Positions 1 through 40,393 of a stretch of DNA of 40,393 nt are shown one piece after another (position 1 is the first letter of the stretch; each line of letters opens with the position of its first letter). The stretch covers positions 1 to 40,393 of the forward strand of contig NZ_CALVGO010000008.1 of the NCBI RefSeq assembly GCF_944327125.1. The letters are read 5' to 3'. Under the pieces are notes generated by a model that saw nothing but the letters and a program-made list of their open reading frames with translations, was not told the origin of the DNA and ran no database searches. The position numbers were made by a program, and so were the translations under genes. Origin of the DNA: an uncultured Faecalicoccus sp. GTDB taxonomy: Bacteria > Bacillota_I > Bacilli_A > Erysipelotrichales > Erysipelotrichaceae.

Positions 1-383
1 CGGATCCTTCCCTGCGCCATATCTTGTAAAGACCAGCTTTCATATAAACTGATCGTCACAACATATCCTTTAAGGATAACAATACCCATTGGATTGGTCT
101 TATATTGAAGCGTTGTATAATCTTCGTTTTTATTGGCTTCACTCTCATCGGAATCCGGATAGTCGATGATCACTAAAGTCTGATCAAAGTCATCATCATA
201 ATCGATGTGGGAACTTTCTTCATCATCCAAAGATGATTTTACAAATTCAGGCAGCACACCGATATGTTCAATCAAAAAGTTTCGTTCTTCTTCTGTAGGG
301 GCCACCGCATTGATCCAGCACCCTTTTTCCGGGGCATCGATACGGCGGGTTCCATCATCAAAAGTTTTGTAGAATTCTAACAC
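1..383 (-). CDS. corA: CorA-type divalent cation (Mg2+) transporter, N-terminal part (cut by window edge)
   Basis: My translation from a GTG at 383 stays open for 127 codons to the window edge. It begins MLEFYKTFDDGTRRIDAP, followed by WINAVAPTEEERNFLIEHIG and a very acidic stretch (LDDEESSHIDYDDDFDQ). This is the usual start of the soluble N-terminal domain of CorA/MIT-family magnesium channels. The pore domain with the GMN motif would lie beyond the window, so family membership rests on the N-terminal pattern only. A strong site (GAGGAGGG, 391-398) sits 7 nt before the GTG and fixes the start. A separate promoter, a 22-codon leader ORF and a possible RNA switch precede it, suggesting magnesium-responsive control. 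Distant members of this family transport other divalent metals. Confidence 0.75.
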   Translation of the reverse strand, partial: MLEFYKTFDDGTRRIDAPEKGCWINAVAPTEEERNFLIEHIGVLPEFVKSSLDDEESSHIDYDDDFDQTLVIIDYPDSDESEANKNEDYTTLQYKTNPMGIVILKGYVVTISLYESWSLQDMAQGRI

Positions 384-402
384 AGCAATCCCTCCTCTAT
401 GA

Positions 403-479
403 CGGAGACATTACTGCATGCCTCCGTTTTCCATCATGATTCGTATTCGTACATTATTACTTAACGGGTCCGGAGACAT
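403..479 (-). promoter_or_regulatory. Two mutually exclusive hairpins in the corA leader
   Basis: In the minus-strand RNA, the 9-mer ATGTCTCCG occurs at 479-471 and again at 411-403. Its complement CGGAGGCAT (one G-U pair) lies between them at 426-418. The middle segment can therefore pair upstream (long loop) or downstream (9 bp, 6-nt loop GCAGTA), but not both. The upstream arm is codons 1-3 of the leader ORF and the downstream arm overlaps its TAA. A ribosome lost at the PDP codons would thus shift the balance. No U-run follows the downstream hairpin, so any effect would be on translation or on Rho rather than on intrinsic termination. Confidence 0.45.
411..479 (-). CDS. Candidate 22-aa leader peptide upstream of corA (MgtL-like)
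   Basis: A short ORF begins MSPDPLSNNVRIRI and continues MMENGGMQ before TAA. AGGTGA stands 4 nt before its ATG and a TGATACAAT promoter lies just upstream, so it should be the first thing translated on the corA transcript. The N-terminal Pro-Asp-Pro followed by alternating basic residues resembles the MgtL leader of E. coli ([17 protein letters not shown]). In MgtL, acidic and proline residues destabilise ribosomes at low Mg2+. A same-frame extension to 605 exists, but it would run through the rnpB terminator and lacks a ribosome-binding site. The resemblance is short and the function is inferred. Confidence 0.5.
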   Translation of the reverse strand: MSPDPLSNNVRIRIMMENGGMQ

Positions 480-505
480 AATTTCACCTACTTTCATGCC
501 TAAAC

Positions 506-533
506 ATTGTATCACAAAAAATAAAAGCGAGAA
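506..533 (-). promoter_or_regulatory. Promoter of the corA leader (extended -10)
   Basis: The minus strand reads TGATACAAT, an extended -10 with the hexamer at 511-506. A poor -35 (TTCTCG, 533-528) lies 16 bp upstream. The start point would be near 499, about 20 nt before the leader ORF. Confidence 0.5.
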
Positions 534-563
534 GGACTCTTTGATCAAGATTTTACATTTTTG

Positions 564-592
564 ACAAAAAAATAACGGGATCTCTCCCGTTA
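564..592 (-). terminator. Terminator of rnpB
   Basis: An 8-bp perfect stem (TAACGGGA/TCCCGTTA, 573-592) with a 4-nt loop is followed on the minus strand by a U-rich tract at 571-564. It lies directly after the 3' end of RNase P RNA. Confidence 0.85.
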
Positions 593-594
593 TG

Positions 595-932
595 TTCGAT
601 TTCATAAGCCATGTTCTGTATTAGACAGTCATTTATCTATAGTAAATATACTATCCAGTCTTCCTTTCGTTTCATTCCGACTGGTTCCCCTACCAAATTT
701 GGGTTTCTCGCTTGCGGGGTTTACCCGTTCCACCTGTTCAGTTTCCTGAACAGCTCGTCTCTGTGGCACTTTTAAAGATTCTTTTCCATAGAAATCCCTT
801 AGGAAAAGACTCAGCCGTCAGGATCAAACCTGCCTGGATTTATGACTTCATCCAGCACAAACACTACAGTCATCACAGACTGTGCGAGCATGGACTTTCC
901 TCTAGCTTACGCCAGCGACTGTCGAAATCGTA
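595..932 (-). ncRNA. rnpB: RNase P RNA, Bacillus (B) type
   Basis: This is the catalytic RNA that removes 5' leaders from tRNA precursors. The minus strand carries the family's conserved blocks in order: GAGGAAAGTCCATGCTCGCA, GTGCCACAGAGACGA, GTGGAACGGGTAAACC, GCGAGAAACCCAAATTTGGT, AGGGGAACC and ACATGGCTTA. The ends pair as helix P1 (CGATTTC near 930-924 with GAAATCG near 603-597), which sets approximate boundaries. The order and length fit B-type RNAs of Bacillota. It starts 10 nt after the gpsB stop on the same strand and ends at an intrinsic terminator. The gpsB-rnpB pairing is also seen in Bacillus. Confidence 0.95.
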
Positions 933-941
933 TATGATCTT

Positions 942-1304
942 TTATTCCTGTTCTTTTACAGGAGCGCTGTTCGTTGTATGGAATACCGCATTTTCCAAAC
1001 GGGCAATACGTTTTAAGATATCGACCATATCTGTATTTCCATTCACAAAGTCGGCATTGACTTTGTCATTTAAATTCTGATTTTCATTCTTTAAAGAATT
1101 GATTTCCTGCTGAAGTTCTTTGATTTTTTCTTCATAGCGTGTCAAAGCCTGCGCTAATTCTTCCATTTTTTCGTCATAAGACTGATAATCTTCGATAACC
1201 AAATCTAAAAATTCATCAACTTCTGCCGGAGCATACCCTTTGATATCAACATGGAACTCTTTTTCAAAGATTTCCTGAGCGGTCAAATTCATTCCTTTTG
1301 CCAT
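942..1304 (-). CDS. gpsB: GpsB, cell-division and cell-wall coordination protein
   Basis: This 120-aa DivIVA-family protein starts MAKGMNLTAQEIFEKEFHVD and has the membrane-binding/PBP-docking pattern IKGYAPAEVDEFLDLVIEDY at residues ~22-41. A coiled coil follows (~45-85), then the short C-terminal trimerisation segment DMVDILKRIARLENAVF. GpsB is cytoplasmic. It docks to the N-terminal tails of class A PBPs at the septum and shuttles the elongation and division machineries. The PBP encoded divergently at 1990 has a basic N-terminal tail, so it is a plausible partner. CAGGAGG stands 7 nt before the ATG. Length and order agree with Bacillus GpsB plus a C-terminal extension (TTNSAPVKEQE). Confidence 0.93.
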   Translation of the reverse strand: MAKGMNLTAQEIFEKEFHVDIKGYAPAEVDEFLDLVIEDYQSYDEKMEELAQALTRYEEKIKELQQEINSLKNENQNLNDKVNADFVNGNTDMVDILKRIARLENAVFHTTNSAPVKEQE

Positions 1305-1366
1305 TTTGATTCCTCCTGAACACTACTCATTATTATGCCGTTTTTAGCCTGAAAAATCAACCATAT

Positions 1367-1395
1367 TTGAATGTTGAAATGTTTTCATATATAAT
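1367..1395 (+). promoter_or_regulatory. Promoter of recU-ponA, very close to the start codon
   Basis: TTGAAT (1367-1372), a 17-bp spacer and a perfect TATAAT (1390-1395) form a strong vegetative promoter. The recU ATG is only 7 nt past the -10 box, so the transcript would start at or within a few bases of the codon. Confidence 0.7.
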
Positions 1396-1402
1396 GAGAA
1401 CG

Positions 1403-1993
1403 ATGAGTATAGTGAAGTATCCAACCGCCATTTCTACGGTCCGATCGACAGGAGCTCAAGATCTCCATACGCACCGTGGAATGCGCTTAGAAAGCGATTT
1501 AAACGATTCAAACGCTTATTATCGAGAAGCCGACAAAGCTTTGATTTATAAAAAGCCGACACCCGTTCAAGTCGTTCATGTGGATTACCCGGCCCGAAAC
1601 AAGGCCAAGATCACGGAAGCTTATTATAAAACGCCTTCGACTACGGACTACAACGGCCTTTATCGGGGGCGATATATAGACTTTGAGGCCAAAGAAACCA
1701 AAAATAAAGTCCAGTTTCCCATCGGGATCATTCATTCTCATCAAATCAAGCATTTAAAGAAAGTGGAAAAACATGGAGGCATAGGTTTCTTTGTGATTCG
1801 TTTTACTTCATACAACGAAACCTATCTGGTTGATGCTCCTTTATTGATTCATGAAATTGAAACGATTTCCAAAAGCTCGATCCCTTATTCCTGGTTTAAG
1901 GAAAACGGGCACCAGATCCAGGAAGGATACATTCCCCGCCTGGATTATTTGAAAATCGTAGACGCCCTATATTTTAAGGAGGATAAGAAATGA
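1403..1993 (+). CDS. recU: RecU, Holliday junction resolvase
   Basis: RecU cuts four-way DNA junctions in recombination repair and chromosome segregation, together with RuvAB. The 196-aa product matches the Bacillus protein closely: NRGM-like HRGMRLESDLNDSN, KKPTPVQVVHVDYP, STTDYNGLYRGRYIDFEAKE (catalytic Asp and Glu-X-Lys) and GYIPRLDYLKIVDALYF at the end. I prefer the ATG at 1403 because Bacillus RecU begins almost directly with the matching K/RYP motif. The open frame extends upstream only through the promoter. There is no ribosome-binding site, so the mRNA may be leaderless. GTG 1412 is an alternative start. The stop overlaps ponA by 4 nt, a classic recU-ponA operon. Confidence 0.93.
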   Translation: MSIVKYPTAISTVRSTGAQDLHTHRGMRLESDLNDSNAYYREADKALIYKKPTPVQVVHVDYPARNKAKITEAYYKTPSTTDYNGLYRGRYIDFEAKETKNKVQFPIGIIHSHQIKHLKKVEKHGGIGFFVIRFTSYNETYLVDAPLLIHEIETISKSSIPYSWFKENGHQIQEGYIPRLDYLKIVDALYFKEDKK

Positions 1994-4440
1994 CACAGGA
2001 AAATAAAACCAAACCAAAAAAGCGAAGAAAACTCGATATTTGGAACAAATTAGCGATTGGTGTTCTTTCTATATTTTTAGTTGGATGCATCTCTGTCTTC
2101 TTTATTCTGGTCAATATCATCAACGATCCAGAAGGCATGCAGTTTGTCGAAGGAGATCTGACCACGATGTCCAGCTCCCGGATCTATGACCGGGATGGAA
2201 ATGTCATTTCCGAAATGGGCCCAGAGATTCGGGAAAATATCACTTTTGATCAGATTCCGCAAGATGTTATTGATGCTTTCTTAAGTATTGAAGACAGCCG
2301 TTATTTCGATCATAACGGATTTGACCTTCCTCGTTTTATCGCCAGTGCCATGACCAACTTACGATCGGGCTCTTTGGCTCAGGGAGGATCCACCTTGACC
2401 ATGCAGCTGATCGATAACACTTTTACTTCCAAGCAGAAAGAAAAGATCCAGGCAGAAAAAGGCGGCCTTTCCACCTTCGAAAGCATCAAGCTTAAGATAC
2501 AGGAAATCTACCTTTCACTGATTGCCGAACAGACTTTAGATAAAGAAGAGATCTTTGAATACTACGTAAACCGTATCTGGTTTGGTTCTGGCGACAACAC
2601 CCGAGGCATCCAGAAAGCGGCCAATTATTTCTTCAATAAAGATGTGAGTCAGCTGAATTTAAGTGAAGCGGCTTTCCTGGCAGGATGTATCAATGCCCCT
2701 GCCACATACAACCCGCTGAACAATTTGACAGATTCTTCTCAAGATTATCTGGCCAATGCGACCGAAAGACGAAACACGACACTTCAGCTGATGTATCAGC
2801 ACGGCTACATTACCGAAACAGAATATAACCTGGCCAAAAACACCCGATTGGAATTTGCCTTAAAGTATACCAATGTATCGGGAAACGATCCTAACGCTCC
2901 ATTTATTTATCAGGTGACGCAGGAAGTTATCGAATTGACCGGACAGGACCCTGCCGTTGTTCCAATGGATATCTACACCACCTTAAATACTGAACTACAG
3001 CAAGTGGCCTACGATATCTGTGCTGGAAATATCATTGATTTCCCAATCGAACAGCTGGATACCGGATTCTCAGTCATCGACAATAAGACCGGTGAAGTTC
3101 TCGCTGTGGGGGCTGGTCGTAATTATTACAATGAAGCAGTCAAAACGGACCGTTCCACTTATGAAAGACAGCCGGGATCTTCCATGAAACCGCTTGTGGC
3201 ATATTCTTCCACCTTTGATTTGTTAGGATGGTCCACAGAGCATAAGATCAACGACCACGGAGATGACTACTTCCATACAGGTCAGGACCTGCAGAACTCC
3301 GACAGGACCTATCGAGGCGTTGTCAATCTTCAAACAGCTTTAGGTCTGTCTTTGAATACCCCGGCAGCCCAGGCTATGGAAGAACTGATCAAAGAAACCG
3401 GCTACGATTATTGGGTTGAGTTCTGTAAAAAACTGGGGTATCGGGAAGATACTTATTCCAACTTCAACGAACAGTATTCCATTGGTGGTTCTTCGATGTA
3501 TGCATCTCCTCGTGAACAGGCCAGCGCTTACTCGATGCTTGCCAATGGCGGGACTCGAATCAACGACCATACTGTCCGCCGTATTGTGCGCCGTTCAGAT
3601 AAACAGGAAATCAAAGGCGATACAACCAAGTACGAATTAGTCAGTGAAGAAGCGGCCTTTATGACATCCTATCTGTTAGCGGGTGTCGTGACCGGAAATT
3701 ATCAAAACTTCAACGAGATTCTTTACAATCCAAACTACACGGTGTATGCCAAATCTGGTACATCCGACTGGGCAGACGCTGGTGTGAGTCAGGGAATTCC
3801 AGAAGGAGCCGCCCGTGATGAATGGTCGATTGGCTATACCGATTGTGTGACTGTAGCTGTATGGACAGGATTCAGCAAAGAAAATGAAGCATTAGGTTAT
3901 TACTTCACCAATAGTCTTTTATTTGATGCGACGGCGTTCCATATCTCGGATTATATTCTGGATTATTGTCAGAAATTCTATAACTATAAAGATATAGAGC
4001 AGCCAAACGGAGTTTCTCACTATGGAAGCGGCTATATCAAAACGGAATTCTTATCCCAAGGCGACACAAAGATCACCGGTGGAGGAAAAATTCAGGATTA
4101 TACAGATGACACAGAGGATAAAGATGACGAAGAAGACAAAGAAGAGGAAGAAGATATTGAGGAAGAAAATCCATCCCCTGTTGACCCTGGCACCGACCCG
4201 GGAACCGACCCAAGCCAGCCGACCGATCCAGGCACAGATCCTGGTACCGGCACCGATCCAAGCCAGCCGACCGACCCTAGTTTAGATCAGCAGCAACAAT
4301 GTATCAGCCAGGGAGGTACATGGCAAAATGGAGCCTGTATCTTTGGGGGAACGGGCACTACCGATCCAGATACTCCAACCACACAAGGGTTATTCACTCT
4401 TCCAAAAAACTTTCTATACAACATCTTCCGATGGTTATAA
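1990..4440 (+). CDS. ponA: Class A penicillin-binding protein (bifunctional transglycosylase/transpeptidase)
   Basis: This enzyme polymerises and cross-links peptidoglycan outside the membrane. The 816 aa run as: a basic cytoplasmic tail (KTKPKKRRKLD), one membrane segment (~22-43), a GT51 domain with catalytic Glu101 in IEDSRYFDHNGFD and the GGSTLTMQL motif, then a transpeptidase domain with S397-S-M-K400, S454-L-N456 and K588-S-G-T. A run of Asp/Glu follows, then Pro-Asp-Gly-Thr repeats and a terminal segment with a Cys pair (CISQGGTWQNGACIF). AAGGAGG inside the recU end serves the ATG, which overlaps the recU stop. The tail after residue ~690 is low-complexity and is not needed for either enzyme activity. 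Confidence 0.95.
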   Translation: MTQENKTKPKKRRKLDIWNKLAIGVLSIFLVGCISVFFILVNIINDPEGMQFVEGDLTTMSSSRIYDRDGNVISEMGPEIRENITFDQIPQDVIDAFLSIEDSRYFDHNGFDLPRFIASAMTNLRSGSLAQGGSTLTMQLIDNTFTSKQKEKIQAEKGGLSTFESIKLKIQEIYLSLIAEQTLDKEEIFEYYVNRIWFGSGDNTRGIQKAANYFFNKDVSQLNLSEAAFLAGCINAPATYNPLNNLTDSSQDYLANATERRNTTLQLMYQHGYITETEYNLAKNTRLEFALKYTNVSGNDPNAPFIYQVTQEVIELTGQDPAVVPMDIYTTLNTELQQVAYDICAGNIIDFPIEQLDTGFSVIDNKTGEVLAVGAGRNYYNEAVKTDRSTYERQPGSSMKPLVAYSSTFDLLGWSTEHKINDHGDDYFHTGQDLQNSDRTYRGVVNLQTALGLSLNTPAAQAMEELIKETGYDYWVEFCKKLGYREDTYSNFNEQYSIGGSSMYASPREQASAYSMLANGGTRINDHTVRRIVRRSDKQEIKGDTTKYELVSEEAAFMTSYLLAGVVTGNYQNFNEILYNPNYTVYAKSGTSDWADAGVSQGIPEGAARDEWSIGYTDCVTVAVWTGFSKENEALGYYFTNSLLFDATAFHISDYILDYCQKFYNYKDIEQPNGVSHYGSGYIKTEFLSQGDTKITGGGKIQDYTDDTEDKDDEEDKEEEEDIEEENPSPVDPGTDPGTDPSQPTDPGTDPGTGTDPSQPTDPSLDQQQQCISQGGTWQNGACIFGGTGTTDPDTPTTQGLFTLPKNFLYNIFRWL

Positions 4441-4444
4441 CGAC

Positions 4445-4474
4445 AAAAAGAACTGAGCGCGCTCAGTTCTTTTT
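4445..4474 (+). terminator. Terminator of recU-ponA
   Basis: A perfect 30-nt palindrome centred on GAGCGCGCTC is followed by TTTTAATTCTTTT. Its arms begin and end in A- and T-runs. Confidence 0.9.
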
Positions 4475-4500
4475 AATTCTTTTGGATATCCAAAGTTTAA

Positions 4501-4728
4501 AGGAGTCTAGTTAATTGGAGCCTGACAAATCTTCAATCGAAATCAAAAAGAATCGTTCATAAGATAGCGCTCAATCCCATGGAATATCAAACTTTCAATT
4601 TAATCGAAATAGGATCTTATGGACACATAGAGATGATGCTTCCATACGGAAGATTCCCACCGGATAAAGAGATTCACAAACCAGGAAAGAAAAGGGGCGG
4701 CTATAGGAAAGCTAAAAAGAGCCGGTAA
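4501..4728 (+). pseudogene. Unrecognised ORF remnant in a decayed stretch
   Basis: An open frame without its own promoter or ribosome-binding site runs from 4501 to the TAA at 4726-4728. The best internal ATG is 4579 (MEYQTFNLIEIGSYGHIEMM), and the frame ends in a basic tail GKKRGGYRKAKKSR. I do not recognise the family. The basic end, the lack of start signals and the IS-end-like repeats just downstream make it look like the 3' tail of a truncated mobile-element gene. It could also be chance. Confidence 0.3.
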
Positions 4729-4730
4729 TA

Positions 4731-4786
4731 AAAAACCTCTGGAAGATATCACGATTTAATGGTATCGATCCAGAGGTAATTTTTTA
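4731..4786. terminator. Hairpin with A-run before and T-run after
   Basis: CCTCTGGA (4736-4743) pairs with TCCAGAGG (4769-4776), with an inner GATATC/GGTATC pairing. AAAAAA precedes it and TAATTTTTT follows, so it could terminate transcripts from either side. Confidence 0.6.
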
Positions 4787-4790
4787 TCAA

Positions 4791-4882
4791 ACCCCGTTTG
4801 TTGACCCCGGTTAAGTTTGGATAATCGACATCCCCCAGTTGAAGACCCCAACTAGTTTGGTAAACCCCCGTTTAGCTTTGGT
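4791..4882. repeat. Degenerate ACCCC...TTTGG repeats, possibly an IS end
   Basis: Three units of the form (G)ACCCC, a short spacer and TTTGG occur at 4803-4820, 4844-4860 and 4864-4881, with a partial ACCCCGTTTG at 4791. Several short direct repeats at one place resemble the multiple transposase-binding sites at ends of some insertion sequences (IS21-type ends, for instance). No transposase is present, so the family is not assigned. Confidence 0.35.
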
Positions 4883-4892
4883 TATCCATTCT

Positions 4893-4929
4893 TTTTTATA
4901 AAAATGAGGACACAAGTCTTGTGCCCTCA
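4893..4929 (-). terminator. Terminator of pfl-pflA
   Basis: On the minus strand TGAGGGCACAAG pairs with CTTGTGTCCTCA across 4929-4905, followed by TTTTTATAAAAAA. The pflA stop codon is the first triplet of the stem. Confidence 0.85.
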
Positions 4930-5673
4930 GCAATTTAAATATTGTTGATACCGATCTGTATGAAGTAATGAATTGGCATTCTGAATACGATCCTGAGACG
5001 GTGGATCAATTCCTTCCAACGGATAATCCAATCCCAGTTCCTTCCACTTATAAGCTCCCAAAGTGTGATAAGGCAAAACCTCGACCCGTTCCACATTTTC
5101 CAGCCGGGACAAAAACGCATCTAGCTCTTTCAAAGCTTTATCTTCGTCCGTTCGATATGGAACCAAAACATGGCGTATCCAGACAGGCTTATGAATGGAA
5201 TCGAGATATTGAGCCATTTCCAGAATGTTTTGATTGTCCCATCCCGTCAGCTCTTTATGTTTTTTGGGTCCTATATGTTTGATATCTAAAAGAATAAGAT
5301 CGGTCACTTCCATCAATCGATCAAATTTTTCCAAAAAAGAAGGATCTTTAGAAAAGGGTTGCCCAGAGGTATCCAAGGTCGTATGAATTCCTTGTTCTTT
5401 GGCCAGACCAAACAGCTCGATCAAAAAGTCCATCTGTAAAAGAGGTTCTCCGCCAGAAACCGTGATTCCGCCTTTATCTTTCCAATAAGAGCGATACCGC
5501 AAAGCCTTCTTTAAAACTTCACTGGCTTCCTGGTCCGGTTCTTTGATCTTCCAGGTATCCGCATTGTGGCAAAACTGACAACGCATACGGCATCCTTGTA
5601 AAAAGATCACATAACGAACACCCGGCCCGTCAACCGAGCCGAATGTTTCAATCGAATGAATACTTCCCTTCAT
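4927..5673 (-). CDS. pflA: Pyruvate formate-lyase activating enzyme (radical SAM)
   Basis: This radical SAM enzyme installs the glycyl radical on pyruvate formate-lyase. The 248-aa product has IETFGSVDGPGVRYVIFLQG at the N-terminus. The [4Fe-4S] ligands come next in the CX3CX2C motif (GCRMRCQFCHN, residues ~28-38), then the SAM-binding GGITVSGGEPLLQ and DTSGQP. Length and motifs are those of PflA. It starts 3 nt after the pfl stop on the same strand, so it is co-transcribed and probably translationally coupled. Its last codon overlaps the operon terminator. Like all such activases it is oxygen-sensitive, which fits an anaerobic fermenter. Confidence 0.95.
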   Translation of the reverse strand: MKGSIHSIETFGSVDGPGVRYVIFLQGCRMRCQFCHNADTWKIKEPDQEASEVLKKALRYRSYWKDKGGITVSGGEPLLQMDFLIELFGLAKEQGIHTTLDTSGQPFSKDPSFLEKFDRLMEVTDLILLDIKHIGPKKHKELTGWDNQNILEMAQYLDSIHKPVWIRHVLVPYRTDEDKALKELDAFLSRLENVERVEVLPYHTLGAYKWKELGLDYPLEGIDPPSQDRIQNANSLLHTDRYQQYLNC

Positions 5674-5676
5674 ATC

Positions 5677-7923
5677 TTATAGATGATCGTGGCAAGTTCT
5701 GGCAATGACATCCAGCTGCTGTTCGCGAGTCAGGTCGATGAATTTTACCGCGTATCCACTGACACGAATCGTAAAGTTCTGGTATTCCTCTTTTTCCGGA
5801 TGTTCCATGGCATCTTTCAATTTTTCAACGCCAAATACATTCACATTCAAATGATGAGCTCCCTGATCAAAATATCCGTCCATAACATGAACAAGATTCT
5901 CTGCGCGCTCTTCATCATTGTGTCCTAAAGCACCTGGATTGATCGTCTGTGTATTAGAAATTCCATCCAATGCATATTCATATGGCAATTTTGCGACGGA
6001 ATTCAAAGAAGCCAACAATCCGTTTTTCTCAGCTCCATAGGAAGGATTGGCCCCTGGAGAAAGCGGTTCTCCCGCCTTTCTTCCATCCGGTAAAGTTCCT
6101 GTCGCTTTTCCATAAACCACGTTGCTGGTGATGGTCAAAATCGAAGTGGTCGGTTCACTGTTGCGGTATGTATGATGTTTACGAATCTTATTCATAAATG
6201 TCTTCAATAGCCATACCGCGATATCATCGGCACGGTCATCATCATTTCCATAACGTGGGAAGTCGCCTTCGATCTTATAATCTACCGCAATTCCATCTTC
6301 ATCACGAATCGGAGTCACCTTGGCATATTTGATGGCGCACAAGCTGTCTACTACATGAGAGAATCCGGCAATACCGGTTGCGAAAGTACGTCTTACGTCT
6401 GTATCGATCAATGCCATCAAAGCCGATTCATAATAGTATTTATCGTGCATGTACTGAATCAGATTCAATGTATTGACATACAAGCCGCTTAACCAGTCCA
6501 TCATAAGATCGTATTTATGCATGACTTCATCAAAATCCAACACTTCGCTGGTGATCGGCTTGTATTCCGGTCCTACCTGCATTTTGGTTCTTTCATCCAC
6601 ACCGCCGTTGATGGCATACAGCAGACATTTTGCCAGGTTGGCGCGGGCTCCAAAGAACTGCATCTCTTTTCCCGTCTGGGTAGCACTGACGCAGCAGCAA
6701 ACCGAATAATCGTCGCCCCATTCCGGACGCATCACGTCATCACTTTCATACTGTAAAGAAGATGTAGCCACGCTGACTTTCGCTGCGTATTTTTTAAATG
6801 GTTCTGGAAGACGGCTGGAATAAAGTACCGTTAGATTTGGTTCTGGACTAGGTCCCATGTTCTCCAGTGTATGAAGGAATCTAAAACATGTCTTGGTGAC
6901 CATATGACGGCCATCCATACCTAAACCGGCAACATCCAGTGTAGCCCATACAGGGTCTCCAGAGAACAACTGATTATAAGAAGGAATACGGGCAAACTTG
7001 ACCATACGGAATTTCATGACCATGTGATCAACCAGCTCCTGGGCCTTTTCTTCCGTCAAAGTTCCATTCTTCAAATCGCGTTCCATATAGATATCCAGGA
7101 ACGTTGAGATACGTCCAACAGACATGGCCGCCCCATTTTGTGTCTTAATGGCTGCCAGGTATCCAAAATATACCCATTGAACCGCTTCTTTGGCATTTTT
7201 AGCCGGCTGAGAAATATCATAACCATAAATGGCTGCCATTTCTTTCATATCCTTTAATGCCTGGATCTGATCCGCAATCTCTTCTCTTAAACGAATCACA
7301 TCGTCCGTCATCGTTCCATCCCCGCACAGGGAAAGATCCTTTTGTTTTTCTTCGATCAAAAAGTCGATTCCGTACAAGGCAACACGGCGGTAATCTCCTA
7401 CGATTCGTCCACGTCCATAAGTATCCGGAAGTCCGGTAATGATCTTGTTTTTACGAGCCATACGCATTTCCGGAGTATAGGCGCTGAATACGGCATCGTT
7501 ATGCGTTTTATGGTATTTGGTGAAGATCTCAGTGATCTTTTCACTTGGATGATATCCATAGGTTTCACAAGCTTCCATGCTCATACGAATTCCGCCGTAA
7601 GGCATAAACGCTCGTTTTAACGGTTTATCAGTCTGTAATCCAACGATCTGTTCCAGATCTTTCAGGTTTTCATCAATATAGCCTGGACCATACGCCGTAA
7701 GACTGGAAACAACTTCCGTTTCCATATCAAGAACACCGCCCTTGGCGCGTTCTTCTTTCTGGAGCTTCTGTAAAGCGTCCCATAAACGGTTGGTCGCTTC
7801 GGTCGGTTCTGCCAAAAAGGCTTCATCGCCATCGTAAGGAACATAGTTATTCTGAATAAAATCTCTTACGTTGACCTCTTCTTTCCATTTGGTTCCGGTA
7901 AATCCATTCCACTGTTCAAACAT
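5677..7923 (-). CDS. pflB: Pyruvate formate-lyase (formate C-acetyltransferase)
   Basis: PFL converts pyruvate and CoA to acetyl-CoA and formate by glycyl-radical chemistry in the cytoplasm. The 748-aa sequence carries the active-site cysteines in SVCCCVSAT (Cys409-411; E. coli uses an adjacent Cys pair) and the radical glycine Gly723 in RVSGYAVKF near the C-terminus. It also has [20 protein letters not shown] and [21 protein letters not shown] lies 7 nt before the ATG. The gene sits downstream of a ZTP-type riboswitch and a consensus promoter and is followed at once by pflA. A run of three cysteines instead of two is common in Bacillota PFL. Confidence 0.97.
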
Positions 7924-7949
7924 GTCTTATCCTCCTCTTGAACGTATAC

Positions 7950-7995
7950 AAAAAAGCCAACCCCAGGCTTTGTCGGGCCCAGACGGTCGGCTCAA
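7950..7995 (-). terminator. Riboswitch-controlled terminator before pfl
   Basis: On the minus strand AGCCGACC...CTGGGC pairs with GCCTGG...GGTTGGCT, and TTTTTT follows at 7955-7950. The 5' arm uses the riboswitch core GCCGACCGTCTGGGC, so ligand binding and termination compete. Confidence 0.8.
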
Positions 7996-8045
7996 ATTAC
8001 ACTTATACTTCACGTGGTCTATTCCACTGGTCCCGTCAGTCATAT
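7975..8045 (-). promoter_or_regulatory. ZTP riboswitch (pfl motif)
   Basis: The minus-strand leader contains the hallmarks of ZTP/ZMP-sensing RNA: ACTGACGGGACCAGTGGA, the short hairpin GTGG...CCAC, then GAAGTA, and after a variable loop the pseudoknot core GCCGACCGTCTGGGC. The motif was named for its association with pfl genes. ZTP accumulates when 10-formyl-tetrahydrofolate is scarce, and formate made by PFL feeds one-carbon metabolism. The overlapping terminator indicates an ON switch acting on transcription. I place the boundaries by eye. Confidence 0.85.
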
Positions 8046-8056
8046 AAGGTGATTTC

Positions 8057-8085
8057 ATCATATCGAAGTTTAGTTGAAGTGTCAA
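8057..8085 (-). promoter_or_regulatory. Promoter of pfl-pflA with a palindrome over the -35
   Basis: TTGACA (8085-8080), a 17-bp spacer and TATGAT (8062-8057) form a near-consensus promoter. The palindrome GTTGA-N4-TCAAC (8073-8086) covers the -35 and could be an operator. It does not match the Rex box. Confidence 0.8.
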
Positions 8086-8114
8086 CGAATATGTTCATGA
8101 AACAATTTTCAATT

Positions 8115-9524
8115 TTATAACCCCAAAATTTTCTTTTTATACAGCTTTGATTGACGCTTTATTTTCAGATTCAGATCCTTTTCTCCATACTTTTCCAACA
8201 GCGTTTTTTCAGCCCCAAAAAGGTCTCTGCCCAGACCCAGACCGCCTTTAGGCAATTCAAAACCCATTGACGATAGAATCGTTGGAAAAAGATCCAGGGT
8301 TGAAAACTCACGATGGTTTGTACTAAGCGGTTGCTTCACACTATGCACAAAACAATTCCAGATCCTGCGGTCGAAGCTTTTCTCATAATTATGGTGAATA
8401 TATTGGGCAGCCATACTGGTATGGTCGCCCTGGATCACCACAACGGTATCCTTGTAAAAAGGCTGTTTTTCCAGCCAGCTCATAAAATCTTTTAAAAGAC
8501 AATCGGTATGATAAATCGAATTTGAAATTCCCTCTTTGAATGGATGATCTTCCCCTTCTTTTTGATACCCGTAAGGGTGATGCGTATCCACCGTCAGCAT
8601 CTCAAAATTAAATGGTCTGTCTTCTTTGGCCAGAAGCGTGATCTTCTTTTTCGCAAATTCAAAAAGCTTCTCATCCTCATAGCCCCAAAACACATGATAA
8701 TCTTTGGGAAGCCATCCTTCGTCTTTTACTTTTTTGATATCCTGAATGTCATAATGCCCATGTTGATCGTAATAAAACTTTCGTCCTCCAAAAACCGCAT
8801 CCGAACCGATCATCAAGGTATTTGAATACCCTTCTCTTTCAAGAATGTCTCCTAAAGAAACCAATCCTTTCATAAACGCTCTTGAATCTTTACAGAAAGG
8901 ATGATAAAAAGGAAAATTCAATGGTACACCGGCACTGGAAGCAACCATACCTCCCGTGGTCCACCCCATTCCTGTCAGAACTTTGGCTCCGCCTATTTTT
9001 TCCTGATGAGAAAAAGAAATATTGGCTTTCGTCAATGATGTCAAATAGGGAAGAATTTCTTCCTGTGCATTCCCTCCATCCTTCTTTAACGCATAGGTCG
9101 TTTCCATGGACTCCAGATAAATGTGGATCAAATTCTTTTTTTCCTTCGGCGGTTTTACCGCAGTGTCATCACAAAAGATATAGTCTTTTTCATACAGATC
9201 ACTTCTTTGAAACTGATGAATAATATAGGTAAACAATCCCACTTTTCCCGCCGCATAAATCAGACAAAGGCCAAACCAGACCAGGCTAACCCAAGTTATT
9301 TTCAATAGAACGACCAAGATAAGATAGACCGGCACAGAAAGAATCAAGCCGTATAACAGACACAGGATCAACCAGTCAAAAAGAAATCGTTTGTTGGTTC
9401 CTTCCAAAGGCACTTTGATATGAAAGATCAACTGTTCAAAAGAAGAAAGTCCAAAATAGGAAAATGCCCAGGATACGGTTCTTGCCAGAACAGATGCAAA
9501 CAAAATCAAGAAAAACGAAGACAC
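8115..9524 (-). CDS. Membrane phosphoglycerol transferase-like protein (LtaS/OpgB family)
   Basis: The N-terminal ~115 residues hold about three membrane segments, followed by an extracellular alkaline-phosphatase/sulfatase-fold domain. Visible motifs are HIYLESMETTY (metal-binding Glu), TGMGWTTGGMVASSAGVPL (nucleophile Thr; almost the same as in E. coli OpgB/MdoB), DTHHPYGYQ and VVIQGDHTSM. Such enzymes move phosphoglycerol from phosphatidylglycerol onto glycans or polymerise it into lipoteichoic acid. At 469 aa with few membrane helices it is shorter than LtaS, and the motif is more OpgB-like, so the acceptor is unknown. The start is a GTG 9 nt or so after AGGAAAGGG. It follows the HAD gene's terminator and has its own promoter. 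Confidence 0.8.
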   Translation of the reverse strand: MSSFFLILFASVLARTVSWAFSYFGLSSFEQLIFHIKVPLEGTNKRFLFDWLILCLLYGLILSVPVYLILVVLLKITWVSLVWFGLCLIYAAGKVGLFTYIIHQFQRSDLYEKDYIFCDDTAVKPPKEKKNLIHIYLESMETTYALKKDGGNAQEEILPYLTSLTKANISFSHQEKIGGAKVLTGMGWTTGGMVASSAGVPLNFPFYHPFCKDSRAFMKGLVSLGDILEREGYSNTLMIGSDAVFGGRKFYYDQHGHYDIQDIKKVKDEGWLPKDYHVFWGYEDEKLFEFAKKKITLLAKEDRPFNFEMLTVDTHHPYGYQKEGEDHPFKEGISNSIYHTDCLLKDFMSWLEKQPFYKDTVVVIQGDHTSMAAQYIHHNYEKSFDRRIWNCFVHSVKQPLSTNHREFSTLDLFPTILSSMGFELPKGGLGLGRDLFGAEKTLLEKYGEKDLNLKIKRQSKLYKKKILGL

Positions 9525-9546
9525 ACACTCATCCCTTTCCTAAGGT

Positions 9547-9575
9547 ATTATACTCGAAAAAAAGAAGAATAGTCA
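9547..9575 (-). promoter_or_regulatory. Promoter of the phosphoglycerol transferase-like gene
   Basis: TATAAT lies at 9552-9547 on the minus strand. A weak -35 (TGACTA, 9575-9570) stands 17 bp upstream, inside the preceding terminator hairpin. Confidence 0.45.
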
Positions 9576-9586
9576 TTCTATTCTTC
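9557..9586 (-). terminator. Terminator of the Cof-type HAD gene
   Basis: GAAGAATAG pairs with CTATTCTTC (9586-9564) and TTTTTTT follows at 9563-9557. The HAD stop codon TAG lies inside the 5' arm. Confidence 0.9.
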
Positions 9587-10456
9587 TATCAAACCCATTG
9601 TCTTCAAGGCATGCCATATTCCTTCCTGATCATTGGATAAAGTAATGAATTTAGCTTCCTTCTTGACATAATCTTTGGCCTGCCCCATCGCAAAACTAGT
9701 ATTTACGGCCTTGAAAAGACTGACGTCGTTTTCTCCATCTCCAAAGGCTATGACTTCATCCTTACTCCAATTTTCAGCTTCCATGATCTTGCGCAGTGTC
9801 TCCCCTTTGGATACACCTTTGGGCAAAATTTCAAGCTGTCTGGGGGCCGTACGGAAAATGTTATAGTCCGGGAGTTCTTTAATCAAATATGTAAACAGGT
9901 CTGCCAGCGGCTTTTCCTCCTGCATCACTTGAAGTTTATTAATGGGCGGACAAATCTCATCCACATTTTTAATATAGGTGATGTTAGGATATCCTTTTCG
10001 CATATCCGAAAGCCATCCCCATGGACCGGCAGTCCAGGGAAAATCAGAAGGAACTTTTTCTTCTTCACGCAACCTTTCTTTGATCTTACGAATCGAATCG
10101 GGAAAATAATCATACAGGCCATCATCAAAACAGGCCATACTCTCACATTCCAGCTGAATCAGTACCGAAAAAGCTTTTTTGACCTCATCAAGAGTCAGAC
10201 GTCGAAGCACATTTCTTTTATTGTGATACAGGTCATATACCGCAACACCATCCACCTCCAAAAGAAAACCATGATGGCGTTCCATGGAAAGTTCCTTTGC
10301 GTAAGGCATCAAGCGGGTATAGCTTCGGCCACTGGCCAAAATGAGTTGTATACCTCTTTCCTGAAGCTGCATCAAGGCACGTTTCGTGCTAGGCATGATT
10401 TTATTATTTGGATCCAATAAGGTTCCATCCATATCCATTACGATCGCTTTGATCAT
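9578..10456 (-). CDS. Cof-type HAD-superfamily hydrolase
   Basis: The product has 292 aa. Motif I is MDMDGTLLD (nucleophile Asp near residue 8). Motif II is ILASGRSY, a conserved Lys follows in LPKGVSKGE, and motif IV is VIAFGDGENDVSLFK. The large C2-type cap between motifs II and III places it in the Cof/YkrA-like subfamily of sugar-phosphate or flavin-nucleotide phosphatases. The substrate cannot be read from sequence. The ATG is served by AAGGTGAG, preceded by a TGATACACT promoter core. It is transcribed alone, away from tRNA-Asn. Confidence 0.9.
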   Translation of the reverse strand: MIKAIVMDMDGTLLDPNNKIMPSTKRALMQLQERGIQLILASGRSYTRLMPYAKELSMERHHGFLLEVDGVAVYDLYHNKRNVLRRLTLDEVKKAFSVLIQLECESMACFDDGLYDYFPDSIRKIKERLREEEKVPSDFPWTAGPWGWLSDMRKGYPNITYIKNVDEICPPINKLQVMQEEKPLADLFTYLIKELPDYNIFRTAPRQLEILPKGVSKGETLRKIMEAENWSKDEVIAFGDGENDVSLFKAVNTSFAMGQAKDYVKKEAKFITLSNDQEGIWHALKTMGLIEE

Positions 10457-10480
10457 AGACTCACCTTCTTTGCCAAATAA

Positions 10481-10509
10481 AGTGTATCACAATTTTTCAA
10501 TTTTTTTAA
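10481..10509 (-). promoter_or_regulatory. Promoter of the Cof-type HAD gene
   Basis: TGATACACT on the minus strand (hexamer 10486-10481) with TTAAAA 17 bp upstream. Confidence 0.45.
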
Positions 10510-10518
10510 TTTTTCATA

Positions 10519-10547
10519 TTGCATCCTGCATGACCTTATGATAATAT
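10519..10547 (+). promoter_or_regulatory. Promoter of tRNA-Asn
   Basis: TTGCAT (10519-10524), a 17-bp spacer and TAATAT (10542-10547, preceded by TGA) lie 13 nt before the mature tRNA. Confidence 0.65.
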
Positions 10548-10559
10548 AATTAAGCAATT

Positions 10560-10635
10560 GCCTGAATAGCTCAGTCGGTAGAGCATCCGGCTGTTAACCG
10601 GCAGGTCACAAGTTCGAGTCTTGTTTCAGGCGCCA
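10560..10635 (+). tRNA. tRNA-Asn (GTT), CCA encoded
   Basis: The acceptor arms GCCTGAA/TTCAGGC pair perfectly. The D-arm (AGCTCAGTCGGTAGAGC), anticodon loop CTGTTAA with anticodon GTT, T-arm (GTTCGAGTC) and a genomic CCA complete the cloverleaf. Its last 14 or so bases are repeated at 12407 and 13464, making this gene the insertion site of two tandem elements. Confidence 0.97.
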
Positions 10636-10640
10636 TTGCA
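10622..10640 (+). repeat. att-like core copy 1 (tRNA-Asn 3' end)
   Basis: TGTTTCAGGCGCCATTGCA, identical to the copies at 12407 and 13464. This copy is the functional tRNA 3' end. Similarity with copy 2 continues for about 76 bp, through the terminator. Confidence 0.85.
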
Positions 10641-10644
10641 TATG

Positions 10645-10700
10645 AACACTTTCTTGAAATGCTTTAAATAAAGGCAAATTGAGAAAGTGTTTTTATTTTT
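10645..10700 (+). terminator. Terminator after tRNA-Asn (copy 1)
   Basis: ACACTTTCT (10646-10654) pairs with AGAAAGTGT (10682-10690), then TTTTATTTTT. It is repeated almost exactly at 12430. Confidence 0.8.
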
Positions 10701-10707
10701 ATGCACA

Positions 10708-10727
10708 TTCGCCACATTTTCACCACA
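10708..10727 (+). repeat. Left arm-type repeats of cassette 1
   Basis: TTCGCCACA at 10708 and TTCACCACA at 10719 are direct repeats 11 bp apart. The same word recurs at the right end of the cassette. Confidence 0.55.
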
Positions 10728-10818
10728 GAACCATTTGTTTCTGAATGTTATTAGTAGTTATAATAATCTACATTTTAAATCGACACAATCATATTTATAT
10801 AGAAGTAACAATATTGTG

Positions 10819-10877
10819 GTAGACTTTAAAAGTAGACTTTAAAATAGACTTAAGGTATACTTTATAAGGTATACTTT
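10819..10877 (+). repeat. Five TAKACTTTA repeats upstream of the AlbA_2-type gene
   Basis: GTAGACTTT (10819), GTAGACTTT (10832), ATAGACTTA (10844), GTATACTTT (10855) and GTATACTTT (10869) are spaced 11-14 bp, about one helical turn. The array ends 21 nt before the start codon, where a promoter must lie, so it is a likely operator array. Confidence 0.7.
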
Positions 10878-10898
10878 AAATGAAATGAGGTGAACGTT

Positions 10899-12203
10899 AT
10901 GAATCTCGGTATCGAGAATGAATATCAAGAATTTAAAGAAGGGTTAGGCCAGCTTGATAAAGGCTTGAAATCAATTGTAGCCATGCTTAATAAGCATGGT
11001 CAAGGCACTGTATATTATGGTGTAAAAGATGATGGAAATGTATGTGGAATTTCTATAGGCAAAAACACTTTAATGGATATACGAAATAGAATAAGAGATA
11101 AGATTGAACCTCGAATTTATGCAGATATTCAAGAATTGATAGATGAAACTAATAGAAAATATATTAAAGTTTTTGCTAGAGGATATGATATACCATATTC
11201 ATTTGATGGAAGATATTATATCCGTAATGTTTCAGCAGACGAACATGCATCAAATGAGATTTTGAGAAGAATGCTTTCTACTTCAGATTCTGATATTTTG
11301 CGTCAAAAGTCATCTCCTAATCAAAACCCTACTTTTAATTCACTTTTCGCCATATTAGCAGGCAACGGAATCCATCCAAGTGCTACAAGAGAATTTTACT
11401 CAAATTACGGTTTGATAAACAGAAATGGTAAATTCAACATGAATGCCTACTTATTATCCGATAGGAATTCTATTTCTTTAAAAGTTATTACCTTTGAAGG
11501 AACTGATAAGAGCGTAATGTCTAAAAGAACTGAATATGGAGGAAAATGTCTGCTTATTTCTATCTCGGAAGTTATGCAATTTTTTGAAACTATAAATATA
11601 ATGAAAGTGAATCTAAATAATACAATAAGAGAAGAACTTCCTTTATTTGATTTTCCTAGTTTTCGAGAAGCTTGGATTAATGCCTGCTTACACAATGATT
11701 GGAAAAACGAAGTAGCACCTTCCATTTACTTATTTGATGATCGTATCGAAATAGTTTCATATGGTGGTCTTCCCTTTTCTTTATCAAAAGAGGGATTTTA
11801 TCAAGGGACTAGCGTTCCAGTCAATAAAAGCTTGTTAACGATTTTCATGGCAGCCAAATATGCCGAACAAAGCGGCCATGGAATTCCAACTATCGTTGAA
11901 AAATATGGCAAAGAAGTATTTTCTTTTGATGATGGGATGTTGAAGGTAACAATTCCATTGGCTTTTGATAGACCCGATGTTGCAACTAGAAAAAATATAG
12001 TTTTATATAAAAATGGATTAACTGAAAATCAGAAAAAAGTATATGACGCTTTAAGCCATGATGGTAATTTATCGCTCCAGAACGTTGCGGATAAAGTAGG
12101 AATTAGTCTTGGAGCAACAAAAAAGATTTGTGCTAAACTTCAAAATCTCGGAATTCTGAAAAGAGTGGGATCACGGAAGAAAGGTCAATGGATAACAAAG
12201 TAG
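10899..12203 (+). CDS. AlbA_2 (Schlafen-like) / HATPase_c_4 / winged-helix protein, cassette cargo
   Basis: The product has 434 aa. Residues ~1-125 form an AlbA_2 domain (ENEYQEFKEG, SIVAMLNKHGQGTVYYGV, DDGNVCGI), and a linker follows. The C-terminal half has a GHKL-like ATP-binding fold (WINACLHNDW, IYLFDDRIEIVSYGGLP, AEQSGHGIPTIVEKYG). It ends in a winged helix (TENQKKVYDALSHDG...LQNVADKVGIS...GILKRVG). Family members are annotated as transcriptional regulators or ATP-dependent DNA-binding proteins, and some occur in defence islands. The ATG at 10899 follows GAGGTGA; GTG 10890 is less likely. The stop codon lies within the downstream repeat array. Autoregulation through the flanking repeats is my inference. 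Confidence 0.8.
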   Translation: MNLGIENEYQEFKEGLGQLDKGLKSIVAMLNKHGQGTVYYGVKDDGNVCGISIGKNTLMDIRNRIRDKIEPRIYADIQELIDETNRKYIKVFARGYDIPYSFDGRYYIRNVSADEHASNEILRRMLSTSDSDILRQKSSPNQNPTFNSLFAILAGNGIHPSATREFYSNYGLINRNGKFNMNAYLLSDRNSISLKVITFEGTDKSVMSKRTEYGGKCLLISISEVMQFFETINIMKVNLNNTIREELPLFDFPSFREAWINACLHNDWKNEVAPSIYLFDDRIEIVSYGGLPFSLSKEGFYQGTSVPVNKSLLTIFMAAKYAEQSGHGIPTIVEKYGKEVFSFDDGMLKVTIPLAFDRPDVATRKNIVLYKNGLTENQKKVYDALSHDGNLSLQNVADKVGISLGATKKICAKLQNLGILKRVGSRKKGQWITK

Positions 12204-12243
12204 ACTTTAAAAGTAGACTTTAATTATACTTTAAATATACTTT
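12200..12243 (+). repeat. Four TAKACTTTA repeats downstream of the AlbA_2-type gene
   Basis: GTAGACTTT (12200), GTAGACTTT (12213), TTATACTTT (12224) and ATATACTTT (12235) are spaced 11-13 bp. They have the same orientation and word as the upstream array, so the gene is bracketed. Confidence 0.7.
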
Positions 12244-12268
12244 ACGAAAGCCGAATCCATTAAAATTT

Positions 12269-12288
12269 TTCACCACAAACTCACCACA
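12269..12288 (+). repeat. Right arm-type repeats of cassette 1
   Basis: TTCACCACA (12269) and CTCACCACA (12280) are 11 bp apart, 127 bp before core copy 2. The same offset (128 bp) is seen in cassette 2. Confidence 0.55.
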
Positions 12289-12406
12289 TTTTTAGTCAGA
12301 TTCGTATCAATTTGTATCGATTTATAAGCACAATGAAATTCAAAAAGTCCTTTTAAATAGCTGTTATCGGCGTATATCAATCTGTTTTAATATTTATCGT
12401 TCGTTG

Positions 12407-12425
12407 TGTTTCAGGCGCCATTGCA
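12407..12425 (+). repeat. att-like core copy 2 (junction of the two cassettes)
   Basis: TGTTTCAGGCGCCATTGCA. The similarity to copy 1 includes the whole tRNA terminator, but the tRNA body is absent. Confidence 0.85.
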
Positions 12426-12429
12426 TATG

Positions 12430-12485
12430 AACACTTTCTTGAAATGCTTTAAATAAAGGCAAATTAAGAAAGTGTTTTATTTTTC
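12430..12485 (+). terminator. Duplicated tRNA terminator (copy 2)
   Basis: ACACTTTCT (12431-12439) pairs with AGAAAGTGT (12467-12475), then TTTATTTTT. It would end transcripts of cassette 1. Confidence 0.75.
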
Positions 12486-12500
12486 CAAAAATTCGCCAAA
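12481..12500 (+). repeat. Left arm-type repeats of cassette 2
   Basis: TTTTCCAAA (12481, degenerate) and TTCGCCAAA (12492) are 11 bp apart. Confidence 0.45.
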
Positions 12501-12604
12501 AAGCATTTTTAGCTATTTACTTTAATTTTCTAAATAGCAAAAATTATGAAAAATAGTAATCAAAATGTTATAATAAATACACAGAAAGATGAGGAGGAAT
12601 GAAA

Positions 12605-12775
12605 ATGAAAGCTGTTTTGATGCCAGTGACTGGAAAAGCTGCTAATACTTTTGAACGTGTCTTGAATAAACCTAGTGTTGGTAAAAAGCTTTCTGCTCAG
12701 CAACGAGAGCTCATTGCCAAATCTATTCAATTAAATTCAAAACATGGAAGAAAAACTTCAGTTAGTAAAATTTAA
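12605..12775 (+). CDS. Small basic protein, candidate antitoxin to the GNAT enzyme
   Basis: This 56-aa ORF starts MKAVLMPVTGKAANTFERVL and ends KHGRKTSVSKI. GAGGAGG stands 7 nt before the ATG; the in-frame ATG at 12599 is too close to it. The last 32 nt overlap the start of the acetyltransferase gene, the usual order and spacing for an antitoxin-toxin operon. The sequence is basic, with a predicted helix around SAQQRELIAKSIQL. I see no clear ribbon-helix-helix motif like the DUF1778 antitoxins that pair with known GNAT toxins, so the role is inferred from context only. Confidence 0.6.
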   Translation: MKAVLMPVTGKAANTFERVLNKPSVGKKLSAQQRELIAKSIQLNSKHGRKTSVSKI

Positions 12776-13316
12776 TAAAGACAATTATCCAGATTATGCA
12801 TCCTGTATTTTGGAATTTAAGTCTAAGAGATTCTCTTCTGGAGAATCTTTTTTAAAAGAATGCTCATGCTATTTGGATGATGAATTAAGATACGCCATAT
12901 ATTTGGTAGTCATAACCTACGATGATAAAGAACCAGAGATCGTTGCATATTTCGCTCTGTCTTCATCATCTGTTTTTTGGATAACGCAAAGCATCTATCC
13001 TACCTATAATCCTTGTGCTGAATTATCTTATTTTTCATTAAATGATAGTTTTTCCACGTTTGAAGGTCACGGGATAGGGTTAGGCAGACAAATCTTCATT
13101 GACTTTATTTTACCTACAATAATAAATATAAGTAAAAAAATCGGGATTAGTTATATAACCTTGTTTTCTTTACCAAACAATAAAGTAATACAGGCATATA
13201 AAGATATGGGATTTAACCTTATGCCTCAAGAAATAGAAGAATATATTCGCTATTATGAAGTAAAGAATTGCAAATTAATGGTATATAACCTAAAGGATTA
13301 TTCTGTAGGATCTTAG
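12744..13316 (+). CDS. GNAT-family N-acetyltransferase, possible toxin
   Basis: The product has 190 aa. The acetyl-CoA binding loop is GHGIGLGRQIFIDFILP (residues ~109-125; Q/RxxGxG/A type), preceded by the strand ELSYFSLNDSF. A later GNAT segment reads ISYITLFSLPNNKVIQAYKDMGF (helix after the N, typical of motif B). It overlaps the small basic ORF by 32 nt and is the second gene of cassette 2. Similar two-gene GNAT modules are toxin-antitoxin systems that acetylate aminoacyl-tRNA, and the cassette sits at a tRNA. The target here is unknown, and an ordinary small-molecule acetyltransferase is possible. GTG/TTG starts farther downstream lack better signals. Confidence 0.75.
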   Translation: MEEKLQLVKFNKDNYPDYASCILEFKSKRFSSGESFLKECSCYLDDELRYAIYLVVITYDDKEPEIVAYFALSSSSVFWITQSIYPTYNPCAELSYFSLNDSFSTFEGHGIGLGRQIFIDFILPTIINISKKIGISYITLFSLPNNKVIQAYKDMGFNLMPQEIEEYIRYYEVKNCKLMVYNLKDYSVGS

Positions 13317-13324
13317 CCTCCTTT

Positions 13325-13344
13325 TTCGCCAAGAATTCGCCAAA
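13325..13344 (+). repeat. Right arm-type repeats of cassette 2
   Basis: TTCGCCAAG (13325) and TTCGCCAAA (13336) are 11 bp apart, 128 bp before core copy 3. Confidence 0.55.
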
Positions 13345-13463
13345 TTTTTAGTTAGGTTCACATCAATCGATAACCACTTATATTGGTTATACAGTAATAA
13401 AAATACCCTTATAATGGTGGATACTTGTCTGTAATGTTTTAAAATTTTTCGCTCTGTTCGTAA

Positions 13464-13482
13464 TGTTTCAGGCGCCATTGCA
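13464..13482 (+). repeat. att-like core copy 3 (right end of the tandem array)
   Basis: TGTTTCAGGCGCCATTGCA. Downstream sequence diverges from copies 1 and 2 after AATGAACACT, as expected if this is the original chromosomal side. Confidence 0.85.
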
Positions 13483-13486
13483 AATG

Positions 13487-13517
13487 AACACTCTGGAAAC
13501 AGGGTGTTTTTATTTTA
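13487..13517 (+). terminator. Terminator next to core copy 3
   Basis: AACACTCTG pairs with CAGGGTGTT around GAAA, then TTTATTTT. It is probably the original tRNA-Asn terminator before insertion. Confidence 0.75.
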
Positions 13518-13549
13518 TAGTCCATCATCCATTTCATTATGATCCTTAA

Positions 13550-13604
13550 ATGGTAAAACAGGAAGTGCCTAAGGCCAAATAACGGGCCTAAAACACTTCC
13601 TGTA
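13550..13604 (-). terminator. Terminator of the 203-aa acidic protein gene
   Basis: ACAGGAAGTG pairs with CACTTCCTGT (13603-13594 with 13567-13558), with an inner AGGCCC/GGGCCT-like helix. TTTTACCATTT follows on the minus strand. Confidence 0.65.
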
Positions 13605-13612
13605 TCTAAATA

Positions 13613-14224
13613 CTATATCAAGTTTTTGATTTGAATCAATCCTTTTTGATCAAACAGTATGGATTTGATTTCCTGCAACGTTTCATAATGGATAAAATCA
13701 TACTCTGCTCGATTCAGAGCCATATACACTTTATTCAAGAGCATTTTATGCTCCACCCACAAGCTGGATTCTCCAAAGCCTTCATCACATAGCTTATGGA
13801 TGTTGTTTTCATCCATCAATGGATACAAATAATCATAAAGCGTAGTGGTTGCCGGATTACTAAATTTATCCAGTTCAAGAACGCTTTTATATAAAGGTGC
13901 ATGATAGTGGCGAACCATATTCAAAACAGCTTTTGCCAAAAATAAGATCGAAGCACTGAAATCACTCTCTGGTACCTCTTCATAATACTGTTCCAAATCA
14001 CAGGCAGCTTCCACTGGATCCAATACATTTCCTGGCAGGTCCATATACTCTTCTTCGTCAATTTGAAGATAGGTATAGAAATCCACTTCCTCTGTTTCTT
14101 CTGTATTTGTTTTCATCGTATCCATCATTCCCTGTGCCATATCATTGAGCTTTTCTTTTTGCTCGTCGCTCATGGAATCCATCATTCGGGAAATGGCCGA
14201 AAAATCAATATCACTAAATTTCAT
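13613..14224 (-). CDS. Unknown acidic cytoplasmic protein
   Basis: This 203-aa product is not recognised. It has no signal peptide or membrane segment. It is rich in Asp/Glu (EETEEVDFYTYLQIDEEEYMDLPG) with a Met-rich amphipathic start (ISRMMDSMSDEQKEKLNDMAQGMMDTM) and a helical second half. The ATG is served by AAGAGGAAA. It starts only 17 nt after a perfect 24-nt palindrome that ends the 5'-nucleotidase gene, so any read-through would have to pass that hairpin. Its own promoter is not obvious. Confidence 0.75.
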   Translation of the reverse strand: MKFSDIDFSAISRMMDSMSDEQKEKLNDMAQGMMDTMKTNTEETEEVDFYTYLQIDEEEYMDLPGNVLDPVEAACDLEQYYEEVPESDFSASILFLAKAVLNMVRHYHAPLYKSVLELDKFSNPATTTLYDYLYPLMDENNIHKLCDEGFGESSLWVEHKMLLNKVYMALNRAEYDFIHYETLQEIKSILFDQKGLIQIKNLI

Positions 14225-14240
14225 ATTTTCCTCTTTCTAA

Positions 14241-14264
14241 AAGGCTTGAGATATCTCAAGCCTT
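14241..14264 (-). terminator. Palindromic terminator of the 5'-nucleotidase gene
   Basis: A perfect 24-nt palindrome (AAGGCTTGAGAT and its complement) is followed on the minus strand by TTTTAG. It lies immediately before the ribosome-binding site of the next gene. Confidence 0.7.
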
Positions 14265-14271
14265 CTTACGG

Positions 14272-16728
14272 TTATTTATCTTTCTTATTCAAATATTTTC
14301 CAATCAAGATCAATACAACACCACTCACTGCCAATAAAAGAACATACAGAGTTGAATTGGTTTGTTCTGATGTCTTAGAACCTTCTTCGGTTTTTGGATC
14401 TTCCTTTTTATCCTCTGTCGATGACTCTGGTTTCTGTGTTTGATCCGGGTCTTCTTTTCCATTGTCTTTTTGAACCAGTACATAGTATGAGAAATGATCC
14501 GTATTAAACTCCACAAAACCATTCTTGACCTGACAAGCTATTTCTGTTGCCGTATTGGTTTCATCACTATAATAATACAGAGCCAGCGATTCTGGATCCC
14601 AATCTTCAGGAACAGGGATCATGACTTTCGCTTCAAATTGCTTATTGAAATCATAATCACTTCCATTTTTGGTGAAAGCCAGATCATAAACGGCTATTTT
14701 ATCTCCATCGATCTTCACCAGTTTTGTTATGGCGGCCTTGATGTTATCCAACCCTTCATAGATTCGTGCTACGACCAGTTCCATTCCTTCCGCAACAGAA
14801 GCTGGGATCTCTACCTTCACCCCGGAAGCGTTAGAAAGTATTGTTGTCTCTTCTTCGGGTGGTGTTTCTTCTTCTGGAGTTGCGCTGGTAATCAGAACAG
14901 GGAAAGAACCTCGATAGTTTCCTTCAATGATTCCAAATCCTGAATAGTTGTCAACATAGACTTCCTCGGTGCCTGATTTCAGACGAACACTATGAGATCC
15001 ATCTTCTAAAGTCAGTAAGGCATAGCCTTTGGCATCGGTTCTGGCTTCCATCGATTCCGTTCCATCAACCATGAATTGCACACTCTGATTGGCAAACGGC
15101 TGGCCTTCTTTATCTAAGATCTGCACGGTCGCCTGATAATCTTTCGGCTTATATTCACTGCCGGTAAACTGGATTCGTGCTTGTGTTTGATTGTATTGAC
15201 ACAGATCTGTCTTTTGAAGATACTCCTGAATGGTTTCCAGTTCGCCGCCGGCTTCGGCGTATTTTTCAATGCCCGGCAATTTTGAATCCGCAACATAGTT
15301 ATTGGTCGCAAGCATTATCTTTGTCGTCGTATCCTCTGGATCTAACGGTGTAGTTTGTCCATCTAAGGTAATCGACTCCACCGATGCCGCTTGTGAATTG
15401 TAAACAACCTGCATACCGCTGACCTGCATAAAGCTTCCTGAATTGGCCAGCTGTAAAAGCATTCCGGTCTTTGGATCCTGGCCATCCAGATACGAAGCCC
15501 CCTCCTGCATGATTCCATAGAGATCTTTTGGAGTTACCGTTTTTAAAACCACTGTATTGGAGAACGGGAATGCCGTTACCAGATCTTTTTGGGTAATGGA
15601 TCCATTGGAGAACTTTTCACGGACCCCTCCGCCGTTTTCTACGGCAACCACCGGTAAAGAATTCCCCGCGATCTCCTGAGCCTTTGCCTTAAAGGCATCG
15701 GCCACCAGATCGCCCAGATTGGTTTCCACAACGCGTGTGATGGCGATTCCATCACCTAAAGAACCGGCCCATAAGGTCGTATCACTTTGTGCGATTTCCA
15801 CACTCAGTTTTTCCGACAATGAAGCATTGATTTCTTCAAGCTGAGCTTTGACTGCTGCATTCTCTTCAATATTCGCAACATTTTCAACACCCAATAAAGT
15901 TTCGGCCGCATTGACCTTTCCATTTTCTTCGAAGGTCAATGTCAATTCCCCGACTTTTGCGCCGTTGCTTCCTGTTTGAACGATCAATGTTGTTTCGCCT
16001 GTCTCTTTATTGGTCACGGCCTCATTTTCTTCTTTATGCGAGTGTCCATCGATCAACACATCGATTCCTGCCACATCCTGGGCAATATCCTGCGCTGTGG
16101 TGGAGGCGCCGCCGCTTTGTTCACCGCAATGAACGACCCCAACAATCGCATCGACATCCTGGGATTCTAAATATTCCACCTGTTCCCTGGCGGTTTCAAT
16201 CTCATCGGCAAACGCAACGCCCTGGATCCCGGAAGGATTGGTGCTTGTCGCCGTATCCTTTGTCACAAGACCAAAGAATCCAATCTTATATTCTCCCCGT
16301 TCTACGACCGTAGAAGATTCTAAGACAGAATCTCCATTATAAGACACATTGGCCCCTAACATCGGGAACGTGGCCAGACTCTTGTTTTTCAAAAGGTTAT
16401 CGATGCCAAAATCAAATTCATGGTTTCCTACCGCCATCACATCGTATCCTGCTGTATTCATCAAGGAAATGATGTCAGCGCCTTTGGACAAAGATGCAAT
16501 CGGCAGTCCCTGGGTCGCATCGCCGGCATCCACTAAAATCGAATCGGCCTTCATTTCTTTTAAACTCGCAATTTTTCCTAGACCAATTGTACTGTCTGAA
16601 GATGTTACATATCCGTGCAGATCGTTTGTATGATAGATCGTTATACTGTCTTCCTGTTCCTGAGCAAACACCATCATTGGATTCATAAACAAAGCCAATG
16701 ACAATATCAGCGACATCAGTTTTTTCAT
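14272..16728 (-). CDS. Cell-surface 5'-nucleotidase/metallophosphatase (UshA-like) with C-terminal anchor
   Basis: The product has 818 aa. A signal peptide (cut near VFA-QEQ) comes first. The calcineurin-like domain has ITIYHTNDLHGY, VDAGDATQG, AVGNHEFDFG, VVHCG and DGHSHKEE. The 5'-nucleotidase C-terminal domain follows (~310-530; NLGDLVADAF, VENGGGVREKFSNGSI, FPFSNTVV). Two accessory beta-domains precede an acidic spacer, one membrane segment and NKKDK. Such enzymes release nucleosides and phosphate from nucleotides outside the cell. The C-terminus lacks LPXTG but carries EEGSKTSEQT before the membrane segment, much like the Cna-B protein at 39608. GGAGG precedes the ATG. Confidence 0.93.
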   Translation of the reverse strand: MKKLMSLILSLALFMNPMMVFAQEQEDSITIYHTNDLHGYVTSSDSTIGLGKIASLKEMKADSILVDAGDATQGLPIASLSKGADIISLMNTAGYDVMAVGNHEFDFGIDNLLKNKSLATFPMLGANVSYNGDSVLESSTVVERGEYKIGFFGLVTKDTATSTNPSGIQGVAFADEIETAREQVEYLESQDVDAIVGVVHCGEQSGGASTTAQDIAQDVAGIDVLIDGHSHKEENEAVTNKETGETTLIVQTGSNGAKVGELTLTFEENGKVNAAETLLGVENVANIEENAAVKAQLEEINASLSEKLSVEIAQSDTTLWAGSLGDGIAITRVVETNLGDLVADAFKAKAQEIAGNSLPVVAVENGGGVREKFSNGSITQKDLVTAFPFSNTVVLKTVTPKDLYGIMQEGASYLDGQDPKTGMLLQLANSGSFMQVSGMQVVYNSQAASVESITLDGQTTPLDPEDTTTKIMLATNNYVADSKLPGIEKYAEAGGELETIQEYLQKTDLCQYNQTQARIQFTGSEYKPKDYQATVQILDKEGQPFANQSVQFMVDGTESMEARTDAKGYALLTLEDGSHSVRLKSGTEEVYVDNYSGFGIIEGNYRGSFPVLITSATPEEETPPEEETTILSNASGVKVEIPASVAEGMELVVARIYEGLDNIKAAITKLVKIDGDKIAVYDLAFTKNGSDYDFNKQFEAKVMIPVPEDWDPESLALYYYSDETNTATEIACQVKNGFVEFNTDHFSYYVLVQKDNGKEDPDQTQKPESSTEDKKEDPKTEEGSKTSEQTNSTLYVLLLAVSGVVLILIGKYLNKKDK

Positions 16729-16793
16729 TCCATTCCTCCTTTTTCGTGTATCTTTATATTACAGTGGATTGTCGTTGAATTCCACCATTATTG

Positions 16794-16936
16794 TTCTATA
16801 CTGAAAAAATCAGGTGATAACTTTTTAAAAGTATTGTGTTGTCCTTTATTCATTGAAGTATAGATTATTCTTCAGAATTTAGTTCTATACTGAAAACAAA
16901 GGGAGATAGAGGTACATAAAGAACACTTCTATACTG
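16794..16936 (+). repeat. Three TTCTATACTG repeats
   Basis: TTCTATACTG(A/T)A occurs at 16794, 16884 and 16927, and once inverted at the right end (17676-17685, one change). The middle copy starts the 37-bp inverted repeat. The extra copies may be older ends or part of a promoter or operator region. Confidence 0.5.
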
Positions 16937-16962
16937 TAATTAGTGAGAAATAAAGGTATAAT
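16935..16962 (+). promoter_or_regulatory. Promoter of the passenger gene
   Basis: TATAAT (16957-16962) has TGTAAT 16 bp upstream. It lies inside the cassette. Confidence 0.4.
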
Positions 16963-16995
16963 ATTTCTATAAATTAGAATTCAGGAGTGATATAA

Positions 16996-17376
16996 ATGAT
17001 TAAAGATTTAATGTATATTGAACTAAAAACAGGATATTCTGATGATGGTCCAGCATGGATTGGATATGTAAAAACTTCAAAAACCAAGAAAACCATTTAC
17101 TTTAATGACCATGCTTTTCAAAAATATAATGGTGGTTATTCTAACTATGTAGATATTGAAAACGGCGATGAATATTGGATTTCTGGCTTGAAAAAGAGAG
17201 AGAGCAATCGTCATTGGGACGGTCATGGGAAAATTATGATTGACCGCAGAGCTGTTAATGAATATCTTACTCTGATTGGAGAGAAAGAATTACCCCTAAA
17301 TTTGTTTGAAATAATTGACATTGAAGACAGATTTCCGGTTGAAAGAGTAAATAAACTTTTGAACGACAAAGAGTAA
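16996..17376 (+). CDS. Small orphan protein of a widespread mobile family
   Basis: The product is 126 aa: YIELKTGYSDDGPAWIGYVK, KKTIYFNDHAFQKYNGGYSNYVDIENGDEYWISGLKKRESNRHWDGHGKIMIDRRAVNEYL. I recognise the pattern GPAWIG...TIYFN...YxDIExGxEYWISGxKK...DRHWxGxGKIxID from many unrelated bacteria. There such proteins are often labelled, without basis, as fragments of 1-deoxyxylulose-5-phosphate synthase and occur as lone cassette genes. It is soluble and Trp/Tyr-rich, with no catalytic motif I can name. AGGAGTGAT precedes the ATG. It is the only gene between the 37-bp inverted repeats. Confidence 0.75.
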   Translation: MIKDLMYIELKTGYSDDGPAWIGYVKTSKTKKTIYFNDHAFQKYNGGYSNYVDIENGDEYWISGLKKRESNRHWDGHGKIMIDRRAVNEYLTLIGEKELPLNLFEIIDIEDRFPVERVNKLLNDKE

Positions 17377-17389
17377 AATTCCAGTTTGG

Positions 17390-17441
17390 CAATTTCATAT
17401 CCCTACACACAAAGCAGTTAGTCTTTAAGATTGGCTGCTTT
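17390..17441 (+). repeat. Hairpin repeat copy A (terminator-like)
   Basis: CAATTTCATATCC is followed by AAAGCAGTTAGTCTTTAAGA and TTGGCTGCTTTTTC. AAAGCAG/CTGCTTT form a stem with a T-run, so it can terminate the passenger gene. Copy B lies 139 bp downstream. Confidence 0.6.
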
Positions 17442-17528
17442 TTCTATGCTAAATTTCAGTTTATCAACGTGTTAAATAAAGCAAAGTTTACAGTCGTATA
17501 TTATAGAAAAAGATAAATCCTAATTTAA

Positions 17529-17584
17529 CAATTTCATATCCAGTATTATACAAAGCGGTCAGTCTTTATGATTGGTCGCTTTTC
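17529..17584 (+). repeat. Hairpin repeat copy B
   Basis: CAATTTCATATCC, then AAAGCGGTCAGTCTTTATGA and TTGGTCGCTTTTC. It has the same layout as copy A with compensating stem changes (AAAGCG/CGCTTT). Confidence 0.6.
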
Positions 17585-17779
17585 AATATCTAGAAAGTAC
17601 TGTTTTCATCCAATATAAACGTAAAGTTGAATTATGTCAGAGTCAACAATATGTACCTCTATCTCCCTTTGTTTTTAGTATAGAACATTATTGCGAAAAA
17701 TATCGTCTCTGTCTTGTCTGTTTATTGACATTTTGCACCTGCTTAGTTTACCATTACAAAAGTGAAATGAGGAATGATT

Positions 17780-18094
17780 ATGCTACGTTACAACAAATTG
17801 ATCGAACTTCCAGAATACCTGTCACAAAACCAGATCGATACACCACTGAAAGAAGGAATGAAGGAAGAAGAGATCATTGCACTTCTTTCTAAAATGGAGC
17901 TTTCCAATGAGATGACCGATCTCTCCGGTATCAAGCTGGATGAACGCGATTGCGGCCATAACTTCATTTACGAAGATCTTATTTTAAACGGACATACTCT
18001 GCATATTGTCTCGGAGGCAACCTATGAAGAATATGATCCTGAATTTGACACCTGGCAATATGTCTATACGCGTCCGGTGGGATGGTTTCTCTAA
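17780..18094 (+). CDS. Unknown 104-aa acidic protein
   Basis: The sequence begins MLRYNKLIELPEYLSQNQID and ends EYDPEFDTWQYVYTRPVGWFL. It is acidic, soluble and not recognised. GAGGA lies 7 nt before the ATG at 17780; an in-frame ATG at 17774 is too close to that site. The stop codon lies in the stem of the following terminator. It is the first gene outside the right inverted repeat of the cassette, and 403 nt upstream of it contain no other gene. Confidence 0.7.
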   Translation: MLRYNKLIELPEYLSQNQIDTPLKEGMKEEEIIALLSKMELSNEMTDLSGIKLDERDCGHNFIYEDLILNGHTLHIVSEATYEEYDPEFDTWQYVYTRPVGWFL

Positions 18095-18119
18095 CTTTGT
18101 CGATTGACAAAGTTTTTTT
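18093..18119 (+). terminator. Terminator of the 104-aa gene
   Basis: AACTTTGTC and GACAAAGTT pair around GATT, followed by TTTTT. Confidence 0.9.
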
Positions 18120-18123
18120 GTTT

Positions 18124-18450
18124 TTAGACAAGAACATCCAGCTCATCGGCCTGCATATCGACGATGTCTTTAAGCCAAATCTTCTTTTTTACGATTTGTA
18201 CAAACCCGTTCTCAAAATCGATCTTGGCAACCATGCCTGTCATTTGGATGTACTCTGTTTTATCGTGATATACAACGGTAAGGATCATCCCCTTTTGTAT
18301 CCTCTTGACTTTCCGGTTTAAGATCTCACAATCATCTTCTGAAAGGATCCGCTCTTCCACCTTGATCTTCTCTTTTTGACAGAGCAATTCCCGATACCCT
18401 TTCAAGGCATCAAAAGATTGAAAAATATGCGCTCGTTGTGTCCGATTCAT
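18124..18450 (-). CDS. YolD-like protein
   Basis: This 108-aa protein starts MNRTQRAHIFQSFDALKGYR and continues KVEERILSEDDCEILNRKVKRIQKGM...VVYHDKTEYIQMTGMVAKIDFENGFVQIVKKKIWLKDIVDM. That matches the YolD family, which is regularly encoded beside Y-family polymerases and thought to be their small partner. It overlaps the polymerase gene by 4 nt (ATGA) and is the second gene of the pair. No enzymatic residues are known for the family. Confidence 0.85.
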   Translation of the reverse strand: MNRTQRAHIFQSFDALKGYRELLCQKEKIKVEERILSEDDCEILNRKVKRIQKGMILTVVYHDKTEYIQMTGMVAKIDFENGFVQIVKKKIWLKDIVDMQADELDVLV

Positions 18451-19706
18451 GCCTTATGCCCTCCTATTGTTTCATTGCGGTATCGCGCCGTGGATTTTTC
18501 CAGAAAATTCATTCCCTTCAAGACCGCATTTTTTCCATATTTCCTTCGAATTTGAACAAGAGTTCTCTGAAGGTCTCTTTCCTTTTTCACCTCTTTAAAA
18601 TCGGTAAACAAATCATACTCTTCATAACATTCCGGTTTGATTTGTCCAAACGATATACCAATCTGACGAATGGGGTAATGAACATCTGCGATTCGTTTAT
18701 AAAGCAAGCCAAATTCTTCCATCAGGATCTTAAAAGAATTGGTGCGGTTCGTGATCGTACAAGAGCCGCGGCTGGGTTTTCGAACTTCTTTAGAATATCC
18801 TATATATAAAGAAATATGATTGGTCACCAGATGTTTCTCCGTCAATGTCAATACATTCAGATCGACCATTTCCTTCAAGATCAAAAACGCGTCTTCATAC
18901 GTATAATCTTCAAATAAGATCTGTGAATTGGAGATCGAATTGCCTTTGGGCCGATAAGCTTTGATATCCTGGATCCTTACCGGTTCTTTGCCCCAGGCAT
19001 GATCGATCAAGATCTCGGCATTCACACCAAATTCTTGATACAAAAGAGAAGGCGGACACATCGCAATCGCATAAAGATCCTGGATCCCATACTTTTTCAG
19101 CCTTTTTTCAATTCCTTTGCCAATCATCCAGAAATCTGTGATCGGCTGATGTCTCCATAGTTTTTGCCTAAACATCGATTCATTCAGATACCCTATATTG
19201 TCCGGCACATGTTTTGCCATGATATCCAGCGCCACCTTGGCCAAAAATAAGTTGGTCCCCACGCCGGCCGTTGCGGTGATCTTTACACTTTGATAAATAT
19301 CTTCCATGATCTTTTGGGCCAGCTTTCTGGCATTCATCTGATACAGTTTCAAATACGGCCGGATATAAAGAAAGGCCTCATCGATCGAATACACATGAAT
19401 ATCCGCCGGTGCAATATACTTTAATAAGACTTCATAGACCCGGGCAGAATATTCCATATAGAGATGCATTCGCGGCGGTGCAATCACATATTCAATATCT
19501 TCAGGAATTTCATAGATCCTTCCCCGGCTTTTTACTCCTTGATTTTTAATATGCGGTGTGGCCGCCAGCGTAATGGCTCCAGACCCCCGTGTTGGATCCG
19601 CTACAACCAGATTGACCTGAAAAGGATCCAGATTTCTTTCTACGCATTCTACCGAAGCATAAAACGATTTTAAATCAATGCAGAGATACACATCTTTGGT
19701 TTCCAT
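18447..19706 (-). CDS. Y-family DNA polymerase (UmuC/UvrX-like, error-prone)
   Basis: The product has 419 aa. The catalytic carboxylates lie in VYLCIDLKSFYASVEC (first Asp, steric gate region) and VYSIDEAFLYI (second site Asp-Glu). ATAGVGTNLFLAKVALDIMAKH and the helix-hairpin FWMIGKGIEKRLKKYGI follow, with a little-finger domain at ~240-400. It copies past DNA lesions. Pairing with YolD and sequence type place it with Bacillus UvrX/YqjW, rather than a housekeeping Pol IV. The ATG has no ribosome-binding site and lies 6 nt from a -10 box, so the mRNA may be leaderless. No clear LexA box was seen. Confidence 0.92.
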   Translation of the reverse strand: METKDVYLCIDLKSFYASVECVERNLDPFQVNLVVADPTRGSGAITLAATPHIKNQGVKSRGRIYEIPEDIEYVIAPPRMHLYMEYSARVYEVLLKYIAPADIHVYSIDEAFLYIRPYLKLYQMNARKLAQKIMEDIYQSVKITATAGVGTNLFLAKVALDIMAKHVPDNIGYLNESMFRQKLWRHQPITDFWMIGKGIEKRLKKYGIQDLYAIAMCPPSLLYQEFGVNAEILIDHAWGKEPVRIQDIKAYRPKGNSISNSQILFEDYTYEDAFLILKEMVDLNVLTLTEKHLVTNHISLYIGYSKEVRKPSRGSCTITNRTNSFKILMEEFGLLYKRIADVHYPIRQIGISFGQIKPECYEEYDLFTDFKEVKKERDLQRTLVQIRRKYGKNAVLKGMNFLEKSTARYRNETIGGHKA

Positions 19707-19712
19707 AGCTGT

Positions 19713-19741
19713 ATCTTATAAAGGAAATGTATCATTATCAA
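19713..19741 (-). promoter_or_regulatory. Promoter of the polymerase-yolD pair, close to the start codon
   Basis: On the minus strand TTGATA (19741-19736), a 17-bp spacer and TAAGAT (19718-19713) are followed by 6 nt and the ATG. Confidence 0.55.
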
Positions 19742-19789
19742 TGAAGTTATGAGACTATTTTCTTTTTTTTCAAGTTCGCAATAATCTTC

Positions 19790-19818
19790 TTGCGCCCAAA
19801 ACCTTTCTATGATACAAT
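19790..19818 (+). promoter_or_regulatory. Promoter of rpmG
   Basis: TTGCGC (19790-19795), a 17-bp spacer and TACAAT (19813-19818) within TGATACAAT. Confidence 0.65.
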
Positions 19819-19847
19819 TCATTCGCATATTCTAAGGAGGACAGACC

Positions 19848-19997
19848 ATGAGAGATCGTATTACATTTAAATGCTCTGTTTGTGGAGAAGAAAATTATAT
19901 TGGAACTCGTAATAAAAAGAAACATCCTGAACGTATGACAATCAAAAAGTATTGTCCAAAATGTAATCAGAAAACGGATCATAAGGAGAAGAAATAA
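19848..19997 (+). CDS. rpmG: 50S ribosomal protein L33, zinc-binding form
   Basis: The 49 aa begin MRDRITFKCSVCGEENYIGT and include RNKKKHPERMTIKKYCPKC. This is the L33 signature with both CXXC pairs retained (CSVC and CPKC), so it is the zinc-bound form that Zur-type paralogues replace in some species when zinc is scarce. AAGGAGG precedes the ATG by 7 nt. It has its own promoter and is followed by a terminator. Confidence 0.95.
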   Translation: MRDRITFKCSVCGEENYIGTRNKKKHPERMTIKKYCPKCNQKTDHKEKK

Positions 19998-20022
19998 AAA
20001 AGGCCGATCGATCGGTCTTTTT
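19998..20022 (+). terminator. Terminator after rpmG
   Basis: AAGGCCGATC and GATCGGTCTT form a tight hairpin flanked by A- and T-runs. It sits 15 nt before the next gene, which has no other visible promoter. Confidence 0.8.
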
Positions 20023-20036
20023 TATAAGGTGATACC

Positions 20037-20648
20037 ATGAAAATCTATACCCTTCCCTTAGGCCCTGTGCAAGCCAATTGTTACCTGCTTGTCAAAGAGA
20101 AACACTGCCTGGTGATCGATCCCGGTGACCGGTTCGATATCGATTCCTTTTTAGAAAGCCAGTCTCTTAGCCTGGATGCGATCTTACTGACACATGCTCA
20201 TTTTGATCACATCGGCGGGGTCGATGCGATTTTAGAAAAACATAACGTGCCCCTTTATATCCATGAAAGCGAGCTCACGTTTTTAAACGATCCTTCCCAA
20301 AACGCCTCTATGAGTTTTTATCAGGAAATCGTTTGCCGCCATACAGCGATCCCTTTACCGCCAAAAGAACTGCACATCGGACCTTTTGAAATCGAAATTC
20401 TTCATACGCCCGGCCATTCCTGCGGATCCTGCTGCTTTATGATCGAAGGCAATCTCTTTTCAGGCGATACCCTTTTCCAGGGATCCATAGGCCGTATGGA
20501 CCTTCCTACAGGCAGCGTAATCCAGATGAAAGAATCCTTAAAAAAACTCAGCCAGCTGGAGGACTCCATCGCCGTTTATCCCGGTCACGGCCCCAATACC
20601 AGCATTGCTCAGGAAAAGCGATGGAATTACGAACTTAGAAACCTTTAA
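20037..20648 (+). CDS. MBL-fold metallo-hydrolase (glyoxalase II-like)
   Basis: This 203-aa protein has the metal-binding motif LLTHAHFDHIGG (His53, His55, Asp57, His58), and later ligands in HTPGHSCGSCC, FSGDTLFQGSIGRMDLP and YPGHGPNT. The start (MKIYTLPLGPVQANCYLL) and length match the YcbL/YqgX type of small glyoxalase II-like hydrolases. These act on thioesters such as S-lactoyl conjugates, but the substrate is not proven. The ATG follows AAGGTGAT. It lies directly behind the rpmG terminator and is probably expressed by read-through. It converges with comGG, and the two coding ends overlap by 4 nt. Confidence 0.9.
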   Translation: MKIYTLPLGPVQANCYLLVKEKHCLVIDPGDRFDIDSFLESQSLSLDAILLTHAHFDHIGGVDAILEKHNVPLYIHESELTFLNDPSQNASMSFYQEIVCRHTAIPLPPKELHIGPFEIEILHTPGHSCGSCCFMIEGNLFSGDTLFQGSIGRMDLPTGSVIQMKESLKKLSQLEDSIAVYPGHGPNTSIAQEKRWNYELRNL

Positions 20649-21061
20649 CGATAGTCCAGATCCACGATTCCTGTATCATCGTAGTACAAGATCATCTGGA
20701 CTTTTTTATTGTCTTTTTCATAACAGCATTCCATATACGTTTCTTGATCTTGAAACATAACTAAAATATCCTGGATCTGTATTTCCTTTCTTAGTATCAG
20801 CTGACTTGGATCTTTCTGGCATACGCGAATCTGCGTATTGTGCAAAGCAATCGCCTCCGCTTGCGAAATACAGCTAAGATCCAAAATGCTTTGATGATTG
20901 ACTTTGATCAGATAAGCGTTGTTCAAAATATAGACGCTCAACAACCCCAGCACCTGGATCAGTAAAAAGAAACAAATCAATCCCAGTGTACTGATATATC
21001 CATTAATAGACCTGCATAAAGAACGTCTGTCCTTCTTTTTCCCATTCCATAAAAATTTCAT
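20645..21061 (-). CDS. comGG: ComGG-like competence pseudopilus protein
   Basis: This 138-aa protein has a basic start and one membrane helix (GYISTLGLICFFLLIQVLGLLSVYIL), then a small extracellular domain. It is the last gene of the comG operon, the position of comGG in Bacillus. Sequence identity in this family is very low, so the name rests on position and topology. AGGAGATAGAG precedes the ATG, which lies 59 nt inside comGF. Confidence 0.6.
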   Translation of the reverse strand: MKFLWNGKKKDRRSLCRSINGYISTLGLICFFLLIQVLGLLSVYILNNAYLIKVNHQSILDLSCISQAEAIALHNTQIRVCQKDPSQLILRKEIQIQDILVMFQDQETYMECCYEKDNKKVQMILYYDDTGIVDLDYR

Positions 21062-21398
21062 TCTCTATCTCCTGAAATGAAACATGATTTATATTTTCCA
21101 TCAGTATTTCATATCCATTCTTTTTGACCAGGCGGTTTTTATCCTGTACGATCGATATCTTTTCATGACGATAGATCATTTCCAGGCAATCCGAACGAAC
21201 CTCAATATCCTTTGACAAGGCCAGAATCTGGCGCAGCTGAATAATGGCCATCTGCTCCTGATGCATCGCATCAAACTGTGTCATTTTCAAACAAGTTTGC
21301 GCAAAGATCACAAAACACATCAAAATGATCGATGTGATCATAAGACTAAGAAGAGCCTCCATCATGGTAAAACCATTCCTTCTGGATCGTTTCTTCAA
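21003..21398 (-). CDS. comGF: ComGF-like minor pseudopilin
   Basis: This 131-aa protein has a prepilin N-terminus RRNGFTMMEALLSLMITSIIL, with a Glu at +5 after the cleavage site. A ComGF-type beta-rich domain follows (IVQDKNRLVKKNGYEILMENI, FMEWEKEGQ). The start is a TTG 8 nt after GGAGG; no ATG fits. It overlaps comGE upstream and comGG downstream. Processed by a ComC-type peptidase, it would join the DNA-uptake pseudopilus. Confidence 0.8.
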   Translation of the reverse strand: MKKRSRRNGFTMMEALLSLMITSIILMCFVIFAQTCLKMTQFDAMHQEQMAIIQLRQILALSKDIEVRSDCLEMIYRHEKISIVQDKNRLVKKNGYEILMENINHVSFQEIENEIFMEWEKEGQTFFMQVY

Positions 21399-21516
21399 TC
21401 ACCCATCCTCCATTTCTTGAAAACATGAATACCGCTTCATACAGCAACAAGGTACACAACATCAATAAGAACAGCACAAACAGGGCTTCTACAAGGAAGT
21501 AGGCATTTTTATTCAA
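21346..21516 (-). CDS. comGE: ComGE-like minor pseudopilin
   Basis: I found this 56-aa frame between comGD and comGF. From TTG 21516 it reads MNKNAYFLVEALFVLFLLML, then LLLYEAVFMFSRNGGWVIEE. The hydrophobic N-terminus with FLVEALF resembles the pilin helix (Glu at +5). GTG 21525 is an alternative start in the same frame. It overlaps comGD by a few bases and comGF by about 53 nt. The small size and the fifth position in the operon match ComGE. Confidence 0.65.
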   Translation of the reverse strand: MNKNAYFLVEALFVLFLLMLCTLLLYEAVFMFSRNGGWVIEETIQKEWFYHDGGSS

Positions 21517-21895
21517 TGCGGACACGCCCGCTTCCCAGCTGAAAAATCAAAGAGATCGTTCTTTCCCCTTCATAACATTTTATGGTATTGGCTCGAGAAA
21601 TATTTCCCTTTGCATTGTAATGAAAAGTATAGGGATCGCATGTGATCCTCGAAGGATACTCCAGTTCGATAGTATCAAAAACCGCTTTATGTGTTTCTAT
21701 TCGCACTTCTTTTTCGCTTTTTTCCACAAAGGCTTTTTCCTGTGTCAAAACCGAATACGCCATCACTCTTTTGGCAAACAGATGCACCGATGAGAAGGAA
21801 GGCGGAATCGACAGCCACGTAAAAACCGTCAGTATCAAAAGAACAAACATCGTCTCAAGCATCGTGAACGCATTATTGACTGGCGGCCTGTCCAT
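21509..21895 (-). CDS. comGD: ComGD-like minor pseudopilin
   Basis: This 128-aa protein has the prepilin motif NNAFTMLETMFVLLILTVF near the N-terminus and a beta-strand-rich C-terminal domain ending FQLGSGRVRIE, as in ComGD. It overlaps comGC by about 23 nt, so it is translationally coupled. Function is inferred from operon position and the pilin motif. Confidence 0.8.
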   Translation of the reverse strand: MDRPPVNNAFTMLETMFVLLILTVFTWLSIPPSFSSVHLFAKRVMAYSVLTQEKAFVEKSEKEVRIETHKAVFDTIELEYPSRITCDPYTFHYNAKGNISRANTIKCYEGERTISLIFQLGSGRVRIE

Positions 21896-22169
21896 CTACG
21901 ATCACCACACTTGTGCCATCCGGGCACTTTGCCTGTTCCTTTTTCAAATATCCTTCCTGGATCAAATCATCGATCGTCGGCATGGCATCATGCTCGATTT
22001 CATAAAGAAGGATCTGAGAATCCACAACTGTCAACAACGACTTGCAGCCTTTATCACGGATCACCTTTTCTTTTTGAGCGATATTCGGTAAAGTAATCAG
22101 CAAAATCACCGTAATGATCAAAAGAACGATCATCATCTCCAGTAAAGTAAACGCATTCTTCTTTTCCAT
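21873..22169 (-). CDS. comGC: ComGC, major competence pseudopilin
   Basis: The 98 aa start with EKKNAFTLLEMMIVLLIITV, a classic type IV prepilin leader (cleavage before F or M, Glu at +5). A short globular domain with two Cys (GCKSLL and KCPDG) follows, and Bacillus ComGC uses such a pair for a disulfide. It forms the shaft of the transformation pseudopilus. AGGAGAGA-type signal precedes the ATG. Confidence 0.92.
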   Translation of the reverse strand: MEKKNAFTLLEMMIVLLIITVILLITLPNIAQKEKVIRDKGCKSLLTVVDSQILLYEIEHDAMPTIDDLIQEGYLKKEQAKCPDGTSVVIVDGQAASQ

Positions 22170-22184
22170 TTTTTCTCTCCTTTC

Positions 22185-23129
22185 TCAAAACGAATTCAAT
22201 AGATTCAAAGGCATCAAGAGAAGCTGATAAATGACCAGCACAACGATACCCACACTCAAATAGCTGATGCACTGCATGACCAAAGACATTCTTTGGATTT
22301 CCTTGTTGACTTTTTGTTTCAGCTTATCGTTATAAAGACTCAGCATGGATTCCAGATTTGAGGTATGAAGGCCCATCTGAAAATAGCGGATAAAATCTGT
22401 ATCAAAAGGAAGGACAGAAATTGCCTTTTCAATGCGGTTCCCCTGTTCTAGCGAAGAATAGATTTCTCTGGCATAGATTGAGATCAACGATTGATCATCC
22501 ATTTCAAATAAAGTATGAAGGGCTTTTGAAGTCGAGAGCCCCTGCCCCAGCAAGATACAAAACGCAACAGAAAACTGGAGCGTCAGGATCTTTTTGAAAA
22601 GGGCGATTTTGAATAAACCATATCGATACAAGATCGTACGGCGTTCTTTCTTTTTCCAGAGGAAGACACACAGAAACACTGTGCATCCAAGTACGAGAAA
22701 AAAAAGAGTGTAAAGAATCTTTAGGACGCTGAGAATCGAAAAGTTGGATTCTTGGGTAAAGCTCATCATTCCCGGAAGGATATAGGCATCAAAAAACAAG
22801 ATCATCAAGTAAGTAAAGCTCAAAAGGAAAAAGGGATAGATCATTTTTTTGACAAAATCAATTAAATTTCCCTTTGTGATCTTTTCCAGCTCCAGAGCAC
22901 ATTGAATGGATTTTTTTAAAGAAAGGACATGGTTGAATGCCCGGATCCTTTTAAAAAATGAACTTTGATCCAAACTCAGAGCCTCAATCAGTGAATCGCC
23001 TTGTTCAAGACGCTCCAAAATCAGATCCGAGGCCCGAAATGTCATTTCAATCATGAAATGTGTATCCAATCCTTTTTCCATCAACATCGTGAACTGTTCC
23101 ATTTCCTCTTTGGAAATCCTCGAGGTCAT
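22185..23129 (-). CDS. comGB: ComGB, inner-membrane platform protein
   Basis: This GspF/PilC-type polytopic protein starts in my reading at MTSRISKEEMEQFTMLMEKG and has about three membrane segments (FFLLSFTYLMILFF, LYTLFFLVLGCTVFLCVFL and the C-terminal ISYLSVGIVVLVIYQLLL). It anchors the pseudopilus assembly motor. The frame is open to 23261, but that would overlap comGA by 215 nt. ATG 23129 (or 23144) fits the family N-terminus better. Start signals are weak. Confidence 0.85.
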   Translation of the reverse strand: MTSRISKEEMEQFTMLMEKGLDTHFMIEMTFRASDLILERLEQGDSLIEALSLDQSSFFKRIRAFNHVLSLKKSIQCALELEKITKGNLIDFVKKMIYPFFLLSFTYLMILFFDAYILPGMMSFTQESNFSILSVLKILYTLFFLVLGCTVFLCVFLWKKKERRTILYRYGLFKIALFKKILTLQFSVAFCILLGQGLSTSKALHTLFEMDDQSLISIYAREIYSSLEQGNRIEKAISVLPFDTDFIRYFQMGLHTSNLESMLSLYNDKLKQKVNKEIQRMSLVMQCISYLSVGIVVLVIYQLLLMPLNLLNSF

Positions 23130-24096
23130 GGATTGCCTGTGCATCCTGGATTCGTTTGGAAACAAGAGCTTCCTTGATTTCATCCGCCAATGTGTTAAAG
23201 CCTTCGGGATATCGCTGATGATTGAGGACAAACTGCAGATCTTTTCCTGCCAGAATTTCATAAATACACTCCTTTCCTTTTCCTGTCGTATATAATCGCT
23301 GGGAAATTAGTGCCGTCAATGTATTTTTCAAATCATATTCACTGATTCCCAAATCTTTTAATCGGCCAATGGCTTCCAATGTGTTGGAAGCATGCAAGGT
23401 GGTAAAAGCCAGCGCCCCGGTCAAAGCCGTTCGAATCACCATTTTGGCGGTATAGGCGTTACGGGTCTCACCAATCAGGATCACATCCGGATCGTGTCGG
23501 AGCAGTTCCTCGATTCCCTTTTCATAGGTAAACCCGATTTCTTCGTTGATCTGAAGCTGCAGATAACTCGGATCTTCTATTTCAATAGGATCCTCCAAAG
23601 ACACTACCTTGTGTTGCGAGCGTATTGCGATGGAATGAACGATCGCATGCAGGGTGGTCGTCTTTCCTGAGTTTGTCGGACCGCATGTGATCACAAGTCC
23701 CTGACGGGCGTGGACCAGACTTTTTAAAAAGTCCTGATGATCCTTCTTTTCTGTCAATTGTTCAATTTCAAAATTGACCCCTGTATTCAAGATTCGAATC
23801 ACCCCGGTTTGCAGCTCCGTATTGGGAATCACACTAAATCGGCAAAACACTTTTTTATCTTTTGTATCCCAGGTAAACTGTCCGCTTTGAGGAAGAAAGG
23901 GGTTTGTCAAATCAAAACCCGAAAGAAACTTGATATATTCAAACAGCTTGGGATCCCATATATCCTGAACCAGGGGAACGATCTTTTCTTCGATTCGAAG
24001 CTGAATAAAGAGCTGATGATCCTGTATGGTCAAATGGATATCGCTGGCCTTTCGCGACAGCGCATAATGCATCAACTGCTCCAGTTTTTCTCTCAT
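23047..24096 (-). CDS. comGA: ComGA, pseudopilus assembly ATPase
   Basis: This 349-aa GspE/PilT-type ATPase has ASDIHLTIQ near the start and the Walker A GPTNSGKTT (residues 139-147). The Asp box (VVSLEDPIEIE), Walker B (RHDPDVILIGETRN) and His box (TLHASNTLEA) follow. It powers pseudopilus assembly for DNA uptake. It is the first gene of the minus-strand comG operon. I chose ATG 24096 because GGGTGAT lies just before it. GTG 24105 and ATG 24102 are too close to that site. The promoter must lie in the 77-bp gap shared with the divergent repressor gene. Confidence 0.93.
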   Translation of the reverse strand: MREKLEQLMHYALSRKASDIHLTIQDHQLFIQLRIEEKIVPLVQDIWDPKLFEYIKFLSGFDLTNPFLPQSGQFTWDTKDKKVFCRFSVIPNTELQTGVIRILNTGVNFEIEQLTEKKDHQDFLKSLVHARQGLVITCGPTNSGKTTTLHAIVHSIAIRSQHKVVSLEDPIEIEDPSYLQLQINEEIGFTYEKGIEELLRHDPDVILIGETRNAYTAKMVIRTALTGALAFTTLHASNTLEAIGRLKDLGISEYDLKNTLTALISQRLYTTGKGKECIYEILAGKDLQFVLNHQRYPEGFNTLADEIKEALVSKRIQDAQAIHDLEDFQRGNGTVHDVDGKRIGYTFHD

Positions 24097-24108
24097 GTGC
24101 ATCACCCA

Positions 24109-24160
24109 TATATAAATACGTAAAACAATCGTTTTTTTGGAAAAAATATGTTACGTTTAT
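24109..24160. promoter_or_regulatory. Dyad-rich divergent control region of comG and the repressor gene
   Basis: TATAAATACGT (from 24110) and the inverted ACGTTTATA (24153 on) flank an AAAAC-AATC-GTTTT palindrome (24123-24135). The S24-type repressor encoded next door could bind here. The inner palindrome resembles a ComK box (AAAA-N5-TTTT) but the spacing is off by one. Confidence 0.4.
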
Positions 24161-24173
24161 ACCGGTGATACGC

Positions 24174-24764
24174 ATGATCTTTAGAAAACTGTTAGTACAA
24201 TATGAAATCGAACACCAGCTGACCCATGAAGAAATGGCAAAAAAACTTGGAATCTCCCGGGCCACCTATTTTCGATGGCTCCAGGGAAACACCAAACTAA
24301 GGACAAGAACCAAACAAAATGTGGCCCAGGTATTGGGAATCGACGACATTGATGAGATACTGGAAGAAAGTGAGATGTATAAACCGGTCCTGGGAAAAAC
24401 GAAGGCCGGCTATGACTTCCCAGCACAGGAAGAAATCGAAGACTATATCAAAGTCACAAAAAAGGATGCTTCCCAGGGAGATTATTTTCTCCGTGTCGAA
24501 GGCGACTCCATGGAAGGCGCTCATATATACGCAGGAGATCTTGTCTATGTCCGGCAATGCGACTATGTTCCTTCAGGAAGTATTGCGATCGTACTAATTG
24601 GAGAGGAAGCCACGATCAAAAGAGTGCATTATAAAAACGACCTCCTGATCCTGGAGGCCGCCAATCCAAAATACAAAACGAGATCTTTTGGCCCGGAAGA
24701 AATCGAAAAACTCCCGGTCAAGATCCTGGGACAAGTTCGTTTTGTACGAACTGATTTTGTATAA
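24174..24764 (+). CDS. LexA/CI-like repressor with S24 self-cleavage domain
   Basis: This 196-aa protein has an N-terminal Xre-type HTH (LTHEEMAKKLGISRATYFRWLQG, ~17-39) and a C-terminal S24 domain. The cleavage bond is Ala78-Gly79 (KTKAGYDF), the nucleophile Ser112 (GDSMEGA) and the base Lys149 (ATIKRVHY). The Ser-Lys distance of 37 equals that of E. coli LexA (119/156). It should cleave itself with RecA after DNA damage. The HTH is phage-repressor-like rather than the winged type of classical LexA, as in HdiR of lactic acid bacteria. ATG 24174 follows GGTGAT. It faces the comG operon, suggesting damage-linked control of competence (inference). Confidence 0.88.
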   Translation: MIFRKLLVQYEIEHQLTHEEMAKKLGISRATYFRWLQGNTKLRTRTKQNVAQVLGIDDIDEILEESEMYKPVLGKTKAGYDFPAQEEIEDYIKVTKKDASQGDYFLRVEGDSMEGAHIYAGDLVYVRQCDYVPSGSIAIVLIGEEATIKRVHYKNDLLILEAANPKYKTRSFGPEEIEKLPVKILGQVRFVRTDFV

Positions 24765-24767
24765 AAA

Positions 24768-24802
24768 TAAATGAGCAGATTCAATCTGCTCATTGTTTTT
24801 AT
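24768..24802. terminator. Bidirectional terminator between repressor gene and pfp
   Basis: AATGAGCAGA and TCTGCTCATT form a stem with T-rich tracts on both sides, GTTTTTATT on plus and TATTTTTA on minus. Confidence 0.85.
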
Positions 24803-26457
24803 TCTTGTTCCAAAGCCAGAGTTTTTGTCGTGATGTCGCAAACTTCAGCTGGTCCATAATACTGAATCGCACCTGGATATACGAAGCAAGTATTTTCAGC
24901 CCATTCACCACGATGTGCTTCGAAGTATTTGAATGGTTTGCCATCCAATTCAACCAGTGCCTTTTTGATAACTGGTTTATCTTCCCCATGACGTCTTTCG
25001 ATATTCATCATCTTAGTGATCGGCATACCGCCGGCTACCCATTCATTGGCTGGTTTAGACAGGTTGGAGATCTTAGAAAGATATCCGTTATAACCATACT
25101 GAATCAGCATGAAGGCATTGTATCCCAAAGAATAACAATAGTCGGAATCAAAGTTTGATGGGAAAGCGCAACGTCCTTCATATCCGAAGAAATGATGCAG
25201 GGCATTGAATTTTCCTTTGTATGTACCCGCTTCTCTTCTTTGTTCCAGTTTATCGGCAACCAAAGCCGAGAATAATTTTTCAGATTCGATCAAAGATACC
25301 TGTACGTTTCCATGAGGGTCACGTTCCAGGAACAGCTGCTGCTGGATTCCTACTGGAAGAATCGCAAATACTTCCATGGATTCTTTCGTCAAACCTTTTT
25401 CGATAAAGGCATATTTTTCTTCCCATGTTTCAATGGCATTGAATTCGTCGGCCTTTGATCCAGCCAGCAATTCATTGATTTCGGCAATCAGTTTAGAGAA
25501 TTCAGGAACGAATTCCACAACTCCTTCCGGGATGATCGCAACACCAAAGTTCATTCCCTTGGCGGCACGTTTTTCTACAGAATCCGCAATGTAATCGGCA
25601 ATCTGAGATAAAGACATCTTTTTAGCGGCGACTTCTTCAGATACCAGACAGATGTTTGGCTGTGTTTCCAAAGCGCATTCCAAAGCTACATGAGAAGCAG
25701 AACGTCCCATAACCTTGATAAAGTGCCAGTATTTCTTTGCGGAGTTGGCGTCACGTTCGATGTTTCCGATCAGTTCCGAATATGTTTTCGTTGCGGTATC
25801 AAATCCAAATGAACATTCGATGTCTTCATTTTTCAAATCGCCATCGATCGTCTTAGGACATCCGATTACCTGTACACCTGTATCATGAGCTGCGAAATAC
25901 TCAGCCAATACTGCGGCATTGGTATTGGAATCGTCTCCACCGATGATTACGATTGCGGTGATTCCGTGTTTCTTACAAACTTCGGCTGCGATCGCAAACT
26001 GTTCTTCCGTTTCCAGTTTTGTTCTTCCTGAACCGATAATATCAAATCCGCCTGTATTGCGGTATTCATCAATATATGCATCATCAAAGATCAGATAGTC
26101 ATCGTCGATCAGTCCGCTAGGACCATTTTTGAAGCCATACAGTTCATTCTCTGAATTGGTAGCCTTTAAAGCGTCATACAATCCACAGATGACATTATGC
26201 CCTCCAGGCGCCTGTCCTCCCGACAAAATCACACCAACTACCTGTTTCTTGGCTGGTGATGTATTTTTTCCTTTCTGGAAAGTGATTTCTTTCTTTCCAT
26301 ATGTGTTAGGGAACAATTCTTTGATTTTTTCCTGATCCGCAACACTCTGCGTCTCTTCGCCTTCCAGAACAGAGATTTCAGAAATCCCATGTCTCAACAT
26401 TCCAGGAAGCTTTGGAGAATACTCATATCTTGCTTGTTGTAATGATGAAATTTTCAT
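24799..26457 (-). CDS. pfp: Pyrophosphate-dependent phosphofructokinase (long PFP type)
   Basis: The product has 552 aa. It contains [20 protein letters not shown] (~72-91), GGDDSNTNA (173-181), [10 protein letters not shown] (201-210), [16 protein letters not shown] and a long C-terminal lobe. The Asp-Asp in GGDD and the Lys in PKTIDGD are the residues that favour PPi over ATP in this family. The length matches the plant/spirochaete-like long form. The enzyme makes glycolysis reversible at this step and saves ATP, useful for a fermenter. AAGGAG precedes the ATG and a promoter lies just upstream. Confidence 0.93.
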
Positions 26458-26484
26458 AATAGCACTCCTTTTTTTACCGCCTCA

Positions 26485-26513
26485 ATTATAAAATATACTC
26501 TTTGAAAAGTAAA
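26485..26513 (-). promoter_or_regulatory. Promoter of pfp
   Basis: TATAAT (26490-26485) with TTTACT 17 bp upstream, in the 67-bp gap after the ABC-F gene. Confidence 0.55.
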
Positions 26514-26524
26514 TATCAAAAGCC

Positions 26525-28393
26525 CTATTGAAGAGATTCCAAAGCCATCATCTTCTCCTCCCATTCCTGGGTATAATGCGCGATCTCATTGTGCTTTTCA
26601 TCGATCATCTGATCGAGCTCTTCCATCTTTTGATAATCCTGATAATACTCTGGTTCATAACGCAGTTCCCGCAAAGATTCCAGGTCTTCCTGTGCCTGTT
26701 CTAAAAGCTGCTCCAGCCGGTCGACCCGGTTTTTCAAAGCTTTCCGGTCTTTAAAGCTCTGGACATTATCGTTCGATGTTCTTTGGATCTCCACTTCTTC
26801 CACCAGGGAGTTGGAAGCTTTCTTTTCGATATACTCATCATATGTACAGTCGTACACCTTACATTTTTCATCCATTTCCAGAACACGGCTGGCCATTTTT
26901 GACAGAAACATACGGTCATGCGATACAAACAAAATCGTTCCGTCGTAGTGTTCCAGCGCTTTTTCAAGGGCCTCCTTGGTCGGAATATCCAGGTGATTGG
27001 TCGGTTCATCCAGTAAAAGAAGATTATCTTCCATCAACATCAGTTCGGCCAGGGAAAGGCGAACCTTTTCACCGCCGGAAAGCGAATTGACCTCTTTAAA
27101 GACCTCATCCTGTGTAAACAAAAAGCCGGCCAGCGTATTACGGATCTGCGTCTGATTCAAATCCGGCGATACATCCCATAAAGTATCGATCACCGTTTTT
27201 TCCGATTTACGATGGGCACTGTCCTGATCAAAATAACCAATGTCGATCTGGTAGCCAAAATGATACTCTCCGGAAAGAGCCGGGACTTTATGCATCAGTG
27301 TCTTGATCAATGTACTTTTCCCAATGCCGTTAGGTCCTATGATTGCCATGCGGTCTCCTTTTCGCAAAGTAAAAGACACTGTGCTTAAAGGCTGATCATA
27401 GCCAAGAACAAGATCTTTGACTTCCAATACGTCCTTTCCCCCTTTTCGGGCACACTGAAAAGAGGCGTGCATCGTCGAAGTATCTGCCTTTAAGTCTTCG
27501 ATACGATCCATACGTTCCAGATATTTGATCTTACTCTGGGCAAAAGCCGCCTTGTTTTTCTTATACCGAAATTTTTCAATAAGTTCTTCCAGGCGATGAA
27601 TGTGCGCCTGCTGACGAAGATAAGCTTCATGATTCTTTTTCAGAAACTCTTCCTTCGCCTTGACATAATGTGAATAATTGCCCACATATCTTGTGGTCAC
27701 GCCATATTCGATCTCAACGATCTCATCCACCACATGATCCAGGAAAGTACGGTCATGACTGACCAGGATCACTGCGCTAGGATAATGCCGAACATAGTTT
27801 TCCAGCCATTCAATGCTTTCGACATCCAAATGGTTGGTCGGTTCATCCAACAACAATACATCGGGCTTTGACAACAGCAGTTTGACCAATGCGATTCGTG
27901 TTCTTTGCCCGGAGGAAAACTGGGAAAGTTCTTTATACAGATCTTCTTCCCCAAATCCAAAATGAAAAAAGACATTTTTCAGTTCCACTTCATACTGATA
28001 CCCGTTCAAAGCTTCAAACCGGGCCTGTAAAGAAGCATATTTTTCCAGCTGTTTTTCACTTGGATCTCTCTCTAAGATCAAAGCCTGTTCCTGAAGTTGT
28101 TTTTCCAATGATCGAACATTGGAAAACGCTTCCGATAGTTCCTGATACACCGTATGTTCGATATCCGAAAACGTGATCTGGGCCAGGTATCCGATCTTGA
28201 CCCCATTGGATACGACCCGGGAGCCTTTGTCCGGTTTTTCCTTATCACATATAATTTTTAGTAATGTCGTCTTTCCACAGCCGTTTTTCCCGACCAGGGC
28301 AACCTTTTCTTTGTCCTTGATGGTCAAGGAAGCTTTCTTTAAGACATCTTGTGCTCCATAACTTTTTGATATATTACTGACTTGCAGTTTCAC
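26525..28393 (-). CDS. ABC-F family ATPase (ribosome-associated)
   Basis: This 622-aa protein has two ABC domains and no membrane segment: Walker A GKNGCGKTT (~35-43) and GPNGIGKST, signatures LSQFSSGQRTRIAL and VNSLSGGEKVRLSL, and Walker B LLLDEPTNHLD twice. The interdomain linker is charged and Arg-rich (KNHEAYLRQQAHIHRLEELIEKF split by helix breaks), and a C-terminal coiled coil follows (~540-620). ABC-F proteins act on stalled ribosomes or protect them from antibiotics. I cannot assign a subtype; it resembles housekeeping YdiF types. The GTG at 28393 follows GGGTGAGA and gives the family start KLQVSNISKSYG. Confidence 0.92.
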   Translation of the reverse strand: MKLQVSNISKSYGAQDVLKKASLTIKDKEKVALVGKNGCGKTTLLKIICDKEKPDKGSRVVSNGVKIGYLAQITFSDIEHTVYQELSEAFSNVRSLEKQLQEQALILERDPSEKQLEKYASLQARFEALNGYQYEVELKNVFFHFGFGEEDLYKELSQFSSGQRTRIALVKLLLSKPDVLLLDEPTNHLDVESIEWLENYVRHYPSAVILVSHDRTFLDHVVDEIVEIEYGVTTRYVGNYSHYVKAKEEFLKKNHEAYLRQQAHIHRLEELIEKFRYKKNKAAFAQSKIKYLERMDRIEDLKADTSTMHASFQCARKGGKDVLEVKDLVLGYDQPLSTVSFTLRKGDRMAIIGPNGIGKSTLIKTLMHKVPALSGEYHFGYQIDIGYFDQDSAHRKSEKTVIDTLWDVSPDLNQTQIRNTLAGFLFTQDEVFKEVNSLSGGEKVRLSLAELMLMEDNLLLLDEPTNHLDIPTKEALEKALEHYDGTILFVSHDRMFLSKMASRVLEMDEKCKVYDCTYDEYIEKKASNSLVEEVEIQRTSNDNVQSFKDRKALKNRVDRLEQLLEQAQEDLESLRELRYEPEYYQDYQKMEELDQMIDEKHNEIAHYTQEWEEKMMALESLQ

Positions 28394-29684
28394 TGTTCTC
28401 ACCCTGTACTCCATAATAAGAACAAATGGCTTCGGCGATCTGCTTGGCCATTTCTTCCTTATGTTCCTGATAATAATTTACACTTTCTTCTTTGGTTGCG
28501 TTTGCCAGCATGAAAAGAACACTTTCCATACCATAACTCTCCCCAAATGAACGATTGGCTTTGGACCGTTCCAGCGTACCGGTAAAGGTCAGTTTGCCTC
28601 CGGTTTCTCTTAACTGAGGATAAGCATCATACATGCGTTTTGAATCTTCGGGTTCAAGCCCGATATCATAACCGACGGAAGACGCCTGATAATCTCTGTG
28701 GCTGATTGAAGACAACTCCAATTCTTTTTGATCAAAGGCATAGGCCATTTCGTTGGCCAAAAAGCCGCTTGCATAACGGGATGTCAAAAAATAAGGACGA
28801 TAAAGATCTTCATCTTCATAAACTTCAAAACTTAAATACACCTTGGCTTGGGCCTCATAGCCTTTGCCCACTCTTGAAGAAGTGCCATAATAGCTGTCGC
28901 TGGTTTCTTTATCCCGCGTAAAAACGACACGAAGACCTTTGTCTTCCAATTCTTTTTTGACCAGCTGAGCAAATTCCCATGTCGTCTGGGGTTCATGGAT
29001 CCAGTTGGTAACGATCCCCTCTTCATTGACCATGGTCTGTTCGTTATAAACATTTCCGCCTGGATCCAGTACAACATCCGCCACTTTGACCTGCGGAATG
29101 TTTTCCATTACTTCCAGAAAGGCATAATTTTTTTCATATGTGATCCCATAATCTTGCAGATAGTCTTTGTCCGCATGAAGAATCACATCTTTTACGTTTT
29201 TTTGACTCCGTATCGTACTCAAAGATTCTGAATCAAAGGCATCATCAAAATAGATCCGCTTTCGATCGTAGTTATCATACAGATAAAGTTCATATAAGCC
29301 TTCTTCCAAAGATCCCAGCTGGATGCCTGAATCAATGCTTTCTCCTAAAATATAACTGGTTTCTTCTTCCGTCTGGACATTACGCAAAACAACCATCTGC
29401 CCGACTAGAGCATCGGTTTCTTTTTTTCCGTAATCTTTACGGTATAAAGATAACGTCTGGCCATAGATCCCATAATCCTGGATCTGATAATCCTGTTTGA
29501 ACCGGGTATCCACATGGTCTGTGATATCCTTTTTTTCCAAAGTGTCCATAACGCTCATCTGAAGATGATCGATTTCCGTGGTTCGATTCAAATACAGGAA
29601 GATACCCACCGAGGATATGGCAACGGCAATAACGAATAAAATAATAAAACGGGGATGTTTCCATCTTCTGGTCTTTTTTTTCAT
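28374..29684 (-). CDS. Membrane-anchored amidase_3-like protein lacking zinc ligands
   Basis: The product has 436 aa. A basic start and one membrane helix (FIILFVIAVAISSVGIFLYL) are followed by a mixed domain and a C-terminal N-acetylmuramoyl-L-alanine amidase fold. Where active enzymes have LDAGHGG it reads VVLDPGGNVYNE, and where they have SLHANA it reads YLSFEVYED, so both zinc histidines are absent. The later ESVLFMLANATKEE...IAEAICSYYGV keeps the family end. It may be a regulator or scaffold, as with catalytically dead amidase homologues. The ATG at 29684 lies past the asnS terminator; a TTG at 29720 would sit within it. The stop overlaps the ABC-F gene by 20 nt. Confidence 0.7.
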   Translation of the reverse strand: MKKKTRRWKHPRFIILFVIAVAISSVGIFLYLNRTTEIDHLQMSVMDTLEKKDITDHVDTRFKQDYQIQDYGIYGQTLSLYRKDYGKKETDALVGQMVVLRNVQTEEETSYILGESIDSGIQLGSLEEGLYELYLYDNYDRKRIYFDDAFDSESLSTIRSQKNVKDVILHADKDYLQDYGITYEKNYAFLEVMENIPQVKVADVVLDPGGNVYNEQTMVNEEGIVTNWIHEPQTTWEFAQLVKKELEDKGLRVVFTRDKETSDSYYGTSSRVGKGYEAQAKVYLSFEVYEDEDLYRPYFLTSRYASGFLANEMAYAFDQKELELSSISHRDYQASSVGYDIGLEPEDSKRMYDAYPQLRETGGKLTFTGTLERSKANRSFGESYGMESVLFMLANATKEESVNYYQEHKEEMAKQIAEAICSYYGVQGENSETASQ

Positions 29685-29700
29685 GGCTTTAGTATAGACC

Positions 29701-29727
29701 AAAAGAAAAGAGCGCGTCAACGCTCTA
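29701..29727 (-). terminator. Terminator of asnS
   Basis: AGAGCG and CGCTCT pair around TTGACG, followed by TTTTCTTTT on the minus strand. The asnS stop codon is at its 5' edge. Confidence 0.75.
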
Positions 29728-31083
29728 AAAAATCAGATTTCTTGGAGTTCTAGGATATGGCTGTACATCGCGGATGTTCTGGATACCGCTTAAATACATC
29801 AGCATTCTGTCAAATCCTAAACCAAATCCACTGTGTTTACAGCCTCCAAACCGGCGAAGATCAAGATACCACTGGAGTGGCTCCTGTGAAATGTTCAGCT
29901 CCTTGAGCTTGTCAACCAACACATCGTAGCGTTCTTCTCGCTGAGATCCGCCGACCAGTTCTCCAACATAAGGCACCAGCAAGTCGCAGGCGGCGACTGT
30001 CTTGTTGTCTTCATTGACACGCATATAGAAGGCTTTGATTTCCTTTGGATAATCGATCAGGAACACCGGACCTTTGACCACTTGTTCACAGATGTATCGT
30101 TCATGTTCACTTTGAAGATCCATTCCCCAGTAAATATCCTTGTTCTCAAAACGATCCTTCGCCTTTTCCAGGTGCTCAATGGCTTCTGTATACGTCATTC
30201 GTTTAAAATTGGAAGCCGCCACCGCTTTGATACGCTGAATACATTCTTTATCAATCACTCTTTCGAAGAATGCCATTTCTTCAGAAGCGTGTTCCAGACA
30301 ATAATTGATACAGAACTTGATCATTTCTTCGATGCAGTCCATATTGTCCGAAAGATCGGCAAAGGCAAGTTCCGGCTCGATCATCCAGAACTCACTGGCA
30401 TGACGTGTCGTATTGGAATTCTCCGCACGGAAAGTGGGTCCAAACGTATAAACATTTCGATACGTCAAGGCAAACGGTTCAACGTGCAGCTGGCCGGATA
30501 CCGTTAACTGTGCATGCTTTCCAAAGAAATCCTCTTCGTATTTATCATCCTGACGTGTTGTTACGGTAAAGCATTCTCCAGCTCCTTCGGCATCGTTCCC
30601 AGTAATCACCGGCGTGTGCACATAGACAAAGCCTCGTTCCTGAAAGAACGTGTGAATGGCCATGGACAGCACACTGCGAAGACGGAATACCGCATAATAA
30701 GTATTGGCACGTGGACGAACATGCGGGATCTCACGCATATATTCAAAACTGTGACGTTTTTTCTGCAGCGGATAATCGTGCTCACTGGCTCCTAAGATCT
30801 GAACGTTCTGGGCCTGGATCTCAAACGGTTGTTTGGATCCTGGTGTACAGACACATTTTCCCGTCACTTCAATGGCAGAACCTAAAGTGATCTTACTGAC
30901 TTCATCGTAGTTCGCTGTACTTTCCTGATAATAAACGACCTGAACATTCCCAAAGGTAGATCCATCGTTTAATTCAATGAATCCCAGGGCCTTTGAGTTA
31001 CGATTGGTTCGAACCCATCCCTGCAGCGTAATGATTTGCTGATCCAACGATTGAAACTCTTCTTTTAGTTTTTTTACAAGCAT
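29725..31083 (-). CDS. asnS: Asparaginyl-tRNA synthetase
   Basis: This 452-aa class IIb synthetase has an OB-fold anticodon domain (ITLQGWVRTNRNSKALGFIELNDGS), motif 1 around FFQERGFVYVHTPVITGND, motif 2 PTFRAENSNTTRHASEFWMIEPE and motif 3 GFGLGFDRMLMYL. The signature ...NTTRHASEFW separates it from AspRS. ATG 31083 follows GGGAGG; the frame extends to 31158 only through the T-box. It charges the tRNA-Asn encoded at 10560, and expression is set by a T-box. Confidence 0.97.
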   Translation of the reverse strand: MLVKKLKEEFQSLDQQIITLQGWVRTNRNSKALGFIELNDGSTFGNVQVVYYQESTANYDEVSKITLGSAIEVTGKCVCTPGSKQPFEIQAQNVQILGASEHDYPLQKKRHSFEYMREIPHVRPRANTYYAVFRLRSVLSMAIHTFFQERGFVYVHTPVITGNDAEGAGECFTVTTRQDDKYEEDFFGKHAQLTVSGQLHVEPFALTYRNVYTFGPTFRAENSNTTRHASEFWMIEPELAFADLSDNMDCIEEMIKFCINYCLEHASEEMAFFERVIDKECIQRIKAVAASNFKRMTYTEAIEHLEKAKDRFENKDIYWGMDLQSEHERYICEQVVKGPVFLIDYPKEIKAFYMRVNEDNKTVAACDLLVPYVGELVGGSQREERYDVLVDKLKELNISQEPLQWYLDLRRFGGCKHSGFGLGFDRMLMYLSGIQNIRDVQPYPRTPRNLIF

Positions 31084-31089
31084 ATTTTC

Positions 31090-31300
31090 CTCCCATATAA
31101 TAAAAAAAATCGTCCCCTGACAGGAACGATGTATAACCGCGGTACCATCCTTTTTCAATACTGCACTCTCGAGCTTAACGCACTCCTACGAGACTGTCTA
31201 CTGATCTTTCTCCAGTCCGGCTCCCCAGTTGTTGGCTATAATAAGTTATCGGTTCTCTTTCACCAAACAAGAACTCTCTTTTGCGAATCACTTAAAAAGA
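31090..31300 (-). promoter_or_regulatory. T-box riboswitch of asnS
   Basis: The minus-strand leader contains the antiterminator bulge sequence AAAAAGGATGGTACCGCGG (31155-31137), followed by a terminator stem (ATCGTTCC/GGGGACGAT) and eight U. Stem I lies in 31290-31220. Uncharged tRNA-Asn should bind and prevent termination. A candidate specifier is AAC in CCGATAACTTAT, but I could not fold stem I fully. The leader starts right at the rex stop codon. Confidence 0.92.
31101..31130 (-). terminator. Terminator hairpin of the asnS T-box
   Basis: ATCGTTCC pairs with GGGGACGAT around TGTCA, then TTTTTTT on the minus strand. Confidence 0.85.
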
Positions 31301-31939
31301 CTACTGTTTCTTTGCCTTTGAATCCATAGAATTTGTGATAAACACCAATTCTTGAATTGATGATACCACATCTACAACTTTTACGGCAACCCCTTTCGGG
31401 ACAAGAAAATGTTCATGGGTAAAATCAACTAAACCTGTGATTCCACAAGCAACGAGTCGATCCACTGTTTCCTGAATATTGTTAGAAATAGTAAGAATCG
31501 CAATATGACAACCTTCCGGAATTTTTTCTTCCAGCATGGTCATCGGATAAATTTGAACCCCAAACTGTACACCAGCTTTGGATTCATCCATATCAAAAGC
31601 ACAGGCAATTTCCCCTACGACATGGTCCCACTTATTATAGTTCATCAAGGCCCGTCCCAGGTTTCCGGCTCCAACCAGGATGATCTTTTCATCAAAATCA
31701 ACCCCCAGCTGCGCATTGAAAATCTCAATCAAACGATCCACATCATAGCCGTAACCTTGTTTGCCCAGATTTCCCAAAAAAGAGAAATCTCTTCGAATCG
31801 TGGTCGATTCAATATCGACAAACGAAGACAATTCTTTCGACATGATGCGCTGAACACCGTTCTTCTTTAGGCGTCGTAACGCTTTCAAATACAATGGATA
31901 TCTTTGTAAAGTAGCCTTGGGCACTTTTTTTACTGTCAT
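31301..31939 (-). CDS. rex: Rex, redox-sensing transcriptional repressor
   Basis: Rex senses NADH/NAD+ and represses fermentation and respiration genes. The 212 aa contain a winged helix (PKATLQRYPLYLKALRRL, SKELSSFVDIESTTIRRDFS, GKQGYGYDV) and a Rossmann fold (IILVGAGNLGRALMNY), ending in a swapped helix (VVSSIQELVF). ATG 31939 (MTVKKVPKATLQ) follows GGGAG. A near-perfect Rex box covers its own promoter. Genes for fermentation such as pfl are present in the window, though without a clear Rex box. Confidence 0.94.
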   Translation of the reverse strand: MTVKKVPKATLQRYPLYLKALRRLKKNGVQRIMSKELSSFVDIESTTIRRDFSFLGNLGKQGYGYDVDRLIEIFNAQLGVDFDEKIILVGAGNLGRALMNYNKWDHVVGEIACAFDMDESKAGVQFGVQIYPMTMLEEKIPEGCHIAILTISNNIQETVDRLVACGITGLVDFTHEHFLVPKGVAVKVVDVVSSIQELVFITNSMDSKAKKQ

Positions 31940-31958
31940 GATATCAGCTCCCAAACTC

Positions 31959-31987
31959 ATTGTATCACTTTGTGAAGTTCTTAACAA
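31959..31987 (-). promoter_or_regulatory. Promoter of rex with overlapping Rex operator
   Basis: TTGTTA (31987-31982), a 17-bp spacer and TACAAT (31964-31959, in TGATACAAT) form the promoter. The 18-mer TTGTTAAGAACTTCACAA (31987-31970) matches the Rex box TTGTGAA-N4-TTCACAA with one change and covers the -35, indicating autorepression. Confidence 0.75.
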
Positions 31988-31993
31988 ATTATT

Positions 31994-32617
31994 TTAATAA
32001 GATTTCTTTGACTTTCTTTTCATCGCCGACTGATCCAGTTTCACACAAAGTTCATCCAGTTTTGGATACAGTTTTACGATCTGTTTCTCCATCAGCCGCT
32101 CGATCCCTACTTTTTTTCCAAGACCCCAAAGAACCGCATATATCAACATCGTAAAGATCCAACAGGCAAAGAAAGGAACATCTAAGACCAGGACCCCAAA
32201 TACAAGGATCCCGATTGCCACCAGTAAAATGATCAAAAGATAGACACGAAGATACTCTTCCTGCACTTTTTGATAATAATCTTTATGCTGTTCCACAAAT
32301 ACCAAAGCATCGTTCAGCGGATCTTTGGTAAACTCCAGCCGCCCGAATTGATTCTGGAATCGTTTTTCATTTTTATATTTGAGGATCTGCTGCATGCGTA
32401 AAATACAGAAGTACATTCCTTCGTGATTTTCAAACCGCTGGTATTTCTTATAATACAATTCCAGTGTTTTCAAATAGTCATTGTCCGTGAGTTTGGCGCC
32501 AATCATCGTTTCGATCAAAGCGTCCAGTCTTTCGGTCAAAACGTCGGAAAAAATCAGGACATTATCTTTTGAACGACGTTCCAGACCCTTTAGCGCTCCT
32601 AGAAAACGATCAGCCAT
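31994..32617 (-). CDS. Unknown membrane protein with charged flanks
   Basis: This 207-aa protein has a long helical, charged N-terminal half (~1-120). Two close hydrophobic segments follow (VYLLIILLVAIGILVFGVLVL and FFACWIFTMLIYAVLWGLG), then a charged tail ending KRKSKKSY. This is a soluble domain on a hairpin anchor, possibly cytoplasmic on both sides. I do not recognise the family. It is the last gene of the whiA transcription unit and overlaps the TSCPD gene by 8 nt. Confidence 0.75.
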   Translation of the reverse strand: MADRFLGALKGLERRSKDNVLIFSDVLTERLDALIETMIGAKLTDNDYLKTLELYYKKYQRFENHEGMYFCILRMQQILKYKNEKRFQNQFGRLEFTKDPLNDALVFVEQHKDYYQKVQEEYLRVYLLIILLVAIGILVFGVLVLDVPFFACWIFTMLIYAVLWGLGKKVGIERLMEKQIVKLYPKLDELCVKLDQSAMKRKSKKSY

Positions 32618-32864
32618 TGTTCTTCAGATATTCCTTTAAAGCTGACGCGATCTGATCCGGGCATGACGTCTCTTTAAATCCGCAGGTTACCCCTTCCAGT
32701 CGCTGGATCACATCGGATACAGGTTGTCCTTTTAAAAGACGTCCGATTCCCTTTAGATTTCCATTACATCCTCCGATTGCCTCAAAGGATTGGACGATTC
32801 CCTCTTCGATTTCAAAGTGAAACTCACGTGAACATACGCCGTGAGGCTGATAAATAAATGTCAT
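32610..32864 (-). CDS. TSCPD-domain protein (TIGR03905-like)
   Basis: This 84-aa protein, MTFIYQPHGVCSREFHFEIE...FEAIGGCNGNLKGIGRLLKGQ...LEGVTCGFKETSCPDQIASAL, carries four cysteines and the TSCPD motif that names the domain. The domain also ends some B12-dependent ribonucleotide reductases. The function of stand-alone copies is unknown; metal or redox binding is plausible. GGAAGGAAG precedes the ATG at 32864, and longer starts would invade the upstream gene. Confidence 0.85.
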   Translation of the reverse strand: MTFIYQPHGVCSREFHFEIEEGIVQSFEAIGGCNGNLKGIGRLLKGQPVSDVIQRLEGVTCGFKETSCPDQIASALKEYLKNNG

Positions 32865-33361
32865 ACTGTTCTTCCTTTCCATCGTTGTATCAACAGCTGT
32901 GTCAAAAGCCCGATCAGCAGACCGCTGACAATCGACAGCGCCAAAAGTATCGGCAAAAACAGCTGCATAAAGTATTGTTGATAGATCCATGTCACCATCA
33001 AGACCTGGCCGACGCTATGGAACGCTGCCCCAAGAATGCTGATACCAAAGATTGAAAACCATCGCGTCCGGATCCCGATGGACATCATAAGCATGGAACA
33101 CAGAGAACCGCTGAGCGAAAGCCAGAAGGCCACCGAAAATAAAGTCCCCTGTAACAGGCTGGCCAGAAACACCCGCGTCAAGTTCACGGTCCACATGGAA
33201 CCAACACCATATCGTTTCCAGGCAAACAATCCAACTATGTTCGCAAATCCCAGCTTAAATCCCGGAAGGATCCAGGATGTCGGCAAGAAACTCTCAACGA
33301 TCTGTAAAACGATGCCGCAGGCCACCAGAAAGGCCATCTCGATCATTTTGGATGTTTTCAT
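32861..33361 (-). CDS. Gx transporter family membrane protein
   Basis: This 166-aa protein has about five membrane helices: MAFLVACGIVLQIVESFLP, PGFKLGFANIVGLFAWKRYG, NLTRVFLASLLQGTLFS, FGISILGAAFHSVGQVLM and LFLPILLALSIVSGLLIGLL. This is the family once labelled heptaprenyl diphosphate synthase component I and now Gx transporter, an ECF-like substrate-binding membrane protein. It overlaps both neighbours by 4 nt. It regularly sits beside a NusG-II protein, as here. The substrate is unknown. Confidence 0.85.
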   Translation of the reverse strand: MKTSKMIEMAFLVACGIVLQIVESFLPTSWILPGFKLGFANIVGLFAWKRYGVGSMWTVNLTRVFLASLLQGTLFSVAFWLSLSGSLCSMLMMSIGIRTRWFSIFGISILGAAFHSVGQVLMVTWIYQQYFMQLFLPILLALSIVSGLLIGLLTQLLIQRWKGRTV

Positions 33362-33720
33362 TGTATCACCGTATCCTCTTGCGTGTCACCTTCGATTTGA
33401 ACAACGGTCTCATTGGGCAGACAGACGATAGGTGTATTCGGGCTGGAGACAAAGCCCTGCCGGGAACACAGATGGTGCGGACTGTTTTCCTGCGTGACCC
33501 GAATCTTATGATCTTGCACTTCAATGACCACCGCGCCGTTGGTTCCTTCCACCTCATAGGTATCATCCCGGCCAAGATCGATGCTCAACACTTTTTCATT
33601 CTTCACATAAACACTGGCCACATCGGCTTCCGGGGCATTTTTTAAAAGCGGAAAAATCAGAAACAGCGAAAGAGCCATAAGAAACAAGATCAATATCTTA
33701 TCCGCTTTCTTCAACGTCAT
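33358..33720 (-). CDS. NusG domain II-containing membrane-anchored protein
   Basis: This 120-aa protein has one N-terminal membrane segment (KILILFLMALSLFLIFPLL) and an extracellular NusG-II fold: VYVKNEKVLSIDLGRDDTYEVEG, GAVVIEVQDHKIRVTQENSPHHLCSRQGFVSSPNTPIVCLPNETVVQI. The CxxxG...P..CLPN pattern is typical. It forms a pair with the Gx transporter. In some electron-transfer loci similar pairs occur (eetA/eetB-like; from memory and not certain). The ATG overlaps the lipoprotein stop. Confidence 0.85.
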   Translation of the reverse strand: MTLKKADKILILFLMALSLFLIFPLLKNAPEADVASVYVKNEKVLSIDLGRDDTYEVEGTNGAVVIEVQDHKIRVTQENSPHHLCSRQGFVSSPNTPIVCLPNETVVQIEGDTQEDTVIQ

Positions 33721-34250
33721 ACGATCACCGTCACATGAATCGTTCGCTGAGCGGCGTTCCCAAAGCGATCCGAGATACGGAGCGTTACATCCTGTATCCC
33801 TAACTTCGAATTGTCAAAATCGGAAGTGATCGCAAAAGAGACACCGCTTAGATCGCTGGCTTCAATATATTTTGACCAGTCGATGGATTCATTTTGTTTT
33901 ACCGTGACATTCGATTCATAGGATTCGATCGTAGGCGCCTGCGTATCTTTGATCGATATCGCAAAATCGATGTTTGATTTTCCAGTGTCTATTTCAAAGT
34001 CATATTGTCCCACCACCAGATAGTCCAAATTTTTTGAGATAAACCGATTTTCCTTTTTTATAACTCCCGACGTTTTGGCTTCCACGTTCCAGTCATCTGT
34101 CGGATATTGATCGGGGTTTTTAATATACAAAGCTGCATTGGCATAGACATCCTGCCCCAGTTCTACGGTAAAAGTCTGGCGTTCCAACTGAGGTCCGGAA
34201 CATCCGCTCATCAAAAGCAGACACAAAAGCATTGGGATCCATTTACGCAT
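33717..34250 (-). CDS. Lipoprotein with Ig-like (DUF5011-type) domain
   Basis: This 177-aa protein has a lipoprotein signal (MRKWIPMLLCLLLMSGCSG, lipobox LMSGC). The C-terminal half resembles DUF5011/Ig-like repeats (DTQAPTIESYESNVTVKQNESIDWSKYIEASD...DRFGNAAQRTIHVTV). It is exported and attached to the outer face of the membrane. Its role is unknown; binding to wall or to partner proteins is likely. It overlaps whiA by 8 nt and the next gene by 4 nt. Confidence 0.85.
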   Translation of the reverse strand: MRKWIPMLLCLLLMSGCSGPQLERQTFTVELGQDVYANAALYIKNPDQYPTDDWNVEAKTSGVIKKENRFISKNLDYLVVGQYDFEIDTGKSNIDFAISIKDTQAPTIESYESNVTVKQNESIDWSKYIEASDLSGVSFAITSDFDNSKLGIQDVTLRISDRFGNAAQRTIHVTVIV

Positions 34251-35190
34251 TTTCTTCCTCCAAAAACGGTTTGGCGAGTTCCTTGATCTTGCTTAACCGA
34301 TGTTTCATTCCCGACTTGGAAATGATTTCCCCATATTCCAAATAACAATGTTCACAGAGTTCGTTCATACTGGCATCCGGAAACTTTTTTCGAACCTCCA
34401 TCACGTGGCGAATCTTGGGAGAAATCTGTAGTTTTTTTTCATTTTCTTCCAATATTTCAATAAAGCGCAGCTGTTCATGGCCCGCCTTGAGCGCCTTCAT
34501 TTCATTGGCCAGTTCACAATTATCCAGACGCTTCAAATTGTTATAGAAATCACGCTGGATCCGGGAATCCTCAAAATCAAAAAGCGCCTGCGATGCATTG
34601 CACAGCTTAAGAAAATCGGCAATCTTATCTCCGGCCTTCAAATATACGACATAGGCATTCTTTCGCTGAATGACTTTTGCGGGCAGATAAAACCGCTGCA
34701 TCATCTTTTGAATGCTTTGGGCCATTTCCGGTTCATGGGTGCTGATCTCACAATGATAATTCGTCGTTTTGGGATCGTTGATGCTTCCTCCTGCCAGAAA
34801 ACACCCCTGCAGATAACTGCGGGCATTTTTTTCAGAGCGCGTATATTTGGCCGGCGGGCCAAAATGCAGGCCGCTGTCAGTCAGGATCATCAGATCTTCA
34901 AGGATAAACGAAGCTTTTTCATAGATCTGCAGCCGGTATACATTATTCTTTTTCAACTGCATCTTTTTTAAGACCGAAAGTCGTGGATCCACTTGATATA
35001 GCTGCTTCATCAACTGAAAAACGTGTTTGGCAATGGTTGCGTTTTCCACTTGAAAGGAAAGATACATCCCCTGCCAGTTCATATGCAAGGAGGCTCGCAT
35101 CTGCAACAAGGCACAAAGCTGCGCCTTGGCACTGTAATCATCCAAAGCATCATCACAGATCTGTTTTTTGACTTCACTTGTAAATGACAT
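34243..35190 (-). CDS. whiA: WhiA, DNA-binding regulator with homing-endonuclease-like fold
   Basis: This 315-aa protein starts MSFTSEVKKQICDDALDDYS. A degenerate LAGLIDADG fold (ARSYLQGCFLAGGSINDPKT) and a C-terminal helix-turn-helix (PDASMNELCEHCYLEYGEIISKSGMKHRLSKI) follow. In Bacillus it affects cell division and nucleoid segregation. It belongs with rapZ-yvcK upstream, as in most Bacillota. GGAGG lies before the ATG, and a separate extended -10 promoter precedes it. Confidence 0.95.
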   Translation of the reverse strand: MSFTSEVKKQICDDALDDYSAKAQLCALLQMRASLHMNWQGMYLSFQVENATIAKHVFQLMKQLYQVDPRLSVLKKMQLKKNNVYRLQIYEKASFILEDLMILTDSGLHFGPPAKYTRSEKNARSYLQGCFLAGGSINDPKTTNYHCEISTHEPEMAQSIQKMMQRFYLPAKVIQRKNAYVVYLKAGDKIADFLKLCNASQALFDFEDSRIQRDFYNNLKRLDNCELANEMKALKAGHEQLRFIEILEENEKKLQISPKIRHVMEVRKKFPDASMNELCEHCYLEYGEIISKSGMKHRLSKIKELAKPFLEEENA

Positions 35191-35214
35191 GCCGCGCCTC
35201 CTTCAATGTCTGAT

Positions 35215-35223
35215 ATTATATCA
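35215..35223 (-). promoter_or_regulatory. Extended -10 promoter core before whiA
   Basis: TGATATAAT in the 50-bp gap between yvcK and whiA. The -35 is weak (AAGATT, 16 bp upstream). Confidence 0.5.
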
Positions 35224-35240
35224 TGACTGCTTCAAAAATC

Positions 35241-36188
35241 TTAGAGTGTATTCAATATTTCTTCAACCGCATCTTTTACCGCATCTCCATTATGACGAAT
35301 TCGGCCTTTTTCATCAAAATAGATCATATTTCTTTCCCAAATCTGATAATCGTGCTCCTTTTCCTGCACTTTGGTCGGGAACGAATTCATCTTGGCATAG
35401 TTGTCCAGGATCGATTGAGGAATATAGCTCTGATCGACGATCACCAGATCGACCGGATGAGAAAAAGAATGTTTTTCCAGGGCCCGAATATGATCTTCCA
35501 TACTGTATCCATCGGTTTCCCCGGGCTGTGACATCGCATTGCAGAAATAGATATGCGGACATGTTGTATGCTTTATCGCCCTGGAGATTTCTTCAATGAT
35601 CAAATTGGGCAGGATCGAAGTATATAGCGACCCGATCCCATAAATCAGAAGATCGGCATTTTCGATGGCCTGAATCGCCGGCAGATACGGTGTAACCTCT
35701 TTTTGATAGAAAACATGATCGATACTGTTTGAAAGAGTCGGAATGTTTTTTTCTCCCCGCACCAGCGTTCCATCTTTCATCATGGCATAAAGCGTCACAA
35801 TGTCCAAGGTACTTGGCAAGATCGTTCCATTGACATTCAAGACCTTACTGATTGCCTGTATGGCGCCAATAAAAGATCCTGTGATATTCATCAAAGCCAG
35901 GAAAATGAGGTTTCCCAGATTGTGGCCGCCAATATCTTTTTTTCCTTCAAAACGATAATTCATCAGATCGCTGAAAAGATGATCCTCATCGTCTTGAGCC
36001 ATGGCACACAGCACGTGGCGAATATCTCCAACCGCCGGTACATTATATATGTCGCGGATACGTCCTGTACTTCCGCCATCGTCGGCCACGGTCACAATTG
36101 CGGTAATATTGGCATCTGAAATCTTTTTCATCCCCATGAGCATGCTGGACAAACCCGTCCCGCCGCCAATCACAACGATATTTTTCAT
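35241..36188 (-). CDS. yvcK: YvcK/GlmR, UDP-sugar-binding regulator of carbon and wall metabolism
   Basis: The 315 aa have the CofD-like fold: VVIGGGTGLSSMLMGMKKI at the start, TAIVTVADDGGSTGRIRD, VGDIRHVLCAMA, GHNLGNLIFLAL and IYGIGSLYTSILPNLI. Bacillus GlmR binds UDP-GlcNAc and stimulates GlmS, supporting growth on gluconeogenic carbon. The ATG overlaps the rapZ stop, so the two are coupled. Confidence 0.94.
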   Translation of the reverse strand: MKNIVVIGGGTGLSSMLMGMKKISDANITAIVTVADDGGSTGRIRDIYNVPAVGDIRHVLCAMAQDDEDHLFSDLMNYRFEGKKDIGGHNLGNLIFLALMNITGSFIGAIQAISKVLNVNGTILPSTLDIVTLYAMMKDGTLVRGEKNIPTLSNSIDHVFYQKEVTPYLPAIQAIENADLLIYGIGSLYTSILPNLIIEEISRAIKHTTCPHIYFCNAMSQPGETDGYSMEDHIRALEKHSFSHPVDLVIVDQSYIPQSILDNYAKMNSFPTKVQEKEHDYQIWERNMIYFDEKGRIRHNGDAVKDAVEEILNTL

Positions 36189-37042
36189 ACTTCATCCACC
36201 CCAATATCTCTATGCGATTTAAAACAGTGATACTGTTTCTTGTATGTATCATAAGCCCAGTTGCAGATCGATACCGACCGGTGCTGACCGCCGGTGCATC
36301 CGATGGCAACGATCATATGGTTCTTGTTCTGGGCATCGTAATTTAAAAAGACAAAATCCAAGTAACTTTTTAATCGCGCGATAAAATCCTGAGTTTCTTT
36401 TTTGTCCATCACATAGGAATAAACCTCTTCCTGATTCCCGGTTTTATCCCTTAGATCCGGTTCATAAAAAGGATTGGGCAAAAAGCGTACATCAATGACC
36501 ATGTCGGCATCCATAGGAACCCCATGTTTGAAGCCAAAAGACTGAAAAGTGATCGTAAACTGACTTTCTTCCTGTGTTTTGAAACGATGACGGATTCTGG
36601 AAGCCAGGGCAGAAGGCGTCAGTTTGGTCGTATCGATATGGATCATATCCGGTGCGCCTTCCTGGAGCTGATTAAACAGATCCCGTTCCATCTCAATGGC
36701 TTCTTCCAAGGTCGTAGCTTTCTGACTCGTGATCATAGGATGATGCCGGCGTGTAAAGCGATAACGTAAAAGAAGTGCATCATCATTGCAATCTAAAAAC
36801 ACGATAGAAATCGGTACCGCCATATTTTTAAAATAAGTGACAAAGTTTAAATAATCTAAAGCACTGACCGATAAAGCAACGTACTGATAGTTTGTTTCTT
36901 TTTCCAGCAGTTTTTCTAATTCAGGCAATAACTCTTTTGGGAAATTGTCGATACAGTAATATCCCATATCTTCAAGGGCATTCATGGCACTGGATTTTCC
37001 AGCCCCAGACATCCCGGTCACAAGTACAATCTTTTGATTCAT
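36185..37042 (-). CDS. rapZ: RapZ-family nucleotide-binding protein (YvcJ)
   Basis: The product has 285 aa. Walker A is VTGMSGAGKSSAMNALEDMG (start of protein), Walker B-like YVALSVSALD and VFLDCNDDALLLRYRFTRRHHP. The C-terminal domain has FKHGVPMDADMVIDVRFLPNPFY and IGCTGGQHRSVSICNW. In E. coli RapZ guides small-RNA decay controlling GlmS; in Bacillus YvcJ affects competence. The ATG at 37042 follows GGGGGG; the frame extends to 37219 but the rest overlaps the promoter. Confidence 0.93.
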   Translation of the reverse strand: MNQKIVLVTGMSGAGKSSAMNALEDMGYYCIDNFPKELLPELEKLLEKETNYQYVALSVSALDYLNFVTYFKNMAVPISIVFLDCNDDALLLRYRFTRRHHPMITSQKATTLEEAIEMERDLFNQLQEGAPDMIHIDTTKLTPSALASRIRHRFKTQEESQFTITFQSFGFKHGVPMDADMVIDVRFLPNPFYEPDLRDKTGNQEEVYSYVMDKKETQDFIARLKSYLDFVFLNYDAQNKNHMIVAIGCTGGQHRSVSICNWAYDTYKKQYHCFKSHRDIGVDEV

Positions 37043-37062
37043 AAAGATCCCCCCTTTTGTAT

Positions 37063-37071
37063 ATTGTATCA
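37063..37071 (-). promoter_or_regulatory. Extended -10 promoter core before rapZ
   Basis: TGATACAAT on the minus strand (hexamer 37068-37063), 20 nt before the rapZ start. No good -35. Confidence 0.5.
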
Positions 37072-37079
37072 TAAATTGA

Positions 37080-37108
37080 TTGCCCTCTATTTTCCATTCC
37101 CTTAAAAT
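37080..37108 (+). promoter_or_regulatory. Promoter of the HAD-fold gene, 6 nt from the start codon
   Basis: TTGCCC (37080-37085), a 17-bp spacer and TAAAAT (37103-37108). The ATG is at 37115. No ribosome-binding site exists. Confidence 0.45.
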
Positions 37109-37114
37109 ATAAAC

Positions 37115-37639
37115 ATGAAACCAATTATTTTTCTCGATATTGACGGGGTCATAAACCCTCATCGCCCGATACATACGGCACCTGTTGATTACGAACTCAA
37201 TAAAAAGCTGGCTAATCAAAAAAACGATCCCGGTTTTTTAAAATTAAATATCTATTTTACCAATCAAATCTATTACGGTTTTGACAAAACGGCCTGTATT
37301 CTGATTAAGAAACTGATTGAAGAGTTCGATGCGAAGATCGTATTGACCAGCTCATGGCGTCTTCTCTATTCCAAAAAGGATCTATACTATCTCTTTAAGA
37401 TCCTCCATATGGAAAGTGCTTTTATGGATATTACAGAAGATATCATCCCCCGCTACAAAGCCATTGAAGACTATATTCAAAAACATAAGGTCACAGATTA
37501 TATCGTAATCGACGATGCCGATCTTGGTCAGCATTTCGGATTCCATCAAATAAAAACCGTCAATTCCTTTACCCTCGAGGATTTCATCCGAGCTCAAAAT
37601 CTTTTGAAGCTCCAAAAAGAAAAAACAGCCGAATCTTGA
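37115..37639 (+). CDS. HAD-fold protein of the SAK/RNA-repair-associated type
   Basis: This 174-aa protein has IIFLDIDGVINPHRP (nucleophile Asp), IVLTSSWRLLYS (motif II with SSWR) and YIVIDDADLGQHFG (late acidic motif). FLDIDGV plus SSWR and no large cap is the pattern of small HAD domains found in Swiss-army-knife RNA repair proteins and in stand-alone proteins of unknown substrate. Lys between the motifs is not clearly identifiable. It is divergent from rapZ, with a promoter adjacent to the ATG and no ribosome-binding site. Confidence 0.8.
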   Translation: MKPIIFLDIDGVINPHRPIHTAPVDYELNKKLANQKNDPGFLKLNIYFTNQIYYGFDKTACILIKKLIEEFDAKIVLTSSWRLLYSKKDLYYLFKILHMESAFMDITEDIIPRYKAIEDYIQKHKVTDYIVIDDADLGQHFGFHQIKTVNSFTLEDFIRAQNLLKLQKEKTAES

Positions 37640-37708
37640 TTTTTGGGTAAAAGTGGGGATTTAAAGTCAGTTTTGAGCTAAAATTGACTTTTTTTTGTAT
37701 ACTATGGT

Positions 37709-39415
37709 ATGGTTTCATTGATGAAAAAGAAAAAAATGAAAACAATTCGCCCTATTCAAAAGGGAGTCTTCCTGGCAGGCGGTGTATTGGGCTTAACCAT
37801 TCTGGCAGCCGGCGGATATTTTATCTACGATTCTATTCATCCGCAAAAATACATTTATACCCAGGAAAATACCTTATCTGTCAGCATTCCGTATATCGTT
37901 GATGGAGAAGCGGCCGAAAAACAAATGGAGATTCCCCGCGGCACCCGAATCCGTTTGGAAGACCAGGGAACCCAGGAGTCCACTTTCGTATACGAAGGCA
38001 TGGAAATCACTTTGGAAAACCGATACCTCAAGGATTCTTTGGCCGACTGTCTGGACATTGAAGCCATCTATCCCCGGCGCCTTCTCAATCTAAGAGATTC
38101 CAAAGGCGGCGCTTTAACCGATACCGTAGTCAAAAAAGGAGAAAAGCTGAAAGTCACTCGAATCGATGAAGAGGATCTTGATTCCAAAACTGGCGAAATC
38201 AACTGGTATCAGGTAGAAAAAGGAAACAAAAAATACTGGATCAGCGGATACTACATTGAGACCACGAAAAAACTGGCCACGAAAAACTGGAATGACGACA
38301 TCACTTATTCTACATACTGGGATGAATATTTTGGAGAAGGTTACTCGGAAGATGCCTACATTGACCAGGTAGATTATAAACCGACAGTGACCCAAAATTA
38401 CAAGGACAATCCAATATTAGAAAATTGCAACGCCGTTCATGTTTCGTTAGAAAACCTGGTCAAGTACAAAGACTATTTCTTAAGCCTTTCTAAAGAAACC
38501 GACATCAATGCCCTGGTTGTTGAATTGAAGGGAGACATCGGCTATCTATGGTATGAAAGCGAAGTGGTCGAGAATTATCTTGACGATCCTTCCCAAGCGT
38601 TTGTGAACTCGGTCGCGAGCGTAGACGAGCTTGAAGACTTGATCAAAGAGTTCCAGGATGCCGGATACTATATGATAGGACGTATCGTTACGTTCAAGGA
38701 TCAGCTCTTTGCCCTACAGAACCCGGAAGAATCGATTACTGATAAAGAAGACAATCTGATCATGCATAACGATGAATACTGGCCCAGCCCGTATTCCCGC
38801 AAAGCCTGGATGTACAATGTCGATGTTGCCAAAGAGATTGCCGCTTTAGGCATCAATGAAATTCAGTTTGACTATGTGCGTTTCCCAGATGGACTCAGCT
38901 CCAAAATGGATTCCATCGATTTAAAAAACACTTACGATGAAAGCAAGGCTTCCGCTCTTCAAGGTTTCCTGCAATACGCGAAAGAAGAACTGGATCCCTA
39001 TAAGGTCTATGTCGCAGCCGATGTATTTGCCTGGCCTATGGTCGCAGAAGACGATCAGGATATCGGACAGTTTTTCTTAGCCATGGCAAGCACGGTGGAT
39101 ATCATTTCACCAATGCCTTACTCAGATCATTTTTCCAACGGGGCCATGGGAATCGATAATCCTTCCAGCGAACCAGGGAAAGTAATCGAAGAATACAGTA
39201 AGCTGGCTTACAAGGAACTGCAAAGTCTAAAAGAACCGCCAATTTATCGTTCCTGGATCCAGGGATACGGAAATTTGAGCCCCGAAGAAATCAAAGAACA
39301 AATCAAAGGACTCAATGAATCTGGTTTTGAAGGTTATATGGTTTGGTTTGGATTCGGTGTTCCGGATGATCTGGATCAGAACAAAGAAGGTTACATAGAC
39401 AGCGCCATTCAATAG
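37709..39415 (+). CDS. DUF4015-type putative glycoside hydrolase, membrane-anchored
   Basis: The product is 568 aa. An N-terminal helix (GVFLAGGVLGLTILAAGGYFIY) anchors it, with an SH3-like region around ~125-185 (LNLRDSKGGALTDTVVKKGE...WYQVEKGNKKYWISGYYIE). The C-terminal TIM-barrel-like domain has INALVVELKGDIGYLWY, GYYMIGRIVTFKD, AALGINEIQFDYVRFPDG, YVAADVFAWP and ISPMPYSDHF. FDYVRFPDG and the order of motifs match DUF4015 proteins, predicted wall-glycan hydrolases. Candidate acids are the Glu/Asp in NEIQFDYVRFPDG. ATG 37709 lies 5 nt after TATACT; ATG 37721 (MKKKKMKTIR) is the alternative. Neither has a good ribosome-binding site. Confidence 0.82.
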   Translation: MVSLMKKKKMKTIRPIQKGVFLAGGVLGLTILAAGGYFIYDSIHPQKYIYTQENTLSVSIPYIVDGEAAEKQMEIPRGTRIRLEDQGTQESTFVYEGMEITLENRYLKDSLADCLDIEAIYPRRLLNLRDSKGGALTDTVVKKGEKLKVTRIDEEDLDSKTGEINWYQVEKGNKKYWISGYYIETTKKLATKNWNDDITYSTYWDEYFGEGYSEDAYIDQVDYKPTVTQNYKDNPILENCNAVHVSLENLVKYKDYFLSLSKETDINALVVELKGDIGYLWYESEVVENYLDDPSQAFVNSVASVDELEDLIKEFQDAGYYMIGRIVTFKDQLFALQNPEESITDKEDNLIMHNDEYWPSPYSRKAWMYNVDVAKEIAALGINEIQFDYVRFPDGLSSKMDSIDLKNTYDESKASALQGFLQYAKEELDPYKVYVAADVFAWPMVAEDDQDIGQFFLAMASTVDIISPMPYSDHFSNGAMGIDNPSSEPGKVIEEYSKLAYKELQSLKEPPIYRSWIQGYGNLSPEEIKEQIKGLNESGFEGYMVWFGFGVPDDLDQNKEGYIDSAIQ

Positions 39416-39424
39416 ACTCATTAC

Positions 39425-39462
39425 AAGGGTGTGCAACAAACCATGCACACCTTCTTTTTTTT
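39425..39462 (+). terminator. Terminator of the DUF4015 gene
   Basis: AAGGGTGTGCA and TGCACACCTT pair around ACAAACCA, followed by CTTTTTTTT. Confidence 0.85.
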
Positions 39463-39569
39463 GATCAATTTCATCCCTTTCCAATTTGAAACGGAGAAAC
39501 TATTCTCTTCTCTTTTTATTTCCCCTTAAAACCATAGATCCAAAGAATTCTTTGAAATTTCTTATTCTT

Positions 39570-39600
39570 TAAAAAAGCGTGCAGCTTACGCTACACGCTT
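39570..39600 (-). terminator. Terminator of the Cna-B surface protein gene
   Basis: AAGCGTGTAGC and GCTGCACGCTT pair around GTAA, followed by TTTTAAAG on the minus strand. Between 39463 and 39570 I see only AT-rich spacer. Confidence 0.85.
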
Positions 39601-39607
39601 GAAATGG

Positions 39608-40393
39608 TTATGCCATTTTTTTCTTTAACACAGCCATTAAAAGAACTAAGATCAAGGAAATCGAAGCAAGGGCACTGAACAATCCAATATAGGTTTGCGT
39701 TGCCGTCTTTGTACCTTCTGATTTCTCATCTTCTTTTGGTTTATCTTCCTGCCCTGGATCCTTTTCCGGAGTGATTTCCTTTGTGTATGTATTGGTAATC
39801 ACATATTCCTTGTTCAAGGCATCCTGAGACTTGTCATCAACCTTGCCGTTGTAATCAGCTACCGCAACTTCCTCAACCGTCCAGTTATTGATGAAGTCTA
39901 GATCGCTCCAAGTATATGTCCAGTTGTCTTCTTCAGCAATTGTCACAGTATCAAATACTTCACCATCTTTTAACAGATTGACTTCAATACTATCCGGACG
40001 AACCGATTCATTATCCTTCTCCCATTTTTTATCAACGGTTACGTTTACACCATCCCTAGGAAGAACCGGAGTCTGAACCTGGTTAACCTGCGTTGAACCT
40101 GTTGTCATCGTCGCATATCCTTCATTGGTATCAAATTGTCCAATCGGATACGTTCCATTCTGATTCGGAATCAGATTCAGCTGGTATTGTAAGTTTACCA
40201 GTTTAAACGGTTGGTTACTGATGGTCCAGGTAATGACCTGATTTCCTTCGCCATTGGTACCTACTGTATATGTTGTTCCTTCCGATGCGGTGATGGAAGC
40301 TTCATCCAGAACAAATCCAGGATCGATCACATCGGTGATCGTATAGGAAGTATAAGCATAATCAATGGCATCGTTAACGGCCGTAGAGAATCC
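39608..40393 (-). CDS. Cna-B-type surface (adhesin-like) protein, C-terminal part
   Basis: The frame is open to the window edge (upstream residues read GFSTAVNDAIDYAYTSYTIT), so the N-terminus is missing. It contains part of an isopeptide-type repeat domain (ITDVIDPGFVLDEASIT, ITWTISNQPF). One Cna-B domain (VTVDKKWEKDNESVRPDSIE...WTYTWSDLDF...EYVITNTYT) follows, then a Pro/Glu/Lys spacer, a membrane helix (YIGLFSALASISLILVLLMAVL) and KKKMA. Cna-B stalks carry adhesive or pilus subunits. Instead of LPXTG it has SEGTKTATQT before the helix, similar to the 5'-nucleotidase end. Confidence 0.85.
   Translation of the reverse strand, partial: GFSTAVNDAIDYAYTSYTITDVIDPGFVLDEASITASEGTTYTVGTNGEGNQVITWTISNQPFKLVNLQYQLNLIPNQNGTYPIGQFDTNEGYATMTTGSTQVNQVQTPVLPRDGVNVTVDKKWEKDNESVRPDSIEVNLLKDGEVFDTVTIAEEDNWTYTWSDLDFINNWTVEEVAVADYNGKVDDKSQDALNKEYVITNTYTKEITPEKDPGQEDKPKEDEKSEGTKTATQTYIGLFSALASISLILVLLMAVLKKKMA

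Follow-up and report, generated by a model that had tools for sequence, protein, structure and literature searches.

In the parts of PMC12839542 that were available, proteins composed of a Schlafen RNase domain, a minimal histidine kinase (GHKL) domain and a wHTH are described near BREX, with reference to a preprint of 2025 that deals with the part of bacterial Schlafens in defence against phages. The domain order of these proteins is the same as that of the protein studied here. Unlike theirs, the gene here is solitary and lies outside a BREX locus, and putative operator arrays and bracketing arrays such as those found with it receive no mention in those parts of the description. RptR represses its own promoter via three direct repeats (PMC12255303), and BldC multimerises head-to-tail on direct repeats (PMC5859096). 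Both are like the system proposed here in having direct repeats in the promoter, but they are of other folds and sizes and have no second, bracketing array. The element that holds the gene resembles CIMEs in its att-like repeats at a gene 3′ end, absence of integrase and transfer genes, tandem accretion and ICE-derived ends, and it falls at about the lower end of their published size class of 1.2–13 kb (PMC5704250, PMC7563491). Unlike a typical CIME, it consists of two very small tandem units (1.79 and 1.06 kb), the first of which has a single gene, and no ICE-type integrase is present in the assembly.

The window, a 40,393-nt stretch of DNA from an uncultured Faecalicoccus sp., holds the features collected in Table 1. 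Elsewhere it carries a class B RNase P RNA (600–930) and a ZMP/ZTP riboswitch (7970–8053, - strand).

Table 1. Coordinates of the AlbA_2-type gene, its repeat arrays and the element at tRNA-Asn in the window.
Feature	Position	Strand	Remarks
tRNA-Asn(GTT), integration target	10560..10635	+	ARAGORN, Rfam
Left att direct repeat of unit 1: tRNA 3′ end and hairpin/T-run	10622..10699	+	78-nt repeat, 96% identical to 12407-12484
Remnant of ICE integrase gene 3′ end (FCGENVANVHKNKNTFS)	10680..10730	-	Holds arm-like repeats TTCGCCACATTTTCACCACA (10708-10727)
Upstream array, five phased units	10819..10878	+	Last two units, TATACTTTA; proposed operator
SLFN_AlbA_2 - HATPase_c_4 (GHKL) - winged-helix protein, 434 aa	10899..12203	+	Frame stays open back to GTG 10890
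Downstream array, four phased units	12200..12244	+	Orientation as upstream; stop codon in first repeat
ICE-type right end; arm-like repeats TTCACCACAAACTCACCACA at 12269-12288	12267..12412	+	92% identity over 146 bp to right end of F. pleomorphus element
Att repeat shared by unit 1 and unit 2	12407..12484	+	78-nt direct repeat
Unit 2, tandem 1.06-kb element without integrase	12407..13464	+	56-aa ORF (12605-12775), 190-aa ORF (12744-13316)
Terminal (third) att core	13464..13492	+	97% identical over 29 nt

The Pfam domains SLFN_AlbA_2, HATPase_c_4 and HTH_24 score above their cut-offs in that order, which bears out the AlbA_2 domain, ATP-binding domain and C-terminal winged helix named in the original prediction. 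NCBIfam gave no match above cut-off, and PADLOC gave weak matches only, mostly to the wHTH part. In the predicted structure (mean pLDDT 86.9) the N-terminus matches the tRNase/DNA-binding domains of SAMD9 (Z 11) and SLFN N-domains, so that the AlbA_2 part is closest to SAMD9 and SLFN tRNase domains, and the C-terminus matches winged helices of the MarR/ArsR type. The model also matches 3lmm over its length with a Z of 20 and an rmsd of 15.8, and because of this rmsd the match is counted domain by domain. Two candidate active-site acids, E6 and E11, do not vary among 44 homologues and are spaced as in SLFN nucleases. The gene is under strong purifying selection (dN/dS 0.04–0.16). A defence role of this protein may be presumed from its family membership.

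The repeat TAKACTTTA occurs in nine exact copies on the + strand of the window, eight of which lie in two clusters of four; 300 first-order Markov resamplings gave a mean of 0.29 copies per window and a maximum of 2, with no cluster larger than 1. The upstream units start at 10820, 10833, 10845, 10856 and 10870 (spacings 13/12/11/14) and the downstream units at 12201, 12214, 12225 and 12236 (spacings 13/11/11), all on the + strand. The original prediction of nine repeats around the gene, five before and four after, on the same strand at 11–14 bp, is confirmed with the qualification that one upstream unit is imperfect: the unit at 10845 is TAGACTTAA, with one mismatch, and the other upstream units are exact. 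Its placing of the stop codon within the first downstream copy also holds, since TAG (12201–12203) forms the first three bases of that unit. The two arrays are helically phased in one orientation about 1.38 kb apart and have the exact 24-mer GTAGACTTTAAAAGTAGACTTTAA in common. The fifth upstream unit is a 14-bp tandem duplication that is absent from two sister species.

The original prediction had proposed that homologues be inspected for flanking repeats, and the inspection found upstream arrays to be general in the family, across genera and phyla, and downstream arrays to belong to one subclade. Upstream chains of at least three units precede 43 of 80 homologues, compared with 3 of 285 other genes at the same loci (Fisher 5e-30) and 10 of 1800 Markov controls; about half of the homologues have fewer than three chained upstream units by the strict scan. 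Downstream chains follow 10 of 74 homologues versus 2 of 282 other genes (P 4e-6). Homologues that are 73–77% identical, in other genera and at other loci, carry arrays of the same word, and those of 38–43% identity carry other words at the same 11–12-bp step. At 31–35% identity, repeated words such as TGTCGGTA or GGTGACA are often seen by eye near the promoter. The words differ by clade (GTAGACTTTRA, GTATAGAATAAA, GTAGCAAATAAA, GTGTTGAATAAA, GTAAGGAATAAA). On a protein tree of 77 rows, 49 of them classed by hand-written word patterns and 28 without a class, the five word classes can be placed with 4 changes, the lowest number possible, where shuffling of the labels gives 28.4. Since homologues at other loci carry arrays, the arrays belong to the gene and not to the site, and the possibility that they are part of the tRNA element was ruled out. 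Within the genus, strict array patterns match only at the gene's own locus; likewise, in 44 further gene-carrying genomes the arrays lie at the gene's locus only, and 26 of the 44 give no match at all. On this ground a regulon was rejected for these genomes, as far as the strict patterns reach. No operator arrays of AlbA_2 genes were found in a literature search of partial coverage. At one homologous locus (L079, 5373–6950) the gene with the arrays is immediately followed by another AlbA_2-type gene, which is of a different sort, and by eye an HsdS-like gene lies upstream.

The cognate word thus co-varies with the protein, and it sits at the protein's promoter. In L109, L121 and L130, TTGACA and TATAGA, separated by about 17 nt, lie around a unit within the array, and in many word-A homologues TGGTATACT is found in the last unit, nearest the start. 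In the window itself, promoter scores do not rise above chance; a sigma-70-like 9/12 match, TAGACT-17-TATACT at 10833–10861, is of a kind that occurs at chance frequency in this region. Autoregulation is simpler than the other readings, given that promoter-like elements fall within the upstream array, and sequence comparison points most readily to a Schlafen (AlbA_2)-GHKL-winged-helix protein that regulates itself through a cognate operator array. The strongest part of the proposed mechanism is that protein molecules would bind head-to-tail on the phased upstream units, over the promoter, and would hold the expression of the gene low (autorepression) until release by a signal, possibly one acting through the ATP-binding domain. 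The downstream array would be a second copy of the operator, in this subclade only. The original proposal that the protein binds the repeats at its own gene gains strong comparative support, in that the arrays follow the gene and the word tracks the clade.

The gene and its arrays are the sole content of unit 1 (10622–12407, 1.79 kb). At the left end of the unit the last codons of an integrase gene are kept (GENVANVHKNKNTFS, - strand), and the integrase adjoining tRNA-Asn in F. pleomorphus, which has an Arm-DNA-bind_4 domain, ends in the same tail, GENLAKMHKNKNTLS. The comparator for the right end is the element on the tRNA-Asn contig of F. pleomorphus. Direct repeats resembling attL and attR are thus kept at a conserved target tRNA-Asn, recombination and transfer genes are absent inside unit 1, and derivation from an ICE is indicated by the integrase-gene tail on the left and the ICE-like right end. 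No ICE-type integrase was found in this assembly; the only two PF00589 proteins are on other contigs, have SAM-like N-domains and lack the arm domain (Xer-type). The element is called a CIME because its tRNA att repeats, its lack of an integrase and its ICE-derived ends match the published definition (PMC5704250, PMC7563491). Its ends and content establish, at the level of sequence, that this integrase-less element of 1.8 kb between tRNA-Asn 3′-end repeats has no cargo other than the array-gene-array block. Such an element would need an incoming ICE integrase to move.

F. acidiformans has unit 1 at the same tRNA with 98–100% identity nearly throughout, the only dips being at array differences and near the gene 3′ end, and the two copies of the gene differ by 7 synonymous and 1 non-synonymous changes. 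Outside the unit, identity is about 65% in the flank and below 60% by about 12550. Unit 2 is absent from F. acidiformans at this site. Within unit 2 the 56-aa ORF overlaps the 190-aa ORF, and the two could be a toxin-antitoxin-like pair. The 190-aa ORF is GNAT-like by eye (HGIGLGRQIF, NNKVIQAYKDMGF) and has no Pfam match; only remote relatives occur, in 2 of 196 family genomes. The related integrative element on the F. pleomorphus tRNA-Asn contig (L275, 2345–13875) is a likely restriction/defence island, with a Vsr-like endonuclease, a helicase and a DNA methyltransferase as cargo by eye, and its right att core is interrupted beside transposase-like genes. In F. pleomorphus C20 (L038, reverse-complement 5980–6205) the AlbA_2 unit comes after another element, whose right end bears arm-like repeats, an arrangement that is tandem accretion too.

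The block itself also behaves as a cassette at other loci. In five rabbit-gut Bacilli genomes (L090–L094) it has 83–96% DNA identity, and the homology ends at the outer edges of the arrays or a few bases from them, beyond which the neighbourhoods differ; in L093 the downstream array has been lost. Homology of the window and F. acidiformans with F. pleomorphus likewise stops where the downstream array ends, and the gene stands alone in 13 other, unlike neighbourhoods. Exceptions are L080, L082 and L084, where homology extends tens of bases past the arrays. In L074 the cassette separates mfd from rqcP; 11 relatives have these two genes side by side (about 0–80 bp), and three other relatives have a longer gap that holds no AlbA_2 homologue. 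In G074, where a neighbouring gene is 91% identical to that of the L075 host, the orthologous position has a single unit (AAGTATACTTTAACT), and the contig stops soon after it with no gene in between. Exact words of 24–46 nt are common to the upstream and downstream arrays on the same strand in the window, L072, L074, L077, L090, L091 and L094; words shared in reverse complement are at most 13 nt. With the downstream array in place, the block is flanked by direct repeats and would be the unit spread between hosts; recombination between the arrays would lose the gene and leave a solo array behind. Solo arrays with no gene nearby were found in 3 of 395 genomes. The left side of one of them, in L170, matches the upstream array of L091 and its right side the downstream array of L091. 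The solo-array evidence is matched by site only in part, at G074; for L090–L094 a site-matched empty site was not found, the solo array in G334 having different neighbours. The analogy is with the generally known solo LTR-type deletions, where direct repeats flank the gene and solo repeats stand elsewhere, as here; unlike LTR elements, the block has no recombinase or reverse transcriptase, and its repeats are putative operator arrays. We hold with moderate confidence that the array-gene-array block was transferred as such a unit among gut bacteria unrelated to each other, and with low confidence that the arrays themselves may actively cause the transfer. In L090 (217–1672) two stretches of about 60 nt that resemble each other flank the cassette, beside cas2-like genes and a repeat array, by eye a CRISPR locus. 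A second array match in G571 was rejected, being the same gene continued across a contig break.

Taken together, the reading of an autorepressed gene with cognate arrays, transferred as an array-gene-array block and carried here as the cargo of a CIME, is in our judgment probable. Alternatively, the downstream array may be functionless, a passive duplicate of the operator that is kept similar by gene conversion or recent duplication. Downstream arrays occur only in the word-A subclade and the rabbit-gut set, bar one or two doubtful exceptions, and their presence is patchy, with 6 changes on the protein tree, as a passive duplicate would allow. L076, L081 and L087, where the array is lost or reduced and only AAGTAGA around the stop is left, point the same way, as do L077 and L094, where the similarity of the two arrays within a locus clearly exceeds that between loci. 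The excess is not clear in Faecalicoccus, and concerted evolution as a general pattern was tested and is clear only in these two loci. Many members of the subclade lack the array or have it in reduced form, so that it is not essential. Nevertheless, it occurs in members of both Bacillota and Spirochaetota, it lies where the transferred DNA ends, and it is conserved in all three Faecalicoccus copies, which argues against a mere passenger. We regard this alternative as possible and give it real weight.

A stronger version of the cassette reading sees a minimal mobile element of one gene, with the arrays as its functional ends. Its protein would bind both arrays and would itself promote excision and insertion or recruit host recombination for them; the operator would then be the transposition end, and solo arrays would be scars or targets. 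This stronger version is speculative and seems unlikely.

The original prediction had suggested another role, in which protein bound to both arrays bridges them and loops the gene, to silence it or to sense invading DNA. Two phased arrays in the same orientation about 1.38 kb apart would suit such a loop, as would a protein that combines an ATPase-type domain with a winged helix for DNA binding. However, most homologues have the upstream array only, and a loop is therefore not needed for the function of the family. No phage target with arrays turned up apart from two isolated pairs and a contig on which the gene itself lies; such pairs are rare among viral contigs and uninformative. Looping-out, silencing by looping and sensing of invaders find no support here, and the bridging role is quite doubtful. 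It is very improbable that the arrays are iterons or a centromere through which a plasmid-like element replicates or is partitioned, as in ParR/parC or TubR/tubC. Direct repeats of 11–12 bp over an autoregulated promoter are typical of such sites, and the protein has a winged helix, but the gene is a lone one in chromosomal contexts with no Rep, ParM or TubZ partner, and Pfam, PADLOC and NCBIfam gave no match to replication families. An accident of sequence, to which the AT-richness of the region might incline one, is ruled out with near certainty by the Markov controls, the comparison with neighboring genes and the word classes that track the protein tree.

The CIME, with its att-like tRNA repeats, ICE-derived ends and second tandem unit, and the cassette behavior, with arrays that coincide with the edges of transferred DNA, both go beyond the original prediction and tell more than the repeats alone. 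Proteins of the Schlafen-GHKL-wHTH type are found widely and have been connected with phage defence, and the question they pose is how a protein with a nuclease fold stays quiet. For an autorepressed gene with cognate arrays, a clade-specific operator word that can be read from the sequence offers a testable control circuit for dozens of homologues, together with a prediction of specificity. If the array-gene-array block is the unit of transfer, a defence-type gene would bring along its own control region and recombination handles, and this would explain the spread of a lone gene across phyla.
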